DNA of 64,000 bases from Corythucha ciliata. Lineage: Eukaryota > Arthropoda > Insecta > Hemiptera > Tingidae. The stretch spans positions 51,313,952-51,377,951 of the forward strand of contig CM075941.1 in NCBI GenBank assembly GCA_038030265.1, written 5' to 3'. The translations under genes and the position numbers were made by a program. Below the pieces are notes generated by a model, which did not search any database, had not been told where the DNA came from, and saw only the letters and a list, made by a program, of their open reading frames with translations. Of the stretch, positions 1-64,000 are shown piece by piece; the first letter of the stretch is position 1; every line of letters begins with the position of its first letter.

Positions 1-111
1 AGGCTGCTCGAACGGAACTGGTTTTTAGTTCTGGCCTCTTGACGCTCCTTTGGTGGTCCCTTCTCCCACTTCCTGGGCGCTATATGCGGGGTACGTTGTG
101 AGTCCCTCACA
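1..111 (-). repeat. 3' LTR (partial) of gypsy-1
   Basis: Bases 1-111 repeat 5966-6076 with one difference near position 27. On the minus strand the LTR begins TGTGAGGGACTC at 111. The rest of this LTR lies before the window. Confidence 0.93.
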
Positions 112-126
112 ATACCCCCGTCTTGA
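112..126 (-). other. Polypurine tract of gypsy-1
   Basis: Read on the minus strand, a short purine run (AAGACGGGGG) ends a few bases before the LTR start. It is where plus-strand DNA synthesis would be primed. The identity rests on position and base composition. Confidence 0.6.
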
Positions 127-744
127 AAGAAGACTCCGGCGTGTAGAGGCGTTCGCCAGAGCGGCGAGTCTGAGGTAGACCGTTTGGTGAGATTAGCCCA
201 CGAGCTGTTGGGGCTGCCGTTGTTGACATCTCGTCGGAACTCGAGGTGGGATTCCGATTTGATAGACGGACGACGGACTTTGATGGTGTCTGTCGATAGG
301 GAGGAGTCGGCTGGTAGGCTCCGGGCGTTGCAACGTGCGTTCAGGCTGAGGCCAGCGACGGTTTCAGGTTTCGGCCACAGATGCCGCTTTCATTGTTAGT
401 CGTTCATCGTAGAGTTCATTGTAGTGGTGAATCGGCTGGTAGACTCCGGGCGTTGCAACATGCGTTCAGGCCGAGGACAGCGACGGTTTTAGGTTTCAGC
501 CACAGATGACGCTTTCATTGTTAGACGTTCATGTCGGCCTTACTGGCAGCAACGTTCAGTCAACGGAATGACCGGGTAACCCCATCCATTGCCTCGAATC
601 CAGCCAACGTGGAGGCAGTGGATCTAGGGTAGCGTTCACTTAACGAGCGTTAGGATAAGGTTAATAGGTGCAATGTTCAGGATGGGAAAATGTTAATAAG
701 TTTATTTTGTATGCCCCCACGAAGTTAAACAATTCTTGAACGGT
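127..744 (-). other. 3' untranslated segment of gypsy-1
   Basis: There is no ORF of retroelement type here. The segment lies between the integrase tail and the polypurine tract, is GC-richer than the flanks and contains one tandem duplication (307-532). The +-strand ORF at 184-399 is a by-product of this composition. Confidence 0.6.
307..532. repeat. Two-copy 101-bp tandem duplication in the gypsy-1 3' UTR
   Basis: Bases 307-407 recur at 432-532 (offset 125 bp) with scattered substitutions. Both copies run from TCGGCTGGTAG to CGTTCAT. Such 3' UTR duplications are common in Gypsy-like elements; no function is visible. Confidence 0.9.
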
Positions 745-1190
745 TTATTTTGCCTTCAAGGAGATTTGACGGGATGGAATGAACTTTTTAATTTGGCTAA
801 CATGAGCTGTTTTGACGTCGGATTGGTCTGAGACGTTTTGAGTTTCGTAGGAGACTGGAGTGAGCTTGCGGAGTATAACATACGGTGAAGAGTATTTAAA
901 GGACAATTTTGCGGCGATATTTTTAGCTTTTGAGGACAATGTGTATGTTTTAATAAGTATAGTAAGATGTCGTCAGGTTCGAATGTAATGTATTTGTGGC
1001 GTCTGTTGTATTGTTTTTGTAAGCGTTCGTGAGCGCGTAACAGATTGCTGTAAGCTTGTTTCCAAACTGATGGGATATCTGCGTGGACTTTTGGGTCGAC
1101 GATTTCCTCCACGTCTATTGAAATAGAGAGGGTGTGGACAAACGGCGTCCCAAAAATAGTTCTCCAGGTGTGAAACCCGTTGCTGTGCAT
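745..1190 (-). pseudogene. Integrase C-terminal region of gypsy-1, in two broken frames
   Basis: After the main pol ORF stops, the integrase tail continues in two other minus-strand frames. The piece at 756-1190 starts in frame across the integrase DNA-binding region (WKQAYSNLLRAHERLQKQYN, then EPDDILLY). The piece at 745-939 carries the end of the C-terminal SH3-like domain (KYSSPYVILRKL, then TAHVSQIKKF). Two frameshifts, near 1115-1190 and near 940, separate these from pol and from each other. The tail is what usually docks integrase to DNA or chromatin. As it stands the product would lack it. Confidence 0.85.
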
Positions 1191-3946
1191 TGAGTATTGT
1201 TCAGTGTTAGCTGAATTTTATCGAGATTTTGATCCCATCTAGTTTGATCTTCGTTGTGATATGAGATCAAGGCAGTTTTCAATGATCGAATTTTCCTCTC
1301 CGCTAAGGAAGGATTCGGGTAATGGCGAATTAAGTGTAGTTTTCTAATGCCGTGTCGGAATAGAAAGTCGTTATAAACGGCGCTTCGGAAAATTGATGCC
1401 CTGTCACTGCACACAACTGACCAGAAGCCGAAGTGCTTGAATATATGTGTTTTCAGAATTTCGATTACTTCCGCGGAAGTGCCTCGGCGCATGGGAATGA
1501 GAAAAACAAAGCGAGTAAATGAGTCGACCGCGACAAATATATATTGAAAGCGATTTTTGGACATCGGCAGTGGTCCCACCAAATCAATGAATAATTGTTG
1601 GTTAGGACGCTGTGCTACGGTTGAGGACAACTGTCCATGGGGCAAGTGTTGGGGTACTTTCGCGCGATTGCACACCAAACAACTTTGTACCCTACTTTGA
1701 ACATATTTCCACATTCCTGCCCAGTGAAAAATCGCTGAAATCGCTTTTAGAGTCTTGGCTACTCCTAGATGACATCCGTAAGGGGACTCATGATAATAAG
1801 CGAAAATCATATCCTTTAGAGTGGACGGCACGACGATTTTCGGCTTGCCCGGGCGCGGATAATAGATTAGGCGATTATTTCGTAAGGCGTATTTTGGAAC
1901 TGATTTATTTTTTTCTAGTTTCTCGATTAGAGTCGTTAATGCTGGGTCTTTTTTCTGGTGTTCTGAGAAATTAGTGAAAATTTCAGGAAAATTTCCTAAA
2001 ATGGATATTGTATCGAATGGGTTAGAGGTTAGACATCCTAGGAATTGATGTTTTTCGTCGTGATCATCGTCGAAGGAATCTGGTTCCTCAGTTGGGTTTC
2101 TCGACAAGTAATCGGCGATACTATTGTCTTTTGATGAGAGGTGATGACTGCGGTAACGGAAAGGCATCAACCGCAGAATCCACCGTGCAAGTCGACCCGT
2201 AGCAGTTTGCTTTATGGTTGAGAGGTATGTAAGAGCGGAGTTGTCTACGAAGAGATCGAACTCTCGGTCCGTTAAGAAATCTCGGAATTTCTCGACACCG
2301 TGGAGGACTGCCAGTAATTCCAATTCGTAGATCGAGTAATTTTTCTGGTGGTTATTCAACTTTTTGGAAGTATAAGCAATGGGACGTACGACGCCAGAGT
2401 CATCGAGCTGTGTGAGGACGGCCGCGACTCCCTGTCCAGACGCATCGGTGTATAAACGAAATCGTTTGTTGAAATCCGGTAAAGCTAGGCTCGATGCTTG
2501 GGAAAGCTTTGACTGGATGTTATTCCATGCTTGTTCACATTCAGATGACCACTTGAATGAATTTCTCGTGGAACGAAGTTTATTTAAAGACTCTGCTGCC
2601 ATGGCGAGATTAGGGATGAATTTGGCAAAAAATTGCACTGCCCCAAGGAATTGTGCTACTTGCTTTGCACTCTGTGGGCGTGGGATTTCCATAAGCGCTG
2701 CGATACGAGAAGGGTCAATGTCGATGCGCCCTTTCGAAATTAGGTGTCCAAGGTATTTGATTGTAGTACAGCCCAAAGAAACTTTCGAGGGGTTGACTGT
2801 GAGGCCTGCCTTTTCCAAAGCCGCCATTACCAAACGGACGTGGTGCTGATGTTCATCCCAAGTAGGAGAGTAGATGAGTAGATCGTCAAGATACGTCAAT
2901 AGGAATTTGTATTTATATGGTCCCAGTACCATTTGAATTAAGTGGCTAAGGATTTGACCGCCGGTTGCTACACCGAATGGAATTTTTTTAAAGGTGAAGC
3001 ACCCGAAAACGCAGTTGATTGCGACGTACTTCTTTGAGTCTTCCGTTAGAGGGATTTGGTGGTAGGCGGAATTTAAGTCCAAAATGGTGTAATATTTGGC
3101 TCCTTGTAAGTGCATGAACATACTGTCGATCGTGCTCAGCGGATAGTCAATGTATTCGAGACATGAGTTGAGGTAACGGAAATCCACAACAAGACGGTAG
3201 CCAGGGTGTGTTGCTGCACTTGGCGGTTTGCGTACAAGGAAACACGGAGATGTATACGCAGAAAAGTACGGTTCGATGATATTATTTTCGGAGAGGTTTT
3301 TGAGAATGTCCCTCAAAATTGCTAATTTATCGGGGGGAAGGGTATAAGACCGCTTGGGAGGACGCCACTCCATGTTTGATTTAAGTGTAACGTCGTATCG
3401 AAGAAGATGGGTTTCGCCAATTGATTCATTCAACACGGAAGCGAATTCTCTCTTTAGATCTTCCAAAAATCGGAGCTGCTTTGATTGGAAATCGAGAGAA
3501 GATTCGACCACTGACAATTTATGAAGTCGTGCTTCTTGGATTGTAGATTCAGTTGGCAGAAATTTGAATTTTACGCTAGGATTATCGGAGAAGTGAAAGG
3601 TTCCCGCAGCTGGATCAAGGATCATGCGAGTATGCTTCATAAAATCGTATCCGAGAATGACGGGGAGTGATAAGTTTGGGACTACGTAAAAACGATATTT
3701 CGTTTCGTGGCCACCAATGGTGACTTGTAGCTCAACAAATTTAGAAATTGTAATGATCTCTTTATTAGCCAGTAGAACTTGGCACGAGCATGTTTGAGGA
3801 ACTGAATGAAGATCTTCCTTGATTTGAGTAAAAAGTTGTTCGCTGATAGCGGAGATGGTAGCTCCGGTATCTAGCAAGGCGCGCTGCGGAGAATCATTAA
3901 TTACTGCGCTGATCTTATTGGACGTACTCAACGAAATAGTAAACAT
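1115..3946 (-). CDS. pol: Gypsy-1 Pol polyprotein (protease, RT, RNase H, integrase)
   Basis: 943 residues. Aspartic protease: LLDTGA with Asp26, and ILGYDF near 98-102. Reverse transcriptase: YTILDLNSAY with Asp290 and the catalytic box YLDD at 352-355. RNase H: LYTDASGQG with Asp501, Glu541 and Asp568. Integrase: zinc-binding His719, His726, Cys756 and Cys759, then the catalytic triad Asp788, Asp848, Glu883 (34 residues between the last two, close to the usual 35). These domains in this order are diagnostic of Ty3/Gypsy. The ORF stops within the integrase C-terminal part and the rest is out of frame (745-1190). The Met at 3946 is the first in this frame, eight codons after an in-frame TGA, and lies just before the protease. 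In such elements pol is usually expressed by frameshifting from gag, and the gag ORF is indeed in a different frame. Confidence 0.96.
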   Translation of the reverse strand: MFTISLSTSNKISAVINDSPQRALLDTGATISAISEQLFTQIKEDLHSVPQTCSCQVLLANKEIITISKFVELQVTIGGHETKYRFYVVPNLSLPVILGYDFMKHTRMILDPAAGTFHFSDNPSVKFKFLPTESTIQEARLHKLSVVESSLDFQSKQLRFLEDLKREFASVLNESIGETHLLRYDVTLKSNMEWRPPKRSYTLPPDKLAILRDILKNLSENNIIEPYFSAYTSPCFLVRKPPSAATHPGYRLVVDFRYLNSCLEYIDYPLSTIDSMFMHLQGAKYYTILDLNSAYHQIPLTEDSKKYVAINCVFGCFTFKKIPFGVATGGQILSHLIQMVLGPYKYKFLLTYLDDLLIYSPTWDEHQHHVRLVMAALEKAGLTVNPSKVSLGCTTIKYLGHLISKGRIDIDPSRIAALMEIPRPQSAKQVAQFLGAVQFFAKFIPNLAMAAESLNKLRSTRNSFKWSSECEQAWNNIQSKLSQASSLALPDFNKRFRLYTDASGQGVAAVLTQLDDSGVVRPIAYTSKKLNNHQKNYSIYELELLAVLHGVEKFRDFLTDREFDLFVDNSALTYLSTIKQTATGRLARWILRLMPFRYRSHHLSSKDNSIADYLSRNPTEEPDSFDDDHDEKHQFLGCLTSNPFDTISILGNFPEIFTNFSEHQKKDPALTTLIEKLEKNKSVPKYALRNNRLIYYPRPGKPKIVVPSTLKDMIFAYYHESPYGCHLGVAKTLKAISAIFHWAGMWKYVQSRVQSCLVCNRAKVPQHLPHGQLSSTVAQRPNQQLFIDLVGPLPMSKNRFQYIFVAVDSFTRFVFLIPMRRGTSAEVIEILKTHIFKHFGFWSVVCSDRASIFRSAVYNDFLFRHGIRKLHLIRHYPNPSLAERKIRSLKTALISYHNEDQTRWDQNLDKIQLTLNNTQCTATGFTPGELFLGRRLSTPSLFQ

Positions 3947-4010
3947 TGAGTCGTCCTGTTGCCGACGTCAATCCGAAGCTGGATTGCGTGGGGAGGAGGG
4001 GTTTGATTTT

Positions 4011-4802
4011 TTATTCCCCTTTTTGTCTGTTTTCGACTTGGGAGAGGTTTTTTTTTCCTGTCTCGCATGAAGAGACCATCGCTGTTTGAGTCTGTCCAAG
4101 AAGTTTCTTGACTTCAGGAGTTGCTAGGGTGTCTTGCGAAATGACGAAAAATGTCTGATTTTGGTTAGAGGGGGACCTCGGTTTAATTGGATCAAACTTT
4201 TGATTAGACCCTGTGAACGATGAAGATGGTTGGTTATGTCTCTTTTCTTTATAGGATTGGCGGGTGCTGGACTGTTGGTGGAATCGAGAAGCACCGCTTT
4301 GTCCCGAAGACCTGTCACGAGCTTTTGGCGAGGATGAACCATACCCTCTGTTAATTGGTTGGCTATCCCAATTGCGCCAAGACGACTTGGTGTATGATGG
4401 GACCTGGGCTTGATCGACTTCCTGTGCGAACTGCAAGAGTTCGTCCATTGAGGCCGGCTGCGCCTTGAAATGAAATTTAACCCGTGTGCTACTGTTTGCC
4501 CCTGCGAGAGTCGCCGGTAGTATTTGTTCCAGAGGATGGTCAAGGATTTTAGCTATTTTTATTTTGCGGGCACAATAATCTGTGAAAGACTGGTTAAACA
4601 GTTGGGGCTCGTAGACGTAATGCAACTTCAAATTAGTCACACTTAGGAAATTTAAACAACGAGAGAATAGCTCCTCTTTCAAAATTTCGAATGTTGTTTT
4701 TTCGAGGTGTTTTGCAAATATCTGATGCAATAGCGGGCTTTGTTGCAGGGTCGCTGCATGGAAAAAAATCAAATGAAACACATCTTTAGCGATCTCGTTC
4801 AA
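4011..4802 (-). CDS. gag: Gypsy-1 Gag, C-terminal part
   Basis: 263 residues from the first Met, but the same frame reads back to about 4910 through sequence homologous to the second gypsy copy (SEPIRSLIEKLP there). The true Gag therefore ran from 5476 across a frameshift near 4900 into this frame. The N-terminal half is helical and capsid-like. The C-terminal third is basic and rich in Ser, Gln and Asn, as in nucleocapsids, but has no CCHC zinc knuckle. It ends 65 bases before the first pol Met, in another frame, as expected for Gag-Pol frameshifting or for separate decay. Confidence 0.8.
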   Translation of the reverse strand: MNEIAKDVFHLIFFHAATLQQSPLLHQIFAKHLEKTTFEILKEELFSRCLNFLSVTNLKLHYVYEPQLFNQSFTDYCARKIKIAKILDHPLEQILPATLAGANSSTRVKFHFKAQPASMDELLQFAQEVDQAQVPSYTKSSWRNWDSQPINRGYGSSSPKARDRSSGQSGASRFHQQSSTRQSYKEKRHNQPSSSFTGSNQKFDPIKPRSPSNQNQTFFVISQDTLATPEVKKLLGQTQTAMVSSCETGKKNLSQVENRQKGE

Positions 4803-4873
4803 CTCAAGAAGTTTGAGCAGAAATCTGAAGACAGATTTTGGCTCGTGGGAAGAAAATTTAGGAAGTTTTTCAA

Positions 4874-5476
4874 TTAATCGCCGAAGAGGCTCAGATATCT
4901 TGGCTTGAGCGTAATGGTAAGGGATGTTAATGAAGAAGCGTCGGGTGTCATTTGAGTAGATCCTGTAGGTACGGATGACGGTTTCAAGTCCGCGTTATTC
5001 CCCATATAGAGAGATCCGTTCTCCGAGTAAGACACAGTAGGAGGTTTGAGGTTGGGGGGTGGCTCCGCGAGAGATGCTTGAGTTGGAGGCGGCGTCGGTT
5101 TAGGTGACTCAGTTGGCCTAATTGACAACGCCTGCATAATACTTACGAGCTGCAGCTGAATTTGGTCGTATTTAGAGTTATTTTCCTCTGCCTTTTTGCT
5201 CAAAGTAATAATGTCCTCCCTTTGAGTTGTATAAGCTTGATGCAGCGTTGATACGTTTTTGTTAATGCTTAGCACCATGGCGTGAAGCTTGTCTATTGAA
5301 ATTTTGCAACAAGCGTTTAAGAATTTCGCCTTTAGTTCAGTGCGTAATTTCGAGTAATTTTCTAATGAAATATTGCTACAATCCTCGCAGCGGGGTTTGA
5401 GACAGCCTGTACATACTAAATAGCTTTCGTCCTCCTGAAACGCTCGTGTGCATCCTGCACAAGTCGCGGATGCCAT
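4874..5476 (-). CDS. gag: Gypsy-1 Gag, N-terminal part with six-cysteine zinc finger
   Basis: 200 residues. The first 33 contain three CxxC pairs, Cys6/9, Cys22/25 and Cys30/33, resembling a treble-clef or PHD-like zinc site, which is unusual at the start of a Gypsy Gag. A coiled-coil-like stretch follows (about 55-115), then a Pro/Ser/Thr-rich linker. The last 15 or so residues are out of frame: homologous sequence continues in the frame of the 4011-4802 ORF. A related protein is encoded by the truncated copy at 14606-15276, which supports the start at 5476. Confidence 0.82.
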   Translation of the reverse strand: MASATCAGCTRAFQEDESYLVCTGCLKPRCEDCSNISLENYSKLRTELKAKFLNACCKISIDKLHAMVLSINKNVSTLHQAYTTQREDIITLSKKAEENNSKYDQIQLQLVSIMQALSIRPTESPKPTPPPTQASLAEPPPNLKPPTVSYSENGSLYMGNNADLKPSSVPTGSTQMTPDASSLTSLTITLKPRYLSLFGD

Positions 5477-5710
5477 GTATTTGTTTTATTTGTGTACGTA
5501 TTGAAAAGAAAAATGCAAATGTAGATTAAGGTCCTGTTTTAGCAGGCGACAGTGAAATAAAAGATTATTCTTTATCTTAGAATGGGAGATAAGTAGGAAA
5601 GAAAATAAAGGATTAAAAGGGGGAAAACCTGTTTTTCAAACCAATCCGTGAAATATTCGAGTCAATTTTTTGTTAAAATTAAAAAAGCACTATTAATTAA
5701 GTTCGATTTA
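5477..5710 (-). other. Leader between primer-binding site and gag of gypsy-1
   Basis: AT-rich, no ORF. By position it is the untranslated leader of the genomic RNA, where packaging signals normally lie. No motif is recognised. Confidence 0.6.
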
Positions 5711-5722
5711 CAAGGGATGCCA
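5711..5722 (-). other. Primer-binding site of gypsy-1
   Basis: Minus strand TGGCATCCCTTG starts two bases inside the LTR end. The TGG start is what pairs with the CCA end of a tRNA primer. The same 12 bases follow the LTR of the second copy (15602-15613). The matching tRNA is not identified. Confidence 0.8.
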
Positions 5723-5724
5723 CT

Positions 5725-6076
5725 TGAGACGAGAGTCCCGGATTGAGATTGTCGGGTTCTCGCTCGAGAATTTGATGAGTTACCGTTTACGGTTGGCGAG
5801 GAAATAGGATAGGGCTTCAGAAGAAGACAAAATAAAATTAAAAGAAAATTGACACTTGTAATGTGGTGTTCTTCTTAACCAATAAAATAAAATTCTCTTT
5901 AGCTCACGTATGTCCTTATATTATATTGACGAAGGAGTGAAGTCAGGATTAAGCGATGGAAGCGAAGGCTGCTCGAACGGAACTGGTTTTTAGTTCCGGC
6001 CTCTTGACGCTCCTTTGGTGGTCCCTTCTCCCACTTCCTGGGCGCTATATGCGGGGTACGTTGTGAGTCCCTCACA
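5725..6076 (-). repeat. 5' LTR of gypsy-1
   Basis: 352 bp with TG...CA ends on the minus strand. It is bounded inside by the primer-binding site, and its outer 111 bp match bases 1-111. Transcription of the element would start here. Confidence 0.9.
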
Positions 6077-6194
6077 ACCTGGACTTCCAGTCTCCGTAGG
6101 GGGCTAATGTGGCGTCACAATTTTAATTCTTTATTACCCCCGCCACATGAAAACAAACAAAAAAAATATGTTCATTCAGTTCTAGACATTCTAA

Positions 6195-6335
6195 GGCCTG
6201 TTTTACACGAGTAAGTTTTTTGTTCAAAAATATGTTCAATCTGATCACAAACAGACGATTTGAGGCAGGGAACATCTGTCAATTTTTTTCAAAATGGCTA
6301 ATTTGATCAAAAAACTTACTCGTGTAAAAGGGGCC
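6195..6335. mobile_element. MITE with 28-bp TIRs and TAA duplication
   Basis: 141 bp. The two ends are inverted copies, GGCCTGTTTTACACGAGTAA against GGCCCCTTTTACACGAGTAA, and the match continues to 28 bp with two mismatches. TAA flanks both sides (6192-6194, 6336-6338). TIR plus a 3-bp TWA-type duplication is the pattern of PIF/Harbinger-type MITEs. It has no coding capacity. Confidence 0.82.
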
Positions 6336-6426
6336 TAATAAAATCAAGTTACATACATATTCTTTAAAAAGTTTAATCATTACTCTATATGTATATATGT
6401 ATAGTCAAATCTTAAGTTTTAGCTTT

Positions 6427-6545
6427 AAAAAACGTCATTTCTGAGTTAAAATCGATATTTTGTTAAGAAATGTTGGAGTTTTACGTCTCTCAGACAAAAC
6501 GTTGATAAAAAGCCGGACACCCAGTATATTTGAGTGGCAAGCCCC
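6427..6545. repeat. Dispersed repeat, also at 30961-31080
   Basis: Both copies start with AAAAAACGTCA...GAGTTAAAA and share ACGTCTCTCAGACAAAACG followed by a short segment like the CACCCTGTAT ends of many insect repeats. The parent element is not identified. Confidence 0.75.
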
Positions 6546-7489
6546 TTTTCTAAAAGTATCGATTGCACCGAACCAATCAGGGCAGGATACCAAATCACCA
6601 ATAATATTTTACACGAGAAAAACCCTAATGAATGAGGTTTAATCATTAATAAGCTTATACACAGGACACCGGGCATTCGACTGTGATTCGCCGGATTCAC
6701 TTTAAATTTGTAAAATTATTGTTTTTGAGTAAAAAAAAAAGAAGATATAGAGAACAAAAAACACGAACTGCGAAGTGAATGAGTCATGTGACCTTGACTG
6801 CAAGTAAGAGTCCCTTTTTTTTAACACTCACCCATGGTTGGTGGCGCGCGAGGGTGTTCTATTGTATTCTGTTTCGGGCGCTAATTGTTATCCGATCGTG
6901 AATCTAAAAAATGTTTTGGAACCAGTGACTTATCCTACAACTGGGCTGTACACGATTTTTCCAAATTAATTAAAAAATCGAGATTTTGTGTGTCTGACTT
7001 TTGGTTTACGAAGTGAAATATACAAAAAGGTTAACGACGCGAATTGTAGATTTAGTACCCGAGTAAAATCCATTTTTAAAAATTAAAATCGGACCATTTT
7101 TGGAGCCGTGAGGAGTGCCGCCGCATCCGCGAATGTTCCGCGCTCGCACGCTTGGCATCCCCTTTCGCCTTAACTGTGCTAATCAAGTTTCTGCGTTCGA
7201 ATTGACGATTTCTTGCGTTGATTTACCTCGCTGAACCCCTGATGAGCTCCCGCAGTTCTCTTTCTGGGGACTCACCGCCGAAAATAAGCATTGGGATGTA
7301 TCTGCATGCCTCATGAGATATTCTTCTGCGCCTACTTTTGATTTCATAGAAATTTCTGTTGAACAAGTTCATGAGCGTGAGTCATTGGGACTGACGTGTA
7401 CGACATCTCCGCTGTCATGTTGAAGGGCGTCTCTGAGTATATCTGTGAACCACTGGCTTTTCTCTTCAACAAGATTTTGTCTTCCGGTG
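6546..7489. other. No gene seen
   Basis: AT-rich sequence of no recognised type. The ORFs present are short and lack family motifs. Confidence 0.5.
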
Positions 7490-8840
7490 TCTACCAAATT
7501 TTAGCTGTGAATTTAGCGTTTTTCACCATTTCAAACGCCTTATTCGTTTATTTATTTATTTTACCCGCGAGTTAGAGCTTTTTCAAAGTTTTAGCCGCTT
7601 GAATCGGCGTTTTTTTCTCAATTTTATTTCTGAAGTTTCCCAAGAATGTGCGAGTTGGCCGTGAATGAGCACATTTCTTAATTTTAGCTGCGAATTACAG
7701 CGCTTTTTCACCATATTATCCATAAAATCGCAATTTTTCATATCTTTGCTGAGTGAATTAGCATTTTCTTCTCTTGCAGACGCGAATTCGCGTATTTCTC
7801 TATTTCATGCGTGAACCACAGCGCGTTTTATTAATTCCAGTCCTACCCTCCGAGAATCCGTGAGTCGGTTTTTTCTCAATTTTAGGTGTGAATTCGCGCT
7901 TTTTCTCAATTTTTAAAGTTGCTAAATTGTAGCACTTTATCACAATTTTAGCCGTAAATTCGCGTTTTTCTCTTCTTTTTAATCCTTGAATTAGCGCTTT
8001 TCTCAGTTTCAGCCGCGTGAATTAGTGCTTTTGCCCAATGGCAGTCCCGATTTTGCTCCAAGTATTCGTGATTTTGCGTTGCCTCAATGTCAGCTGTGAC
8101 CTAGGGCTCTTTCTAAAGTTTTTAAGTCGCATATTGTTGCGCTTAATCACAATTCTAGCCGCGAATTAGCGTTTTTCTCCATTTGATATTTTCCCCTCAA
8201 GTTTAGCGGCGAATTAGCACTTTTTGTGTGTTCTTTCCGCAAATTGGCGTTTCTCAACTAATTTTTCTCTCTAATACTAACCCACCAATTAACATTTGTT
8301 TCATTGCATTGCAAAGTTACTAGTCGAAGAAACTATAGACGGTAAAATATATAAAGTTGAAAAGAACATTCAACTCCACAAAACCATTTAAATTTATCCA
8401 AACTTAATTTACATTTCATTTTAGCATTCAATAAAATATTTTTTTCACTAAAACCATAATTCCATTCCCGTAAAGTGGAAGTAAAAATGAAATTGCGTAC
8501 GCAACGTTACCCCAAGAATCCGTCATTTCGCGTTTTCTTAATTTCAGCTGTGAATTAGTGCTTTATCCCAGTATTAACGGCCACAAATTTACAGCAATTT
8601 TTCCAATTTCAGCTACGAATCAGCGTTTTTCTCAATTTTACAAGCGAGTTTAGCGATTCGGTTACATCTTATGCACTTAAAAATCATGATTTGCTCACAT
8701 TTAAGCTTTTCAAGGGCCAGATCCGACGGCCCCTGCGTCGGTACGCTAGAGGCGCCAGTAAATTAGGATGCCCCGCAAATTATCGCATTTTTCAAATTTA
8801 GCCGCGCGTAAAACCTTTTTTTCAAATTATGGGCATGTTC
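7490..8840 (+). repeat. Family A degenerate tandem array (~30-bp unit)
   Basis: The unit reads roughly CGCGAATTAGCG, TTTTTCTCAA, TTTTAGC and recurs about every 30-31 bp with heavy divergence. A non-repeat island at about 8280-8490 interrupts it. The stretch 8220-8340 is an inverted relative of 11435-11545, so this array and the one at 11290-13200 derive from the same longer element in opposite orientations. Confidence 0.85.
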
Positions 8841-8859
8841 CTATCAACGATGTTTTAAA

Positions 8860-9170
8860 CCTGTATTGTACAACCACTCCAACCGCAAAGAAGGCCCAAC
8901 CACCGTAATGGTCCCACCCCAGCCAAAGCCCGACCTCAGGCATGGTCCAGCGACAACAAAGGCCCAACTACAGGAGCTCAAAAACCACATCAAAAGTCCA
9001 GTGACAGTAAAGGTCCAATAATAGCAAAGCACCACCTCGTTTGAAACCTCCAACCAATGTAATTCTCCGAGATAAAATAAAACTTCAATCTCAGCAAAGG
9101 TCCAACCACAGCAAAGGTCGAACCACAGCGAAGGCCCAACCAACTACAGCAATGCTCCAAAACCATTTTA
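8860..9170 (+). repeat. Family E minisatellite (~15-17-bp unit)
   Basis: Imperfect repeats of AAAGGTCCAACCACAGC, most regular at 9095-9160. The same family lies in the opposite orientation at 51484-51670. The long ORFs on both strands here come from the repeat. Confidence 0.82.
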
Positions 9171-11182
9171 ATTTCAGCTGCCCAAGGAGAAACGAGGATT
9201 CAGTGCATTTTTGCAATTTCAAGCGCGGACTTTGAATTCCCTGGGACGAATGAATGGAGGTCAATTCGAACCCTTTTCCTTCCTTGAGTGCCGTGAAGGC
9301 AGCGAAGGGGTGAAAGCATGGGTGAGAGAATAAATGACATGAAGCGTGCAATACCACGTGCTAAGCCTTAGGTAGATAATGATATAACTCCAGCCGTTAT
9401 AGTATCTTTCTCGGTGTCACTTTACCTGGCAACGTCAAGTGCACTATCCTATAGACGTTCTACTCACATTACCGACACATTTTAGTTTTTATTTGGAATG
9501 TACACGAAATGTAAGAAAGTTTTAGGGTAGTAGAGAAACTTTTCATAGCACACCACTCAAGGCTATAAACTGTAAAACTGCATAATGGGGACCATAATTA
9601 GCGAATTAAAGTTGGAAATCGAGCCACATAAAGAAAAAAAAAAACACGAAAAGTTCACTCCCATTCTCATTCTTCGAGTGTTTTTCTTTTCTTTTCCAAG
9701 AAAATAGTATTAAAAAAAGATATATCCGTGGCAAGCCGTAACAATTGCTAAAACACTTGAATCTGATTCACTCGATCCAAAGTTCAACAAGAAAATAAAA
9801 AACTTATTCCAATTTCCGCTTCATTCCTTCTCCAAATGTTCAAACAATTGTCTTCCTCGGTCAAACGATAAATGACCAGAGTTTTGTGTGAACGACTAAT
9901 GAAATTAAAGTTGTCTCAGTGGGCAGGGGGTGTGGCTTTTGTGAAACGAATAAAAAGAAGGACCACGCTTTTCTTTAATGGCACCGTATCAATTGAGATA
10001 ACATCAAGTGGGTGAAAATAAAACTCTTTGATGATATTGAAAACTTGAAAGGTAAATACTCAGCTGAAAGTTGAAGGAAGGTAGGGGGGGGGAGTGGAGG
10101 CTGATGTGTTTCAGCGATGACGCAGTGTCATGAGGGGAGTCGGGAGCCCTTCCACGCCCGTGAAATTGGTGTTTTCATTTATAAAGTGTGTTTTGTTATT
10201 CTGAAGTGAACTGGAAGGGCCCTGACTCTTGAGTAATCATTTTTGAAGATAAAAAAAAGGCACTCAAGAAGCAGAAATACTTTAAATGTAAATTGCTTAC
10301 TTTATACTCCACCATAAAAATTGAAAAATGGAGGCACTGCTCAATTTTCACAATTGGTGACATTAAAGAATTCCTTAATTTTATTTTGTCTTCTCGATTT
10401 TCTATTTTTATCTTTTGTAAACAAGACTATCCCTGCGGTATTCAAGCCGCCTCACTTACTATCCGAGAAACAGCGCAGCTGCTTTCTTGTGAAGCAATCA
10501 CACCCCCTCTCGCTCCTTACAACCTTATTTCTGTCTGTGTAACTTGAGATTATACCGAGATAGAGAAGTAAGAGTGGGTAAATAAAAGAAAAGAGGTTTT
10601 CCAGCCGCCTTGGTGAGAATGGCGAAAGAAAAACGTTTGGTCTATTTACATCCAGATATATGGGCGTGTGAAAGAGAAGAGCATGTGGCCTCCTCAATAT
10701 CAGTGGCATAAAAGAGTGAAACTTGCCAACGGAAAGCGGTAGTTTCGTATGCGTTGGAAATGAATGAACCACAGTTAAAACACGTTCATTTAACGTCTAA
10801 TTCATCACGAATACCACCAGATTCAGGTGCAACCCTGCCTCGTTCATTTAAGACGCGGAATCTTACTGCAGCATCCGAAAACTGGTAACCTATAGTTCTG
10901 AATAATTGACTAAGTACGCCATAACATAGACCATTCCTGCCACAGAAGTTGGCATCAGACAAGCCTTTGATAGGGTTATCCCTGTGATTTTGGTCTCACG
11001 AAGTGTCTCGTAGACCGCAGCCACGGAATCATCAGGCCTGATGGTTGCAAGGCATAGCCACAACGCAAGTGGCCCTCGTCATCATCATCATCAAGATCTT
11101 TTTTTTTTTTTTTTGCTTGTCTGTGACCGAATTTGGTCCTCAATCGCATCAGAGTCCACGCTCAGGCTCTAGCGTACCGAGG
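9171..11182. other. No gene seen
   Basis: Unique-looking AT-rich sequence with G-runs (10084-10093), a CAT microsatellite beside a T-run (11083-11116) and short ORFs of low complexity. Nothing is recognised. Confidence 0.45.
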
Positions 11183-13277
11183 CAGGGGCGAGGGGAGCGG
11201 ACCGCCCCGGGCCCCCGTTCGGATGGGGGCCCTGAAAAGCTTAAACATGTAAAATTTGGGCTTTTTAAATAGAAAGACTGGCAAAAATCGCTTGTAAAAT
11301 TGAGAAATACGCTGATTCGCGGTTAAAATTGAGAAAAATTTCTATAAAAGCGGTTGTTAATATTGATAAAAAGTGCTAATTCACAGCTGAAATTGAGAAA
11401 ACGCGTATTTTTTAAAACTTTTATTCCATTCGCCGACTAGTTTCTTCGAATATAGTAATTTCGCAATGCAATGAAACAAACGGTAAATCGATGGGTAGAA
11501 TAAGAGAGAAAAATTAGTTAAGAAACGCGAATTTGTGGAAAGAATACACAAAAAGTGCTAGTTCGCAGCTAAAACTGAACGGAAAAAACGCTGAAATTGA
11601 GAAAAATGCCTTAAATTTTGCAAAACTAGTTATTTCGGCCAAAAAAGGGGAAAAACCCAAATTCTCGGCTAGAATTGTGATTAAGCGAAAGAACTGGCGG
11701 CTTTAAAACTTAAGAAATATCCCTAGTTCACAGCTGACATTGAGATAACGCAAAATCACGAATTCTTGGGGCAAACTCGGGACTGAAATTGGGAAAAAGC
11801 CCTTATTCACGAGGCTAAAACTGAGAAAAGCGCTAATTCAAGGACAAAAAAGAGAAAAAAGCGCATTCGCGTCTTAAAAATGAAGAAACAAGCTATAATT
11901 CATGGCTAAAATTATGATAAAGTGCTACAATTTAGCAGCTATAAAAATTGAGACAAAAATGGAATTCATACCTCTGGGGAGAAACGCAACATTGGGACTG
12001 AAATTGAGAAAAAGCGCTAATTCACGAGTGAAATAGACAAAAACGCGAATTCGCGTCCAAAAGTGAAGGAAAACGATAGTTCATGTCCGTGAAATTGCGA
12101 TTTTACGGATAAAATCGAGAAAAAGTGCTATAATTCGCTGCTAAAATTAAGAAAAAAAAGCTGATTCACAGCTTGAAAAGGAGAAAACGCCAACTCGCCG
12201 ATTCTTGGGGCAACTTCGGGGCTGACACGGAGAAAAATCGCTTTTTTCACGCGGCTAAAACTGAGAAAAACGCCAATTCACGGATAAAAAAATGAACAAC
12301 GCGAATTTGAGTCTAAAAATAGAGGAAGACGCTATTCACGGCTAAAATTGTGATAAAGTGTTACAATTTGGCAGCTTTAAAAATTGAGAAAAAGCGCAAA
12401 TTCACACATAAAATTGAGATAACGCCAGCTCACGGATTCTCGGGGCTGAGACTGACATTGAGAAAAAGCGCTAATTCACGAGCGAAATAGACAAAAACGC
12501 GAATTCGCTTCTAAAAGTGGGGGAAACCGATAGTTCAAGTCCGTAAATTTGCGATTTGACGGATAAAAAGTGCTCTAATTCGCAGCTAATATTAAGAAAT
12601 GTGCTAATTCACTGCTGAAATTGAGAGAACACCATTGAGGTACCTATGAAAAATTGCGATTTTACGGATAAAAACGAGAAAAAGTGCTATAATTCGCAGC
12701 TAAAATTAAGAAATGTGCTGATTCGCTGCTGAAATTGAGAGAACACCAACTCGCGAATTCCTGAGGCAACTTGGGTAATGAAATTAAGAAAAAGCGCTAA
12801 TTCAAGCGGCTAACACTATGAAAAAGTGCTAATTCGTGGTTAACAAAGACGGAAAACCACGAATTGGCGTTTAAATTGGAAAAAAAGCGCCAATTCGCTG
12901 CTTACATTTATAAAACACTCTAATTCGCGGATAAAATTGGGAAAGAGCACTCAAACGCTACCCAATTTGCAGAATCTTGAGGCAACTTTACGGTTAAGAG
13001 CTTATAAAAAGCGCCGATTCGCGTCTAAAAATGAGAAAATGAGCTAATTCGCGGGTAAAATTGAGGAAAAAGCGCCGCTTCGTAGCTAAAAATGAGAAAA
13101 TGAGCTAATTCGCGGAAAAAATTGAGAAAACGCACTTTAGAGGCAATTTCGTGGCTAAAATTGAGGAAAATATATACTTCAAAGCTGCAAAAAAGTATAT
13201 TTACGGTTTAATTAGAGACTAAAGGGCCTCCTAGAGATTTCCGCCCCGGGCCCCGGACAAGTTTTGTTCCGCCACTG
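11183..13277. mobile_element. Family A array between hAT-like ends
   Basis: The segment starts CAGGGGCGAGG and ends with CCGCCACTG, the terminal forms of the hAT elements elsewhere in the window, with GC-rich CCGCCCCGGGCCCC just inside both ends. The interior (about 11290-13200) is family A in the minus orientation. Flanking 8-mers (TACCGAGG and GGTAGTGG) do not match, so the two ends may belong to different insertions. The array contains a higher-order duplication of about 455 bp (11900-12150 against 12340-12580). Confidence 0.6.
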
Positions 13278-13690
13278 GGTAGTGGTGATCGCATAACAAA
13301 ACAGCGGGTTTGATGCCCCCAGGGTAGAGATGCCCGGTGCGCACCGCACATGCCGCACGCCCCTTGCTACGCCTGTGCTTCATATTGCTTAAATTTGGGC
13401 TAAAACCCTCTCCGGGGAGGGTGGCCGATAGGTGGATCGCCCTCCTTTGCCAGATGGCAGGGGTAAAGTGTAGAAGAAGAATCAATAATATACCTAACAA
13501 AAAGTCTGCAGAAAAGTGAAAGATGGGGGGGGGGCGAATGTTCTAGGCATTGCTATTTTTCATCTCGCAAATGATCCAGGGTTTTCGATCTGAGCCTGGG
13601 GGAGGCGAGGCCCCCCCAGACTAAATTCCGGGGGGGGGCGGCCGCCCACCCAGCCCCCCCGGTTCCGCCGCCACTGCCGTTGTTGCTTCG
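13278..13690. other. GC-rich stretch with a second hAT-like right end
   Basis: A GC-rich insert-like sequence leads to a second terminus, CCGCCGCCACTG, at 13676. The partner left end was not found. The ORFs at 13231-13500 and 13337-13519 have no family features. Confidence 0.5.
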
Positions 13691-14110
13691 AGAAATCACG
13701 AATTAGCGTTTTTGAGCCTGCTGAGCAATGGACGACTGCAGCTTTTTCTCAATTTTATAGCGGTGAATTAGCGCCTTTACTAAATTATCGCCGGACATTA
13801 GTGTTTTTTCCATTTTTAGCCACGAATTAGTGATTTAATTAGTTTTATACTATGAGCAAGCGCTTTTTCGCTATTTCAGCCACAAATTTTAGTGCTTTTC
13901 CCCGCATACTTGCCCCAAGACTAGCACATTAGAACGCCTTCTAAATGTTTTCCGTCGTTTAAAGGCCTATAGAAACTTGGGATTAGCGTATTTTCTCTGT
14001 TTTGTCGGCGACGTTGTCTTCAGATATCTCGAATTTCTGTATTTTTCTTACTTTAATTGGCAAATGAGCGCTTATTCTCAATATTTGCCGTTAATGAACG
14101 CTTTGAAATC
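13690..14110 (+). repeat. Family A array, short
   Basis: About a dozen divergent ~30-bp units (for example AGCCACGAATTAGTG, AGCGCTTATTCTCAA). Confidence 0.75.
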
Positions 14111-14605
14111 TAAAAATCCATATTTTTCATCTTAAAACATTTCAGTGCCCCCCCCCCTCACCAAAGTGGTGTCCTCACCTTCTGTGTCCTCATCATCTAT
14201 GCACTGTGGCACTGGCTGTTACATTGTGAACGAGGGTAGATAGAGGGGTGTCATCTTTACAGCTCCCCCTTTTACAGTATTTTGGTGCGAGAAAAGTTAA
14301 ATAAATCTCTTATTGGTACGGCGATCAACAAATTATAGCAGACACCATCTTATTAGGGGGGGGGGGGTTGAACCCCCAAAACCCACCCCGTAAATCCGCC
14401 ACTGCCTGCTCTCTTCAACAGAAAAGATGAACATTATAGAAATTTGAAAGACAAAATGTGGGATCAAGCTGTCTTGACGAGACCCGTTTCACTACTGGAG
14501 ACTGGACACGCGATACTTAGAACGCAAGTGTGTTGAGACGGTTTTGGTGACGGGCAGGCGCGTTTTTTTAATCGCCGCGTTTAAAAAACGCAAGTGTGTT
14601 TGGGC
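14111..14605. other. hAT right-end fragment and unassigned sequence
   Basis: 14342-14404 matches the right end of the outer hAT at 19063-23543: CACCATCTTATTAGG, then a G-run, CCCCCAAAACCC and ATCCGCCACTG. The left partner end is not seen. 14405-14605 is unassigned; AACGCAAGTGTGTT occurs twice in it, 66 bp apart. Confidence 0.6.
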
Positions 14606-15276
14606 CCTAAAAAACGAAAAACTGACTTAGGTTCTTGGGAATTTATTTTCGGTAATTTTTCAATTAAACTTCGGATAGGCTCTGAGAGTTTTATTTGAGA
14701 AAAATGACAAGTAGACGGAGGGAGAGGGGCTACAAATGACGGCCAAGTGGGTGGAGCGATTGAAGACGGAAGTGACCTGGGGTCCTCTTCACGATCGGAA
14801 GTTCCACGAATCGGATATTCGCTACTTTTCGCGGCAAGAGTTGCAGCCTCGCATACTTTTATAGCGGGTGTTGCGTCTTTTGTCGTGGGAGGAGTTTCGA
14901 TTGGGGCTGCAGGCTTTTGAGCGAACAGCGCCGACATGATGCTCGCCAATTGGGCTTGGATATTGTCATACTTGGCATTGTGACTTTCCGCGGCCTTTTT
15001 TAGGGTTTCAATATCAGTTTTATTAGTCTTAATTGATTGGTGCAACACCGCTACATTGCTGTGAGTCTGACGTACCATTGCGTGAAGCTTATCCAACGTT
15101 ATTTTGCAACATTCGTTTTGGAATTTCGCTTTCAACTCTGTTCGGAGCTTGGAGTAATTTTCCACCGTTATATTACTACAACCTTCACAACGGACCTTTT
15201 TACGTGTTGTGCACGTTAAAAAAGGATCGTCTTCCTCTAATGTGCGCGCGCAATTGGAACAATTAGTGGTGGTCAT
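14606..15276 (-). pseudogene. gag: Truncated gag of gypsy-2
   Basis: About 220 residues homologous to the gypsy-1 Gag N-terminus. Cys6, Cys9, Cys22, Cys30 and Cys33 are kept, but the fourth cysteine (Cys25 in gypsy-1) is replaced by Arg. The frame crosses the point where gypsy-1 is frameshifted (KLSEPIRSLIEKLP), which helps locate that break. It then runs into foreign sequence at about 14606; the last few codons to 14581 are not gag. Confidence 0.82.
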
Positions 15277-15601
15277 GTTTGTGTGTTTATTTTGATGAGA
15301 CGTTTAACGCCTTGTGTGTGTACGAAAATAAAGGAAACCGGGGGAAAAAAACATAAAGATAAAACAGGATTGAGAAGGGGAGATAAAAAGGAATGAATTC
15401 GATGAGGTAGTTCCTTTTGTGGGAAAAGGTGTTGTCCGCCCTTAGGACCTACTTGGTGTTAAAATCTTAGAGGATTAATAGAAATGAGTTTGAACTTGGA
15501 TAATTAGATTATTGATAGATAAATGGATAATTGGATAAAATAGAATAATTTCGAAGATTAGTTTAGTTAAATGAAAACTCAAAACTGGTAGGGTACGAAC
15601 C

Positions 15602-15613
15602 CAAGGGATGCCA
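15602..15613 (-). other. Primer-binding site of gypsy-2
   Basis: TGGCATCCCTTG on the minus strand, identical to gypsy-1, two bases from the LTR end. Confidence 0.78.
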
Positions 15614-15615
15614 CT

Positions 15616-15929
15616 TGAGAGGGGTTTACCCACTAAAAAAGATGAGTCCCACGAGCAGGGCGAAAGAGGAAATTAAACTTGAAATCCAAGACAGGCTCAA
15701 CAATTGTATTTAAGATAAATAATATATTCTTTCACGAGAAACAAATAAAATGGGTACCTTTATAAATGAGACAATGTCAGAACCGGCGATCGGATGAGGA
15801 GAGACGGAGAAGATGGGAGAAAAACGGAAAGCTATCTTGCTCGTAGGGAACTGACTTATCGCTCTTAGGGTCCTCTCTTGTGTCCCCCCTCTCGGCGATA
15901 GGGTGGAGTTGGTGAGGGGGTCCCTCACA
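15616..15929 (-). repeat. LTR of gypsy-2
   Basis: 314 bp with TG...CA ends on the minus strand. It begins TGTGAGGGACCCCC and differs from the gypsy-1 LTR over most of its length apart from the ends. Confidence 0.82.
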
Positions 15930-16999
15930 AACTGCACCGGAGAAAATGATCAACCGGAAGAACATAGTCCTGAAACTAGTCTCATTCGAAAGGTTTTGTG
16001 GAGCTGATTACGAATATGATCGTCTGGCGCCGTCTGCCAGGTGCATTTGCCCTTAGTGGCTCGCCAAACTCACGTAATTCGCCAGGTGCATTTGCCCTTA
16101 GTGGCTCGCCAAACTCACGTAATTCGGTAAATTTTAATCAACCGGAATAACACAGTCCCGAAACTGGTCTTATTGGATAGGTTTTATGGAGATGATTACA
16201 AATATAATCGTCTGGCGGCGTCAGCCTGGGGCACTAGCCCTTAGTGACCAGTCAAACTGCACCGGAGGAAAGTAATTAACTGGAAGAACATAGTCCTGAA
16301 ACTAGTCTCATTCGAAAGGTTTTGTGGAGCTGATTGCGAATATGATCGTCTGGCGCCGTCTGCCTGAGGCTTTTGCCCTTAGTGGCTCGCCAAACTCTCG
16401 AAATTTGGAAAATTTTAATTATGGACTATGTTCTTCCAGTTATTTAAAATTTTAGCAAATTTCGGGAGTTTGGTGAGTCACAGAGGGCAAATGCCCCTGG
16501 CAGACTGCGCCAGGCGATCATATTTGTAATCAGCTCCATAGAACCTTTCGAATGAGACTGGTATCACGACTATTTTCTTCCGGTTAATCATTTTCTCTCT
16601 GTGCAGTTTGATGGGTCACTAAGGGCAAGTGCTCCAGGCAGACACCGGCAGACGATCATTTTCGTATTCAGCCACATGAACCCTGTCGCATAAGACAATA
16701 TTCCGGACTTATTTTTTCCGGTTAATTAATATACCTGATTTAGGGGGTTTGACTGGCCACCGAGGGCGAATGCCCCCGGCAGACGATTATGTTTTTAATA
16801 ATCTCCATAGATCCTTTCGAATAAGACCAGTTTCAGGACTATGTTCTTCCGGTTAATTGAAGTTTACTGAATTTCGTGAGTTTGCGAGCCACTGAGGGCA
16901 AATGCCCCAGGAAGACGGTGGCAGACGATCATATTCGTAATCAGCTCCATAAAACCTTTCGAATGAGACTAGTTTCAGGACTATGTTCTTCTGGTTAAA
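15930..16999. repeat. Palindromic array of a ~165-bp satellite
   Basis: Three units in the forward direction (15930-16421) are followed by about four reversed units (16422-16999). Each unit contains AACCGGAAGAACATAGTCC, GAAACTAGTCTCATTCGAAAGG, GATCGTCTGGC and a GGCAAATGC-type segment or their complements. The switch point is at about 16421. A perfect 45-bp tandem duplication (16036-16080, 16081-16125) lies in the left arm. No ORF of note. Confidence 0.92.
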
Positions 17000-17639
17000 T
17001 GTATGTCCCAAATTAAGGACTTTAATTAGCTATAAAATCCTTAGGCCCCAGATACAGCATGACAGACTTCCGGACTCGTATATTGGGGTTCAAATTCCGT
17101 CATTTTGTATACCTTTTGTGACTATGTTCTTCCGGTTGAATGGGACTGTTGCCAGCTCTCGGTCTATAAGTGAAAGAATGAACAGAAGCGTGGAATCTGC
17201 AAACTGTGTTTTTCTCGAGGATAGAAGTGGAAAATGAATGAAAAATCTCAACACTTCAGACGGGATGCGAAAGGCACATTTTCTCTCTATACTAAAAGCG
17301 ATTCGCGATCCACAATAATTCGATCCTTCAAAGGCGGATCTTTCGTAAAATTGGGTGGAGGGGAGGGGCACGTCGAATCATTTCCCATCAAATAATATGG
17401 TGAGGGCGGGGAGGGGGCTTAAAAAATCGCCGTATGCCATTCGATTTTCCTGGCGCTTCTAAATTCGGCTCAAGAATTCAAGACAACAAGTGCCTTCAAT
17501 TACGGGCGGGGGAGCTGCTCGGGTCATTCCTCGCGAATCCCGTCCACATCCATCAATCAACCCTCGTCTACTAGTCTAAATGTCTACTAAACGGATTACA
17601 CTTTCTCGCCTTATTTGTGCACCAATCCTGGGTTTAAGG
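17000..17639. other. No gene seen; one stray satellite fragment
   Basis: ACTATGTTCTTCCGGTT at 17121-17137 is a scrap of the satellite. The rest is unassigned. Confidence 0.5.
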
Positions 17640-18640
17640 TCTCGTTTCAATCACTTTTTAGGGCGCACCTACCCAGTTTGGTCACTTTTGGAGTACTACG
17701 AATTTCAAATATTTTGTCAGTCGGTTTTACCATTTTTTAGATTTGGATAGTCTAACAAGGCATTTTTTTGGAGCGAAAAGTCCGTCAAACCAAAGCACTT
17801 TTTCGGCACGAATAGTCAGTTGCCATTTTTAGGACGAATCTTCAAACTGACATTCTAGAGTCCGATGGTGGTCAGGTTGGTCAGTTTTGGAGCCGGAGGT
17901 GCCAAGTTTGGTCTTTGCAGAAAGAGAAGGAATGGCCAGTTTGGTCATTTTCAAGCACGAACGGTTGGTTTTGCCATTTGTTTTCATGGCCTGAGTTGCC
18001 TTTGTAGGCAATTATGAATATAGGGCCTGTATGGGTATTCTATTTCATGTTTTTGGCCGTTTTTGGGTGCACGAATCGTCGATTTGGCCATTTTAATGTC
18101 AAGAATCATTTATGGGCATTGTCTTGACGCCAATCGTTAGCTTAGTCATTTTTGGTGCGCATAGATGAAAATTATTCGGAGCCGAAACTATTTGGCAATA
18201 TTTAGCGCGCAAATGGTCAGTTCAGCCATTTTGAAGGCCGCGTTTCAAAGCCGCAAATCTTACAATTTTGCCATATTTGGGCGCAAATGGTCATTTTAGC
18301 CGGTTTTCGGGCATTAATAGTCCGTTGAGGTAAAGCGCAACTAGTCAGTATTGAAACATGTTGAGTGAATGTTCAGGTTGGCCATTTTCGGCGCGAGAGT
18401 GGTCGATTTCACTATTATCAGGCCAGGACATTATATGCTTCGACTTTTTCAATGCGCGAATCGTCATTTTTGCGTTTTTTTAAAGCGCGCAGATAGCTTG
18501 GCCATGTTCAGGGCGCGTAGTATCTGTTTAGCCATTTTCTGACACGAGTCAGACCGTCCATTTATACAGTGAAACCCGTTAGAAAATTGTCAGTTTAGCC
18601 ATTTTCACAGCGTGAATCGTCAGAATTAGCCTTCCTTTGT
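17640..18640 (-). repeat. Family B degenerate tandem array (~30-bp unit)
   Basis: On the minus strand units read roughly AAAATGGC, AAAACTGAC, CATTCGCGCC. Here they appear as GGCCATTTT, CGGCGCGAA, TCGTCAGTT. A hAT-like right end, GTCCGCCCCTG, closes it at 18651. Confidence 0.82.
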
Positions 18641-18651
18641 GTCCGCCCCTG

Positions 18652-18924
18652 GTTAGGAAATGGGGTGATGAGAGGAAGGGGACGGTTGATGATGAGGGCG
18701 GCGTTAACAATTTATTTGTAGGTACATTAAAGTTTCTTGTTTCTGTTTTTCTTATGAATTGAGGGGGGTGGGTCAATATGACCTCTGGATGCGCGCTAGT
18801 TATCGTTGACAACGGCTAAATCCCTCGCACTATAAAAGTTACTGATTTATTTCCCTCATTTTTAACTTCCGAGAAAGAACAAGTAAGTTCATAGTAGTGA
18901 CAGTCACCCCCCCCCCCACTTCTA
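18652..18924. other. No gene seen
   Basis: Short unassigned spacer containing a C-run. Confidence 0.4.
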
Positions 18925-19054
18925 GCGTGAAAGAGTCTTGCGAGACTCTTGCACAAGACCAAGAACAAGACTGAGCCTGCGAGACCAAGACCAAGATCAA
19001 GACTGGATTGTGAATGCAAGACCAAGACGCAAGACTCGCTGTGCAAGACCAAGA
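18925..19054 (+). repeat. (CAAGAC)n minisatellite
   Basis: Irregular repeats of CAAGACCAAGAC. The inverted complement (TCTTGGTCTTG) appears just beyond the right end of the hAT (23552-23570), so the hAT landed in a region with inverted CAAGAC tracts. Confidence 0.85.
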
Positions 19055-19969
19055 CTGTCAAGCAGTGGCGGATCCAGGATTTCATCTTGGGAGGGGTTCC
19101 ACCACAAATCTGATAAACTCTTTCTTCTTTTGAAACAATGTTCTAGCCATCAGCATAGGGAGAATTCGTAAGTTCCGGGTCATATTTTTAAAGTGATCAC
19201 GATGCCCGCGGGGTAAAGGCCTCCCACGATTGCGCTCTGGCGAACAACTGCAAAATGGTGACATTTTTTGAGGCAAATATCAGCGAAGTTGAGAGCTTCC
19301 TGTCAGAAACTCACGATACTGCGCCGTTTCACGATTTCGCGAATTTGAAAGTTTCGGGGATTTTTTTAGTTGAGTGAACGCGGAACCTAGACAATGGTGT
19401 CAACGCCACGTCAGCGCCCTGACAAGTAGCCGCAAAGTCACAGCATTTTTAGGAGAAATTGGAAGTTTCCTAGGTTTTTTAGCAACTGGCTTTCCGGGCT
19501 TAAATGAGGCAATTCCCACAGCTTAATTCAACAGAATCACAAAAGTTTGAAGCCATTTGGTCTGAACGGCCCCGACAGCGTCCATGGCCTCGCGAATAGC
19601 CGATAGCACGAATAGCAAGATTACAAGAGCCAAGCATTGTGTTTGAAATTTCTGGTCCTATATCCCCGCAGAGCATGATGAATACCCAAAAGATTGGAAG
19701 TTCCATGGCCTAGCATCAACGGCAATGCGATTTTCCTGTCTTAATTCCCTCGAAAATGAAAGTTTGGGGCCTTAATTATATTAATTTTTGTAAAATTGCA
19801 AGTTTTGGGGCCTTTAACCTGGCAGCGAAACTCTGTCTAACAGGCCTTTGAGCAAAGCCTGACAAATTCCCACAAAATAGTAAGTTTCGATACTGGATAT
19901 CCACGCGATGGCCGATGGACATTATTTAAGGGTTTTAATTTCGGTGAATTTACCAGTTTAGAGCCTTTA

Positions 19970-21080
19970 TAATACAAGCAAATTAATGCGTTTCCTCTTT
20001 TCTAGCTGCGAATTAGCGGAGTTTGTCAAATTGCTCCGAAAACTAGCGTTCGTTTCCATTTCAGAAGCGAATGAGCGATTTGTCTCAATTTTAGCCTGAA
20101 ATTAGCGAGCGGTCTTTCTCAGTTTTAGCCACGAATTAGTGTGTCTTATCAAAATGTATCTGACGAATAAGCGTTTCCTTCTCAATTTCAGCAGCGTGTT
20201 TCCGACGTTTCTCCATTTTAGCCTAGGATTAGCATTTTTCTTCACTTCTCAGTCATGTGGATTAGCGATTTTTCATCTCTATTGCCGCAAAATAGCGCTA
20301 TTTCTCAATTTCACCCGCAAGATATTCCCTAGTTTCAATTGCGAATTATTTATTAATTTTACCCGCGAGTTGGAGCTCTCAGCCCCGAATTACTGGGCCT
20401 CCTAATCCGCGAATTATCGTTTTTCTCCCTTTTATAGCTGCGAATGAGAGTTTATTGTCAACCTATGCCGCAAAATAACGCATTTCTACAATTATAGCAG
20501 CGAATAAGCTCTTTTCCTCAATTTTGTTGGGGAATAAGCGGTTTTTCTCTGTTGTTTAAGCTGTGAGTCTTTCCGTGGCGTAGCGTTTTCCTCAATTTTG
20601 GCAGCGGTTTTTGTTTTTTTTTTTTACTATTTTTGTCGCGACTTAACACTATTTCTCACCGTAGCTGCCAAATTTTTTCTTAATTTTACTGGTGAACTGC
20701 GAATTAGTGGATTTTCTAATAATTGATCCACGAATCAGCGACTTTCTTTATTTCACTTGCTATAATACACGCTTTTTGCCGCGAATTGAACCTTATCTCT
20801 ATTTTCACCCGCGGATAAGCGTTTAATTCCCATTTAAGGTGGGAAGTAATTAGCAGTTTTCTTAGTTGTAACCGTGAATTAGGAGGTTCTATAAATTTTC
20901 GCCACGAATTAGTGATTTTTTCATGTTATCTACATGTGAATTAGCGCTTTTACTCAATTTCAGTCCCGATGTTACCTCGAAAAACCGCTGGAATAGGCGT
21001 TTTTTCAACACTAGTTGATGCTTCTGAGTGATTGATTACTGTTTTTACTCATAGCTGCGAATTGCAGGTCAAAGAATCAT
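19970..21080 (+). repeat. Family A array inside hAT-1
   Basis: Units such as AGCTGCGAATTAGCG followed by a TTTCTCAATTTTAGC-like half, spaced ~30 bp and strongly diverged. Confidence 0.85.
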
Positions 21081-21149
21081 CTGTGCAGCCCAGATTTGTT
21101 AGTAGGCACCATCTTCTTAGGGTGGGGGGTTGAAACCCCCAAAACCCTC

Positions 21150-23517
21150 CAGGCGCGGATCCAAAGTCAGCTTAAGGAGGGGGCCATATTATACGACTCC
21201 ATCCGGCCCCCTGCCCTAGAATTATACCACACGTCACACAGTTATCCAGACAGACACCGTTATTAATGGTCTCAATCTCTGATAATTGAAAAATCGGAAA
21301 ATTAAGGAAACCCAAAGGTCGAAAACATGAAAAAAAAAAAAAAACATCAACATTCATCGTAACGTGAACTATTAGTTTGGCAAAAATACGCCTCCCGCCG
21401 AATAAAGTGAACTCAGCGCCGTGGTAGAGGGGGAGGGGAAGCTCTTATGTCTCACGGCTAGCTCTGTAATTTTAACCCTCAAAATTGGGTTTTTTTAGTG
21501 AGCGAAATTACTGTTTATTGAGTGAAACCATCTAAAAACTGTTCTTAGTGCGCAAAATCGGCGCAATCGGTCACTGAAATAGGCCACCCAGTCAAGTTGG
21601 TTTACTGGCAAACAAATTCACCAAAATTGGCTGTTGATAAAATTGACAGTCTCCTCATGAAATTAACACTTTCCTCATAAAATAGGAAATTTCCCAATAA
21701 AATTGACAATTTCCTCATAAAAGGGACAATTTCTCATATAATTGACAATTTTCTCATAAAATTGACAGTCTCTTCGTGAAATTGACATTTCCTTGTAAAG
21801 CATACAATTTTCTCATAAAATTCACGATTTCCTCATAAAATTGGTAATTTCCCTATAAAATCGAGTATTTCTTCATAAAATTGACAAATTTCCTTATAAC
21901 ATAATACAATTTCCTGATAGAATTGACAATTTCCTCAAAAAATTGACAATCTCACCACAAATAGACAATTTCCTCATAAACTTGTCAATTTCCTCACAAA
22001 CTAGACAATTTCCACACAAAAATTATTATTTCTCTTCATAAAATTGACAATTTTCCCATAAAAGTGAAAATTTCCTCGTAAAAGAGACAATTTACTCTAA
22101 AAATTGACAATTCCTCATATAATTAACAATTTCCCCATAACTGACAATTTTCTCATAAAATTGACAGTCTCTTCGTGAAATTGACATTTGCTTGTAAAGC
22201 ATACAATTTTCTCATAAAATTCTCGATTTCCTCATAAATTTGGTAATTTCCCTATAAAATTGAGTATTTCTTCATAAAATTGACAAATTTCCTTATAACA
22301 TAATACAATTTCCTGATATAATTGACAATTTTCTCATAAAATGGACAATTTCCTCATAAAATTGACAATTTCCTTATAAAGCATACAATTTCCTCGTGAA
22401 ATTCACGATTTCCTTATAAAATTGACAATTTCCCCATAAAATGGACAATTTCCTCATAAAATTGACAATTCGCCATAAAATAGACAATTTCCTCATGACA
22501 TTGACCATTTCCTGATGAAATTGACCATTCCCCTTTAAAAGTGGCAATTTCCTCATAAAATTGATAATTTCCTCATAAAATAGACAATTACCCCATAAAA
22601 TTAATAATTTCCTCATAAAATTGACAATTCACTCTTGCATTGATCATTCCTGCAAATTCATTCAAAAAAGGCAATTTTCTCATTATATTGACAATTCCTT
22701 TTACAATATGTCATTTTCTTCATAAAATTGACTATTATCTTACCAAACTGACGATGTACTCATCGAATTGACACCTTTTAGACTGAAAATTTCATCATAA
22801 AATCAACCATTATGCTCATAGGCTTAAGATGCCTTACAAAATTGAACGTTTTCTCATTTTTCTCATAAAACAGACAATTTCGTTATGAAATTGACCATTT
22901 TTTCGTGAAACCGACAATTTTTTTCATAAAATAGACAATAATGTCACCTTAACATTGCTCTTGGAGAAGCGTTTCGCATTATTTGTTTCCCTTGACGCTG
23001 CATTTCACGTAAATGTCGTAAATGTTCGTGTTAAATGGAAAGTTGATTATTTAAATTTGAACAATTACAGCCGCGTAGTTTTTGACAGTATGCATTTCGG
23101 GCCCAATCCCGGTGCCCGCAATCTTATCGCCACTACGGCAAAACTAAGAAAATCAACAAAACAAAGATGAACGATTCACGTGAGTGTTTTCCCGACTGTT
23201 GCGTTTTGCCCGCCGTGGGGCATTTTGCGTATAGTTTACTCGTTGTGCCGCGGCCTTTCGAAAGAGTTTTTTTTTTCCCCACAATGTGACGTTTCGCTTA
23301 AAGTTTGCCCTTGGCGAGACCTTTCGCATTCATTTTTCCCTTGACGTGGTCGCGTTCCACCCTGGAGTCTCTGACAAAATGACCCTAAAATTATAGGTAA
23401 TCACCCCTCCTCGATGGGATTTTGTATGAGATTTTGGTGATTTTTTTTTGCGCAAGTGACCTCGACTCCAAGGGAGGGGCCATGGCCCCGGTGGCCCCTC
23501 TCTTGGATCCGCCACTG
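21150..23517. mobile_element. hAT-type element 2, nested in hAT-1, carrying a family C array
   Basis: The left end CAGGCGCGGATCCAA and right end TTGGATCCGCCACTG are inverted repeats, flanked by the perfect 8-bp TSD AAACCCTC (21142-21149, 23518-23525). Removing it restores the hAT-1 terminus seen intact at 14342-14404. No transposase. Outside the array, 22960-23400 is weakly repetitive and contains no credible gene. Confidence 0.93.
21600..22960 (-). repeat. Family C tandem array (20-bp unit) inside hAT-2
   Basis: The 20-bp unit ATTGACAATTTCCTCATAAA repeats about 65 times with moderate divergence. A block at 21743-21945 recurs at 22142-22342, shifted by 399 bp (about 20 units), including its irregular units. 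The minus-strand ORF 22374-22616 is the repeat read through. Confidence 0.95.
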
Positions 23518-23551
23518 AAACCCTCCCCGTATATCCGCCACTGCTGTCAAG

Positions 23552-24240
23552 TCTTGGTCTTGTTCTTGGTTTTCGCATCAATAGACGCGAATCCCCCCCC
23601 CCCGGTGTCCTGTGGAGAACTAGTCGACGAGACGGCCTCCCATTCGATTTTCATGTTTACAACAACGTCCGCACAGTCAATGGCAATGTCAGTGGGTTCA
23701 CCATAACCACCCGCGAGGATACTCAACGGCTCGCACGCTTCTCCCAGGCCTGAGCCAACAGCAGAAAACAGCTAGAACCCTGGCGGCCCACACATGCCCC
23801 TGCTCACGAATCTGCTCCTCGAGACTCGAATTTGAAAGCCCCCCTCCTCCTTTATACCAACCTCCCCCGACGGAGCGACGATCCGTCCTGCTCCATCACA
23901 ACGGGGCGGGGAAATTAGCTCTTCTCAGAGTGCCATCCGACCGCCTATAATACTTGCACCTCTGTAAAACGCCCACCTTCACGGGGTCCACGCTGAGTGT
24001 TGTCAGTCAGAGTGGCCGTCTGACAACAGACGGGCGGTCGAGAACCCGGTCTTGCAACGTGTCGGGCCATCCCTCGTCGTACGGCAATTATCGCCTTCTC
24101 ACAATGGGAAAGGGTCACATTAATGGCCTAACCCATTAGTCCCAAAGGCAAGCCCGGTCTTGCCTACCGGGACAAGGACATCCGGCGTTGAATGTGCGTG
24201 CTCCAGGGTTTTTATAGTTGGGGGCAGTAATTTAACTAGC
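23552..24240. other. GC-rich block of unknown nature
   Basis: 23590-24210 is distinctly GC-richer than its surroundings. It contains a C-run and a small hairpin (CCCGGT, loop, ACCGGG near 24149-24167). The short ORFs (23954-24139) show no family features. It could be an unrecognised repeat or a CpG-rich element. Confidence 0.4.
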
Positions 24241-26288
24241 CAGTTTTAGTAGAATAGCCAATATTAGTTCTAGTTCCCAGTATTAATAGAAGAGCCCTTT
24301 CATATTTCAGGCAATCAAATCTGAATCAACTCAGATAAACGGTCTGACGTAAAAAGCGTATTTTTTGGGAGCGCGGAGTAGAGAGAATCGCACCACACAA
24401 CACACCAGACAATCTTCAAATTAACAGCCGTGGAATCCGTCAAAATCCCATTTTGATTATTAATCTCAGCTTTGCCGACCAAACACGGTCGACTGGGATA
24501 AAAACTTTTTTTGTCGGAATGGTGGACAGCGGGGACATTTAGTCAACGAAAAAAAAAAAAAGATAATCGCTTTTTGAAATACACGCAAAGAGCTTTAGTC
24601 GAAAAAAGCTGTAACAAGCTGAAAAATGGGGCGTAGCAAAAGAAAAACAGCGCGAAAAATCGCGCCCCCCTCGCATCTTCTCCTCACCCATTCTCTATTA
24701 CCGTGGGACACACTTGAGTGTGACTCTGATCTTTTTTCTTTTCTTTAAATTGCTTCGCCAATTAATTAGAGGAAGAAAACGGTCCGCTGGCGACTCCATT
24801 CATCTGGACAAAAATAAAACTTTTCCAAGAAAGAAAAAGTGTCTATGAGAGGAGGGTGTGGGGTCGCAGTTGGTAATTGAAAGACTTCCCAAAGAAAAGC
24901 TTTCGGAGAAACGATTCAGATTGAGCGGGAAAATCATATTAATCAGGCACTATAAGAGACATCCCCCAGAGACAGCCCTTTCAATATTTGTTCGAAGGAT
25001 AAAAGACTGATCGAAAAAACAAATTGCTTTCTATAGTTTAAAACGTTTATCCTTTTTCTTACGGTTGTGCTCATTGTCTGAAGAAGAATCCGTTCGATTC
25101 AATTGAAACTTCCGCAGGTTTTCGACTTGTTACGTGATCATTAATTTGGCAGTGTGGCATTGAAAGGAAAATGCGGGGAGAGTGAGCTTAAAAGCTCAAT
25201 AAGTTCTACCAAAAAAATGGTAGAGAGTTGGTCTAAAAGCTGGAAGTAGTGAAGAGGGGGTGAATTTATTCTGAACCCTCTTTCAAAAATCCCCTGGGAT
25301 GAAATATAATATTGATTTATCGAGGGAAAAGCCCACATATTTTCTCGAGTTTTCCCGGCGTCTATCCTTTGTTTTTGCTTCTCGAAAAACTCGTAATGGA
25401 TTACAAAACAAAATGAACTGAAACCTTCTCCCTCCACGCTCATTTGATAACTGAACACCTTTCGCGACTGAGTGTTCTGTATCATTAAAACATGGTCCCG
25501 GAGAGGAACAGATGCAAGACCACCCCCCCCCTTTTCGGCGATGTGGAGGGGGAAGGAGAGGCGTGAAAAATGTTCCCAGATAACAATGAAAACATCACTT
25601 GACGGGTCCTGTAGTGTAGTGACAAACGATATAAAACGTAAAAAAAGAGAGATCCTGTACCAATAGATAGATTTTGGCAAGACATGTGGGTAGAGAACTC
25701 TTGGTGGTGTGGGACGGGGGGCGTTAAAACCCTCTTCATTTCTTTCACAATGGGCATTAACATGTTTTTCTTTTTTTGCTTTTCATTCACACTCTCCGGG
25801 GTGACAACAAAACCCATTTTTCTCGCATTTTTTTGTTCGCTTCTTTTTAAATTCGTCTGAAAAAAGAAAAGCTTAGCAGTATGGTAATTTAAACAAATTA
25901 GGTAAACGCCAAAATACTGAACAAAAGTAAAGCGGGGTATATCAACTCGAAGCATCACTTACCAAGAGCTTGAAATTTATTCCACTATGCAAGAGCGGAT
26001 GAAGATTTAGACTTTCACCCTCTTTCACCCCTACTCCGTGTTTTAACGAATTCTCATCTGCAACAGTATTCCACCTCCAACCCTCCTTGAAAAGTGACCG
26101 GACAGAAACAAAGAACTTAAGAATTCCACGCCCTCTGTTTCCCTACTCTACAGAGGGGAGGATTACACGTAAAATGGATGGGTCTTTCAAAATTAATGAA
26201 GATTCTCAGTGATTTATTGGTTATGCTCAATTTAAAAAACCTTATCTTTTTTTGCTTCATTTTTTTTTACGACGATTATAATTTACAG
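24241..26288. other. Unique sequence without a recognised gene
   Basis: Non-repetitive AT-rich sequence that would suit an intron of a gene reading into the exon-like block at 26289. The minus-strand ORFs at 25141-25680 and 25485-25958 overlap in two frames, are low in complexity and have no motifs. Confidence 0.4.
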
Positions 26289-26478
26289 CTGGAATGGACG
26301 GACGACGAGCTGTAGCACGACGCGGCCGCGGTAGGCTGGTCCGCTCGGAGCGCGTCGTAGAGACCGAACGTCATCCACAATTCACCGCTTGGGACGTTTT
26401 CGTTCGCGACTCTTTGCTACAAATCGCTTGGCCCATATCGCTGTCGTCGGATCACTGTGAACAATTCGTTCGAGCGAG
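26289..26478 (+). CDS. Candidate internal exon of an unknown host gene
   Basis: A GC-rich 190-base block in AT-rich surroundings, preceded by a T-rich tract and TTTACAG (acceptor) and followed by GTAAGT (strong donor). One frame is open across it and includes the Met at 26294. It encodes an arginine-rich segment (VARRGRGRLVR) followed by WDVFVRDSLLQIAWPISL. I do not recognise the family. No partner exon was found in the window, so strand and reading rest only on the splice-like edges, composition and open frame. A chance ORF remains possible. Confidence 0.4.
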
Positions 26479-27239
26479 GTAAGTGGGGCATGCGAAGTAT
26501 GTTAAAAAAAAAAAAAAAAAGTGTGAAATTACGGTCATCTTTTCCTTTCGAGAAAAGCTATTCCCCCCCTCGTTTAGACCCAAACTGTCTTCATTAAGAA
26601 AAGTAGGTTGGTATATTCATTTGCATTACATTCTCGAGAAAGAAATCAACATGAATAAAAAAAACATTCCACTCGGGAATTCCCTCCCTATCCCTTAACT
26701 CTTGAAAAGAAGTTAAAATAAGCAGTGGAAAGGAGGATAATAACAAGAAGTGCTCTTTACCTGAGGAGCTTGAAGGCAACCTTCGCTTGCCTGTCTCCTC
26801 AGTTAAATTAACTTTAATTTGAATTTATCGGGTGCTAAACTTACTTCGAAACTTTAGTATTAAATGGAAATAAGACGCCATACCTCATGGTTGATTTTCG
26901 TACGTTACTGCGCCTTTGTAAATTTTCATACGTAAGTAAAATGAGTATTTTTAGCACTTATTGCATTGTTTTTATTAGTCGCATTCCACCATCGCCAGTT
27001 GTTTGGCTATAGTTAACGAGCTTCTTCAGTAGTGCTCGGGGAAAGTCCAATTCCTACCGACCAATAAAATGGTGAGAACCTGAATTATCGTGATACTTCT
27101 GTTGCGTGAGCAATGGTGATGGATCTTCATCGAGTTCAATAGCTCTGGACACCCTTTCATTCCATAAACGACTAATTGTCCTCTGAGGCTTCAAGTTTGA
27201 CGTCAATTGATCGAGCCTTGAAACTGTTTGGCTCAAAAA
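26479..27239. other. No gene seen
   Basis: Starts with the GTAAGT donor-like edge and a long A-run. The rest is unassigned. Confidence 0.4.
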
Positions 27240-28060
27240 TGGTGACGGCTAAACTGACCATTTGCGCATTAAAAATGGCAACACTGACGAATTCCGCCTT
27301 GAAAAAAACTAAACCGTACTACTATTCACGCTCTGTAAATGGCAAAACTGAACCCCATGCACCCTAATCGGCAGCACTGATTCTATGTGCCCTAAAATGC
27401 CGAACTGACAGTTTGCGCCTTAAAAATTCTATAACTTGCTATTCACGCCTTAAAATTGTCAAAAATGACTTTATGTGTGACCTGTTTATAAATAGTTAAA
27501 CTGACGATTCTTGCCTTGAAAAGCCCTAAACAGATTATTCCTCTCCTGAGAATGGGAAAAACGAACATTCGCCCGTCAAAAATAGACAAACTGAGCCTTC
27601 ACGCCTTGAAAATGTCTAATTCGTGCTCTAAAAAAAATTAATAAATCAATAAAAAAACTAGCTGTACGCGCCCTAAAAATGGCACACTCGTACTCAGACG
27701 CGGATCCAGGATTTGCTCAAGGGATGGGCTTGGGAGATTGTGTGCTTTGCTCGACTGACTGAAAATGGAATGACAGTAATTCACTTCCTAAAAACAGCTA
27801 ATCTGACTATAATCGCGCCCAAAAAGGCAAAACTGACGATTCGTGCACTGAAAATGACTATTTGCGCCCTAAAAATCGGCATTTACCTTTCTAAAAAATA
27901 AACGAAATGACTTCACGCCCCCTAAAAATAGCCAAACTGGCTATTCTCGCTCTACAATGGCCAAAATGACTCTAGGCGGCCTGGAAATGCCTCAACAGAT
28001 TATTCCCGTCCATATTGACCATTTGCGCGCCAAGAATAGTCAAAATAAACATTCGTGCAT
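27240..28060 (+). repeat. Family B array
   Basis: Units like AAAATGGCAAAACTGAC...CGCCCT every ~30 bp. A hAT-like left terminus (CAGACGCGGATCCAGGATTT) sits inside it at about 27696; its right partner was not found. Confidence 0.82.
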
Positions 28061-29379
28061 AATTGGATAGAATAAAAGCTTGTACACACGGAGACATTAA
28101 TGCATTAATGTCATGACATCTACTGAAGCTGGGCTTCAAAACGTCTAAAAAAATTAAATTTGAAGTATTAGATTTGTTCGTTGTTGTGGTTAGTTCAAAT
28201 AAATAAATTATTTCTTTTTTGTGACCCCCATTCTGAAGTCAATGGAGTTGCTCAGTAAGGAATCTTTCGCACATCTTTGAAGTATTTTAATTGCCCCCTC
28301 TATTGAATCATCAAATTGAGGAGCACTTCAACACGTCGCTTCCATGACAACACGTAAGATGCAACAAGTAAACATATTTGTCATGACATTTTCGAAGATT
28401 TGAACAGTGACATATTTCTAGACAGAAATGTTATGAAGATTTCCCTCTTCACCAATTCTTGCCTGAATCATTTTATTTTGTTCGAGGTAATTATTAGAGG
28501 TGTGACGTGACAGCTTTTGTCGGTCACAGTGACAACTAGCTCCGGTGACTATGCAGTCACTGTGACAAAAACCAGTGATTTTGTCACTTAAGTGACAACT
28601 GAGGGCCTGTTCTACAGTTTTTTAATGTCACTATCACTGTTTGTTTCCACCCGTTCTCCCCATCAACATGAGATTTAAGGATATTCCTAGGAACCCTGAA
28701 ATCTTACAGGACAGGCCCCCTGTAGCAGTTTGTTTGAGCAAACGCCTAATGTAACCGGACTCGCCGGTATATCTGTGTGAATTTCATTCCCAGACCCAAC
28801 AAAGCCTATTAATAGGGCAAATGAGAGGCACGGTTTCGTAAATCAATTTTGTTTGCATCGGTTATAAAAAACATTTATAATTCTTTTTCTAACATTATCC
28901 GTGGAAATCTCCTATGAACGGCGAACCCACAGCCTCAAATGCAAACATGAAGATGAGTCATGGATCAAAAACTGCAATGCACGAATTTACCTAGGAGCAT
29001 AGGCATAGCCAGAGGGGCGCAGAACTAGGCAGCTGCCCTCTCCTAGACTCAAAAAATGCAGATTTAGTGGGGCAGTTGCCCACCCCTAGATGCATTCTGA
29101 TAGTAAAAATCTTTTAGGATAATCACATTGTGCTTCGTTGGCGCTCACTAAAAAAATAACTTCACGGATTTCACTAATTAAAAAAATAAATTTCAACGGG
29201 TTTTGTCGCTCACAAAACGGACATTGCAAGGGTGACATAATTCAAAGACCAAATTCGCCATTTTTGCGTCCTAGAATATCATTTTCGCGGACAGACGCGG
29301 ATTCAGTATTTGCTCAAGAGAGGTGCTAGAGAAATGATGTGGTTCGCTCTACTAAAACTGGTTTGACAGCCTTTTCACT

Positions 29380-30130
29380 GGCTAAAAATAGTTAAAACTA
29401 GCTATTTACACTATAAAAACGGCTAAAGTAACTAAAGTCACGCCCAAAAGTGATTCGCAATTTGAAAATGGCTAAAACTGGACTTCGCACGCGCCCTAAA
29501 CATTGGTGGTGACTGGTGAACTTCTGAAAATGCCTAAAAAGATCATGTCTACCGCCCGAAAGTAGCTAAATCGACCATTCGTGCGCTAAAATTGATCAGA
29601 CTGGCCATTCTTGAGCCAAATATGACCATAATGCGCGCTTTTGGCTTGACGGACTAATCAAGCCCTGAAAACGGCAAAAATGACTTCACGTGTCCTGGAA
29701 ATGTCTAAAAAGATTATTCCTTCCCTGAAAATGGCAAAATCGACAATTTGCGCACCAGGAATGGTCAAACTTCATGGCCTTGGCTTGGTGGACTAGGTAT
29801 TTGAGCCCTGAAAATGGCAAAACTGACGATTTGTGTCTTTAAAATGGCTAAAATTACTATATTTGAGCCCTAGAAATTGCCGAATTTACTTTACGAGCTC
29901 TAGAAATGGATAACCCGACGAATCGAGCTCTAAAAATGCCTGTACAAGTGACTCCTGCCCTGAAAATGGCAAAATAGACCATTCGGAGCGCCGAAAACGG
30001 CCAACCCGGCTGTTCTCGCCTTGACTTGGGACGTACTGTTCGCTCCTATAACTGGAAAGACTGACTTTATGCGCCCTAAAAATGGCAATTATAGCTATTC
30101 CAGCCTTGAAATCGTCAAAGCTTACTCTAT
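29380..30130 (+). repeat. Family B array inside hAT-4
   Basis: About 25 divergent units (CCTGAAAATGGCAAAACTGA and variants). A second CAGACGCGGATTC terminus-like motif lies just before it at 29295. Confidence 0.82.
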
Positions 30131-30139
30131 GTGCCCTGA

Positions 30140-31010
30140 AAAGCTGTGCCCAACAAAGTAAAATATCAACTTTGAAGTAAAATATTCAGTTTTGAGGTAA
30201 AGTGATATTTTTGGGGTGGAACCGCAAGTTTCAGGGTAAAATCTTCAGTTTAGGAACGTTTTTGGGATGAAATCGTAAGTTTTGGAATTAAAACAGTCAG
30301 TTTTGGGGTAAAATGGCCAGTTTTGCATTAACGCCATCAGTTATGGGGCAACACGTCAGCTTTGGCGTGAAATCGTCTGTTTTAGTATAAAATCGTCACA
30401 TTTGCGATGAATTTGTCATTTTTTGTTGTGAAATCACCTGTTTTCAAGGCAGAATGGTCTAAAATCACCGGTTTTGAGGAAAACGTGAGTTAAAGTGTGA
30501 CATTGTCAGTTTTGGAGTAAATTATCTAATTTTGAGGGGAAATTGTCGTTTCGGGTGTAAAATATTCATTTTGAAATGGAACAGTAAAGTTTAGTTTTAG
30601 GTTAAAATCGCCAGTTTTGTGGTAGCACCTTCATTTTGAGAGGGGTGGGGGGCACGTCAGACATGGCCAGGAATTGTCGTTTTTTTTTTACTAAAATCGC
30701 CAATTGAAGGATATAATCGGCAGTTTTTAGTACTGATTGGTCTGTTAATTGTAATTTAGATCATTTTTCTTGATCCGATTAGGGTTAAACTCGCCATTTT
30801 TAGGCGGAATTCACCAGTTTTGGGAGTAAAGACTTGGATTTTAAAAGTTGTGCTGTGAAATTTTTAGTTTAGGCGTAAAAACTTCGTCTTTGGCGTAGAA
30901 ACGTCAGTTTTGAAGTAAAATATTCAGTTATACTAGAGTGAAATATTCAGTTTTTTTGTTAAAAAACGTCAGTTTTGAGTTAAAACCCGTTATTGTTTGG
31001 TTAACAAATG
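30140..31010 (+). repeat. Family D tandem array (~21-bp unit) inside hAT-4
   Basis: The unit reads TTTTGGGGTAAAATCGTCAG with variants. The same family occurs in the opposite orientation inside hAT-5 (36090-36720). It grades into the dispersed repeat at 30961-31080. Confidence 0.88.
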
Positions 31011-32689
31011 TTTAATTTTTACGTCTCTCAGACAAAACGTTGATGAAAAGACGGTCACCCTGTGTATTTGAATGCCAAGTAACGATTTCCGGGGAAATCG
31101 AATTGTCTGTTAATAGAAAAAGTCTGAATAGAATTGTCAGTTTTTGGATAGAAAATCAGGAATAGAAGGCTAAAACAGATAATTTCCGAACGAATATGTT
31201 AGTTTTTGATGGATTACGACCCTTTTTTGTGAAAACTCAGTTTCCGGGGAAGAATTTGACGATTCATTGCGCTACCAGTTCTTTTGTTGGGGTCTCTAGT
31301 TTCCATAACGTCCGACATAAATTCTGTCCATCCTTTGGTCAAGGGCTGGCTACGCCCCTGCCTAAGAATGTGTTTTTTAAAAAAGTAAAATTATACAAGA
31401 TCACTGTAGCGCAGGTCTTGGAAAACGAAGTGAATAAAAATATATTACCGACACTAAAGGTTCAATACTAACTTTAAGTCCAAGAAAAAAAGTCAACGGA
31501 CGAGGGATAGACTTGGGGAGAATGCTACTGAGTTCATTGGAGCGATAGTAGAACTGGTAAAGTGGTGGTAACCTGCAAGAGACTCTAGCGCAGTGAAGCG
31601 ATAGAAGTAACGAATGAAGAGGCGATTATAAGTGAAAAGGAATGTCACCGTTAGAGGGTCGGAACGGTGATTAAAATGTGGTCGTCACCGGAGCCAACAG
31701 TGACGGAGTAGTCACAGTGACAAAATCACCGACCTGAAATCACACTTCACCTCTAGTAATTATCCATGAGGGGCGTTAAGGGTGGTTACGTTAGACTGTT
31801 TATTGGTTAAGGGAGGGTAGCGCCGGGCTGGCGCGGATCCAGGCTTTCCTAAAAGGAGCGTCCAAAAGTTCGAATCTGAGACTAAAATGCAACTTGTTTG
31901 GTCAAATAATCACATTATTCTATACAGGGTGTAACGGAAAAGTCTGGCATAAATGAAATGGGTGATTCTTGGTCACATTTGGAACCAAAATGACCCTATA
32001 CACCATGGTCCGATTACTTATGGTTTTGGAGATAATCGTGGTTTTCCTAATTTTTAATGTACCCACGGTTTTCCTTATTAAATCGTCTGTACCTGATGAA
32101 AAAATGGTCTCATTGAAATTTAAAAGAAGCCATTGGAAATAGCACTAAATTCTCTGTAGGATTGAATCCTTTCATCTCTAAATCGATCAATATTTAAATG
32201 CTTAAATTGCTGCTGAACAGACAACTTCTTAAATTTCCAGAAAACTCCTAGTCTTTCAGCCAGCTGTCAATTCTTTTATGGCCCTCGTAGGAAGTGTAAA
32301 AAATTATTAAAAACTTCTACACTCGGATTATTAAAACTGCTTCTATCTCGGAAGAAAAAAAAGAATAATCCAGAACTAAGCAGGCCATTCGAAAGCTGAC
32401 AATCAGTAGTAGTAGTAATTCATATTTTCGGACATAATTAACGTTTTCACGGCTAAATAGCTGGTTTCTTGTTCCTTGTCGATGTGTTATTTCTGGGCTT
32501 AGTTTCTACAATGGAGATGGTAAAGGGGAAAATTATTGACAATTTTCCAGCGGTTTCCTGGCTTTTTCATGAAAGCATATGGTTTTTATACTTTTTCACA
32601 GTACCATCACACGATCATATTGAAAATTTCATGGCATGACATAAATGTCTCCGTGTGTACAAGCTTTAAGGGACTAATTGCACCTTGTT

Positions 32690-32781
32690 TTTAGGGGTGG
32701 GCAGCTGCCCCACTAAACCTGCTCTTTCGAGTCTAGGGGAGGGCAGCTGCCTACCCCTGCCTCCCTCTGGCTACGTCCAGT
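32690..32781 (-). repeat. Inverted copy of the hAT-4 left end
   Basis: Reversed, it matches 29002-29091 (GGGGTGGGCAGCTGCCCC, GTCTAGGGGAGGGCAGCTGC, CTCTGGCTACG). It is the terminus of a second element of this family whose other end is not located. The ORF 32685-32870 is incidental. Confidence 0.82.
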
Positions 32782-32817
32782 TTTCCCCCCTACGTCAGTT
32801 CATCCCTTCTTTGTTTA

Positions 32818-33579
32818 CCCTCCGGTACTCCGGTAGGGGTCGGATCCGACCCGGGCGCCATTGTTTTTAGCTTCCCCCGCCTTCTGCTTTTTCAAGCACG
32901 TTTGCTCTCCTAGTAACCTCTTATTCAGTCATTCCGCACCTTCTAGGTCAGTAAGCTCCGGCTCTTATCATTAGTTTTCCAGTAAAGCCTCTGTGTTCGG
33001 GTCAGATCCGACCCGAGCGGAGTGTTCATGAACCGGATTTTACCCGGATTTTTTTAGGAAACGAGATGTGATTCTTCCGTAAATGGTGCAATAATTTTAC
33101 TAGTCAATCTTTAGGATTATAATTTGACAGTTATTATGTACATTAAAGTTAACCGTTCCTATATTTTGACTGAAATGTTCAAATATTGATGCTAGTGACA
33201 AAATCGATTTGTGATATGCGATGTTTTGGGTTGGTGATTCATTGAATTTGTTATTGTTTTTTTTATTTGAAACCAATTCAAATTGCAATTGAAACCAAAT
33301 ACAAACCCATTTTTATATTTTATTATATTGTATTTTTCGTTGTTTTTATTGCTCGAACATTACGCTTGACTCAATTTCTTTCAGAGGCTGAAGACTGATG
33401 TTTAAATTAACAAAACTCCATAAAAAGGTTAAGCATATATTAAAAAACGTAGTTTCAATTTTTCATTGCTATATGCTATATGCCTCAAAAACACGAAAAA
33501 AACGTAAAAAAGTCGAGATGGGTCGGATCCGACCCAACCGGAGCGTCTGTTCTTACAAGACTACCGAAGCCTCGGAGGG
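32818..33579. mobile_element. piggyBac-like non-autonomous element with three internal palindromes
   Basis: Ends CCCTCCGG...GGAGGG are inverted repeats (followed by a second match, TCCGGTA against TTCGGTA) and are flanked on both sides by TTTA (32814-32817, 33580-33583). CCC...GGG ends with a 4-bp T/A duplication suggest piggyBac, although piggyBac normally uses TTAA. GGGTCGGATCCGACCC-type palindromes lie at 32837-32852, 32999-33014 and 33520-33535. The ORFs at 33100-33634 have no transposase motifs. Confidence 0.68.
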
Positions 33580-33719
33580 TTTAATTATGATGGAGACAAA
33601 CTATAAAAATAATGTTGAGGTGAAGCCTGCTTAGTAGAGACGCTGTCGAAGACATTTTGAATTAAACGAAGTGAAGCCTTCACAATCCTCAACAAAGCTG
33701 CGGCGATTAGCCACAACGT

Positions 33720-34150
33720 CCCCTGTCGATGTTTCGCCCTTACGGTTTTGCCCCAATTTCGAGATTTTTTTCTTTTTGCGGAACTAAATTTTGTGGTTTT
33801 GTCTTGTTCGAATCCAAATTTTGTGGGTTTGCGATATAATGTCAAAAACCAAATTTCTTAGGACTTGCTCTTATAAACCCGAATTTGGTTTAACTCAGTG
33901 TTAGACCAGTTTCAAAGGTTTGGTTAGTTCGAAAAAATAAATTGGCAAAAAGCCGCGAACGAAGGAAAACACAAATTTCGTGACTTCCGCTTTTTTACAC
34001 ACCAATTTCATAGGAGAATTTAGCTTTCATATCACAAATGGTTCCAAATTTGGCTCCTTGATATCCAAATTTCACGTATTTTTGTACTGTCCCATCTAGA
34101 TTTCGAGAATTTTCAAACCACCCAATTTCGTGGGGTTCGTGGGGGGTTGC
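33720..34150. repeat. Family F weak tandem repeat
   Basis: CAAATTTCGTGG and related strings (CCAAATTTTGTGGG, ACAAATTTCGTGAC, CCAATTTCGTGGGG) recur at irregular 30-45-bp spacing. It is more decayed than families A-D. Confidence 0.55.
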
Positions 34151-34284
34151 TATTCGATTGACCCCACGAAAGCGCTATTCTGATGACTCAAACTGACAAG
34201 AATTCGCGCCTTCTGGAGGTAAATTCGTGGCTAAAATAGAGAAAATACGCTGATTTCCAAGTTTCCTTAGGTCCGTAAGCGCAG

Positions 34285-34445
34285 ATAAAATTGAGAAGGC
34301 GATCTAATGGTGCCGATCAAAGTTATATAGAAAACCAAGTTATCCAGCTTACTAGGGGAAGGCCGCGAGACCTTTCGTGAGTTTGAAATTTTGCTCCCGC
34401 CAGAGCGTACTCCTATCGCTACCAGATATTATCTCTTATCTTTTG
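34285..34445 (+). repeat. Dispersed repeat, inverted copy at 46815-46960
   Basis: Shares TGGTGCCGAT, AAAGTTATATAGAAAACCAAG and GTTTGAAATTTTGCTCCCG with the complement of 46815-46960. Family A units adjoin both copies. Parent element unknown. Confidence 0.75.
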
Positions 34446-34924
34446 AATCCTCCTTTAATCAAAAAATCGTCAAAAAATAAACTGTTGATTACTTTTGAAC
34501 TATTGTTATTCTGATTTCGCTCTTTGTTTACTCTTGAAAGGAAAAAAAAAAACCAAAAAAAAAAAACGTTCCGGTTCAGTGCAGAACTCACAGGAATTGT
34601 AGAAATACTGTTGGTTAACTAATTATCGTAATTTATGTACCGTTCGTCAGTTCGTTTTTGGCGATTTCTCGCGTTGTTTTTTATTTTTATAAAGATACAT
34701 GCCGTGCTGTTTTGTGACAGTCTGACAGTGGCTCCCCCGTCAGAAAAGACCAACCCCCGCCAAAATATTCGTTTTTCTCACCTTCTGGAAAGAAAATATA
34801 TATTGGTTTTTTGGCCCTCCTGAAGGTTCCACAAGGAAGTTTTCGTATAAAACTCGAATTATGCATCCTCTTACATGGCCGAATGAAACCCAAAACTTAG
34901 TCGACTGCTGGACTAGTACGCGGA
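34446..34924. other. No gene seen
   Basis: Contains A-runs (34541-34565). The opposing ORFs at 34635-34952 lack any family motif. Confidence 0.4.
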
Positions 34925-35480
34925 ATCGGTGTTTTGTGTTGGCATAGATCATTATTACTTACTACTATCAAGTGATGATGCGAATAATTTCGAATCAGGG
35001 CACCTGGCTATTGCCTGGGCCTAGCTGAGTAGCTCAGATGACCAAAATGTGCTAATCGTGAGGGAACAGCCCGATTTAATGCACGTGGATCGCGATAAGG
35101 TAGTATGTTATTCTTCCAGGCGGTCTTGCGGGGGGGGGGGATACCTCGAATGCTTCGTGGAAATGAGCAATTGAACGTGGGGCAACCCTCTAATACTCAT
35201 TACCTAACAAATACTGTTACTGAGAAGCTGTCATCCGAGGAATCCCGACAAAGCATCACTAGGGGCACTAACATTAATTAGGCCACGGTAAGCTGAAGTT
35301 TATTGGTGTTTTGCACTGGCATAGATCATAGTTACCTATTACTATCATGTGATGATGTGAATAATTAGTGTCGAATCGCCGTTGCCTGAGTCTAACTCAG
35401 ATGACCAAAGTAAGCTTATCCCGAATAAGGAACAACCCGATGTCATCCTCGTGAATCCCGACGATTTGGCAAGTGTTATT
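34925..35480. repeat. Two direct copies of a ~180-bp segment
   Basis: 34925-35105 and about 35297-35480 share GCATAGATCAT, ACTATCA.GTGATGATG, CTCAGATGACCAAA and GGAACA.CCCGAT with many differences. The right copy leads into the ORF at 35382-35741, whose first ~65 residues (PDVILVNPDDLASVINRR) look protein-like but match nothing I know. The left copy is not open in that frame. Confidence 0.65.
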
Positions 35481-35575
35481 AATAGGCGATCACTGGGGGA
35501 CGATAGTTGTCCCCGGAAAAGGAGTAGTGTTTGTGGAGTTTGGTCCTATCCTCTCCTCTTCAATCAATCGGAGGA

Positions 35576-37451
35576 CATAGGCGTAGGTACGGGGGGATAT
35601 ACCCCCCCCCCACCCACAGAACTACATGTTTTAATTTTTTTCATTTTCCCATGTCCATTCATTCTCGGCTCGGTGCCCCTCATCAGCATTATCGCTTCAC
35701 CTTCAAGGCCAAACACCCGTGCGGATGCGTTTATTTGTTAAGTGTTACAAAAGAGGGCTTCAGGCCTATGGATTGCGTGGTCATCGTGTAAGGGAAAATT
35801 CGTTCAGCTCCTGTAAGCGGTGAACGGACGAAAATGGCCTGTAACGGCGACATCTTCGCCTTCCTGAGCCCCAAAGCTCAAGGAGATCACACTAATGCTG
35901 AGTTCCACCACGGTCTCGGGTTTCGTCTCGATCGGTTCAAGTAATTTTTTTATTTTGAGCCCGCGTCTGCCGCATAGCCCGCCCTTGTTCTGGGGGTGGT
36001 CAAATAAGATGCTAGGTGCATCACGTCCTTTTGCTGGCTTTGCTTCTATCCAGCAATAGGTATATAGCCCGTGAAATAACCTTTTTGAAAAAGCCAAACT
36101 GACAACATTTGGTTTTACACAAAAGCTGAAAAGATTTTACCTAAAAACTGACGATTTTACCCCAACACTGATAACCTCACCCCAAAATCGGATATTTTAC
36201 TCCAAAACAGACGATTAGGGAGCAAAACTTGCGTTTTCCACTAAGTCTTACGTTTTTCCCAAAACGGACGATTTCACGCCGGAACTGCGACGACTCTGAC
36301 TTGAAAACTAACGATTTTATCCCAACAGTGACGATTTCACTTCAAAACCGTCGATTTCACGTCCATGCAGATGTGTTGCACCAAAATCGAAGATTTTACT
36401 TCAAAACTGGTGGTTTTACCAGATGACTCAAGATTTCTCCCTAAAACTAACTATTTTACGGCAAAGTTAAAGTGTTACCCCAAAAGCTTGCGATTTTACC
36501 CAAAAACCTGAAATTCTACTCTAAAACTATACCATTTTTACTCCAAAGATGTCGATTTTACACAGCAACTGACAGTTTCTTCGAGAATTGACAATTTTAT
36601 AACAAAACCTGGCTATTCTATCCCAAAAAAGGAAGATTTTACTCCTAAATTGACTGATTCTAGGCTTTCATCCTTAAAACTGAAGATTTCACCACTAAAC
36701 TGCCAATTTCATTCCTTCAATTTTAAAATAACTATGCGAAATTTACCCCCTCCCAACTCAGAAATGGACTGTACAGCCTGAAAAAGGTCCGAATTTACTA
36801 CCAAAACGTCTAATGTTTCATTGATAAATCTATCAACAAACTCAATGTACAACCCACTGACAAACTGTGGGATTAGGCCCAATTTACTCCATTTTTTAGT
36901 CTGCAGGAACAAAATGTCCCGTTTATTGCCCAAACTCTCATCCTCTGAGGCATAATTGACAGCTTTTACACATTTAAAGGCCACAGCGACAGTTCACAGA
37001 CAAAAGGTGGGGAGTTTTTGAATTGAAAATCTGGGATTTAGCCAGGGTGTAAACTTTAAGTTCCCACTTTGTTTCTAGAAGCCCAATCATTAGGTGGTTA
37101 GGACAAGAAAAAACTGCCGGCTTAGTGTTTAAGACGGATTTACATATTTGTTTTTTGGAATGCCGAATTCAAAAATCTAGTCATGTACTAAATTCGGATA
37201 TGGCTTCTCCATGAAAATCGCGAAAAACCGTGAAATTTAGGGATTTGATTTAGATTTTCGTTTATAAATCTGAAGGACGCTTTCTAGAGAAAAAAAATCC
37301 GTTTGAAAGAATGCTGATGAAATATACAAAAAAAAAAGACCAAAGTTATGTTGTCTAGCTCCTAGGATGATGGGTAAAATATGAAATCCCCTCCCCTCAT
37401 AACATTTCAATGTGATTCCCCCTCTAGGACAAAGTCCTACCTACGCCCATG
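35576..37451. mobile_element. hAT-type element 5, carrying a family D array
   Basis: The left end CATAGGCGTAGGTA pairs with the right end TACCTACGCCCATG. Flanking 8-mers TCGGAGGA (35568-35575) and ACGGAGGA (37452-37459) match at seven of eight positions. 35770-35825 is an inverted copy of 38518-38575 in hAT-6, so the two shells share ancestry. No transposase. Confidence 0.85.
36090..36720 (-). repeat. Family D array inside hAT-5
   Basis: Repeats of ACTGACGATTTTACCCCAAA and variants, the complement of the unit at 30140-31010. Confidence 0.88.
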
Positions 37452-37519
37452 ACGGAGGATCGTTATTCGTAATGATTCAACCGTAAAGGTTCGAAGAAGC
37501 TGGATAACATAGTACAGTC

Positions 37520-38256
37520 AAAAAATGATTCCTTGGGAGCAAAAATCGTCCACCTTTGAAGCATAGCTGAAAAATCTTTTGCTATAGTAGAATACGAGAT
37601 CCGACGAGTCCCGAGTTGTGGGAGGGGGAAACAGGATTATGGAGTGGCAGAAAGCTTGGAAAATTGCCTAAATTTGAAATTTTCCAAATTAATGTAACTT
37701 GGTGGTTCCTGACGTATATTTTGACGCTAAGTCGAATGAGACCAAACCCACATCTTTAGCACCAATAGTATCTGAGTTAGGATGCAACTTGTACTAAAAA
37801 GCGCAGTTTTTTCTCCTAAAATTGTGACAATTTTTAATTTGAATAAACATTCCTGGTTGACCGGCGTTCATATCATTCCTGATGTAGTTTTCAATGCTGA
37901 ATCGAATGCGACCAAAGGCAGGCCGCCTATTCTTTCCGAGTCATGACCAAGAAAAAAAAAAGGAGGAGAAAAACTACGCTTTTTAGTACAAATTACACAT
38001 AACTCATAATTGGTGCTAGCGACCTGTGTTTGGTCTCATTCGACTCAGCGTTAACAAATAAGTGAGCAACTACCTCAAATTCAATTCATTTCCAAAATCT
38101 CAAATTTAAGGGATTTGCCAAATGCTCCCCCACTCCGCAACTATGCCCCCCCCCCTTCAGCTTAGGACTCATCGGATCTCGTATTTTTCTATAATATGGG
38201 ATTCTTGAGTCAAATTTCAAAGGTGGACGAGTTTTGCCCGCAAGGAACATTTTTGG
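37520..38256. mobile_element. Foldback element with ~310-bp arms
   Basis: Left arm (37520 to about 37825) and right arm (about 37950-38256) are inverted copies. Paired markers are AAAATCGTCCACCTTTGAA with TTCAAAGGTGGACGAGTTTT, GAGATCCGA with TCGGATCTC, and TCGAATGAGACCAAAC with GTTTGGTCTCATTCGA. The loop holds a purine run (37949-37969). No ORF and no clear TSD. Confidence 0.82.
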
Positions 38257-38929
38257 GGAGTTACTTCATTTAGACGTTCAAAGCCCCGTCCACACGTTCA
38301 AACTTTTCTTCAAACTTACTTGCGCAAACAGTTTTGCTCGAACTTATAATCAGGTCTGGGCAGTAATTGAATTACGTAATTCAATTACAGTTAGTAATTG
38401 GTAATTTGTAATTGATAACAACACGCCATTGTAATTGATAATTTGTAATTAAAAGCACTTTTTCGAAGTAATTTGTAATTAACAATTACAAATTACAATT
38501 CCATCTTCAGAGCCTTGGATTATCACCGCTTACAGGAGCTGAACGAATTTTCCCTCACACGATAACCACGGCTCCATTACTTCGAAAACTCAGCGGGTAC
38601 TATTTCGCGCCTTACATGGAGCTTTTGGAGGAGTTTTTGCATGAAATTCTCTGAAAAAAAAGAGTTTCAAAGCAATTATGACACGAGCGATATCCTCGAG
38701 CTTAGGGTTGCCAATTTGAAATTAGAGAAAAACGGTAAAAAAGTTTCAAAGATCAAAACCCCAAACCAGTGGCGTAAGTAGGAATTTGTCTTGGGGGGGG
38801 GGGGATCAGATTGAAATCTCGTAAGGTTGAAAGGAGACGGGTAATTTCACATTTTAGTCATCATTCCACCCAGCCAGCACACTCTTGAATCTGGACATCT
38901 TGCTGGCCTCATCATAGCCTCAATCTCTC

Positions 38930-39301
38930 AGTTAAGGGCGATTTTTGGACTCTACCCGCAAATTAGCGCTTTTCTCAATTTTGGCCGAGTGTATCGTTCT
39001 CAATTTCAGCCGCAGATTAGCGGTTTTGCCCCACCCCCTTCCGTAGCCATGAATTTGCGCATTTTCTCAACTTTAGCAGCAATGTATCGTTTTTATCCTG
39101 AGAGCGATGTTTCTTAGTTATCAACGTTTTCCTCAATTTCAGCAGCATACTACCGATTTTTTAATCTTTTTACCTGGGGATTAGCACTTTTCTCAGTTTC
39201 AGCTGGAAATTAACGTTTTTCTTTAGTGTTTTCCTCACTATTAGCCGCAAAATAGGGGGACTTTTCACGAATTACGATGTTTTTGTTTCACCATATGTAC
39301 G
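38930..39301 (+). repeat. Family A array, left half
   Basis: Units such as AATTAGCGCTTTTCTCAATT run up to the TSD of the inserted transposon. Confidence 0.82.
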
Positions 39302-39463
39302 AAATGTGTCGTTCTCACAAAAGTTGCACTTTTTTAGGCAGGAATTTCCTGCTTGTTAACTGTGTCCAATTTTTGATTTCTTTATCAAAATCGCCTGTGC
39401 TGGGGTCTCTGAACAATTTGTGACAGCAGCAATTCATCAAAAATGATGCAACCCCAGATACAT

Positions 39464-39537
39464 GAATTTGAAAATTTGAAGCATCCAGATTAATGAGATT
39501 GAGGACAGATTAATGAAAATCAAGCCAGATTAATGAA
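39464..39537 (+). promoter_or_regulatory. Left subterminal repeat cluster
   Basis: Four copies of the 13-bp motif (39464, 39485, 39505, 39525), two of them with one or two changes. By analogy with hAT and P elements these are likely transposase-binding sites. Confidence 0.65.
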
Positions 39538-39967
39538 TTCGATGTAAAATGGAACACTTCATTTCGTAGAATTTGATCAAAGAATAAATTTGGATTTAGA
39601 TTCGTTCAGTACATCATGTCGTCACCATTCTTTTAAAAGAAGAAGGTAATTAAAACCCGGATTGTTCAAAAAAGTAATAATTTTATATTTCTATTCAGTC
39701 AAATTACACAGCCTTTCAAGTAGTCACACTTATTGGAATTGAAATATTCCAAAAGTGAATTTAGTCTTTTCGAGTAACTCATTTAAGCACCTACAAAAAT
39801 CAGAGTAACTTTTAAAAGGAACTTCAGAAAACGACTCACACATTAAAAAATCTTTTTAAAAAATTTTTTAAAACTGTACCTTGAAAAAATACAGCGAAAT
39901 TCCGCCCACCTTCAATTGTTTTACTAAATCATTTCAGCACCCTCATTTAAGAATGATTGTTTCTGTA

Positions 39968-42622
39968 TTAACGAACATTGAGCTCTTTTAAATTTTCCTT
40001 GAAAAAATATCTATTCCTCGTTATTGCAGGTGGGCGCAATTTCGCTACCACGTCCGAAAGTATAACGCTGGACAAATCGATAACAGAGGGAAATATGTAA
40101 TAATTATTTTTTTTCCTTAAAAATGAAACGTCGTAATCATTCTGGCTAAATTTCGAGGAAACCATCCCAATGTAGAATACAAACTTCTTTTTGACTAAGA
40201 ATCTGACTAGAACGTAATCATTTACTTCGAGTTCTTCGGCCGTTTTGAGATGCTCGGAGGCAATGGATTCGACATCTTCTACTGTCGCGACCGTTTCCTC
40301 CGAGGGCTCATGGTGTCCGGGAAACTCGTTCACTTCATGAGAGGTGATTTCCAGTACTTGAGTTGGGTCAATGTCCTCGATTGGTGGTACAGTTGTTTCC
40401 TCTTGAAATGGACTATGCTCGCCGATCTTGAATTTGGAGCATTCGAAGCACTCGAAGCAACTTAGCTTATTGAGTTTAATCTTCGTTGGTTCTTCGTTGG
40501 AATACACCACCTGGTGAACTTGAAGCATCCCTTTGAATGTCTTTAAGTTGTTAGGCAGGATGTTCCTCACAGCCGAAATATCGTCTCCTGTGACGACATG
40601 AATGAGGATGTTTCTGCATTCAGCCCGTAGTGCCGAAGTCAACGCGTCAAACGTGGCGATGTCCTTGCCTTGAGCCACCAGCCGGTCGGCTGTCCGCTTG
40701 AGGCATCCACCCACGCCGTCTGCAGCTCCTTTGCCGTGTCCTGAGACATGGTAGTTCCAGGTGGCGAATTTCACATCCGGGAAATGATGAACCAGTGCAT
40801 TACATAACAAATAGAATACAGTTTTATTTTTATATTGAGCACTGGGGCCATCAGTAAGAAAGTGGCAATTTTGAATCTTTTGTTTTAATGATTTAATAAA
40901 TTCAAACACGGGTTGCATGTGGGCCCAAACTGATGGTGCGTCGTGGTCCAGAACATCAGACATTGTGCAAATACTTTTGCTTTTAACCGGCCCGAAGTGC
41001 TCAGTTTTGAAATACACTACAACAGTATGCAGTGAAATCTGTTGCCTACTGCCCCCAAAATGGAACGACTGCACTTCAGTTCCATATTTCAAGCAGTAGT
41101 TTTCACTGAAGTCTGCAGTGATCAAAACATCACCAACGGTGAGGAAACGTTTCAGGTGAGCTACTTGTGCATTTTGGTGACGTATGCTTCCAACGTGTTG
41201 GAAAAAGCTTTCCAGCTTATCTTCGAAAATATGAACGAGGTCATAAAGGGTCGCCGTAAGTTGCTCTTTTTTAATCTTTTTCACAGTTTTGCGTGTCTGG
41301 GTGTTCTTATCCATGTAATCAGCTTTTGTATTGATCCACTGGTGATACTGCACTTGGAGAGCGCCATCAAAGGTTCTGTAGTGAGTAGTTTTATACTGGC
41401 AACACGTGCATTTTCGAAACAAACAGTTGGCGTTCATTGGATCACAGCATACCTTACTCAAAACTGCCGTAGTGCTATTTTCTGCGATGGCTTTGTAGCG
41501 ATGGAGAGTTCCAATCACAAGTGACATATTTTCGTGGACCAGACATTTGCACGTGTCCCGTACACTCACTTTTGGAACGACTGCCCAAAATGGCCTTAAG
41601 CGGCAAAACGAGGAGTAACTTAAATTGTACGCGTGTGACTTATTGAACCGGCCGTGTAAGTTCTTTAGGGAATCATTCAGCAACCGTTTTTGTTTCTTCA
41701 ATTTCTTGAATGTTATGGTGTCTCTTTTCCCTGGACAGCATTTGGTAACGTCGTCTTGTTCAAAAAAAACTCCAACATCCCGACGAACAAAGTCATTAAT
41801 TGCCTTCATTTTTCGAGTTACATTCCGGTTGTTTGTCGCAGGTCGCCGCCTAAAAATACATTCGCTGAAAGTGTGGAAGGTGTTAATCAATCGGTATTTA
41901 CGCAACTGACGTTGATTTCCAGCAATGAATTCTCGGAAAATCGATTTGCTTTTGTGGGATTTTAACTGCCGATATTTGTCATGAATATCTGCCTGGACCG
42001 CTTCTGCCAGAAGCAATCGTCTTCTGACCACTTTTGCACCCTGTCTCATAATGTTGCTGACTATTTTTGACGGAGAATCGTGTGACTGAATTTTCCTTTT
42101 TAATCGGTAAAACCGTTGTTTGATTCGAGAGTTGTCACGTTGTAGTTTTTTGTTCATTTCAGTGAGTTTTATATTTTCCCGAAATAGTTTCGATCTGTCT
42201 CTTCGAACTTTCTTCCGCCCCGAGTTAGCTTGTTTTGATGACGATGGCCGGACTGCCACTGGAGGAGTACTTGGTTGTGAAGAATCCTCATCGCTTGAAT
42301 TTGGGGGAGAATTACGGTCCAAAAATTCAGTCACTATTCTTTGACTCCTCTTCCTCTCTGCGTATGCCCTGCTGTTCTGCCTCCACTGTTTTCTCTTCTT
42401 TCTTTTCTCCATTTCAGTCATTTCACTCACCATCTTCACAGCCTTCCGTCTCTTTCTATCTTCGTAGTTGGTATGCAATTTCTTCCTTCGCTCCTCTAAT
42501 GCTTCGGCGTCGTTTTTCATCCTCTCGTATCGAGCCCTTTCAGCTTCCCTCTTTCTTCTGAGTTTCTCATCTCTGGACATTTTTTTATTGGGCGCCATGG
42601 TCTCGAGTTCTGGAACATCCAA
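39968..42622 (-). CDS. Putative transposase, 884 residues, uninterrupted
   Basis: Residues 15-95 are highly basic and helical (KLRRKREAERARYERMKND, KRKQWRQNSRAYAERKR). 104-135 is a Ser/Pro linker. 137-180 is a second basic coiled coil. A cysteine/histidine cluster follows: Cys358, Cys360, His363, Cys392, Cys393, Cys400, Cys405, Cys407, Cys408. Three conserved-looking acidic blocks suggest an RNase H-like transposase core: Asp504 in ITADFSENY, Asp591 in LTDGPSAQYKNK and Asp635 in GHGKGAADGVGG. The C-terminal part (797-862, DYVLVRFLVKKKFVFYIGMV) looks like a Tudor or SH3-like barrel. I recall the HGKG-DG-GG motif from uncharacterised invertebrate proteins, often repetitive in genomes. Position between TIRs and subterminal repeats makes it the element's transposase. 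The first Met (42622) is used; Met9 or Met15 are alternatives. No intron is needed. Confidence 0.85.
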   Translation of the reverse strand: MDVPELETMAPNKKMSRDEKLRRKREAERARYERMKNDAEALEERRKKLHTNYEDRKRRKAVKMVSEMTEMEKRKKRKQWRQNSRAYAERKRSQRIVTEFLDRNSPPNSSDEDSSQPSTPPVAVRPSSSKQANSGRKKVRRDRSKLFRENIKLTEMNKKLQRDNSRIKQRFYRLKRKIQSHDSPSKIVSNIMRQGAKVVRRRLLLAEAVQADIHDKYRQLKSHKSKSIFREFIAGNQRQLRKYRLINTFHTFSECIFRRRPATNNRNVTRKMKAINDFVRRDVGVFFEQDDVTKCCPGKRDTITFKKLKKQKRLLNDSLKNLHGRFNKSHAYNLSYSSFCRLRPFWAVVPKVSVRDTCKCLVHENMSLVIGTLHRYKAIAENSTTAVLSKVCCDPMNANCLFRKCTCCQYKTTHYRTFDGALQVQYHQWINTKADYMDKNTQTRKTVKKIKKEQLTATLYDLVHIFEDKLESFFQHVGSIRHQNAQVAHLKRFLTVGDVLITADFSENYCLKYGTEVQSFHFGGSRQQISLHTVVVYFKTEHFGPVKSKSICTMSDVLDHDAPSVWAHMQPVFEFIKSLKQKIQNCHFLTDGPSAQYKNKTVFYLLCNALVHHFPDVKFATWNYHVSGHGKGAADGVGGCLKRTADRLVAQGKDIATFDALTSALRAECRNILIHVVTGDDISAVRNILPNNLKTFKGMLQVHQVVYSNEEPTKIKLNKLSCFECFECSKFKIGEHSPFQEETTVPPIEDIDPTQVLEITSHEVNEFPGHHEPSEETVATVEDVESIASEHLKTAEELEVNDYVLVRFLVKKKFVFYIGMVSSKFSQNDYDVSFLRKKNNYYIFPSVIDLSSVILSDVVAKLRPPAITRNRYFFKENLKELNVR

Positions 42623-42632
42623 CGACTTATTT

Positions 42633-43254
42633 CATTCATCTGGCAGGTATATCATTCATCTGGCTTGTTGAATTCTCTAGGATCCAGATTAATGAGATCC
42701 AGATGAATGAGATTTCACTACAAAGCCTTGAATATGTCGAAAACTACGCTACTTGAACCAATGAAAAGGAAATGTGACTTTTTGTAATCACCTAAGGTAC
42801 CAAACACATGCAGCACTGCTTCCTTAATTACTACTCAAGAGGAATAAAACATGCCAGATGAATGAGGAGTAATAAAAACACTTACCAGTTTTCAAATCAA
42901 CTTCTGCTCACCTCGAGATCTGGTGAAGAACTGAGAGGAAAAAGCCCGCGTAAGAGCCAAGGCAAGGTTTCAGTGTTGCCAATTTTGATGTTTGAAGACT
43001 GACATTACTTTGCACATGATAGAGGGAAGTTGAAACGTGACGGGCCAGATGAATGAGGTCAAACCTTGGTGACAGCACAAATTCGATCATGATGGATCAA
43101 AGGGGTACCAGCGCTCGAGTTTTTAATCTGCATATGTGAAGTTGGGATGTGCAGCAAATGAAATAATTTTTTCCGGCTAAAATAAATGAACTAGTTTAGG
43201 AGCTGCAGATTCTCAAATCCCACGTTCAGACTAAGTGACAGCCAGATTAATGAG
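42633..43254. promoter_or_regulatory. Right subterminal repeat cluster
   Basis: Copies of CCAGAT(T/G)AATGAG at 42684, 42699, 42854, 43045 and 43242, and shortened inverted copies (CATTCATCTGG) at 42633 and 42653. The cluster overlaps the presumed promoter just upstream of the transposase start, so binding could also control its expression. Confidence 0.65.
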
Positions 43255-43440
43255 AAATTAGTCATTTTAAATTCGATAAAACTAAGAATAAACCATACAT
43301 TGGCAACGTATATATGTGATGCATCTGCAGAGCAACATGATAATGATAATTGGGGGATAAAATATTCGTCTAGTTATACCGTGAATTATTTTATCGTCCA
43401 GTGACTCAAATAGCGCATATTTTGTGAGAACGACCCAAAT

Positions 43441-44810
43441 GCATGAGCAATTTTTCTCACTTTACTCGGGAATTAGCGGTTTCTTCACCTATTGCCACAA
43501 ATTGGCTTTTTTTTTCAATGTCAGCCTGAAAAGCTGCCTTCAGAATACGCAAATTGGCGTATATTCAGTTTTTGGTGCAAATAAGAATTTTTCTCAATTT
43601 CAACCGCGAATGAGCGCTTTTTTTAAATCGTAGCGGCGACGTGTCGTGGCGTTTCAAACCTGTGAATTAGTGAATTTTCTCAATTTCAGTCACAAATTGG
43701 CGTCTGGCGCAATTTCAGCTGTAAATTGGCGATTTTTTCCATTCTTAGCCGCGAATTAGCAATTTTCTCAATTCTTAGGCTTAAAATTAACCTTTCTCTT
43801 AATTTTGACCAGGTTGATTATTTTATTTTCTAAATATTACCCGCAAATTAGCGAGTTTTCACATTATACCACCGCATTAGCAATTTTATAAAACTTTTAT
43901 AGATATAGATTATTGCTTATTTTCAGTTCTAGCCGTGAATTAGCGTAATTTTTAACATTGTACTATAGCCATGCATGAATTTGCCATTTTTCTGATTTTA
44001 GCCAAAAAAATGCCTTCAGAAGGCACGAATTTAAATTATAAATGTAATTTTTTTTTTCAAACCAAAATATGGACATCTGTCCATTATTTTCTGTCAAGAA
44101 ATCATCATTTTTAAATTATAAATTTCACGACACTTAATTCGTGAATTATTGATGTTTCTCAATTTTAAGCGAATTTTCGCTTTTTCCAAATTTTAGCAGC
44201 GAGGTAGCATCTCCATGCAACACGTGCATTATCTACCGAATTTGGTAAATTTTTGCCAAGAATCGGCGTTTGACTCAATCTAAGCTGTAAATTAACAATT
44301 TTTCCCATTTTTAACTGAGAATTAGCACTTTTCCCCCAATTTGAACTGAAAATTAACGTTTTTCTTAATTTTAGCTGCGCTAATTGGTGATTTTTTCAAT
44401 TTTTGCCGCGAATTAGTGGTTTTTTTCATTTTGTATCCGCGAATTAACGTTTTTCCATAACTCTATATCTGCAAATCGCAAATTAGCGATTTTTCCCAAT
44501 TTCAGTGTGAAATAGCGTTTTGTGCTAATTTTGCGTCCATTCAGCATCCTATTCCCTTTTTCATACGCGAATGGGCGATTATACGCCATTTCAGTTGTAA
44601 ATTTGCCATTTTTACCAATTTTAACCTGAAAGCGTCTTTTATTTGTCAGCATTATAGCGTGTTTTCTCAACTTTACACAAAACGTTTTGCGTTGATTTTC
44701 ACAGTTTATTCGTAGAATGGCCTCCATGTCCCGGGAATCAGCGATTTTTTTCTTAATTTTACTCTGGACGTTGCATCGCGAGACCACGAATCAGCCATTA
44801 GCGAATTAGC
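43441..44810 (+). repeat. Family A array, right half
   Basis: Continues the array broken at 39305 (AGCCGCGAATTAGC, TTTTTCTCAATTTCAG and variants). The minus-strand ORF at 44413-44787 is the repeat read in a fortuitously open frame. Confidence 0.88.
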
Positions 44811-45292
44811 CAAATTAGCAAACCATGACTATCCGGGGTTCCCCGTGACAGTTCGCAGGCTGGGATGTGGGGCAAAATTAGCCAAATTAGCAAATTTGAC
44901 CCCGGACATTTCGCAACCCTACTCATGCGACGCGTTTGGCATCTTGGGGCTATGCTGTTCCTGCTTCCTATCACAAAGATCTGTTCTGACGTTCGATTGT
45001 TGGCTGGACGCACTAAAAAAGTGACAGTGAACAAGAGCAAGACGCTTGCGTGTTCCACAAATCCAGCTCTTGGGTAATTGGTAATTGAAAAAGTAATTCA
45101 ATTACAGTAATTGTAATTTGTAATTATTCGTGGAAGTGAAAAGTAATTGGTAATTTGTAATTAATCCGCTTTTTTGGAAGTAATTAATTACTCAAAAAGC
45201 TGTAATTTGCCCACCCCTGCTTATAATAAAGCACAAACCTGCTAATTCAAACCCGTTTGCACAAGTAACTTTGAACGCGTGGACGGGGCTTA

Positions 45293-45687
45293 AGGGGGAG
45301 TTGTACTTGTGCTTCCTCGACCCCCATCCAATCATATCTCACCTACTCGGCGTTACGTGAATAATCGCAGTATTTCTGCACGAATCCTGGATTTCAAGGT
45401 CCCACTTAAATCTCCAGGAAATTCTGCACGCGCGTACGATCTTCTTTTTTCGTATTTCACCCCTGAAATATCTGTAAAACCCTCATAAAATTTTACCTTG
45501 AAAATTCACTCTCTTTCGACGACTTATTTAGGAAAACAAGATCGTACGCACGAGCAGAATTTCCTTGAGGTTTAAATAAACCTTGAAATTCATGATTGGT
45601 GCAGAAATACGGCGACAATTTACGTAAAGCCGAGTTGGCGAGTCATGATTGGATGGGGTTCAAGGAAATACATGTACAACTCCCCCT
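45293..45687. mobile_element. Foldback MITE with ~150-bp TIRs
   Basis: Ends AGGGGGAGTTGTAC and its complement. The arms pair over about 150 bp, for example CCCATCCAATCAT with ATGATTGGATGGGG and CGTACGATCTT with AAGATCGTACG. It abuts the end of the MITE at 38282-45292. No TSD is evident. Confidence 0.85.
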
Positions 45688-46814
45688 CATTTGTTTTGGG
45701 ACGCTTGCCTCTTTCCCTATTACCGTCAACAAGTTACACTTATAGAAACGCCTTGTTTTGTGTTACGTGAGGTCGTTGCGTTTCGTAGATTCGACAAAAT
45801 AAAATATAACAAATGCTTAAAAAGCGTCGAAAATGCTTGAATGGAAACGTGAATAACGTGAATGCCATTTCACGTCTGGCAGCACCACACCAAGAAAATA
45901 TTCTGGCTTTTGGAGGTTCGGGCAACCGTTGCACTACTGAATATTATTGAATGTGGGTACTTGAACATTTTTACTCCATCCAATTCGGTCGTTAAATGTA
46001 CAACAAAGAAGTTCATTTCAGCGTACCCCATAATCCGTTCGAGAAACATTTTTTCCTGGATACAAGCAATATATCCAATCTGTTTCAATGGGTGGTCGTG
46101 ATGCTTGAACGAGCGAGTTCTCTAATAGGTTTTGTAACAAACCTATGGCAGTTACCGATGCATGGTTCCTGCAATTAGTATTTCTGAATGTAAGAACAAA
46201 GAAAACACATCCTTCATGATACTCTTACTTTGGCCAGAAGAACGCGCTTCTACTTTTCGAGCCTCAATTCTTCCGATGGGACCACTTTTTGGCGGCTTAT
46301 GTTCAAGAAATGCTTAGCACCTAAATTCATCCAGCTGCAGCCACTGATACCGTACACCAAATAATTGACAAGTCCGTATTCTTGATGGCCGAAATATTTC
46401 TCGCGTCCATCAAACTATTACTGACGAATCTAAGTAGCAAAAACCGCAGAAAAAATAGGAATTCACAACTATACCGGCTTGTTTTTATAATGGCGGCTGC
46501 CGAAAATGTTAAAACCATTTACCAAACAGCGCCCAAGCGTTAGGAGACTTACGAGAATGTGTTTGCCCCAAGATCATTTTGTTCATCCAAATAGCGGCGA
46601 CCAACTCTTACAGGCATATTCGATCAACTCCGTCGTACAAAATATGAAATTGGAATGCCGACCAAACAATTATTTGAAATAAAAAAAAGCACTTCCTAAT
46701 GAGTTGTTCGATGTAGAACTACACAAAATGACGAGAGGACGAGACGGTCATCCCATCAGGAAATAGTAATAAAATCATCACTCGTTATCATAACCCGACA
46801 AGATGGCGGCAAGA
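45688..46814. other. No gene seen
   Basis: Unassigned unique-looking sequence. ORFs on both strands at 45862-46178 and 46327-46518 overlap each other and show no motif. Confidence 0.4.
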
Positions 46815-46960
46815 TTGGAGATTATATCGCCTAGCGATGGTAGTGAGATCTAACGGGAGCAAAATTTCAAACACGGATTTGGTAATCACTTTTTCCTCCG
46901 AGCTGCATAACTTGGTTTTCTATATAACTTTGGTGCCGATATAGGGGCAAGTAGGCGGCA
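46815..46960 (-). repeat. Inverted copy of the repeat at 34285-34445
   Basis: CGGGAGCAAAATTTCAAAC and CTTGGTTTTCTATATAACTTT are complements of the other copy. A few family A units follow (46980-47040). Confidence 0.75.
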
Positions 46961-49364
46961 AAAAGTTTGGAACAAGAGCTAATATTCGTGGCTAAAACTG
47001 TGAAAAAGCGCTCATTTGTGGTTTCGCGATGCAACTTTCAGACCATAATTTAGAAAAAAAAAAACAAAAAAAAAAAAACGCTCGTTCGCTGTGTTTAGAG
47101 GCAATTCATCACTTTCAGTTCTTCTTCAGGACCTCCTTTTTTGAGGGAATAGTATTAGTATGAACTATGAACCCCACGAGACAAGTTTTCAACTTTTATC
47201 TTGCATGGCTAGAGCTCACGGCGTTTAGAAGAAGAGAGATCATCTCCCTGTGTTATCATGTCATTTGCACGTTTCCAAATGGATGAGGCGGCATGATCTT
47301 GTTTTTTTATTATATTTCTTGCGTGGTGTTGTGTGAGTGTATATGTGTGCAGGTTGAGCGATTAGGAAAACTGAACCACGTAACTCGTGATGGAAAACCC
47401 CACAGTTTCGAGTCACGGATTTACTTTTTTCTGTTTATTGGCTAAATATGTGACAAGGAATATGTTACCCTGGACGAATTTAGTTGCAAATAAATAAATA
47501 ACCACTCATTTATTTGCTAGTCAGGATTTGTGGTGTGGGGGCTGTTCTTTGACTTTAACGACAAACGGCGCAGTGAATCATGAGCTTTCATTAATTAATC
47601 CAACAAAATTCAATGTTGCTAATTTTATATAGAAGAGGCCTTCAGGGAGAGTTTCAGGGAGTATAGAAAGAGGGGACTACATACAAAAGCTTTCTCGTAT
47701 AAGAAATAATTGTGTGTACATGCGGAATGATCCGAAGCGGCTAGTGTTAAAAGAAAAGTCCGGTTGAAACCAAAAAGAGTTTATCTTTTAGATAGAGTGA
47801 AGTTTAGTTACTCTGCTCAAATGAACGAGAGTTGTGCCAAATCCACCCCCCTCTCCGCAACCCTCGAAGGCTAAACCCCATCATTCCACGGTAACACTTG
47901 GACTCTTTTTTCGAGGAATTACTAGATGAAAATTCGTGGAAAGTAAACTTGTCACGAGAAACAGGCACGAATCTGTATATAATCGAGGCACTTCCACCGT
48001 AATAAATCCGACTGTGTTTCCCCGCAGATTGTCGTGTTTAATAGGCGTGAATTTCCCGGAACAAGGAGCGATAAACATACTATAAGGCAGTTATTCCTCT
48101 ATAGGGCTCACGCCTCATTATATATTTTCTTTGATCTCAATTTACCATTGTTTCAGAATTAAATTTCTTTAATATTAACAATAATGCTGAACAATATTGT
48201 TCATTGCTCTGCAGTGTTGTAAACTTCTACTTCTACTTCCATCTGACCTAGGGATCCACTTCAATTTATTAAAAAAATGAATGAATCCAAACTCATAACC
48301 CACCGCTACATTTTAATTCAATTCTATTGGGTTTTTTCGCTTGTAAACATCACCAAAAGGCTAAGAGGGCGTGTACGTTACGAAAAGCTTCATCTGTCCC
48401 TTACTGAAAATAGCTCGGGCGCTGAGAAATGAATTATAAAGTTGTTCTCCTTTGAAAATTCACCCCCCCCCTCTCCCATCACACACAACCACGGAAAGAA
48501 TTGTCTATTTAACCTGAAAGCACCGCAGGGTTGGGTCTCCTGAGAAGCAGTACAAAGCCCCTGAAGTAATTTTCTCATTGAAGTAGTATAAGTAAGTACT
48601 TCGAAGAGCGGAGAAGGCTCAGCTGGGATTTTACATTAATGGATCGAGAAAACCACGCCTTTCCCATCATCGTGTTCCGTACTGCTGTGGACAATATACA
48701 AGAGGAAGGCACGTGGCGGAAAATCAGCTATTTAGGGAAGCTTTTAACAAATTAGAAGGAAGGACAAATTTAATATAAACAAACTGACGGTTGAATGAAA
48801 TTCAGGCACTTCAAGATACTGCAAAAAGAGTAAAACAAAGGCGTGGAAAAAATCTGCTGAGATACATCACAGTGGACATCAATGGAGCATTGATAATGCT
48901 AGGGAAGAGACATATACACACGGAAAAGCCTTATATAAGTCCCTTTAATTTATAGGTTCTTAACAGGTTTTACGCGTGTAATGCCTGAGCTGTGTCACTA
49001 TACTGGCGCTAACTACTTAACAGACCCTATACGCGCGACAAACCTTCAAATACGTCTATTTAAACAGTTGTTAAAAGATCTGTCAGACGTTTTGGAACAG
49101 GCCTTACAAGAAACCCTGACGTCGGCCACTGTTGGCGTTTGAAGTCCTCGATAAGAAGAGGAACCAAGTCTCACTCGCGTTGAACCCAGGGACATGCCCA
49201 TTGTAGAGCTCAAGCCGACCCATGCACTCAATTCCCTGAGACTCGTCACTCTATAGCCAATAGGCGTGTCTCCAAGCTTGAAACTCACGATTTAAGCCAC
49301 TGTAAGTCGACAAGTATGGGGTTGCAACTTAGGAGAGCAAATTCTATTGCTATTCTATTGATCG
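46961..49364. other. No recognised gene
   Basis: Mostly unique AT-rich sequence. The GC-richer part at 49046-49364 adjoins the BEL/Pao remnant and may be its untranslated end or LTR. A minus ORF at 49046-49288 has no retroelement motif. Confidence 0.4.
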
Positions 49365-51385
49365 TCAGTGAAATGAGTAGCAGTGAACCTCTCTGACCCA
49401 GCGAGTTTTCAGCTCAGAGATTTTCAAATGGCTCAGTGGCTCAGCGTGCAACGAGCGATGTGCCAGCGGGTTCCGGAAATTGTAAATTGCCCGTAACACC
49501 ATGGCTTCCACTCTCACAGCCTTCAGATAGGACGAGAACTTGGTCAAAACAGTACCCAGAAAATCAGATGGTGACCGAGACACCGTGTGAACAGCACACG
49601 CTACCTGTGCCTCCCGAATCTCTGGAAGATCCACAACTGGAGGACAGACAGCACCAGGCCATTGGTCTTGCGGTAAAGACAACCACGTAGGGCCTTCAAA
49701 CCAGTCGCAATTGTTCAGGAGGTCCGACGGGGCGCAGCCTGGGGACGCAACATCAGCAGGATTAAGGGCAGTGTTCACGTAACACCACGCAACCAAGCTA
49801 ACACAACATTAGAATCGGACCAGCCAAATATTTCAGTCTCCGAAAAAGATAACTTCCAGATAGCTTTCACATATGCGGCTAAATTAGCAACCAGGACCGC
49901 ACCCTCTAGGTCCAGCCGGTTGATAGTAGTCGGCTTCAGGGGAGCAACCCGAGTTTTAGACGCTACTAACCTCACAGAGATGTGTCCCTTCGATGACACA
50001 GTTCGCAGATATGCCACAGCGGCGTAGGCAACCTGACTTGCTTCACAGAAAAAATACAATTGTCTTTCAACGCACTCGGTGGACAGCACACAACGAGGAA
50101 TTATCAGTTGAGACAGTGAAGGCAACTCTTCAGCAAACACAGCCCACTTGTCAAGAACCACTTGAGGCGGGGTTTCGTCCCAACCAATACCTAAATACCA
50201 CAGCTCTTGCATTAGTATCTTGAATCTAATGGTGACAGGGGACAGCCAGCCAACCGGATCATAAATGCGAGATATTTCGGACAACAACTCTCGCTTGGTA
50301 CAAGCAGTGCGCGAAATCGACACACGATAACTAAACAGATCAGTACGAGGATCACATTGAATCTCCTGAACTTTCATCGCACTATCAGTCTCAAACCCCT
50401 ACGTAGAACCTAAATGGTCAGCAGGAAGGTCTACCAGTAACTCAGGGTGGTTCGACGTCCATTTTCTGAGTTCAGAACTTCCTTGGCCAGCAAGTCAATC
50501 AGGTCGTCTTTCAGACGACAAGCCTCAGAAAACGTGGAACAGCCAGCTAGAATGTCGTCGACGTAACAGGAAGTCAGTAACACTTGAGCAGCAAACGGGA
50601 ATTCAGCGCGATGGTCAGCAGCGAGCTGATGCAGAGTTGGAATAGCCAAGAATGGCGAAGGTGTCACCCCAAAAAGTCACCCGAGTCAGTTCATAGTCCT
50701 TAATCGGTTCCTCAGGCGATGAGCGTCACAGAATGCGTTGAAACCGGTGGTGTTTGGGATGCACAAAAATCATCATGTACTTAATATCTGCAGTAAAAAC
50801 AATTGGAGACAGTCGAAAATTTAACAGCACAGCCAAAATCTCCTGCTGAAGTGGTTTCCCTACATGAATGAGGTCATTCAGTGACACACCGGATGTCGAC
50901 CTAGCCGACGAATCGAACACCACTCGCACTTTAGACTCAGCTCCCTCCCCTTTGACTACAGTATGATGGGGAATGTAATAATGTGGGTCAGCCATTTCAG
51001 TTACCGGTTTCAAATGCCCCAAATTCAAATATTCATTCAGACAGTCTATGTATTTAACTTTTAAGACAGGATCTCGGGCAAAACGCCGCTCAAGGCCCAA
51101 CAGGCGTCTTTCAGCAAGGGCGCGAGTCTGTCCCAGTGTAGCGGGATTACCCTTAAAAGGTAAACCCACAGAATATTGGCCAGATGACAGACGAGTAACA
51201 GATGTTACAAATAGCTCTTCACTAGCAAGCTCTTCCGGTGATTCAACAGGACCAGCCATAACATTTTCCAGTTCCCAGAAGCGTTGCAAAAGAGAGCCGA
51301 CCTCAGGCTCAGCCGCAACGATTGCAAAAAGAGCACACGCAGGACGCGCTCCCCCCCTCGCAGATTCCCACCTATAAGCACCCAT
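49365..51385 (-). pseudogene. pol: Decayed BEL/Pao pol (BEL-1): RT and RNase H, no integrase
   Basis: Four minus-strand pieces in changing frames. 51385-50726: YIPHHTVV, KVRVVFDSSA and TADIKYM, the start of a BEL-type RT. 50667-50431: LHQLAADHRAEF and the catalytic CYVDDILAG. 50377-49775: SRIYDPVGWLSPV and an RNase H-like domain (INRLDLEGAVL, FGWSDSNVVLAWL). 49796-49365: the post-RNase H segment WCYVNTALNPADVASPG. Frameshifts or stops separate all pieces. The frame ends before any integrase, and gag and protease are missing upstream, so this is a fragment. Confidence 0.92.
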
Positions 51386-51483
51386 CCAAACAGGTTTCAG
51401 ACGCCATTGGAAGGCCGGGTGCAGGTGCAGGTCTCACTGCCCCAGTCAGTAAACGACTAACCTCATTAATACCTATTTGATGT

Positions 51484-51670
51484 GGTTTAGACCTTTGCTG
51501 TGGTTGGACTTTTGCTGTGGTCAGAGCTTTGCAGTGGTTGGACATTATTCCTGTTGTTGGACCATGGCTTTGGTTTCACCTTTGTGCTTGAGTCGTTGCA
51601 GGTTCTACTATGGTTACAGCTTCGCTGGGGTTGGCTCTTTGCTGTAGTTGGGTCTTATGGTGTCATTATA
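51484..51670 (-). repeat. Family E minisatellite, inverted orientation
   Basis: GACCTTTGCTGTGGTTGG-type repeats, the complement of the unit at 8860-9170. The ORFs at 51500-51963 derive from it. Confidence 0.8.
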
Positions 51671-52315
51671 CTGTGTTGGGGCGTGTTTATCAGAAATTTC
51701 CCATCTTTAACGTCTTTAACGTGGTGTACTGCCAATTCTCGGGGCTCAGTCACCATTTTCGGGCCGATCAACTCATAGGCTCGATCAATTGTCGTCAAAC
51801 TTGTATTAGGCTCGTCCGAGGGCAATTAATCGTTTATGAGAGGAACGGGTGCTTGGAGCTATTGAACTGGAGAAGATCGCCCTATAGGACACGCGATGGA
51901 TTGGTCCACTTTCTCTACGTTTGGGCTTTGATTGTGAGCGAGCAAGAAATCCTCCGAAATTAACTTGTCACGACAAAAAAAAAAAAAAAAAAAAACTTGC
52001 CGTTGTAATGAAAAAAAAAAAAGCTAATTTTAATGGTGAACTTTTAGTATTTGATTATTTACGTAGAGAGAAGCATTCCTCGTTTTCAGGACGAATTCCA
52101 AAAATCTCACGCCCGAGAATTATTTATGTATTTGTGTTAGCAGTTCGACGTGGGGAGGAGGGGGGCTTTGAGAAATGTTGACAGCGATACAGTTTAGTGA
52201 TTAATGTCACGGAAATTTCGTCTGTAGCGAGTCAGTTCGTGAATACAACAAGATATATTTTCACTTTGATGTTCAAATTATTCATTTAAAATATTCAACA
52301 TCGACCACTTTTATT
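51671..52315. other. No gene seen
   Basis: Unassigned; contains A-runs at 51974-51995. Confidence 0.4.
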
Positions 52316-52552
52316 TCAAGTTTCCACCTCGTAGGGGTTTTTTTTTTTTTTGTATCCGATGATTCCCACTGATATAATCAGCCCCTCTGGATCAATACAG
52401 TTTTCCAGTTTTCTACCCCTGTGCAGTCCACGCAAATTCCAGGGGTTGCGCCGTTGTTCTATGTAAACGCAGTTACTTCTCCCAACAAGTGCATCTTTGA
52501 TGCCGTCTGCCACCTGTTTCGTCACGTCCAAATGGAGGCAGACAATGTTTCC
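52316..52552 (-). CDS. Exon-like open block, unknown host gene (weak)
   Basis: On the minus strand a frame opens right after CCTAATAG, an acceptor-like edge at 52553-52554. It reads NIVCLHLDVTKQVADGIKDA and continues to a stop at 52316, the last codons being an A-run. HLDVT followed by a helix faintly recalls the third strand of short-chain dehydrogenases, but the glycine motif and catalytic residues are not in view and the downstream part does not fit. No clear donor is seen. It may be chance. Confidence 0.22.
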   Translation of the reverse strand, partial: GNIVCLHLDVTKQVADGIKDALVGRSNCVYIEQRRNPWNLRGLHRGRKLENCIDPEGLIISVGIIGYKKKKNPYEVET

Positions 52553-52566
52553 CTATTAGGAAATTA

Positions 52567-53752
52567 TTCTTGATTTTTTGCGCTGGATAAGAAAATTGCA
52601 CTTTTTACGTCGCTGGCTCTTGGACTAGTTGTAAAAAATAGCCTGGAACACCGAAAATCGTGATTTTTTAAAGGTAAATGTTCCCCGGAAGAAAACGTTT
52701 AAAGTGAGGATTTATGATGAAACACGACTACAAGACAACAAAAAAACAAGACTAGTCTAGCCTCCTATAGTAGATTTATCATACAGTCTTACAATTCGCG
52801 TCTAGTCTGAACAATTACCTTGAAAATTGAGAAATGACATACATTGAGTCCCACGGAAGGCGGTAGAAGGGAAATGGTGCCGTTGAAGAGTTTTGTAATG
52901 AAACTGCGAGAAGATGGTCGGCAAGAGGACAGCTTGATGACCGTGGTTTTAGGGGTTAGTACGCAGAATTCAGACACCGTCCGTCGCCAGGGGAAAAAAA
53001 GATAATTCGTTGGTTTGAAGAGCGGGAGTCGACTGTGACCATATTATTGATAAATAAACTTTAAAAAAAAGTAATTTTTAAAAAAACAGTCGCTATTTTA
53101 CTTTTTCAAAAATTGCATCTCAGTTTTTATTGCCTAACCGTTCAGTTCACTAGTGCAATTACTATTCATATTCACCATCATTGGTTTAGAAAATATACAA
53201 CTATCCTCTTTTCGCAATGCAAATAATCGTCTTCTCTTCATTCATCCGCCTATTACTCACCGATGTATTTCTTGTAAATATCACTCAACTCTTGATGACT
53301 AACTCCCGTGAACTTTCATTTCGGTTAGTGAACTCATAAAAGCAAGAACATAATATAAAGAACACGAATAGTAATTTGTTTTTTTTTACTTGAACGGGAC
53401 AAAAGCTGATACTCTATTCTATAGTCTAATAAAAGTACTCAGGCTAAAAAGAAGAATAAAAGAAGACAACAAGTAGTTAGGGGGGGGGGGGATTCATACA
53501 ACTGAACTTGATTGCAACTTTAAGAAAAAGTGGCGAGAAAGAAAAATCTTTATTCAGTGCGAAAGAACGGGAATTTAATCAATGAATAGCACCAGGAACG
53601 AATTGCCAAAAGTTTATTCAAAGTTGATTAATTGTTTTCGTATCGTAAGCGACAAGATATCAATGTAAAATTGAAATAAATTGTCAAAAAACCGGAGAAA
53701 AAATGTAATTAGGGAGTTATTGCATAGCCGTCTGACGCTTAACGTTGACGGT
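52567..53752. other. No gene seen
   Basis: AT-rich unassigned sequence flanking the BEL-2 insertion, with a G-run at 53481-53491. Confidence 0.4.
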
Positions 53753-54118
53753 TGTTCCGTTCTCCTAAACAACAAAAAAAACCGTTGGTCATTTCTAATC
53801 AGCTGAACCCCCCCCCCCCACTCTTTTTTTCGGTCCCAAAACCTGTCCCACCTTTCTCATCAAGTCATCACGCCTTGAAGAGGCAGAGACAAGTTTTCCC
53901 TCCCCGCTCACACACACCTTTAAAATCGCGGTAAGACGCTACCGAGAAGTGACGTTTTGGACGCCGGCCGACACGCGACACCGTTTTTTTACGATCTTGG
54001 TGAGTCCTTCCTTTTTTCTCTTCCTTCACTTGCTTACGACATATAAATAAAATGATTCGCATTGGCCAACGCTCCGGTTCCCCCCCCGGTAATATGTAAT
54101 ACAGTCCACTTTCGAACA
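53753..54118 (+). repeat. 5' LTR of BEL-2
   Basis: 366 bp with TGTTC...GAACA ends. It closely matches 59996-60369, the differences being mainly in the C-runs and a small insertion. Confidence 0.9.
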
Positions 54119-54132
54119 TACCCCTAAATTTT

Positions 54133-54149
54133 TGGTCCTCCGGGCCGGA
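54133..54149 (+). other. Putative primer-binding site of BEL-2
   Basis: TGGTCCTCCGGGCCGG lies 14 bases after the LTR end; the TGG start fits a tRNA 3' CCA. The tRNA is not identified. The same bases follow the second LTR. Confidence 0.6.
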
Positions 54150-54393
54150 TAAAACGATTTCCTCGACCACTTTCCTCGTTTTATTTTTCCCTAAGAAAAA
54201 TTCAATTGAAGCCTTGCGTTATTTTCGTCATTTCCCGTCCCATCATTTTATTATTTTTTTTTAGTTCGTGCCTTTCCTATTCACACTCTATCTTCTCTTT
54301 AACATTCAGTGTACTTTGATCCTTTTCGTTGTCCTCCGCCTCGCTCATTGAAGAAATCCTTTATTTGAATTCTTTAAAAACCGCGTTTATATA

Positions 54394-54696
54394 ATGCCCG
54401 ACACAGAGGAAACAGCCCTGTCTGATGCCGAGATTAAGTCCTATAAAGCTCTAAATGCAAGAAAACTGCGTTTGTGGACGCGACTACAAAACTGTTGGAA
54501 TCTTGTCCCACATCTTCCCGAAAAATATCAGGAGTTTAGAGCCCGCGTAGAACAAATAAAAGAAACTCAAGCGGAGTTCATGGCCGTTATGGACGGATTA
54601 TCTGCTTTCGCTGATATTCCAAGCTATTCAGTAGACACGGTGCAGTTAAGCTCTGCCTTTCGACGAAATTTATTACAAAGTCGTCGCTGCCTATAA
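54394..54696 (+). pseudogene. gag: BEL-2 Gag, N-terminal part
   Basis: 100 residues from the first ATG after the leader (MPDTEETALSDAEIKSYKAL), helical, ending out of frame. The reading shifts near 54660. Between there and 55000 the typical BEL Gag string QIQKFDGSPEKFSSFRALYD can be read in another frame, with in-frame stops nearby. Confidence 0.78.
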
Positions 54697-54978
54697 TGAA
54701 GCAACCCCACCGCCGACATCTTCGTCGAGCGCAACAGCCGCTTAAAACGAAAATGTCAGGCCTTTATTGCCCGAAATACAAATTCAAAAATTTGATGGAA
54801 GTCCTGAGAAATTTTCTTCTTTTCGTGCCCTTTACGACACTCTGGTGCATGACACCGATCTCGGTGACATTCAAAAATTTACCTACCCCTTGTCTTATTT
54901 GGAGGGTCCTGCTTCTTCGCCCCCGAAAATTATTTAACGGCCTACAATCTTCTAATAGATCGTTACACGAAAAAACGT

Positions 54979-55728
54979 TTGCTCGCACATCATTATTCGG
55001 ATAAAGTTCTCTCTGTTAAGCCCCTCAAACAAGCTTCACCCGAAGGGTTAAGAGAATTAGCGGATTCTCTCCAAACGGATTATGCTTGCCTAAATTCCCT
55101 CAAGATCGAAAATTTAGGAGATTACCTTTTCCTAGAGTTCTCGTTACGCCTACTTGACTCCAACACTCGAATCTCTTTAGAGAGAAAACACCTCGAAACA
55201 GAATTTCCCAAGTTTTCCGATCTTATTGCCTTCCTTCGTGATAGTTGTTCGGCTTCGGATCTCGCCGGTGCCACAGCGCCTGTTCACTCGAACAAATCTT
55301 TCCCTTTCACAAAACCGCGGGAGGTAAAACGAGTTTCAATGGCCGCTAACATTGTTGCATCGCCAAAGACTTCACCTCAATCTCATACAACTGCGAGTCA
55401 CATGAGAGGAGAAATGGGGGAGAAGTTATCTCTCACGTGCCCGTGTTGCGAGCGGCCTCACAGTCTCATTCGTTGTCCCGAATTCTTGAAAGCGTCACCT
55501 ATTGAACGTCATGACATGGTTAAGAAACACAAGAAGTGCTTCGCTTGTTTGGGCCCTCACGGAGTGACAAAATGCTCATCTAAGGGAAAATGTCAGTCTT
55601 GTGGGAGTTCACAGCATAATTCTTTTCTTCATCGTGATCCGCCAATAAGACATGTAGTGGACGACTGCTCATCTTCTACTCCTTTGATGGGAACAACCCA
55701 ACTCCATGACACAACTCGTCCTTGCTAA
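54979..55728 (+). pseudogene. gag: BEL-2 Gag, C-terminal part with zinc knuckles
   Basis: 249 residues. The first half continues the helical Gag region. Residues ~150-215 hold three zinc-binding clusters (CPCCERPHSLIRC, CFACLGPHGVTKC, CQSCGSSQHNSFLH), the arrangement typical of BEL/Pao Gag nucleocapsid regions. The real frame enters from upstream; the Met at 54979 is internal. It ends just before the protease, which lies in another frame. Confidence 0.85.
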
Positions 55729-56297
55729 CACCTCAGGGAGCTCACAAGCTCTGTTAGGGACAGCCAAAGCTCAAATTCGTGATGCCACCGGACATTGGAT
55801 CACCTGTCGTATTGTCATCGATTCGGGCTCAGAGCTCAACTTTTATGACCCAGGCCCTTGTGGAGCGTTTGGGACTTTCCCTTTCCGAATGTCCATATAA
55901 AATTTCTGGCGTCGGACAGACGGCACTGAATCGCCCTCAAGGCATGATTAGGAGCACGATTTCGCCCCACTTTAGACCCGAACCACACATTAATTTCGAA
56001 GCCGTGGTATTGCCCCAAATTACTTCGGATCTCCCATCGATCTCGTTACCAAACGAAATAAAGTCTCGGTTCTCGTCTATCACTTTAGCTGATCCAGATT
56101 TTGATATTTCCGCCCCCATCGATGTTCTTCTGGGAGTTCAGGCTACTCTCGATCTCCTTCCGTCGGAACCATCAGAAATTCGTGGAAAACCATCAGCCTT
56201 TCTTACATCTCTAGGATGGGTCCTAAGAGGTTCAGTCGAATGCTCTTCAATCCCTGTTCTTTGTTCTTCAACGCAGCTCCCTCTTTGTCACGTCTGA
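55706..56297 (+). pseudogene. BEL-2 retroviral-type aspartic protease, frameshifted
   Basis: The active-site strand CRIVIDSGSELNF is in the 55706-55900 frame. The rest (VERLGLSLSECPYKISGVG, then DVLLGVQATLDLL and TSLGWVLRG) is in the 55779-56297 frame. The frameshift is near 55840. It would process Gag and Pol; as it stands it is broken. Confidence 0.85.
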
Positions 56298-56904
56298 AGA
56301 AGGCTTTAATCTTGACAATGAACTTCGTCGTTTCTGGGAATCAGAAGAGATCGAACGCCCCTTTCCCTGTCATCCTGACGACGAAAAGTGTGAGCAGTAT
56401 TTTGTCGCAACCACCACTCGTGAGTCGACTGGTCGGTACAAAGTGAGGTTCCACTCGAGCTGTAGCTTACGATCGTTTTCGCAGACTAGAGAAACGTTTC
56501 GAACGGGATCCCGACCTCTCCTTCGAACTGTCTTGTTCAGCGACTCCCGGACCGCTCTAGCTTGGATTAAAACTCCACCCTATCGCTTAAAGGTTTTCGA
56601 AGCCAATCGCGTGATGCGAATCCAAGAAAACGCGCCACTGGCCCACTGGGGTCACGTTGCCGCAAGGAAAACCCTGCTGATCCAGCTAGTAGGGGGTTTG
56701 TTCCCACAAGAGCTCATTGACTGCCAACTATGGTGGCATGGCCCAGATTTTCTTTATCATTCCCAATGGCCTGCTGAAGAGTCTCACTACAACTCTCTAT
56801 TGTCCGCTATTGATCTTTCTATCCACGAAGTCATTGTTCGTAGCTCAACTCTACTAAAGTTACAACGCGTCCTAGCTTACGTTTTACGTTACGTCAGCAA
56901 CTAA
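56298..56904 (+). pseudogene. pol: BEL-2 Pol: RT lost, RNase H remnant
   Basis: After the protease, the region preceding RT (RPFPCHPDDEKCEQYF) is readable, then reading passes within ~150 bases to RNase H and post-RNase H motifs (LFSDSRTALAWIKTPP, then RGLFPQELIDCQLWWHGPDF-like sequence). The entire RT palm with its YVDD box is missing, so an internal deletion of roughly 1.5-2 kb lies near 56440-56530. Confidence 0.82.
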
Positions 56905-57074
56905 AAAGTCATAATTCGCGGTTCCGATGACAGTGTTCTTAAATTAGGCCCTCTCACCTCCGAAGAGTAGCAGGCAGGATTGCTTTTAGCTGTTCGAGCC
57001 ACGCAGCAGCAATACCTCCAGACAGACATTCGTCTTTTAGAAACAGAACGGCCAGTATCAAGAAATATCAGGCT

Positions 57075-57743
57075 TTGACCCCTTTTCTTTCTCCTGAGGG
57101 TTTTGTTATGGTGGGGGGACGCCTACGTCTCTCATCGTTGCCGTACTCGGGAAAACACCCATTCCTTATGCCTCGTGAGTCTCCTTTGGCACGACTCTTG
57201 GTCGATTACTTCCATTTGTTTTCGGGTCATGGAGGACCTCAGCTTACCCAGTCGCTGCTCCATAGACGGGTTTTGGATTCCCGGTGCTCGTAGTCTCATA
57301 CGGAATCGTATTTTTCGATGTCTTCCGTGCTACCGTTTCCAAGCACAACCTGTCCAGCCATTAATGGCAGATATCCCTGCATACCGTCTACAACCAGGTC
57401 GATGTTTTTCTCATACGGGAGTTGACATCGGTGGTCCATTTATGGTAAAAACGTCCCTCGTAAAGTCTTCTCGTTATTCCAAGTGCTACTTCGCCATCTT
57501 CGTTTGTATGGTATCCAAAGCAATCCACCTGGAGGTTGTAACGGACATGTCGACCCAAAATTTTCTCGCTGCCCTGGACAGATTTATCGCTCGTCGAGGC
57601 CTTTGTTCGCACATATACAGCGATCAAGGAAGTAACTTCCGTGGGGCCTCCCGGGAGATCACCGAACAAAGTCGATTCCTCTCTCCTTCTAACACTGATT
57701 TGCTTCATTTCGCCGCTTCACGCCAGATAACATGGGTTTTCAA
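57075..57743 (+). pseudogene. BEL-2 integrase, N-terminal and catalytic part
   Basis: HHCC zinc domain (HLFSGHGGPQLTQSLLH, then CLPCYRF) spread over two frames (57075-57293, 57103 on). The catalytic core has the first Asp in TGVDIGGPF and the second in YSDQGSNFRGA. The ORF runs into hAT-7 at 57744; the sequence up to QITWVFN is integrase. Confidence 0.9.
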
Positions 57744-59143
57744 CAGTAGCGTAGCGTGGGTCCAATTGTTGGTTTACCGCCACCACCCCCCCCCCCAACG
57801 ATGATTTGTGCTTTTAAGTACAACTTGGAAGAATGTGAATGGGAAAGCTCCAAATTTAGTCGTAAGCAAATAGTTGTTGAAACTGTTTAACGTGGACAAG
57901 TTGTTGACTGATCATGTATCTCCCAGCGGATACAAAAATGTTTAAAAAATTTGAAACTTCAAAAATCCGGCTTGCATGCTCAACACGTTTTGAGGGCAAT
58001 TCCTGTTCCTGTTTGGCCAAGTAGCATATTATAGCGGCAATGAGCCGAACGATCACTTCCCTATTTTTTTAAAGTTTTCATTATGTAATGAAATCGAGTG
58101 GGCTTTTTGTTGGTCCAGCAACAGATTTATTCTGGACGTTTTGCCGAATTGGAAGAGGTCAAATGACGCCTTAACGTGGGCCTGACAAAATTTTGGTGGT
58201 TTTGGGCAGAGTGAGTGAGGGTGAGGGCTAGTGAATTTGAAAACCCAAGGGATGGGGAAGACGGCGAAAAGGAGGCACGGAAAACAAAATAGTTCCCCCT
58301 TGGAACGGAACCTTGACAACCATTTGTAACGGTCGTAATTTTCCCTTTTAAAATGCCTGGTGTACTCACGGTTTCGCTCTTTCACGGATGTAGTCAGAGT
58401 CGGAATCTCAGATTCGGAACGACCGCTGGACTCAACTACCCATTTTCTTCGAAAGTACGCGTGAAAAAACTTTTGCGATAAATACAAAAAGTGACACAAT
58501 GGCACTCCATTGCCTTTAAAAATAGATGACACGAACACAAAAATAGTTTTAAATACAAAAATATTAATTTATTTATACTGGTGTAAACTACAGGCCGGCT
58601 GAATCAGAACTTCAGAAGGATAAACTGACAAACGGGAAGTACGGGAAGGTAACGGGGATCACGTGGTTTGGAGCGAAGTACAGTGGCTTTAAAGCCACTG
58701 TAGAGCGAAGCTGTGAAGGGAATAACCCAACGGAAGGCAAGGGAAGTTGCAAGTTGACCGCAGAAATCCAGCGCTATCCTTTCACATAAACCAACGCGCT
58801 TCCCCGACCTTCACATCCATCATTCCCTCGACCCTCTGAAAAACTGGCAATTCCCCTGCGCTCAACCCCCTCACTCACGCTACATCAAACAGTTCCCCGC
58901 CCGCCACAGGCTCATGCCCATCATTGGGGTACATTATGTAGCTAAGTTGAGAGTAGAAATAGTAAAATATCATTTCTACAGGCAATTTCAGCTCAAAAAC
59001 GACAAAAATTCAAAAAACCGTTCTTATTTAAACATTTTATGAAGGATAAAACACAATTCTCCGATTATGAAATAAAAATTAAAATTCTTCAAAATCGTTG
59101 GTATAGCGGCGCTCAACCCGCTATACCAGAGAATACGCCCCTG
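57744..59143 (-). mobile_element. hAT-type element 7, inserted in the BEL-2 integrase
   Basis: 1400 bp, ends CAGTAGCGTA and TACGCCCCTG (inverted repeats), perfect 8-bp TSD GTTTTCAA (57736-57743, 59144-59151). The integrase reading resumes across the site. It keeps the N-terminal part of its own transposase on the minus strand; the catalytic region is deleted. 58539-59143 is non-coding and includes a small hairpin at 58679-58705 (AGTGGCTTTAAAGCCACT). Confidence 0.95.
57856..58538 (-). pseudogene. hAT transposase N-terminal fragment (TTF/ZMYM-type)
   Basis: The upstream piece (58538-58053) contains the zinc-finger string YKWLSRFRSKGELFCFPCLL and then KTSRINLLLDQQKAHSISLH, both typical of the TTF-type finger at the start of many animal hAT transposases. 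The next piece (58056-57856) continues in another frame with RLIAAIICYLAKQEQELP. The rest, including the catalytic core and dimerisation domain, is gone. This is the only hAT coding sequence found in the window. Confidence 0.85.
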
Positions 59144-59151
59144 GTTTTCAA

Positions 59152-59705
59152 CCCTCCATGGGCCCCGAACTTCGGTGGGTTATGGGAAGCGGGAGTAAAA
59201 TCCGTAAAACATCATCTACGTAGAATAGTAAATGAGCAAAAGTTAACATTGGAGGAATTCATTACTGTACTAACCCGTATTGAGGGAATTCTTAATTCTC
59301 GACCCCTTTGTGCTCTTTCGAACAGTCCCGATGACAATTTTGACTACCTTACCCCCGGCCATTTTCTTACTGGAGGTCCAATATTGTCCCGAATCGAGGA
59401 CGACGTTCGTAACGTTCCAACCAATCGTTTGAAGCGCTGGCAATTGACAAAACAGCTTGTTCAATCGTTCTGGGAACGATAGACTCGGGAGTACATTCAT
59501 ACTCAGCTGCAGCGGCCAAAATGGCATAACCCCGTGCCTCCTTTAATAGCAGGATCTCTAGTTTATTTTTTCACTCCTGGTACTCCCGTCACTCGGACGA
59601 GTTCGTGAATGTCTGCCAGGAAAGGATGATACTGTTAGAGTTATAAATATTTCAACCCCATCCGGTGATGAGGCCTGCTAATAAAGTAGTGCTCCTCCCT
59701 TCCCA
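59152..59705 (+). pseudogene. BEL-2 integrase, C-terminal part
   Basis: Resumes directly after the hAT TSD with PPWAPNFGGLWEAGVKSVKH, whose Glu is the third catalytic residue. It then has the typical LTRIEGILNSRPL and LTPGHFLTGGP motifs to a TAG at 59480, followed by readable tail sequence (REYIHTQLQQRPKWHNP-like, with frameshift) to about 59705. The upstream start of the ORF (59039) lies in the hAT and is not integrase. Confidence 0.88.
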
Positions 59706-59995
59706 ATAAACTTAAAACGCTCATCATTAAACATTTAGTTTCTTCCTTTCTTCTCCTTTTCTTTATTCCCTTACCTTTTTTTCCACAAGTTAAATGTAGC
59801 ATTTTCTTTTGTTTCTTTACTTCTCCATTTGTTTCCACTTCTAGCAGAAATCTGTGCCTTTTTCGTTTTCCTATCACCCAGTATTCATTTTGAGTTACAA
59901 TAATCTTTCTTGTATTTGTATATACCCCGTTCCTGATACTCTGTCCTGCTTGGGATTCCATAGAGAAAAATAATTCATTTTGGGTGGGGGGAATA
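59706..59995 (+). other. BEL-2 3' untranslated region with polypurine tract
   Basis: T-rich sequence without plus-strand ORF. GGGTGGGGGGAATA at 59981-59994 just before the LTR is the likely polypurine tract. The minus-strand ORF 59641-60066 reflects low complexity. Confidence 0.7.
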
Positions 59996-60369
59996 TGTTC
60001 CGTTCTCCTAAACAACAAAAAAAACCGTTGGTCATTTCTAATCAGCAGCTGATCCCCCCCTGCCACACTCTTTTTTTCGGTCCCAAAACCTGTCCCACCT
60101 TTCTCATCAAGTCATCACGCCTTGAAGAGGCAGAGACAAGTTTTCCCTCCCCGCTCACACACACACCTTTAAAATCGCGGTAAGACGCTACCGAGAAGTG
60201 ACGTTTTGGACGCCGGCCGACACGCGACACCGTTTTTTTACGATCTTGGTGAGTCCTTCCTTTTTTCTCTTCCTTCACTTGCTTACGACATATAAATAAA
60301 ATGATTCGCGTTGGCCAAAGCTTAAGTTCCCCCCCCCCCGTAATATGTAATACAGTCCACTTTCGAACA
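59996..60369 (+). repeat. 3' LTR of BEL-2
   Basis: Same TGTTCCG...CGAACA ends as 53753-54118. Confidence 0.9.
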
Positions 60370-60401
60370 TACCCCTAAATTTTTGGTCCTCCGGGCCGGA
60401 T
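60370..60401 (+). repeat. Post-LTR sequence identical to the BEL-2 internal start
   Basis: The 32 bases after the right LTR repeat those after the left LTR (54119-54150), including the TGGTCCTCCGGGCC primer-binding site. A simple insertion would show flanking DNA here. This looks like the start of a second internal region in a tandem LTR-internal-LTR-internal array, cut at 60401. Confidence 0.82.
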
Positions 60402-62140
60402 TCATAGCTGAAATTGAGAAAAAACGCGAATTTACATGTTAGAAACGCTTCGACGCAGCAAAAATTGAAAACATCACTAACTCGCGACTAAAATTGAGGA
60501 AAATTATAAATTTCGCGGATATTATAGTGTGTTAAAATTTCTGATTTATAAATACGCGCATTTTCGCCTTCTGAGGGCAATTTGAGAAAAACGGCAAATT
60601 CGTGGCTAGGACTGAGAAGAAACGCTAATCTAAAACAAAATTGCTAATGTGGTGCTAAAATGCAAAAGAATCCACTGATTTGCGGTTAATATTAAGAAAA
60701 TATAAATTATACTCCGGCCAAAATTTAAAGAAATGTTATATGTTCAGACTAAATTGAAAAAAAAATTGCTGATTCACTACGCGACAATGCTTGCAGCGCC
60801 ACTGATGTGTTGAATGTTGGTCGTGAACTGGGAAACAAACGAGAGCTGTTTAAGTTGTATTGGGGGAATCTTTTCCTTGCGTTGACGAAAGGTGAACGTG
60901 AGAGGCTTGTGATCCGTGTAGACAGTGAAAGTTTGGGCGAAAGTGTTGTATAGCAGCGTTAGACTGCATGAAGTTCTCGATGAAAAGCTGGCCACTGCTA
61001 TTGGCGTGGAGTCAGTTTTTGGGAGAAAAATGCGAGGGGCTGCCACTCGTTGGCCACGCGTTGTTGAAGACATGCCCCGATGGCAGCTTATGAGAGGCAT
61101 CAGTGAAGAGCCCAGTGGACGATCATCAGGTACGGTCCTGGCGTTTAATGCACGAACCCTTCTTCGGCACCATGTGAAGTGGTGATGACCAAAGGGCTGT
61201 CTGATCGTCAAACGATTCCTTATTGAAGTATAAGGTCGAATTCAGCCTTGGCAAGTAGAAGCTTATCGGGAGCAAGTCGCTAGCGCGTGCGAACACAGGG
61301 GGTCCGAGCGTCGTGTTGATACTCAGTTTGAGCAGAAAATTAGCGTCTTTCTCAAGTGTTCTACTCAAAATTAGCCGAACATTTTTTTCTAATCTAATTT
61401 TTTGCCACAAATTAGCATTTTTATGAATCAGCGATTTTTTCTCAGTTTTAGCCATGAATTTTCTGGTTTTTCACCCATAGCCATTAATTTGCCGATTTTT
61501 CTCAATTTCTGCCTCAAATTTCCCTGCGGAAGCCGTAAATTATAGTATTTCCAATTTTTGATTCAAATTGAAATCTGTCTCAATTTTAGCCGCGAATAAG
61601 TGATTTTCCTCAATTTTAGCCGTGAATTACCGCTTTTTCTCAATTTTAGCAGCGTAGTACCGTTTCTGGCCCGTGAATTAGCGAATTTCGTTAATTTTTG
61701 CCAGGAATTGGCGTTTTCCCACAATTTAGCCGCAAATTGGCAGTTTTTCAAGTTTTGACAGTGAATCAGCACTCTTTTTTTTTCAATTTAGGCTGAAATT
61801 TCAACATTTCTTTAAATTTTGGCCGGAGTATAATTTATATTTTCTCAACATTAACCGCAAAACAGTGGATTCTTTTGCATTTTAGCACCACATTAGCAAT
61901 TTTGTTTTAGACCAGCATTTCTTCTCAGTCCTAGCCTCGAATTTGCCGTTTTTCTCAAATTGCCCTCAGAATGCGAGAATGCGCGTATTTATAAATCAGA
62001 AAATTTAACACACTATAGTATCCGCGAAATTTATAATTTTCCTCAATTTTAGTCGCGAGTTAGTGATGTTTACAATTTTTGCTGCGTCGAAGCGTTTCTA
62101 ACATGTAAATTCGCCATTTTTCTCAATTTCAGCCATGAAT
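60400..62140. repeat. Large inverted repeat: ~378-bp arms of family A
   Basis: 60400-60777 and 61761-62140 are inverted copies with high similarity, including irregular features (TTCTAACATGTAAATTCG, GCTGCGTCGAAGCG, TAAATTATACTCCGGCC and complements). The spacer (60778-61760) holds a Gypsy fragment and family A units. Confidence 0.92.
60777..61330 (-). pseudogene. pol: Gypsy-type pol fragment (gypsy-3)
   Basis: Minus strand. 61330-61126 carries an RT start (GPPVFARASDLLP, ALWSSPLHMVPKK). 61211-60777 carries the end of RNase H (FTVYTDHKPLTFTFRQRKE, QHISGAASIVA). The RT palm between is missing. It is a different Gypsy lineage from gypsy-1, closer in motif to elements with TDHKPL. Both ends abut family A sequence. 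Confidence 0.88.
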
Positions 62141-63450
62141 CGGCGTTTTCCTCAATTTTTAGCCCAATTTGAGCTGAAAAACAGAGTTTTTATTTATTTC
62201 TGCCGGGCTAATTAGTGCAATTATTGATTTTATAATTGTTGATTATGCGTATAATTATTGATTATATAAAATTGGTTGTTGATTATAATTAGTGAAATTA
62301 TTAGTCCCATATTACTTTTTTTTTTTTTTTTTTTTTCAATTTTGGCTATGGATTACCGTTTTTTGTTTAGTTTTAGCCTCGAACGGAAGCTAATCATTTG
62401 TTTTGTTTTTTTCAATTTAAGCCGGGATTTTGGCCGTGGGTTAGCACTATTTCTCAATTTCAGCAGCGCAGTAACGTTTCTGTCGTATGCATTAGCAATT
62501 TTCCTACATTTTATCCCCGAATTGGCGTTATCCTCATTTTCAGCTGCAGATTATTCATTTTTTCCATTTAGCACTATTTTCAATTTGAGCTGAATATTAG
62601 TGTTTTACTTTATTTAGCCGCTCTATTTAGTAATTTTTACAATTCAGCAGAGTTGTATTTTTAGATTTTAGCCCCGCATAAGAAACTTTTTTCTACTTTA
62701 ATGCTATGGTTTGGCGCTGTTTTTCAGTTTGAGCCTCGAATCTTTTAGAAGCTACGGATTTGCTTTTTCTCAATTTCAGCTGCGAATTAGTGATTTTATT
62801 AATTTGTATAGTTTTTCCTCTACTTTATCTGTGAATTAGCGATTTTTCTCGCTATGATACTCTTTTTCATATCCGAATGAGTGATTTATTTATTTTTTTT
62901 TTAATTTTTAGCTATTTCAGTTGTGAATTTGTCATTTTTTCCCCATTTTAACCCAAATTATCGTTGTTTTTGTAAATAATAGCGGTTTTTATTCTTTACT
63001 TGTACACTGTACAGCCTTGAATTAGTAGAGTTTATTCTCAATTTTAGCCGCGGGCTTGGCATACAATATTTTTGCGTTGATTTATATATATTTTAGCCAT
63101 GGAATGGCCACCACACACCGCGAATCGACGAGTTTTTCTTAATTTTGGTCTGGAAGTTGCGTCGTGAGACACGAATCAGCGCTTTTTCGCAGTTATAGCC
63201 ACGAATATTAGCGCTTTTTCCTATGTTTTTGCCACATCAGCTAGTTGCAAATTGCCGATGAGTAGTACATTAGTTCGCGTAAAGATCTAACGAAATTGAG
63301 GAGGGTGTATTTTCTCTATTTTTGTCGTGAATTTTCCTCAAGAAGGCGCGTATTTTATGTATATTTATTATCATTTATTTATGTATATTTCATTCGTGAA
63401 TTACAAACCATTTCCCTCAACTTTCTCCCCGAATTAGCGTTTTCGTCAGC
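61340..63450 (+). repeat. Family A array, longest in the window
   Basis: ~30-bp units (AGCCGCGAATTAGCG, TTTTTCTCAATTTTAGC) over about 2.1 kb, strongly diverged. Includes the right arm of the palindrome. The ORFs at 62276-62593 and 63296-63520 are array sequence. Confidence 0.9.
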
Positions 63451-63489
63451 GCACCTCGATGATGTAATGGATACAATAATATGCCAGTT

Positions 63490-63531
63490 GAAGATGCCCA
63501 CCTCCTTGATCAAGGGATAGCTACACCCCTG
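63490..63531 (-). mobile_element. hAT-like right terminus closing the family A array
   Basis: TCAAGGGATAGCTACACCCCTG is closely related to the hAT-4 right end (GGTCAAGGGCTGGCTACGCCCCTG, split by a base). The following 8-mer is CGTGACGA; no matching left end was found, so the array's element is incomplete or rearranged. Confidence 0.65.
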
Positions 63532-63539
63532 CGTGACGA

Positions 63540-64000
63540 GGATCTGATGATCTTCGAAAAAGTGACGAGCGAAAGCGAATGATGGCCTTTCTGTCGGGCT
63601 TCAATCGGTTTCTGGTTCAATTGTCGCCAAACAATTTCATGTGTAGCCTGGGCATTACACAGTAAAACACTTTCCCCGTCTTATGGCGTTTTCCATTCAA
63701 TGTAATACACTAGTGTGGTGTAAGTTTTCCCCAACCGTCCTCTCTGAATTGAAACATATGTTTATGGAGAGGACGCTTGCACTACACTTGTGTAGTGTGT
63801 TGAATTGAAATCGCTATTTGTCAAATTCATGTTTACCAATTAATCCTATAACACTTACTGAAGCAGCTTATTTACTTATAATTAGCGAGCTAAAACCAAA
63901 TTAATGAGATTCGCAACGACCAATTTATTTACGATTGAGAGTTCACGCTCGGGCTTTGTTCATACTCGCGTAGAAGACTGCCAAAAATGTAAAATGTAGA
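63540..64000. other. Unassigned, with a small inverted repeat
   Basis: 63695-63744 and 63767-63808 pair imperfectly (ACACTAGTGTGGTGTAAG against CTACACAAGTGTAGTG on the other strand; CGTCCTCTC against GAGAGGACG). It is probably a MITE of about 120 bp. No gene is seen. Confidence 0.5.

Follow-up and report, generated by a model that had tools for sequence, protein, structure and literature searches.

A Sola-like DNA transposon with an array of ten short internal sites whose layout recurs in two related families of the same genome

The non-coding parts of a DNA transposon at positions 39306-43436 contain ten short sites, and matching arrays are present in two related families of the same genome. 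This array is the new observation reported here. The layout of the sites is kept across the families, and the motifs are family-specific. We judge it likely that the element is a cut-and-paste DNA transposon, most probably Sola, that its array is bound by the transposase and that its copies arose in one burst and then decayed. All coordinates are positions in the window, the whole 64,000-nt stretch of DNA that was analyzed, on the forward strand read 5' to 3'.

The element is 4131 bp long and contains one gene between 17-bp terminal inverted repeats (TIRs). The left TIR, which is the 3' end relative to the gene, is located at 39306-39322 (plus strand) and the right TIR, GGGTCGTTCTCACAAAA, which is the 5' end relative to the gene, at 43420-43436 (minus strand). 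An inverted-repeat search recovered the 16 of 17 matching end bases described in the original prediction. The 4-bp AAAT target site duplication (TSD) was likewise found where it had been placed, at 39302-39305 on the left and 43437-43440 on the right, and the uninterrupted gene is an open frame on the minus strand. The left end reads GTGTCG in the window copy versus GGGTCG in all 11 other left ends (10 copies and one fragment), and the sole TIR mismatch, at base 2, is therefore a private change of the window copy. A TIR-like 15-mer with one mismatch is located elsewhere in the window at 9882-9896; inspection of 9500-10300 by eye showed neither a partner nor a TSD, and the 15-mer is taken as chance or a relic.

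The genome (400.9 Mb) was searched for further copies, and the counts are lower bounds. The matches comprise the window copy, a fragment of 332 bp and at least 10 more copies, each with 3.7 kb or more of the element; the copies are spread over five contigs. The left end is shared by 10/10 of the other copies. Nine of these are two-ended and flanked by the expected 4-bp duplications, eight exact and one with one mismatch, and the eleventh copy (c11) is without the right 401 bases. The TSDs of the 10 two-ended copies are AAAT, ATGA, AGTT, ATAA, GCAT/GTAT, ATAT, ATAT, TTAT, AGTT and ATAT. With the window copy included, nine TSDs of this family (family A) are exact and one has a single mismatch, and they are mostly A/T-rich. 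TSD counts leave out c11 with its missing right end, fragment L016 and a family C copy, L025, in which one end was seen. The element is not a chance arrangement, because 10 other copies have a common left end and the nine two-ended ones are flanked by 4-bp duplications. These results confirm window 39306-43436 as a real DNA transposon.

The transposase ORF encodes 876 amino acids from the ATG (39968-42598 with the stop, minus strand). The 884 residues proposed originally are correct when counted from a TTG (39968-42622 with the stop); 876 is the better length because the ATG at 42598 falls in the alignment column where the homologues start, with M1 nearly invariant, and the family B protein begins MAPKKK. 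Residues 1-96 (42311-42598, minus strand) form N-terminal basic helices that are a candidate DNA-binding part. Residues 350-400 (41399-41551, minus strand) are Cys-rich and may bind zinc; C352, C385, C392, C397 and C400 are invariant in the alignment of 45 sequences. The structural model predicts an RNase H-like catalytic core at residues 476-665 (40604-41173, minus strand) and a C-terminal β-barrel, possibly Tudor-like, at residues 793-866 (40001-40222, minus strand). Foldseek listed Tudor chains among its hits, in a table that gives no aligned residues, and the Foldseek evidence is weak when taken alone.

The three acidic blocks noted earlier are present, and Asp504, Asp591 and Asp635 of the earlier numbering become D496 (41111-41113), D583 (40850-40852) and D627 (40718-40720) when counted from the ATG, all with minus-strand codons. 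Among the matches listed, which are close relatives, the D-D-D triad is kept in 231/232 homologues that cover all three Asp (233 proteins, minus one in which the position of the last Asp is empty). The model has an RNase H fold with D496, D583 and D627 at the canonical places. The proposed D/D/D core thus stands as conserved residues and, as far as a predicted structure goes, as an RNase H-like fold. The model supports a DDD transposase with an RNase H fold, which would catalyze the cutting and joining of the element ends. Neither a structure lacking this fold nor copies with other boundaries or no TSD were found; the copies share their ends and have 4-bp duplications.

Homologues are frequent in insects and also occur in molluscs, a sea star and a fish. 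The homologue search found 141 proteins, the best 120 of which are listed; the 45-row alignment takes in 44 of those 120, and the domain alignment combines two family B proteins with 33 homologues. Named homologues are mostly labelled 'uncharacterized' or 'unnamed'. Pfam contains no fitting family, and three unrelated families each match 1/45 members (E 0.001-0.008). The description of the element as little described holds in that this transposase family is without a Pfam family, but not in that it is frequent in insects and found in other animals. A sequence search of the PDB matched no solved chain at E ≤ 1, and a profile search of the PDB returned only three coiled-coil or bZIP chains (E 0.63-9.4). 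A search of the window against Rfam gave no relative, and phages, viral contigs and prokaryote genomes yielded no relative either. HGKG together with transposase was not found in literature text, and among the matches listed for GGGTCATTCC the papers are unrelated judging by title.

Weak DNA matches of the genome search led to seven loci that make up families B and C. Family B (L022, L023, L024, L027 and L028) has ends GGGTRATTCCACTAAAAGTGGCGAAATCA with 29-bp TIRs, an element size of about 3575 bp and the TSDs ATTT, AGAT/AGAA, AAAA, ATAA and ACGT/ACAT. Its copies are 0.4-1.4% apart, and the 753-amino acid ORF is unbroken in 2/5 of them (L022 and L023). The family B protein is 43-47% identical to the family A protein up to residue 726. 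Family C consists of L026, in which the gene is broken, and the interrupted copy L025; it has ends GGGTCATTCTCCGAAAGTAGGGAATTT with 27-bp TIRs, the TSD ACGT and a length of 3951 bp. The family C protein is 46% identical to A over residues 288-657 and 30% identical over residues 54-296. Over the three families, 13/16 TSDs are exact and 3/16 have one mismatch. Comparison of the non-coding parts of A with B or C by blastn gave nothing beyond chance (best E 0.085).

The array of family A has three sites on the 3' side of the gene and seven on the 5' side. On the plus strand, CCAGATTAATGA occurs at 39485-39496, 179 bp from the left end, and again at 39525-39536, with ACAGATTAATGA between them at 39505-39516. 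Two inverted copies of CCAGATGAATGA are located upstream of the ATG on the minus strand at 42632-42643 and 42652-42663. The remaining sites are on the plus strand: CCAGATTAATGA at 42684-42695, CCAGATGAATGA at 42699-42710, 42854-42865 and 43045-43056, and CCAGATTAATGA at 43242-43253, 183 bp from the right end. Four of the ten fall 34-112 bp upstream of the ATG, and the sites further upstream are mostly 155-197 bp apart. With one mismatch allowed, the window contains 13 occurrences of CCAGATKAATGA, of which 10 are inside the element, and 0/100 shuffles reached 13. Array sites are deleted in some A copies.

The B and C motifs are the most repeated 9-mers of their families and were picked without regard to place. 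In the gene-forward direction, the A sites are at 184, 381, 572, 727 and 742 (minus) and at 774 and 794 (plus), with 219, 199 and 179 (minus) counted from the 3' end. The eight sites of the B motif, CAGGGGAATGAC, are at 179, 376, 568, 724 and 739 (minus) and 774 (plus), with 202 and 181 (minus) from the 3' end. The ten sites of the C motif, GTGAGGGAGA, are at 178, 418, 608, 766 and 780 (minus) and 800 and 820 (plus), with 232, 200 and 180 (minus) from the 3' end. At both termini the three arrays start about 180 bp in; they also flank the gene start, and their order and orientation match. All 8/8 B sites are within 6 bp of A sites in the same orientation, which was reached by 0/20000 random placements. 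For C on A, 4/10 sites are within 6 bp (24/20000 random) and 10/10 within 40 bp (0/20000), a tolerance chosen afterwards. When the 5' array was rotated with its inner spacing kept, the B-on-A match was reached in 8/830 rotations and the C-on-A match in 37/830; C on B gave only 4/7 sites within 40 bp, and 168/830 rotations did as well. Shuffled non-coding DNA reached the top 9-mer count in 4/1000 (A), 0/1000 (B) and 0/1000 (C) cases. The A and B motifs share 8/11 letters, and the C motif is different. Residues 1-100 of A and B are 47% identical, which together with the 30% identity of A and C over residues 54-296 indicates that motif and N-terminal part diverge together, in a comparison of three families only.

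The proposed mechanism starts with the DDD transposase, which would cut at the GGGTC.../...GACCC ends. Insertion would then take place at targets that are mostly A/T-rich, and a stagger of 4 bp would give the 4-bp duplications. The transposase itself is the most likely protein to bind the ten internal sites. The sites located about 180 bp from each terminus may assist it in recognizing the ends and bringing them together, and through the inverted cluster that directly precedes the ATG it may control its own promoter. We infer that the array consists of putative transposase-binding sites that change along with the enzyme. Our tentative proposal goes further, to a conserved address system run by the transposase in which geometry is fixed, enzyme and motif changed together, and each family reads its own sites only. 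If so, a single protein-DNA code would set end pairing, self-repression and the independence of families within one genome. The families would then be a natural series in which the DNA-binding protein and its sites change under a fixed layout, and binding specificity, end pairing and self-control would be testable within one system.

In each copy of family A, 5-23 sites differ from the majority base (0.12-0.56%, mean 0.37%). Singletons account for 139/149 variants, which fits all copies leaving one source in a short time; these variants suggest that the 11 copies come from one recent burst with neutral decay since. Of the 11 copies, only the window copy has an ORF that no stop, frameshift or insert interrupts; c09 has no stop, yet a 7.7-kb insertion splits its ORF. 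ORF substitutions among the 11 copies are 74 non-synonymous versus 16 synonymous (82%), and the random expectation for the non-synonymous share is 78.8%. The ORF is open but without visible selection, and it drifts neutrally, as expected without selection. The original prediction of an apparently intact element is correct as regards the ORF, although decay of the copy is suggested by one changed end base and by its ORF substitutions, 8/10 of which are non-synonymous. It has probably lost some function, and it might still serve other copies in trans.

Autonomous activity of the window copy at present is improbable. The unbroken ORF, the presence of both ends, the exact TSD and the existence of close copies are what an active element would show. 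The base at position 2 of one end, unlike that of 11 other left ends, argues against activity, as do the 8 non-synonymous versus 2 synonymous ORF changes, a ratio seen under no selection, with two amino acid changes at the family-conserved residues 63 and 691. The mean distance from the majority base also points to a burst that is older. If the gene were a transposase-derived gene of the host and not part of a mobile element, one unbroken copy out of 11 would be accounted for, but TIRs and a TSD surround the gene, copies are present on five contigs and purifying selection left no sign, so that this origin is scarcely credible.

Alternatively, the protein on these sites could come from the host, as a transcription factor or a chromatin protein. 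The four sites closest to the ATG fall where promoter factors of the host could act, the spacing of the upstream sites is close to nucleosome spacing, and the A motif resembles the B motif. A single host factor would require no change of motif, yet family C has a different motif in the same layout, and sites are also found about 180 bp from the end away from the promoter. A host binder is unlikely since different motifs occupy the same places in one genome, and binding by the transposase is the preferred reading. The superfamily is the other point at issue. Membership in Sola (Sola1, Sola2 or Sola3) is probable, with Sola compared by description and not by sequence, which is why we name the element 'Sola-like'. 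The compatibility with Sola in the original prediction stands in that the DDD transposase and 4-bp TSD match the published description. A different or not yet named DDD superfamily that also makes 4-bp duplications is a less likely alternative, though one with some weight: no Pfam model fits, and a comparison by description leaves room for it. Among the named superfamilies that make 4-bp duplications, Kolobok, piggyBac, Chapaev and Ginger each differ from the element in a defining feature, and the element has the Sola features in the available text of PMC10741241.

Sola elements are described in that text as having a DDD transposase, a 4-bp TSD, a size of mostly 2-9 kb and TIRs of 11-1124 bp (PMC10741241). 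The present element is alike in its DDD transposase (D-D-D in 231/232, RNase H topology of the models), its 4-bp TSD (16 two-ended copies of three families), and its TIRs of 17/29/27 bp and sizes of 4131/about 3575/3951 bp (A/B/C), which are within the reported ranges. A slime-mould Sola2-type transposase has 888 amino acids, 12-13-bp TIRs and AT-rich 4-bp TSDs, given for the slime-mould families as AWWT and similar in the text available (PMC3627910). AWWT accounts for 5/16 TSDs here (left copy), and the others are looser and mostly A/T-rich. Earlier work found insect transposons, Sola families included, inserted into a baculovirus, which shows mobility for some Sola elements, as far as the accessible text goes (PMC8634313). 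Kolobok resembles the element in its 4-bp duplication, 5'-RR...YY-3' termini and DDD/E transposase in the available description (PMC9587614), and its TTAA duplication, which is also that of piggyBac, occurs in 0/16 copies. Chapaev (CMC) has 3- to 4-bp duplications in the available text (PMC4079192), a range that includes the element. The CAC...GTG termini of Chapaev are absent; GGGT is found in all three families, with GGG...CCC ends. Ginger is rejected on termini that are GG...CC, not TG...CA, and on the lack of a Pfam match to Gypsy-like integrase. Tc1/mariner is rejected on a TSD of 4 bp, not TA. The transposases of Tc1/mariner (Mos1, Metnase and Sleeping Beauty) and retroviral integrases have the RNase H-like fold predicted by the model; the element differs from them in sequence, with no similarity to any solved chain at the threshold given above.

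Sub-terminal repeats that bind transposase are present in Ac and the P element, and in some elements with sub-terminal repeats end binding is tied to promoter control. A limited literature search showed no site array in Sola elements. The element is like Kat1, in the available text on it, and like Ac and the P element in having several short sites inside its ends. It differs from all three in that the array sites close to one end point the same way as those close to the other, and in that the layout is preserved across families even though their motifs differ.

Family B, a related transposon family in the same genome, is a second family of the transposase group. Its 753-residue open reading frame is unbroken in two of the five copies (L022:3905-6163 and L023:2741-4999) and its ends are 29 bp. 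The family B protein lacks the C-terminal β-barrel predicted for the transposase of the window copy. Family B may offer a stronger candidate for an active element than the window copy does.

Two beetle homologues, P0146 and P0229, bear the names or domains of other transposases. These foreign labels are hAT dimerisation, which appears in a UniRef name, and PF04827 together with PF13359. The two proteins may be fused gene models or nested elements.

Elsewhere in the genome, family A copy c05 is split by a 1.27-kb insertion (L021:379-1645). This insertion has TG...CA termini and an ACTA duplication, and resembles a solo LTR. In family A copy c08, the leftmost 332 bases and their flank occur a second time on the same contig, at a distance of approximately 15 kb, and the duplication (L029:5882-6819 and L008:4744-5686) spans 943 bp at 98% identity. 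The 4131-bp element itself is located within a stretch of diverged ~30-bp repeats with the core TTTCTCAATTTNAGCCGC, which are scattered across window positions 7674-63051. The core has 39 matches in the window compared to 0.01 expected when up to 2 mismatches are allowed.

The family C copy at L025 is disrupted by large insertions and retains a putative transposase-binding site ~180 bp from its sole visible end. Most consecutive same-strand sites upstream of the gene in families A, B, and C are separated by 155-197 bp, and family C has one 240-bp interval. The 155-197 bp range approximates nucleosome spacing.
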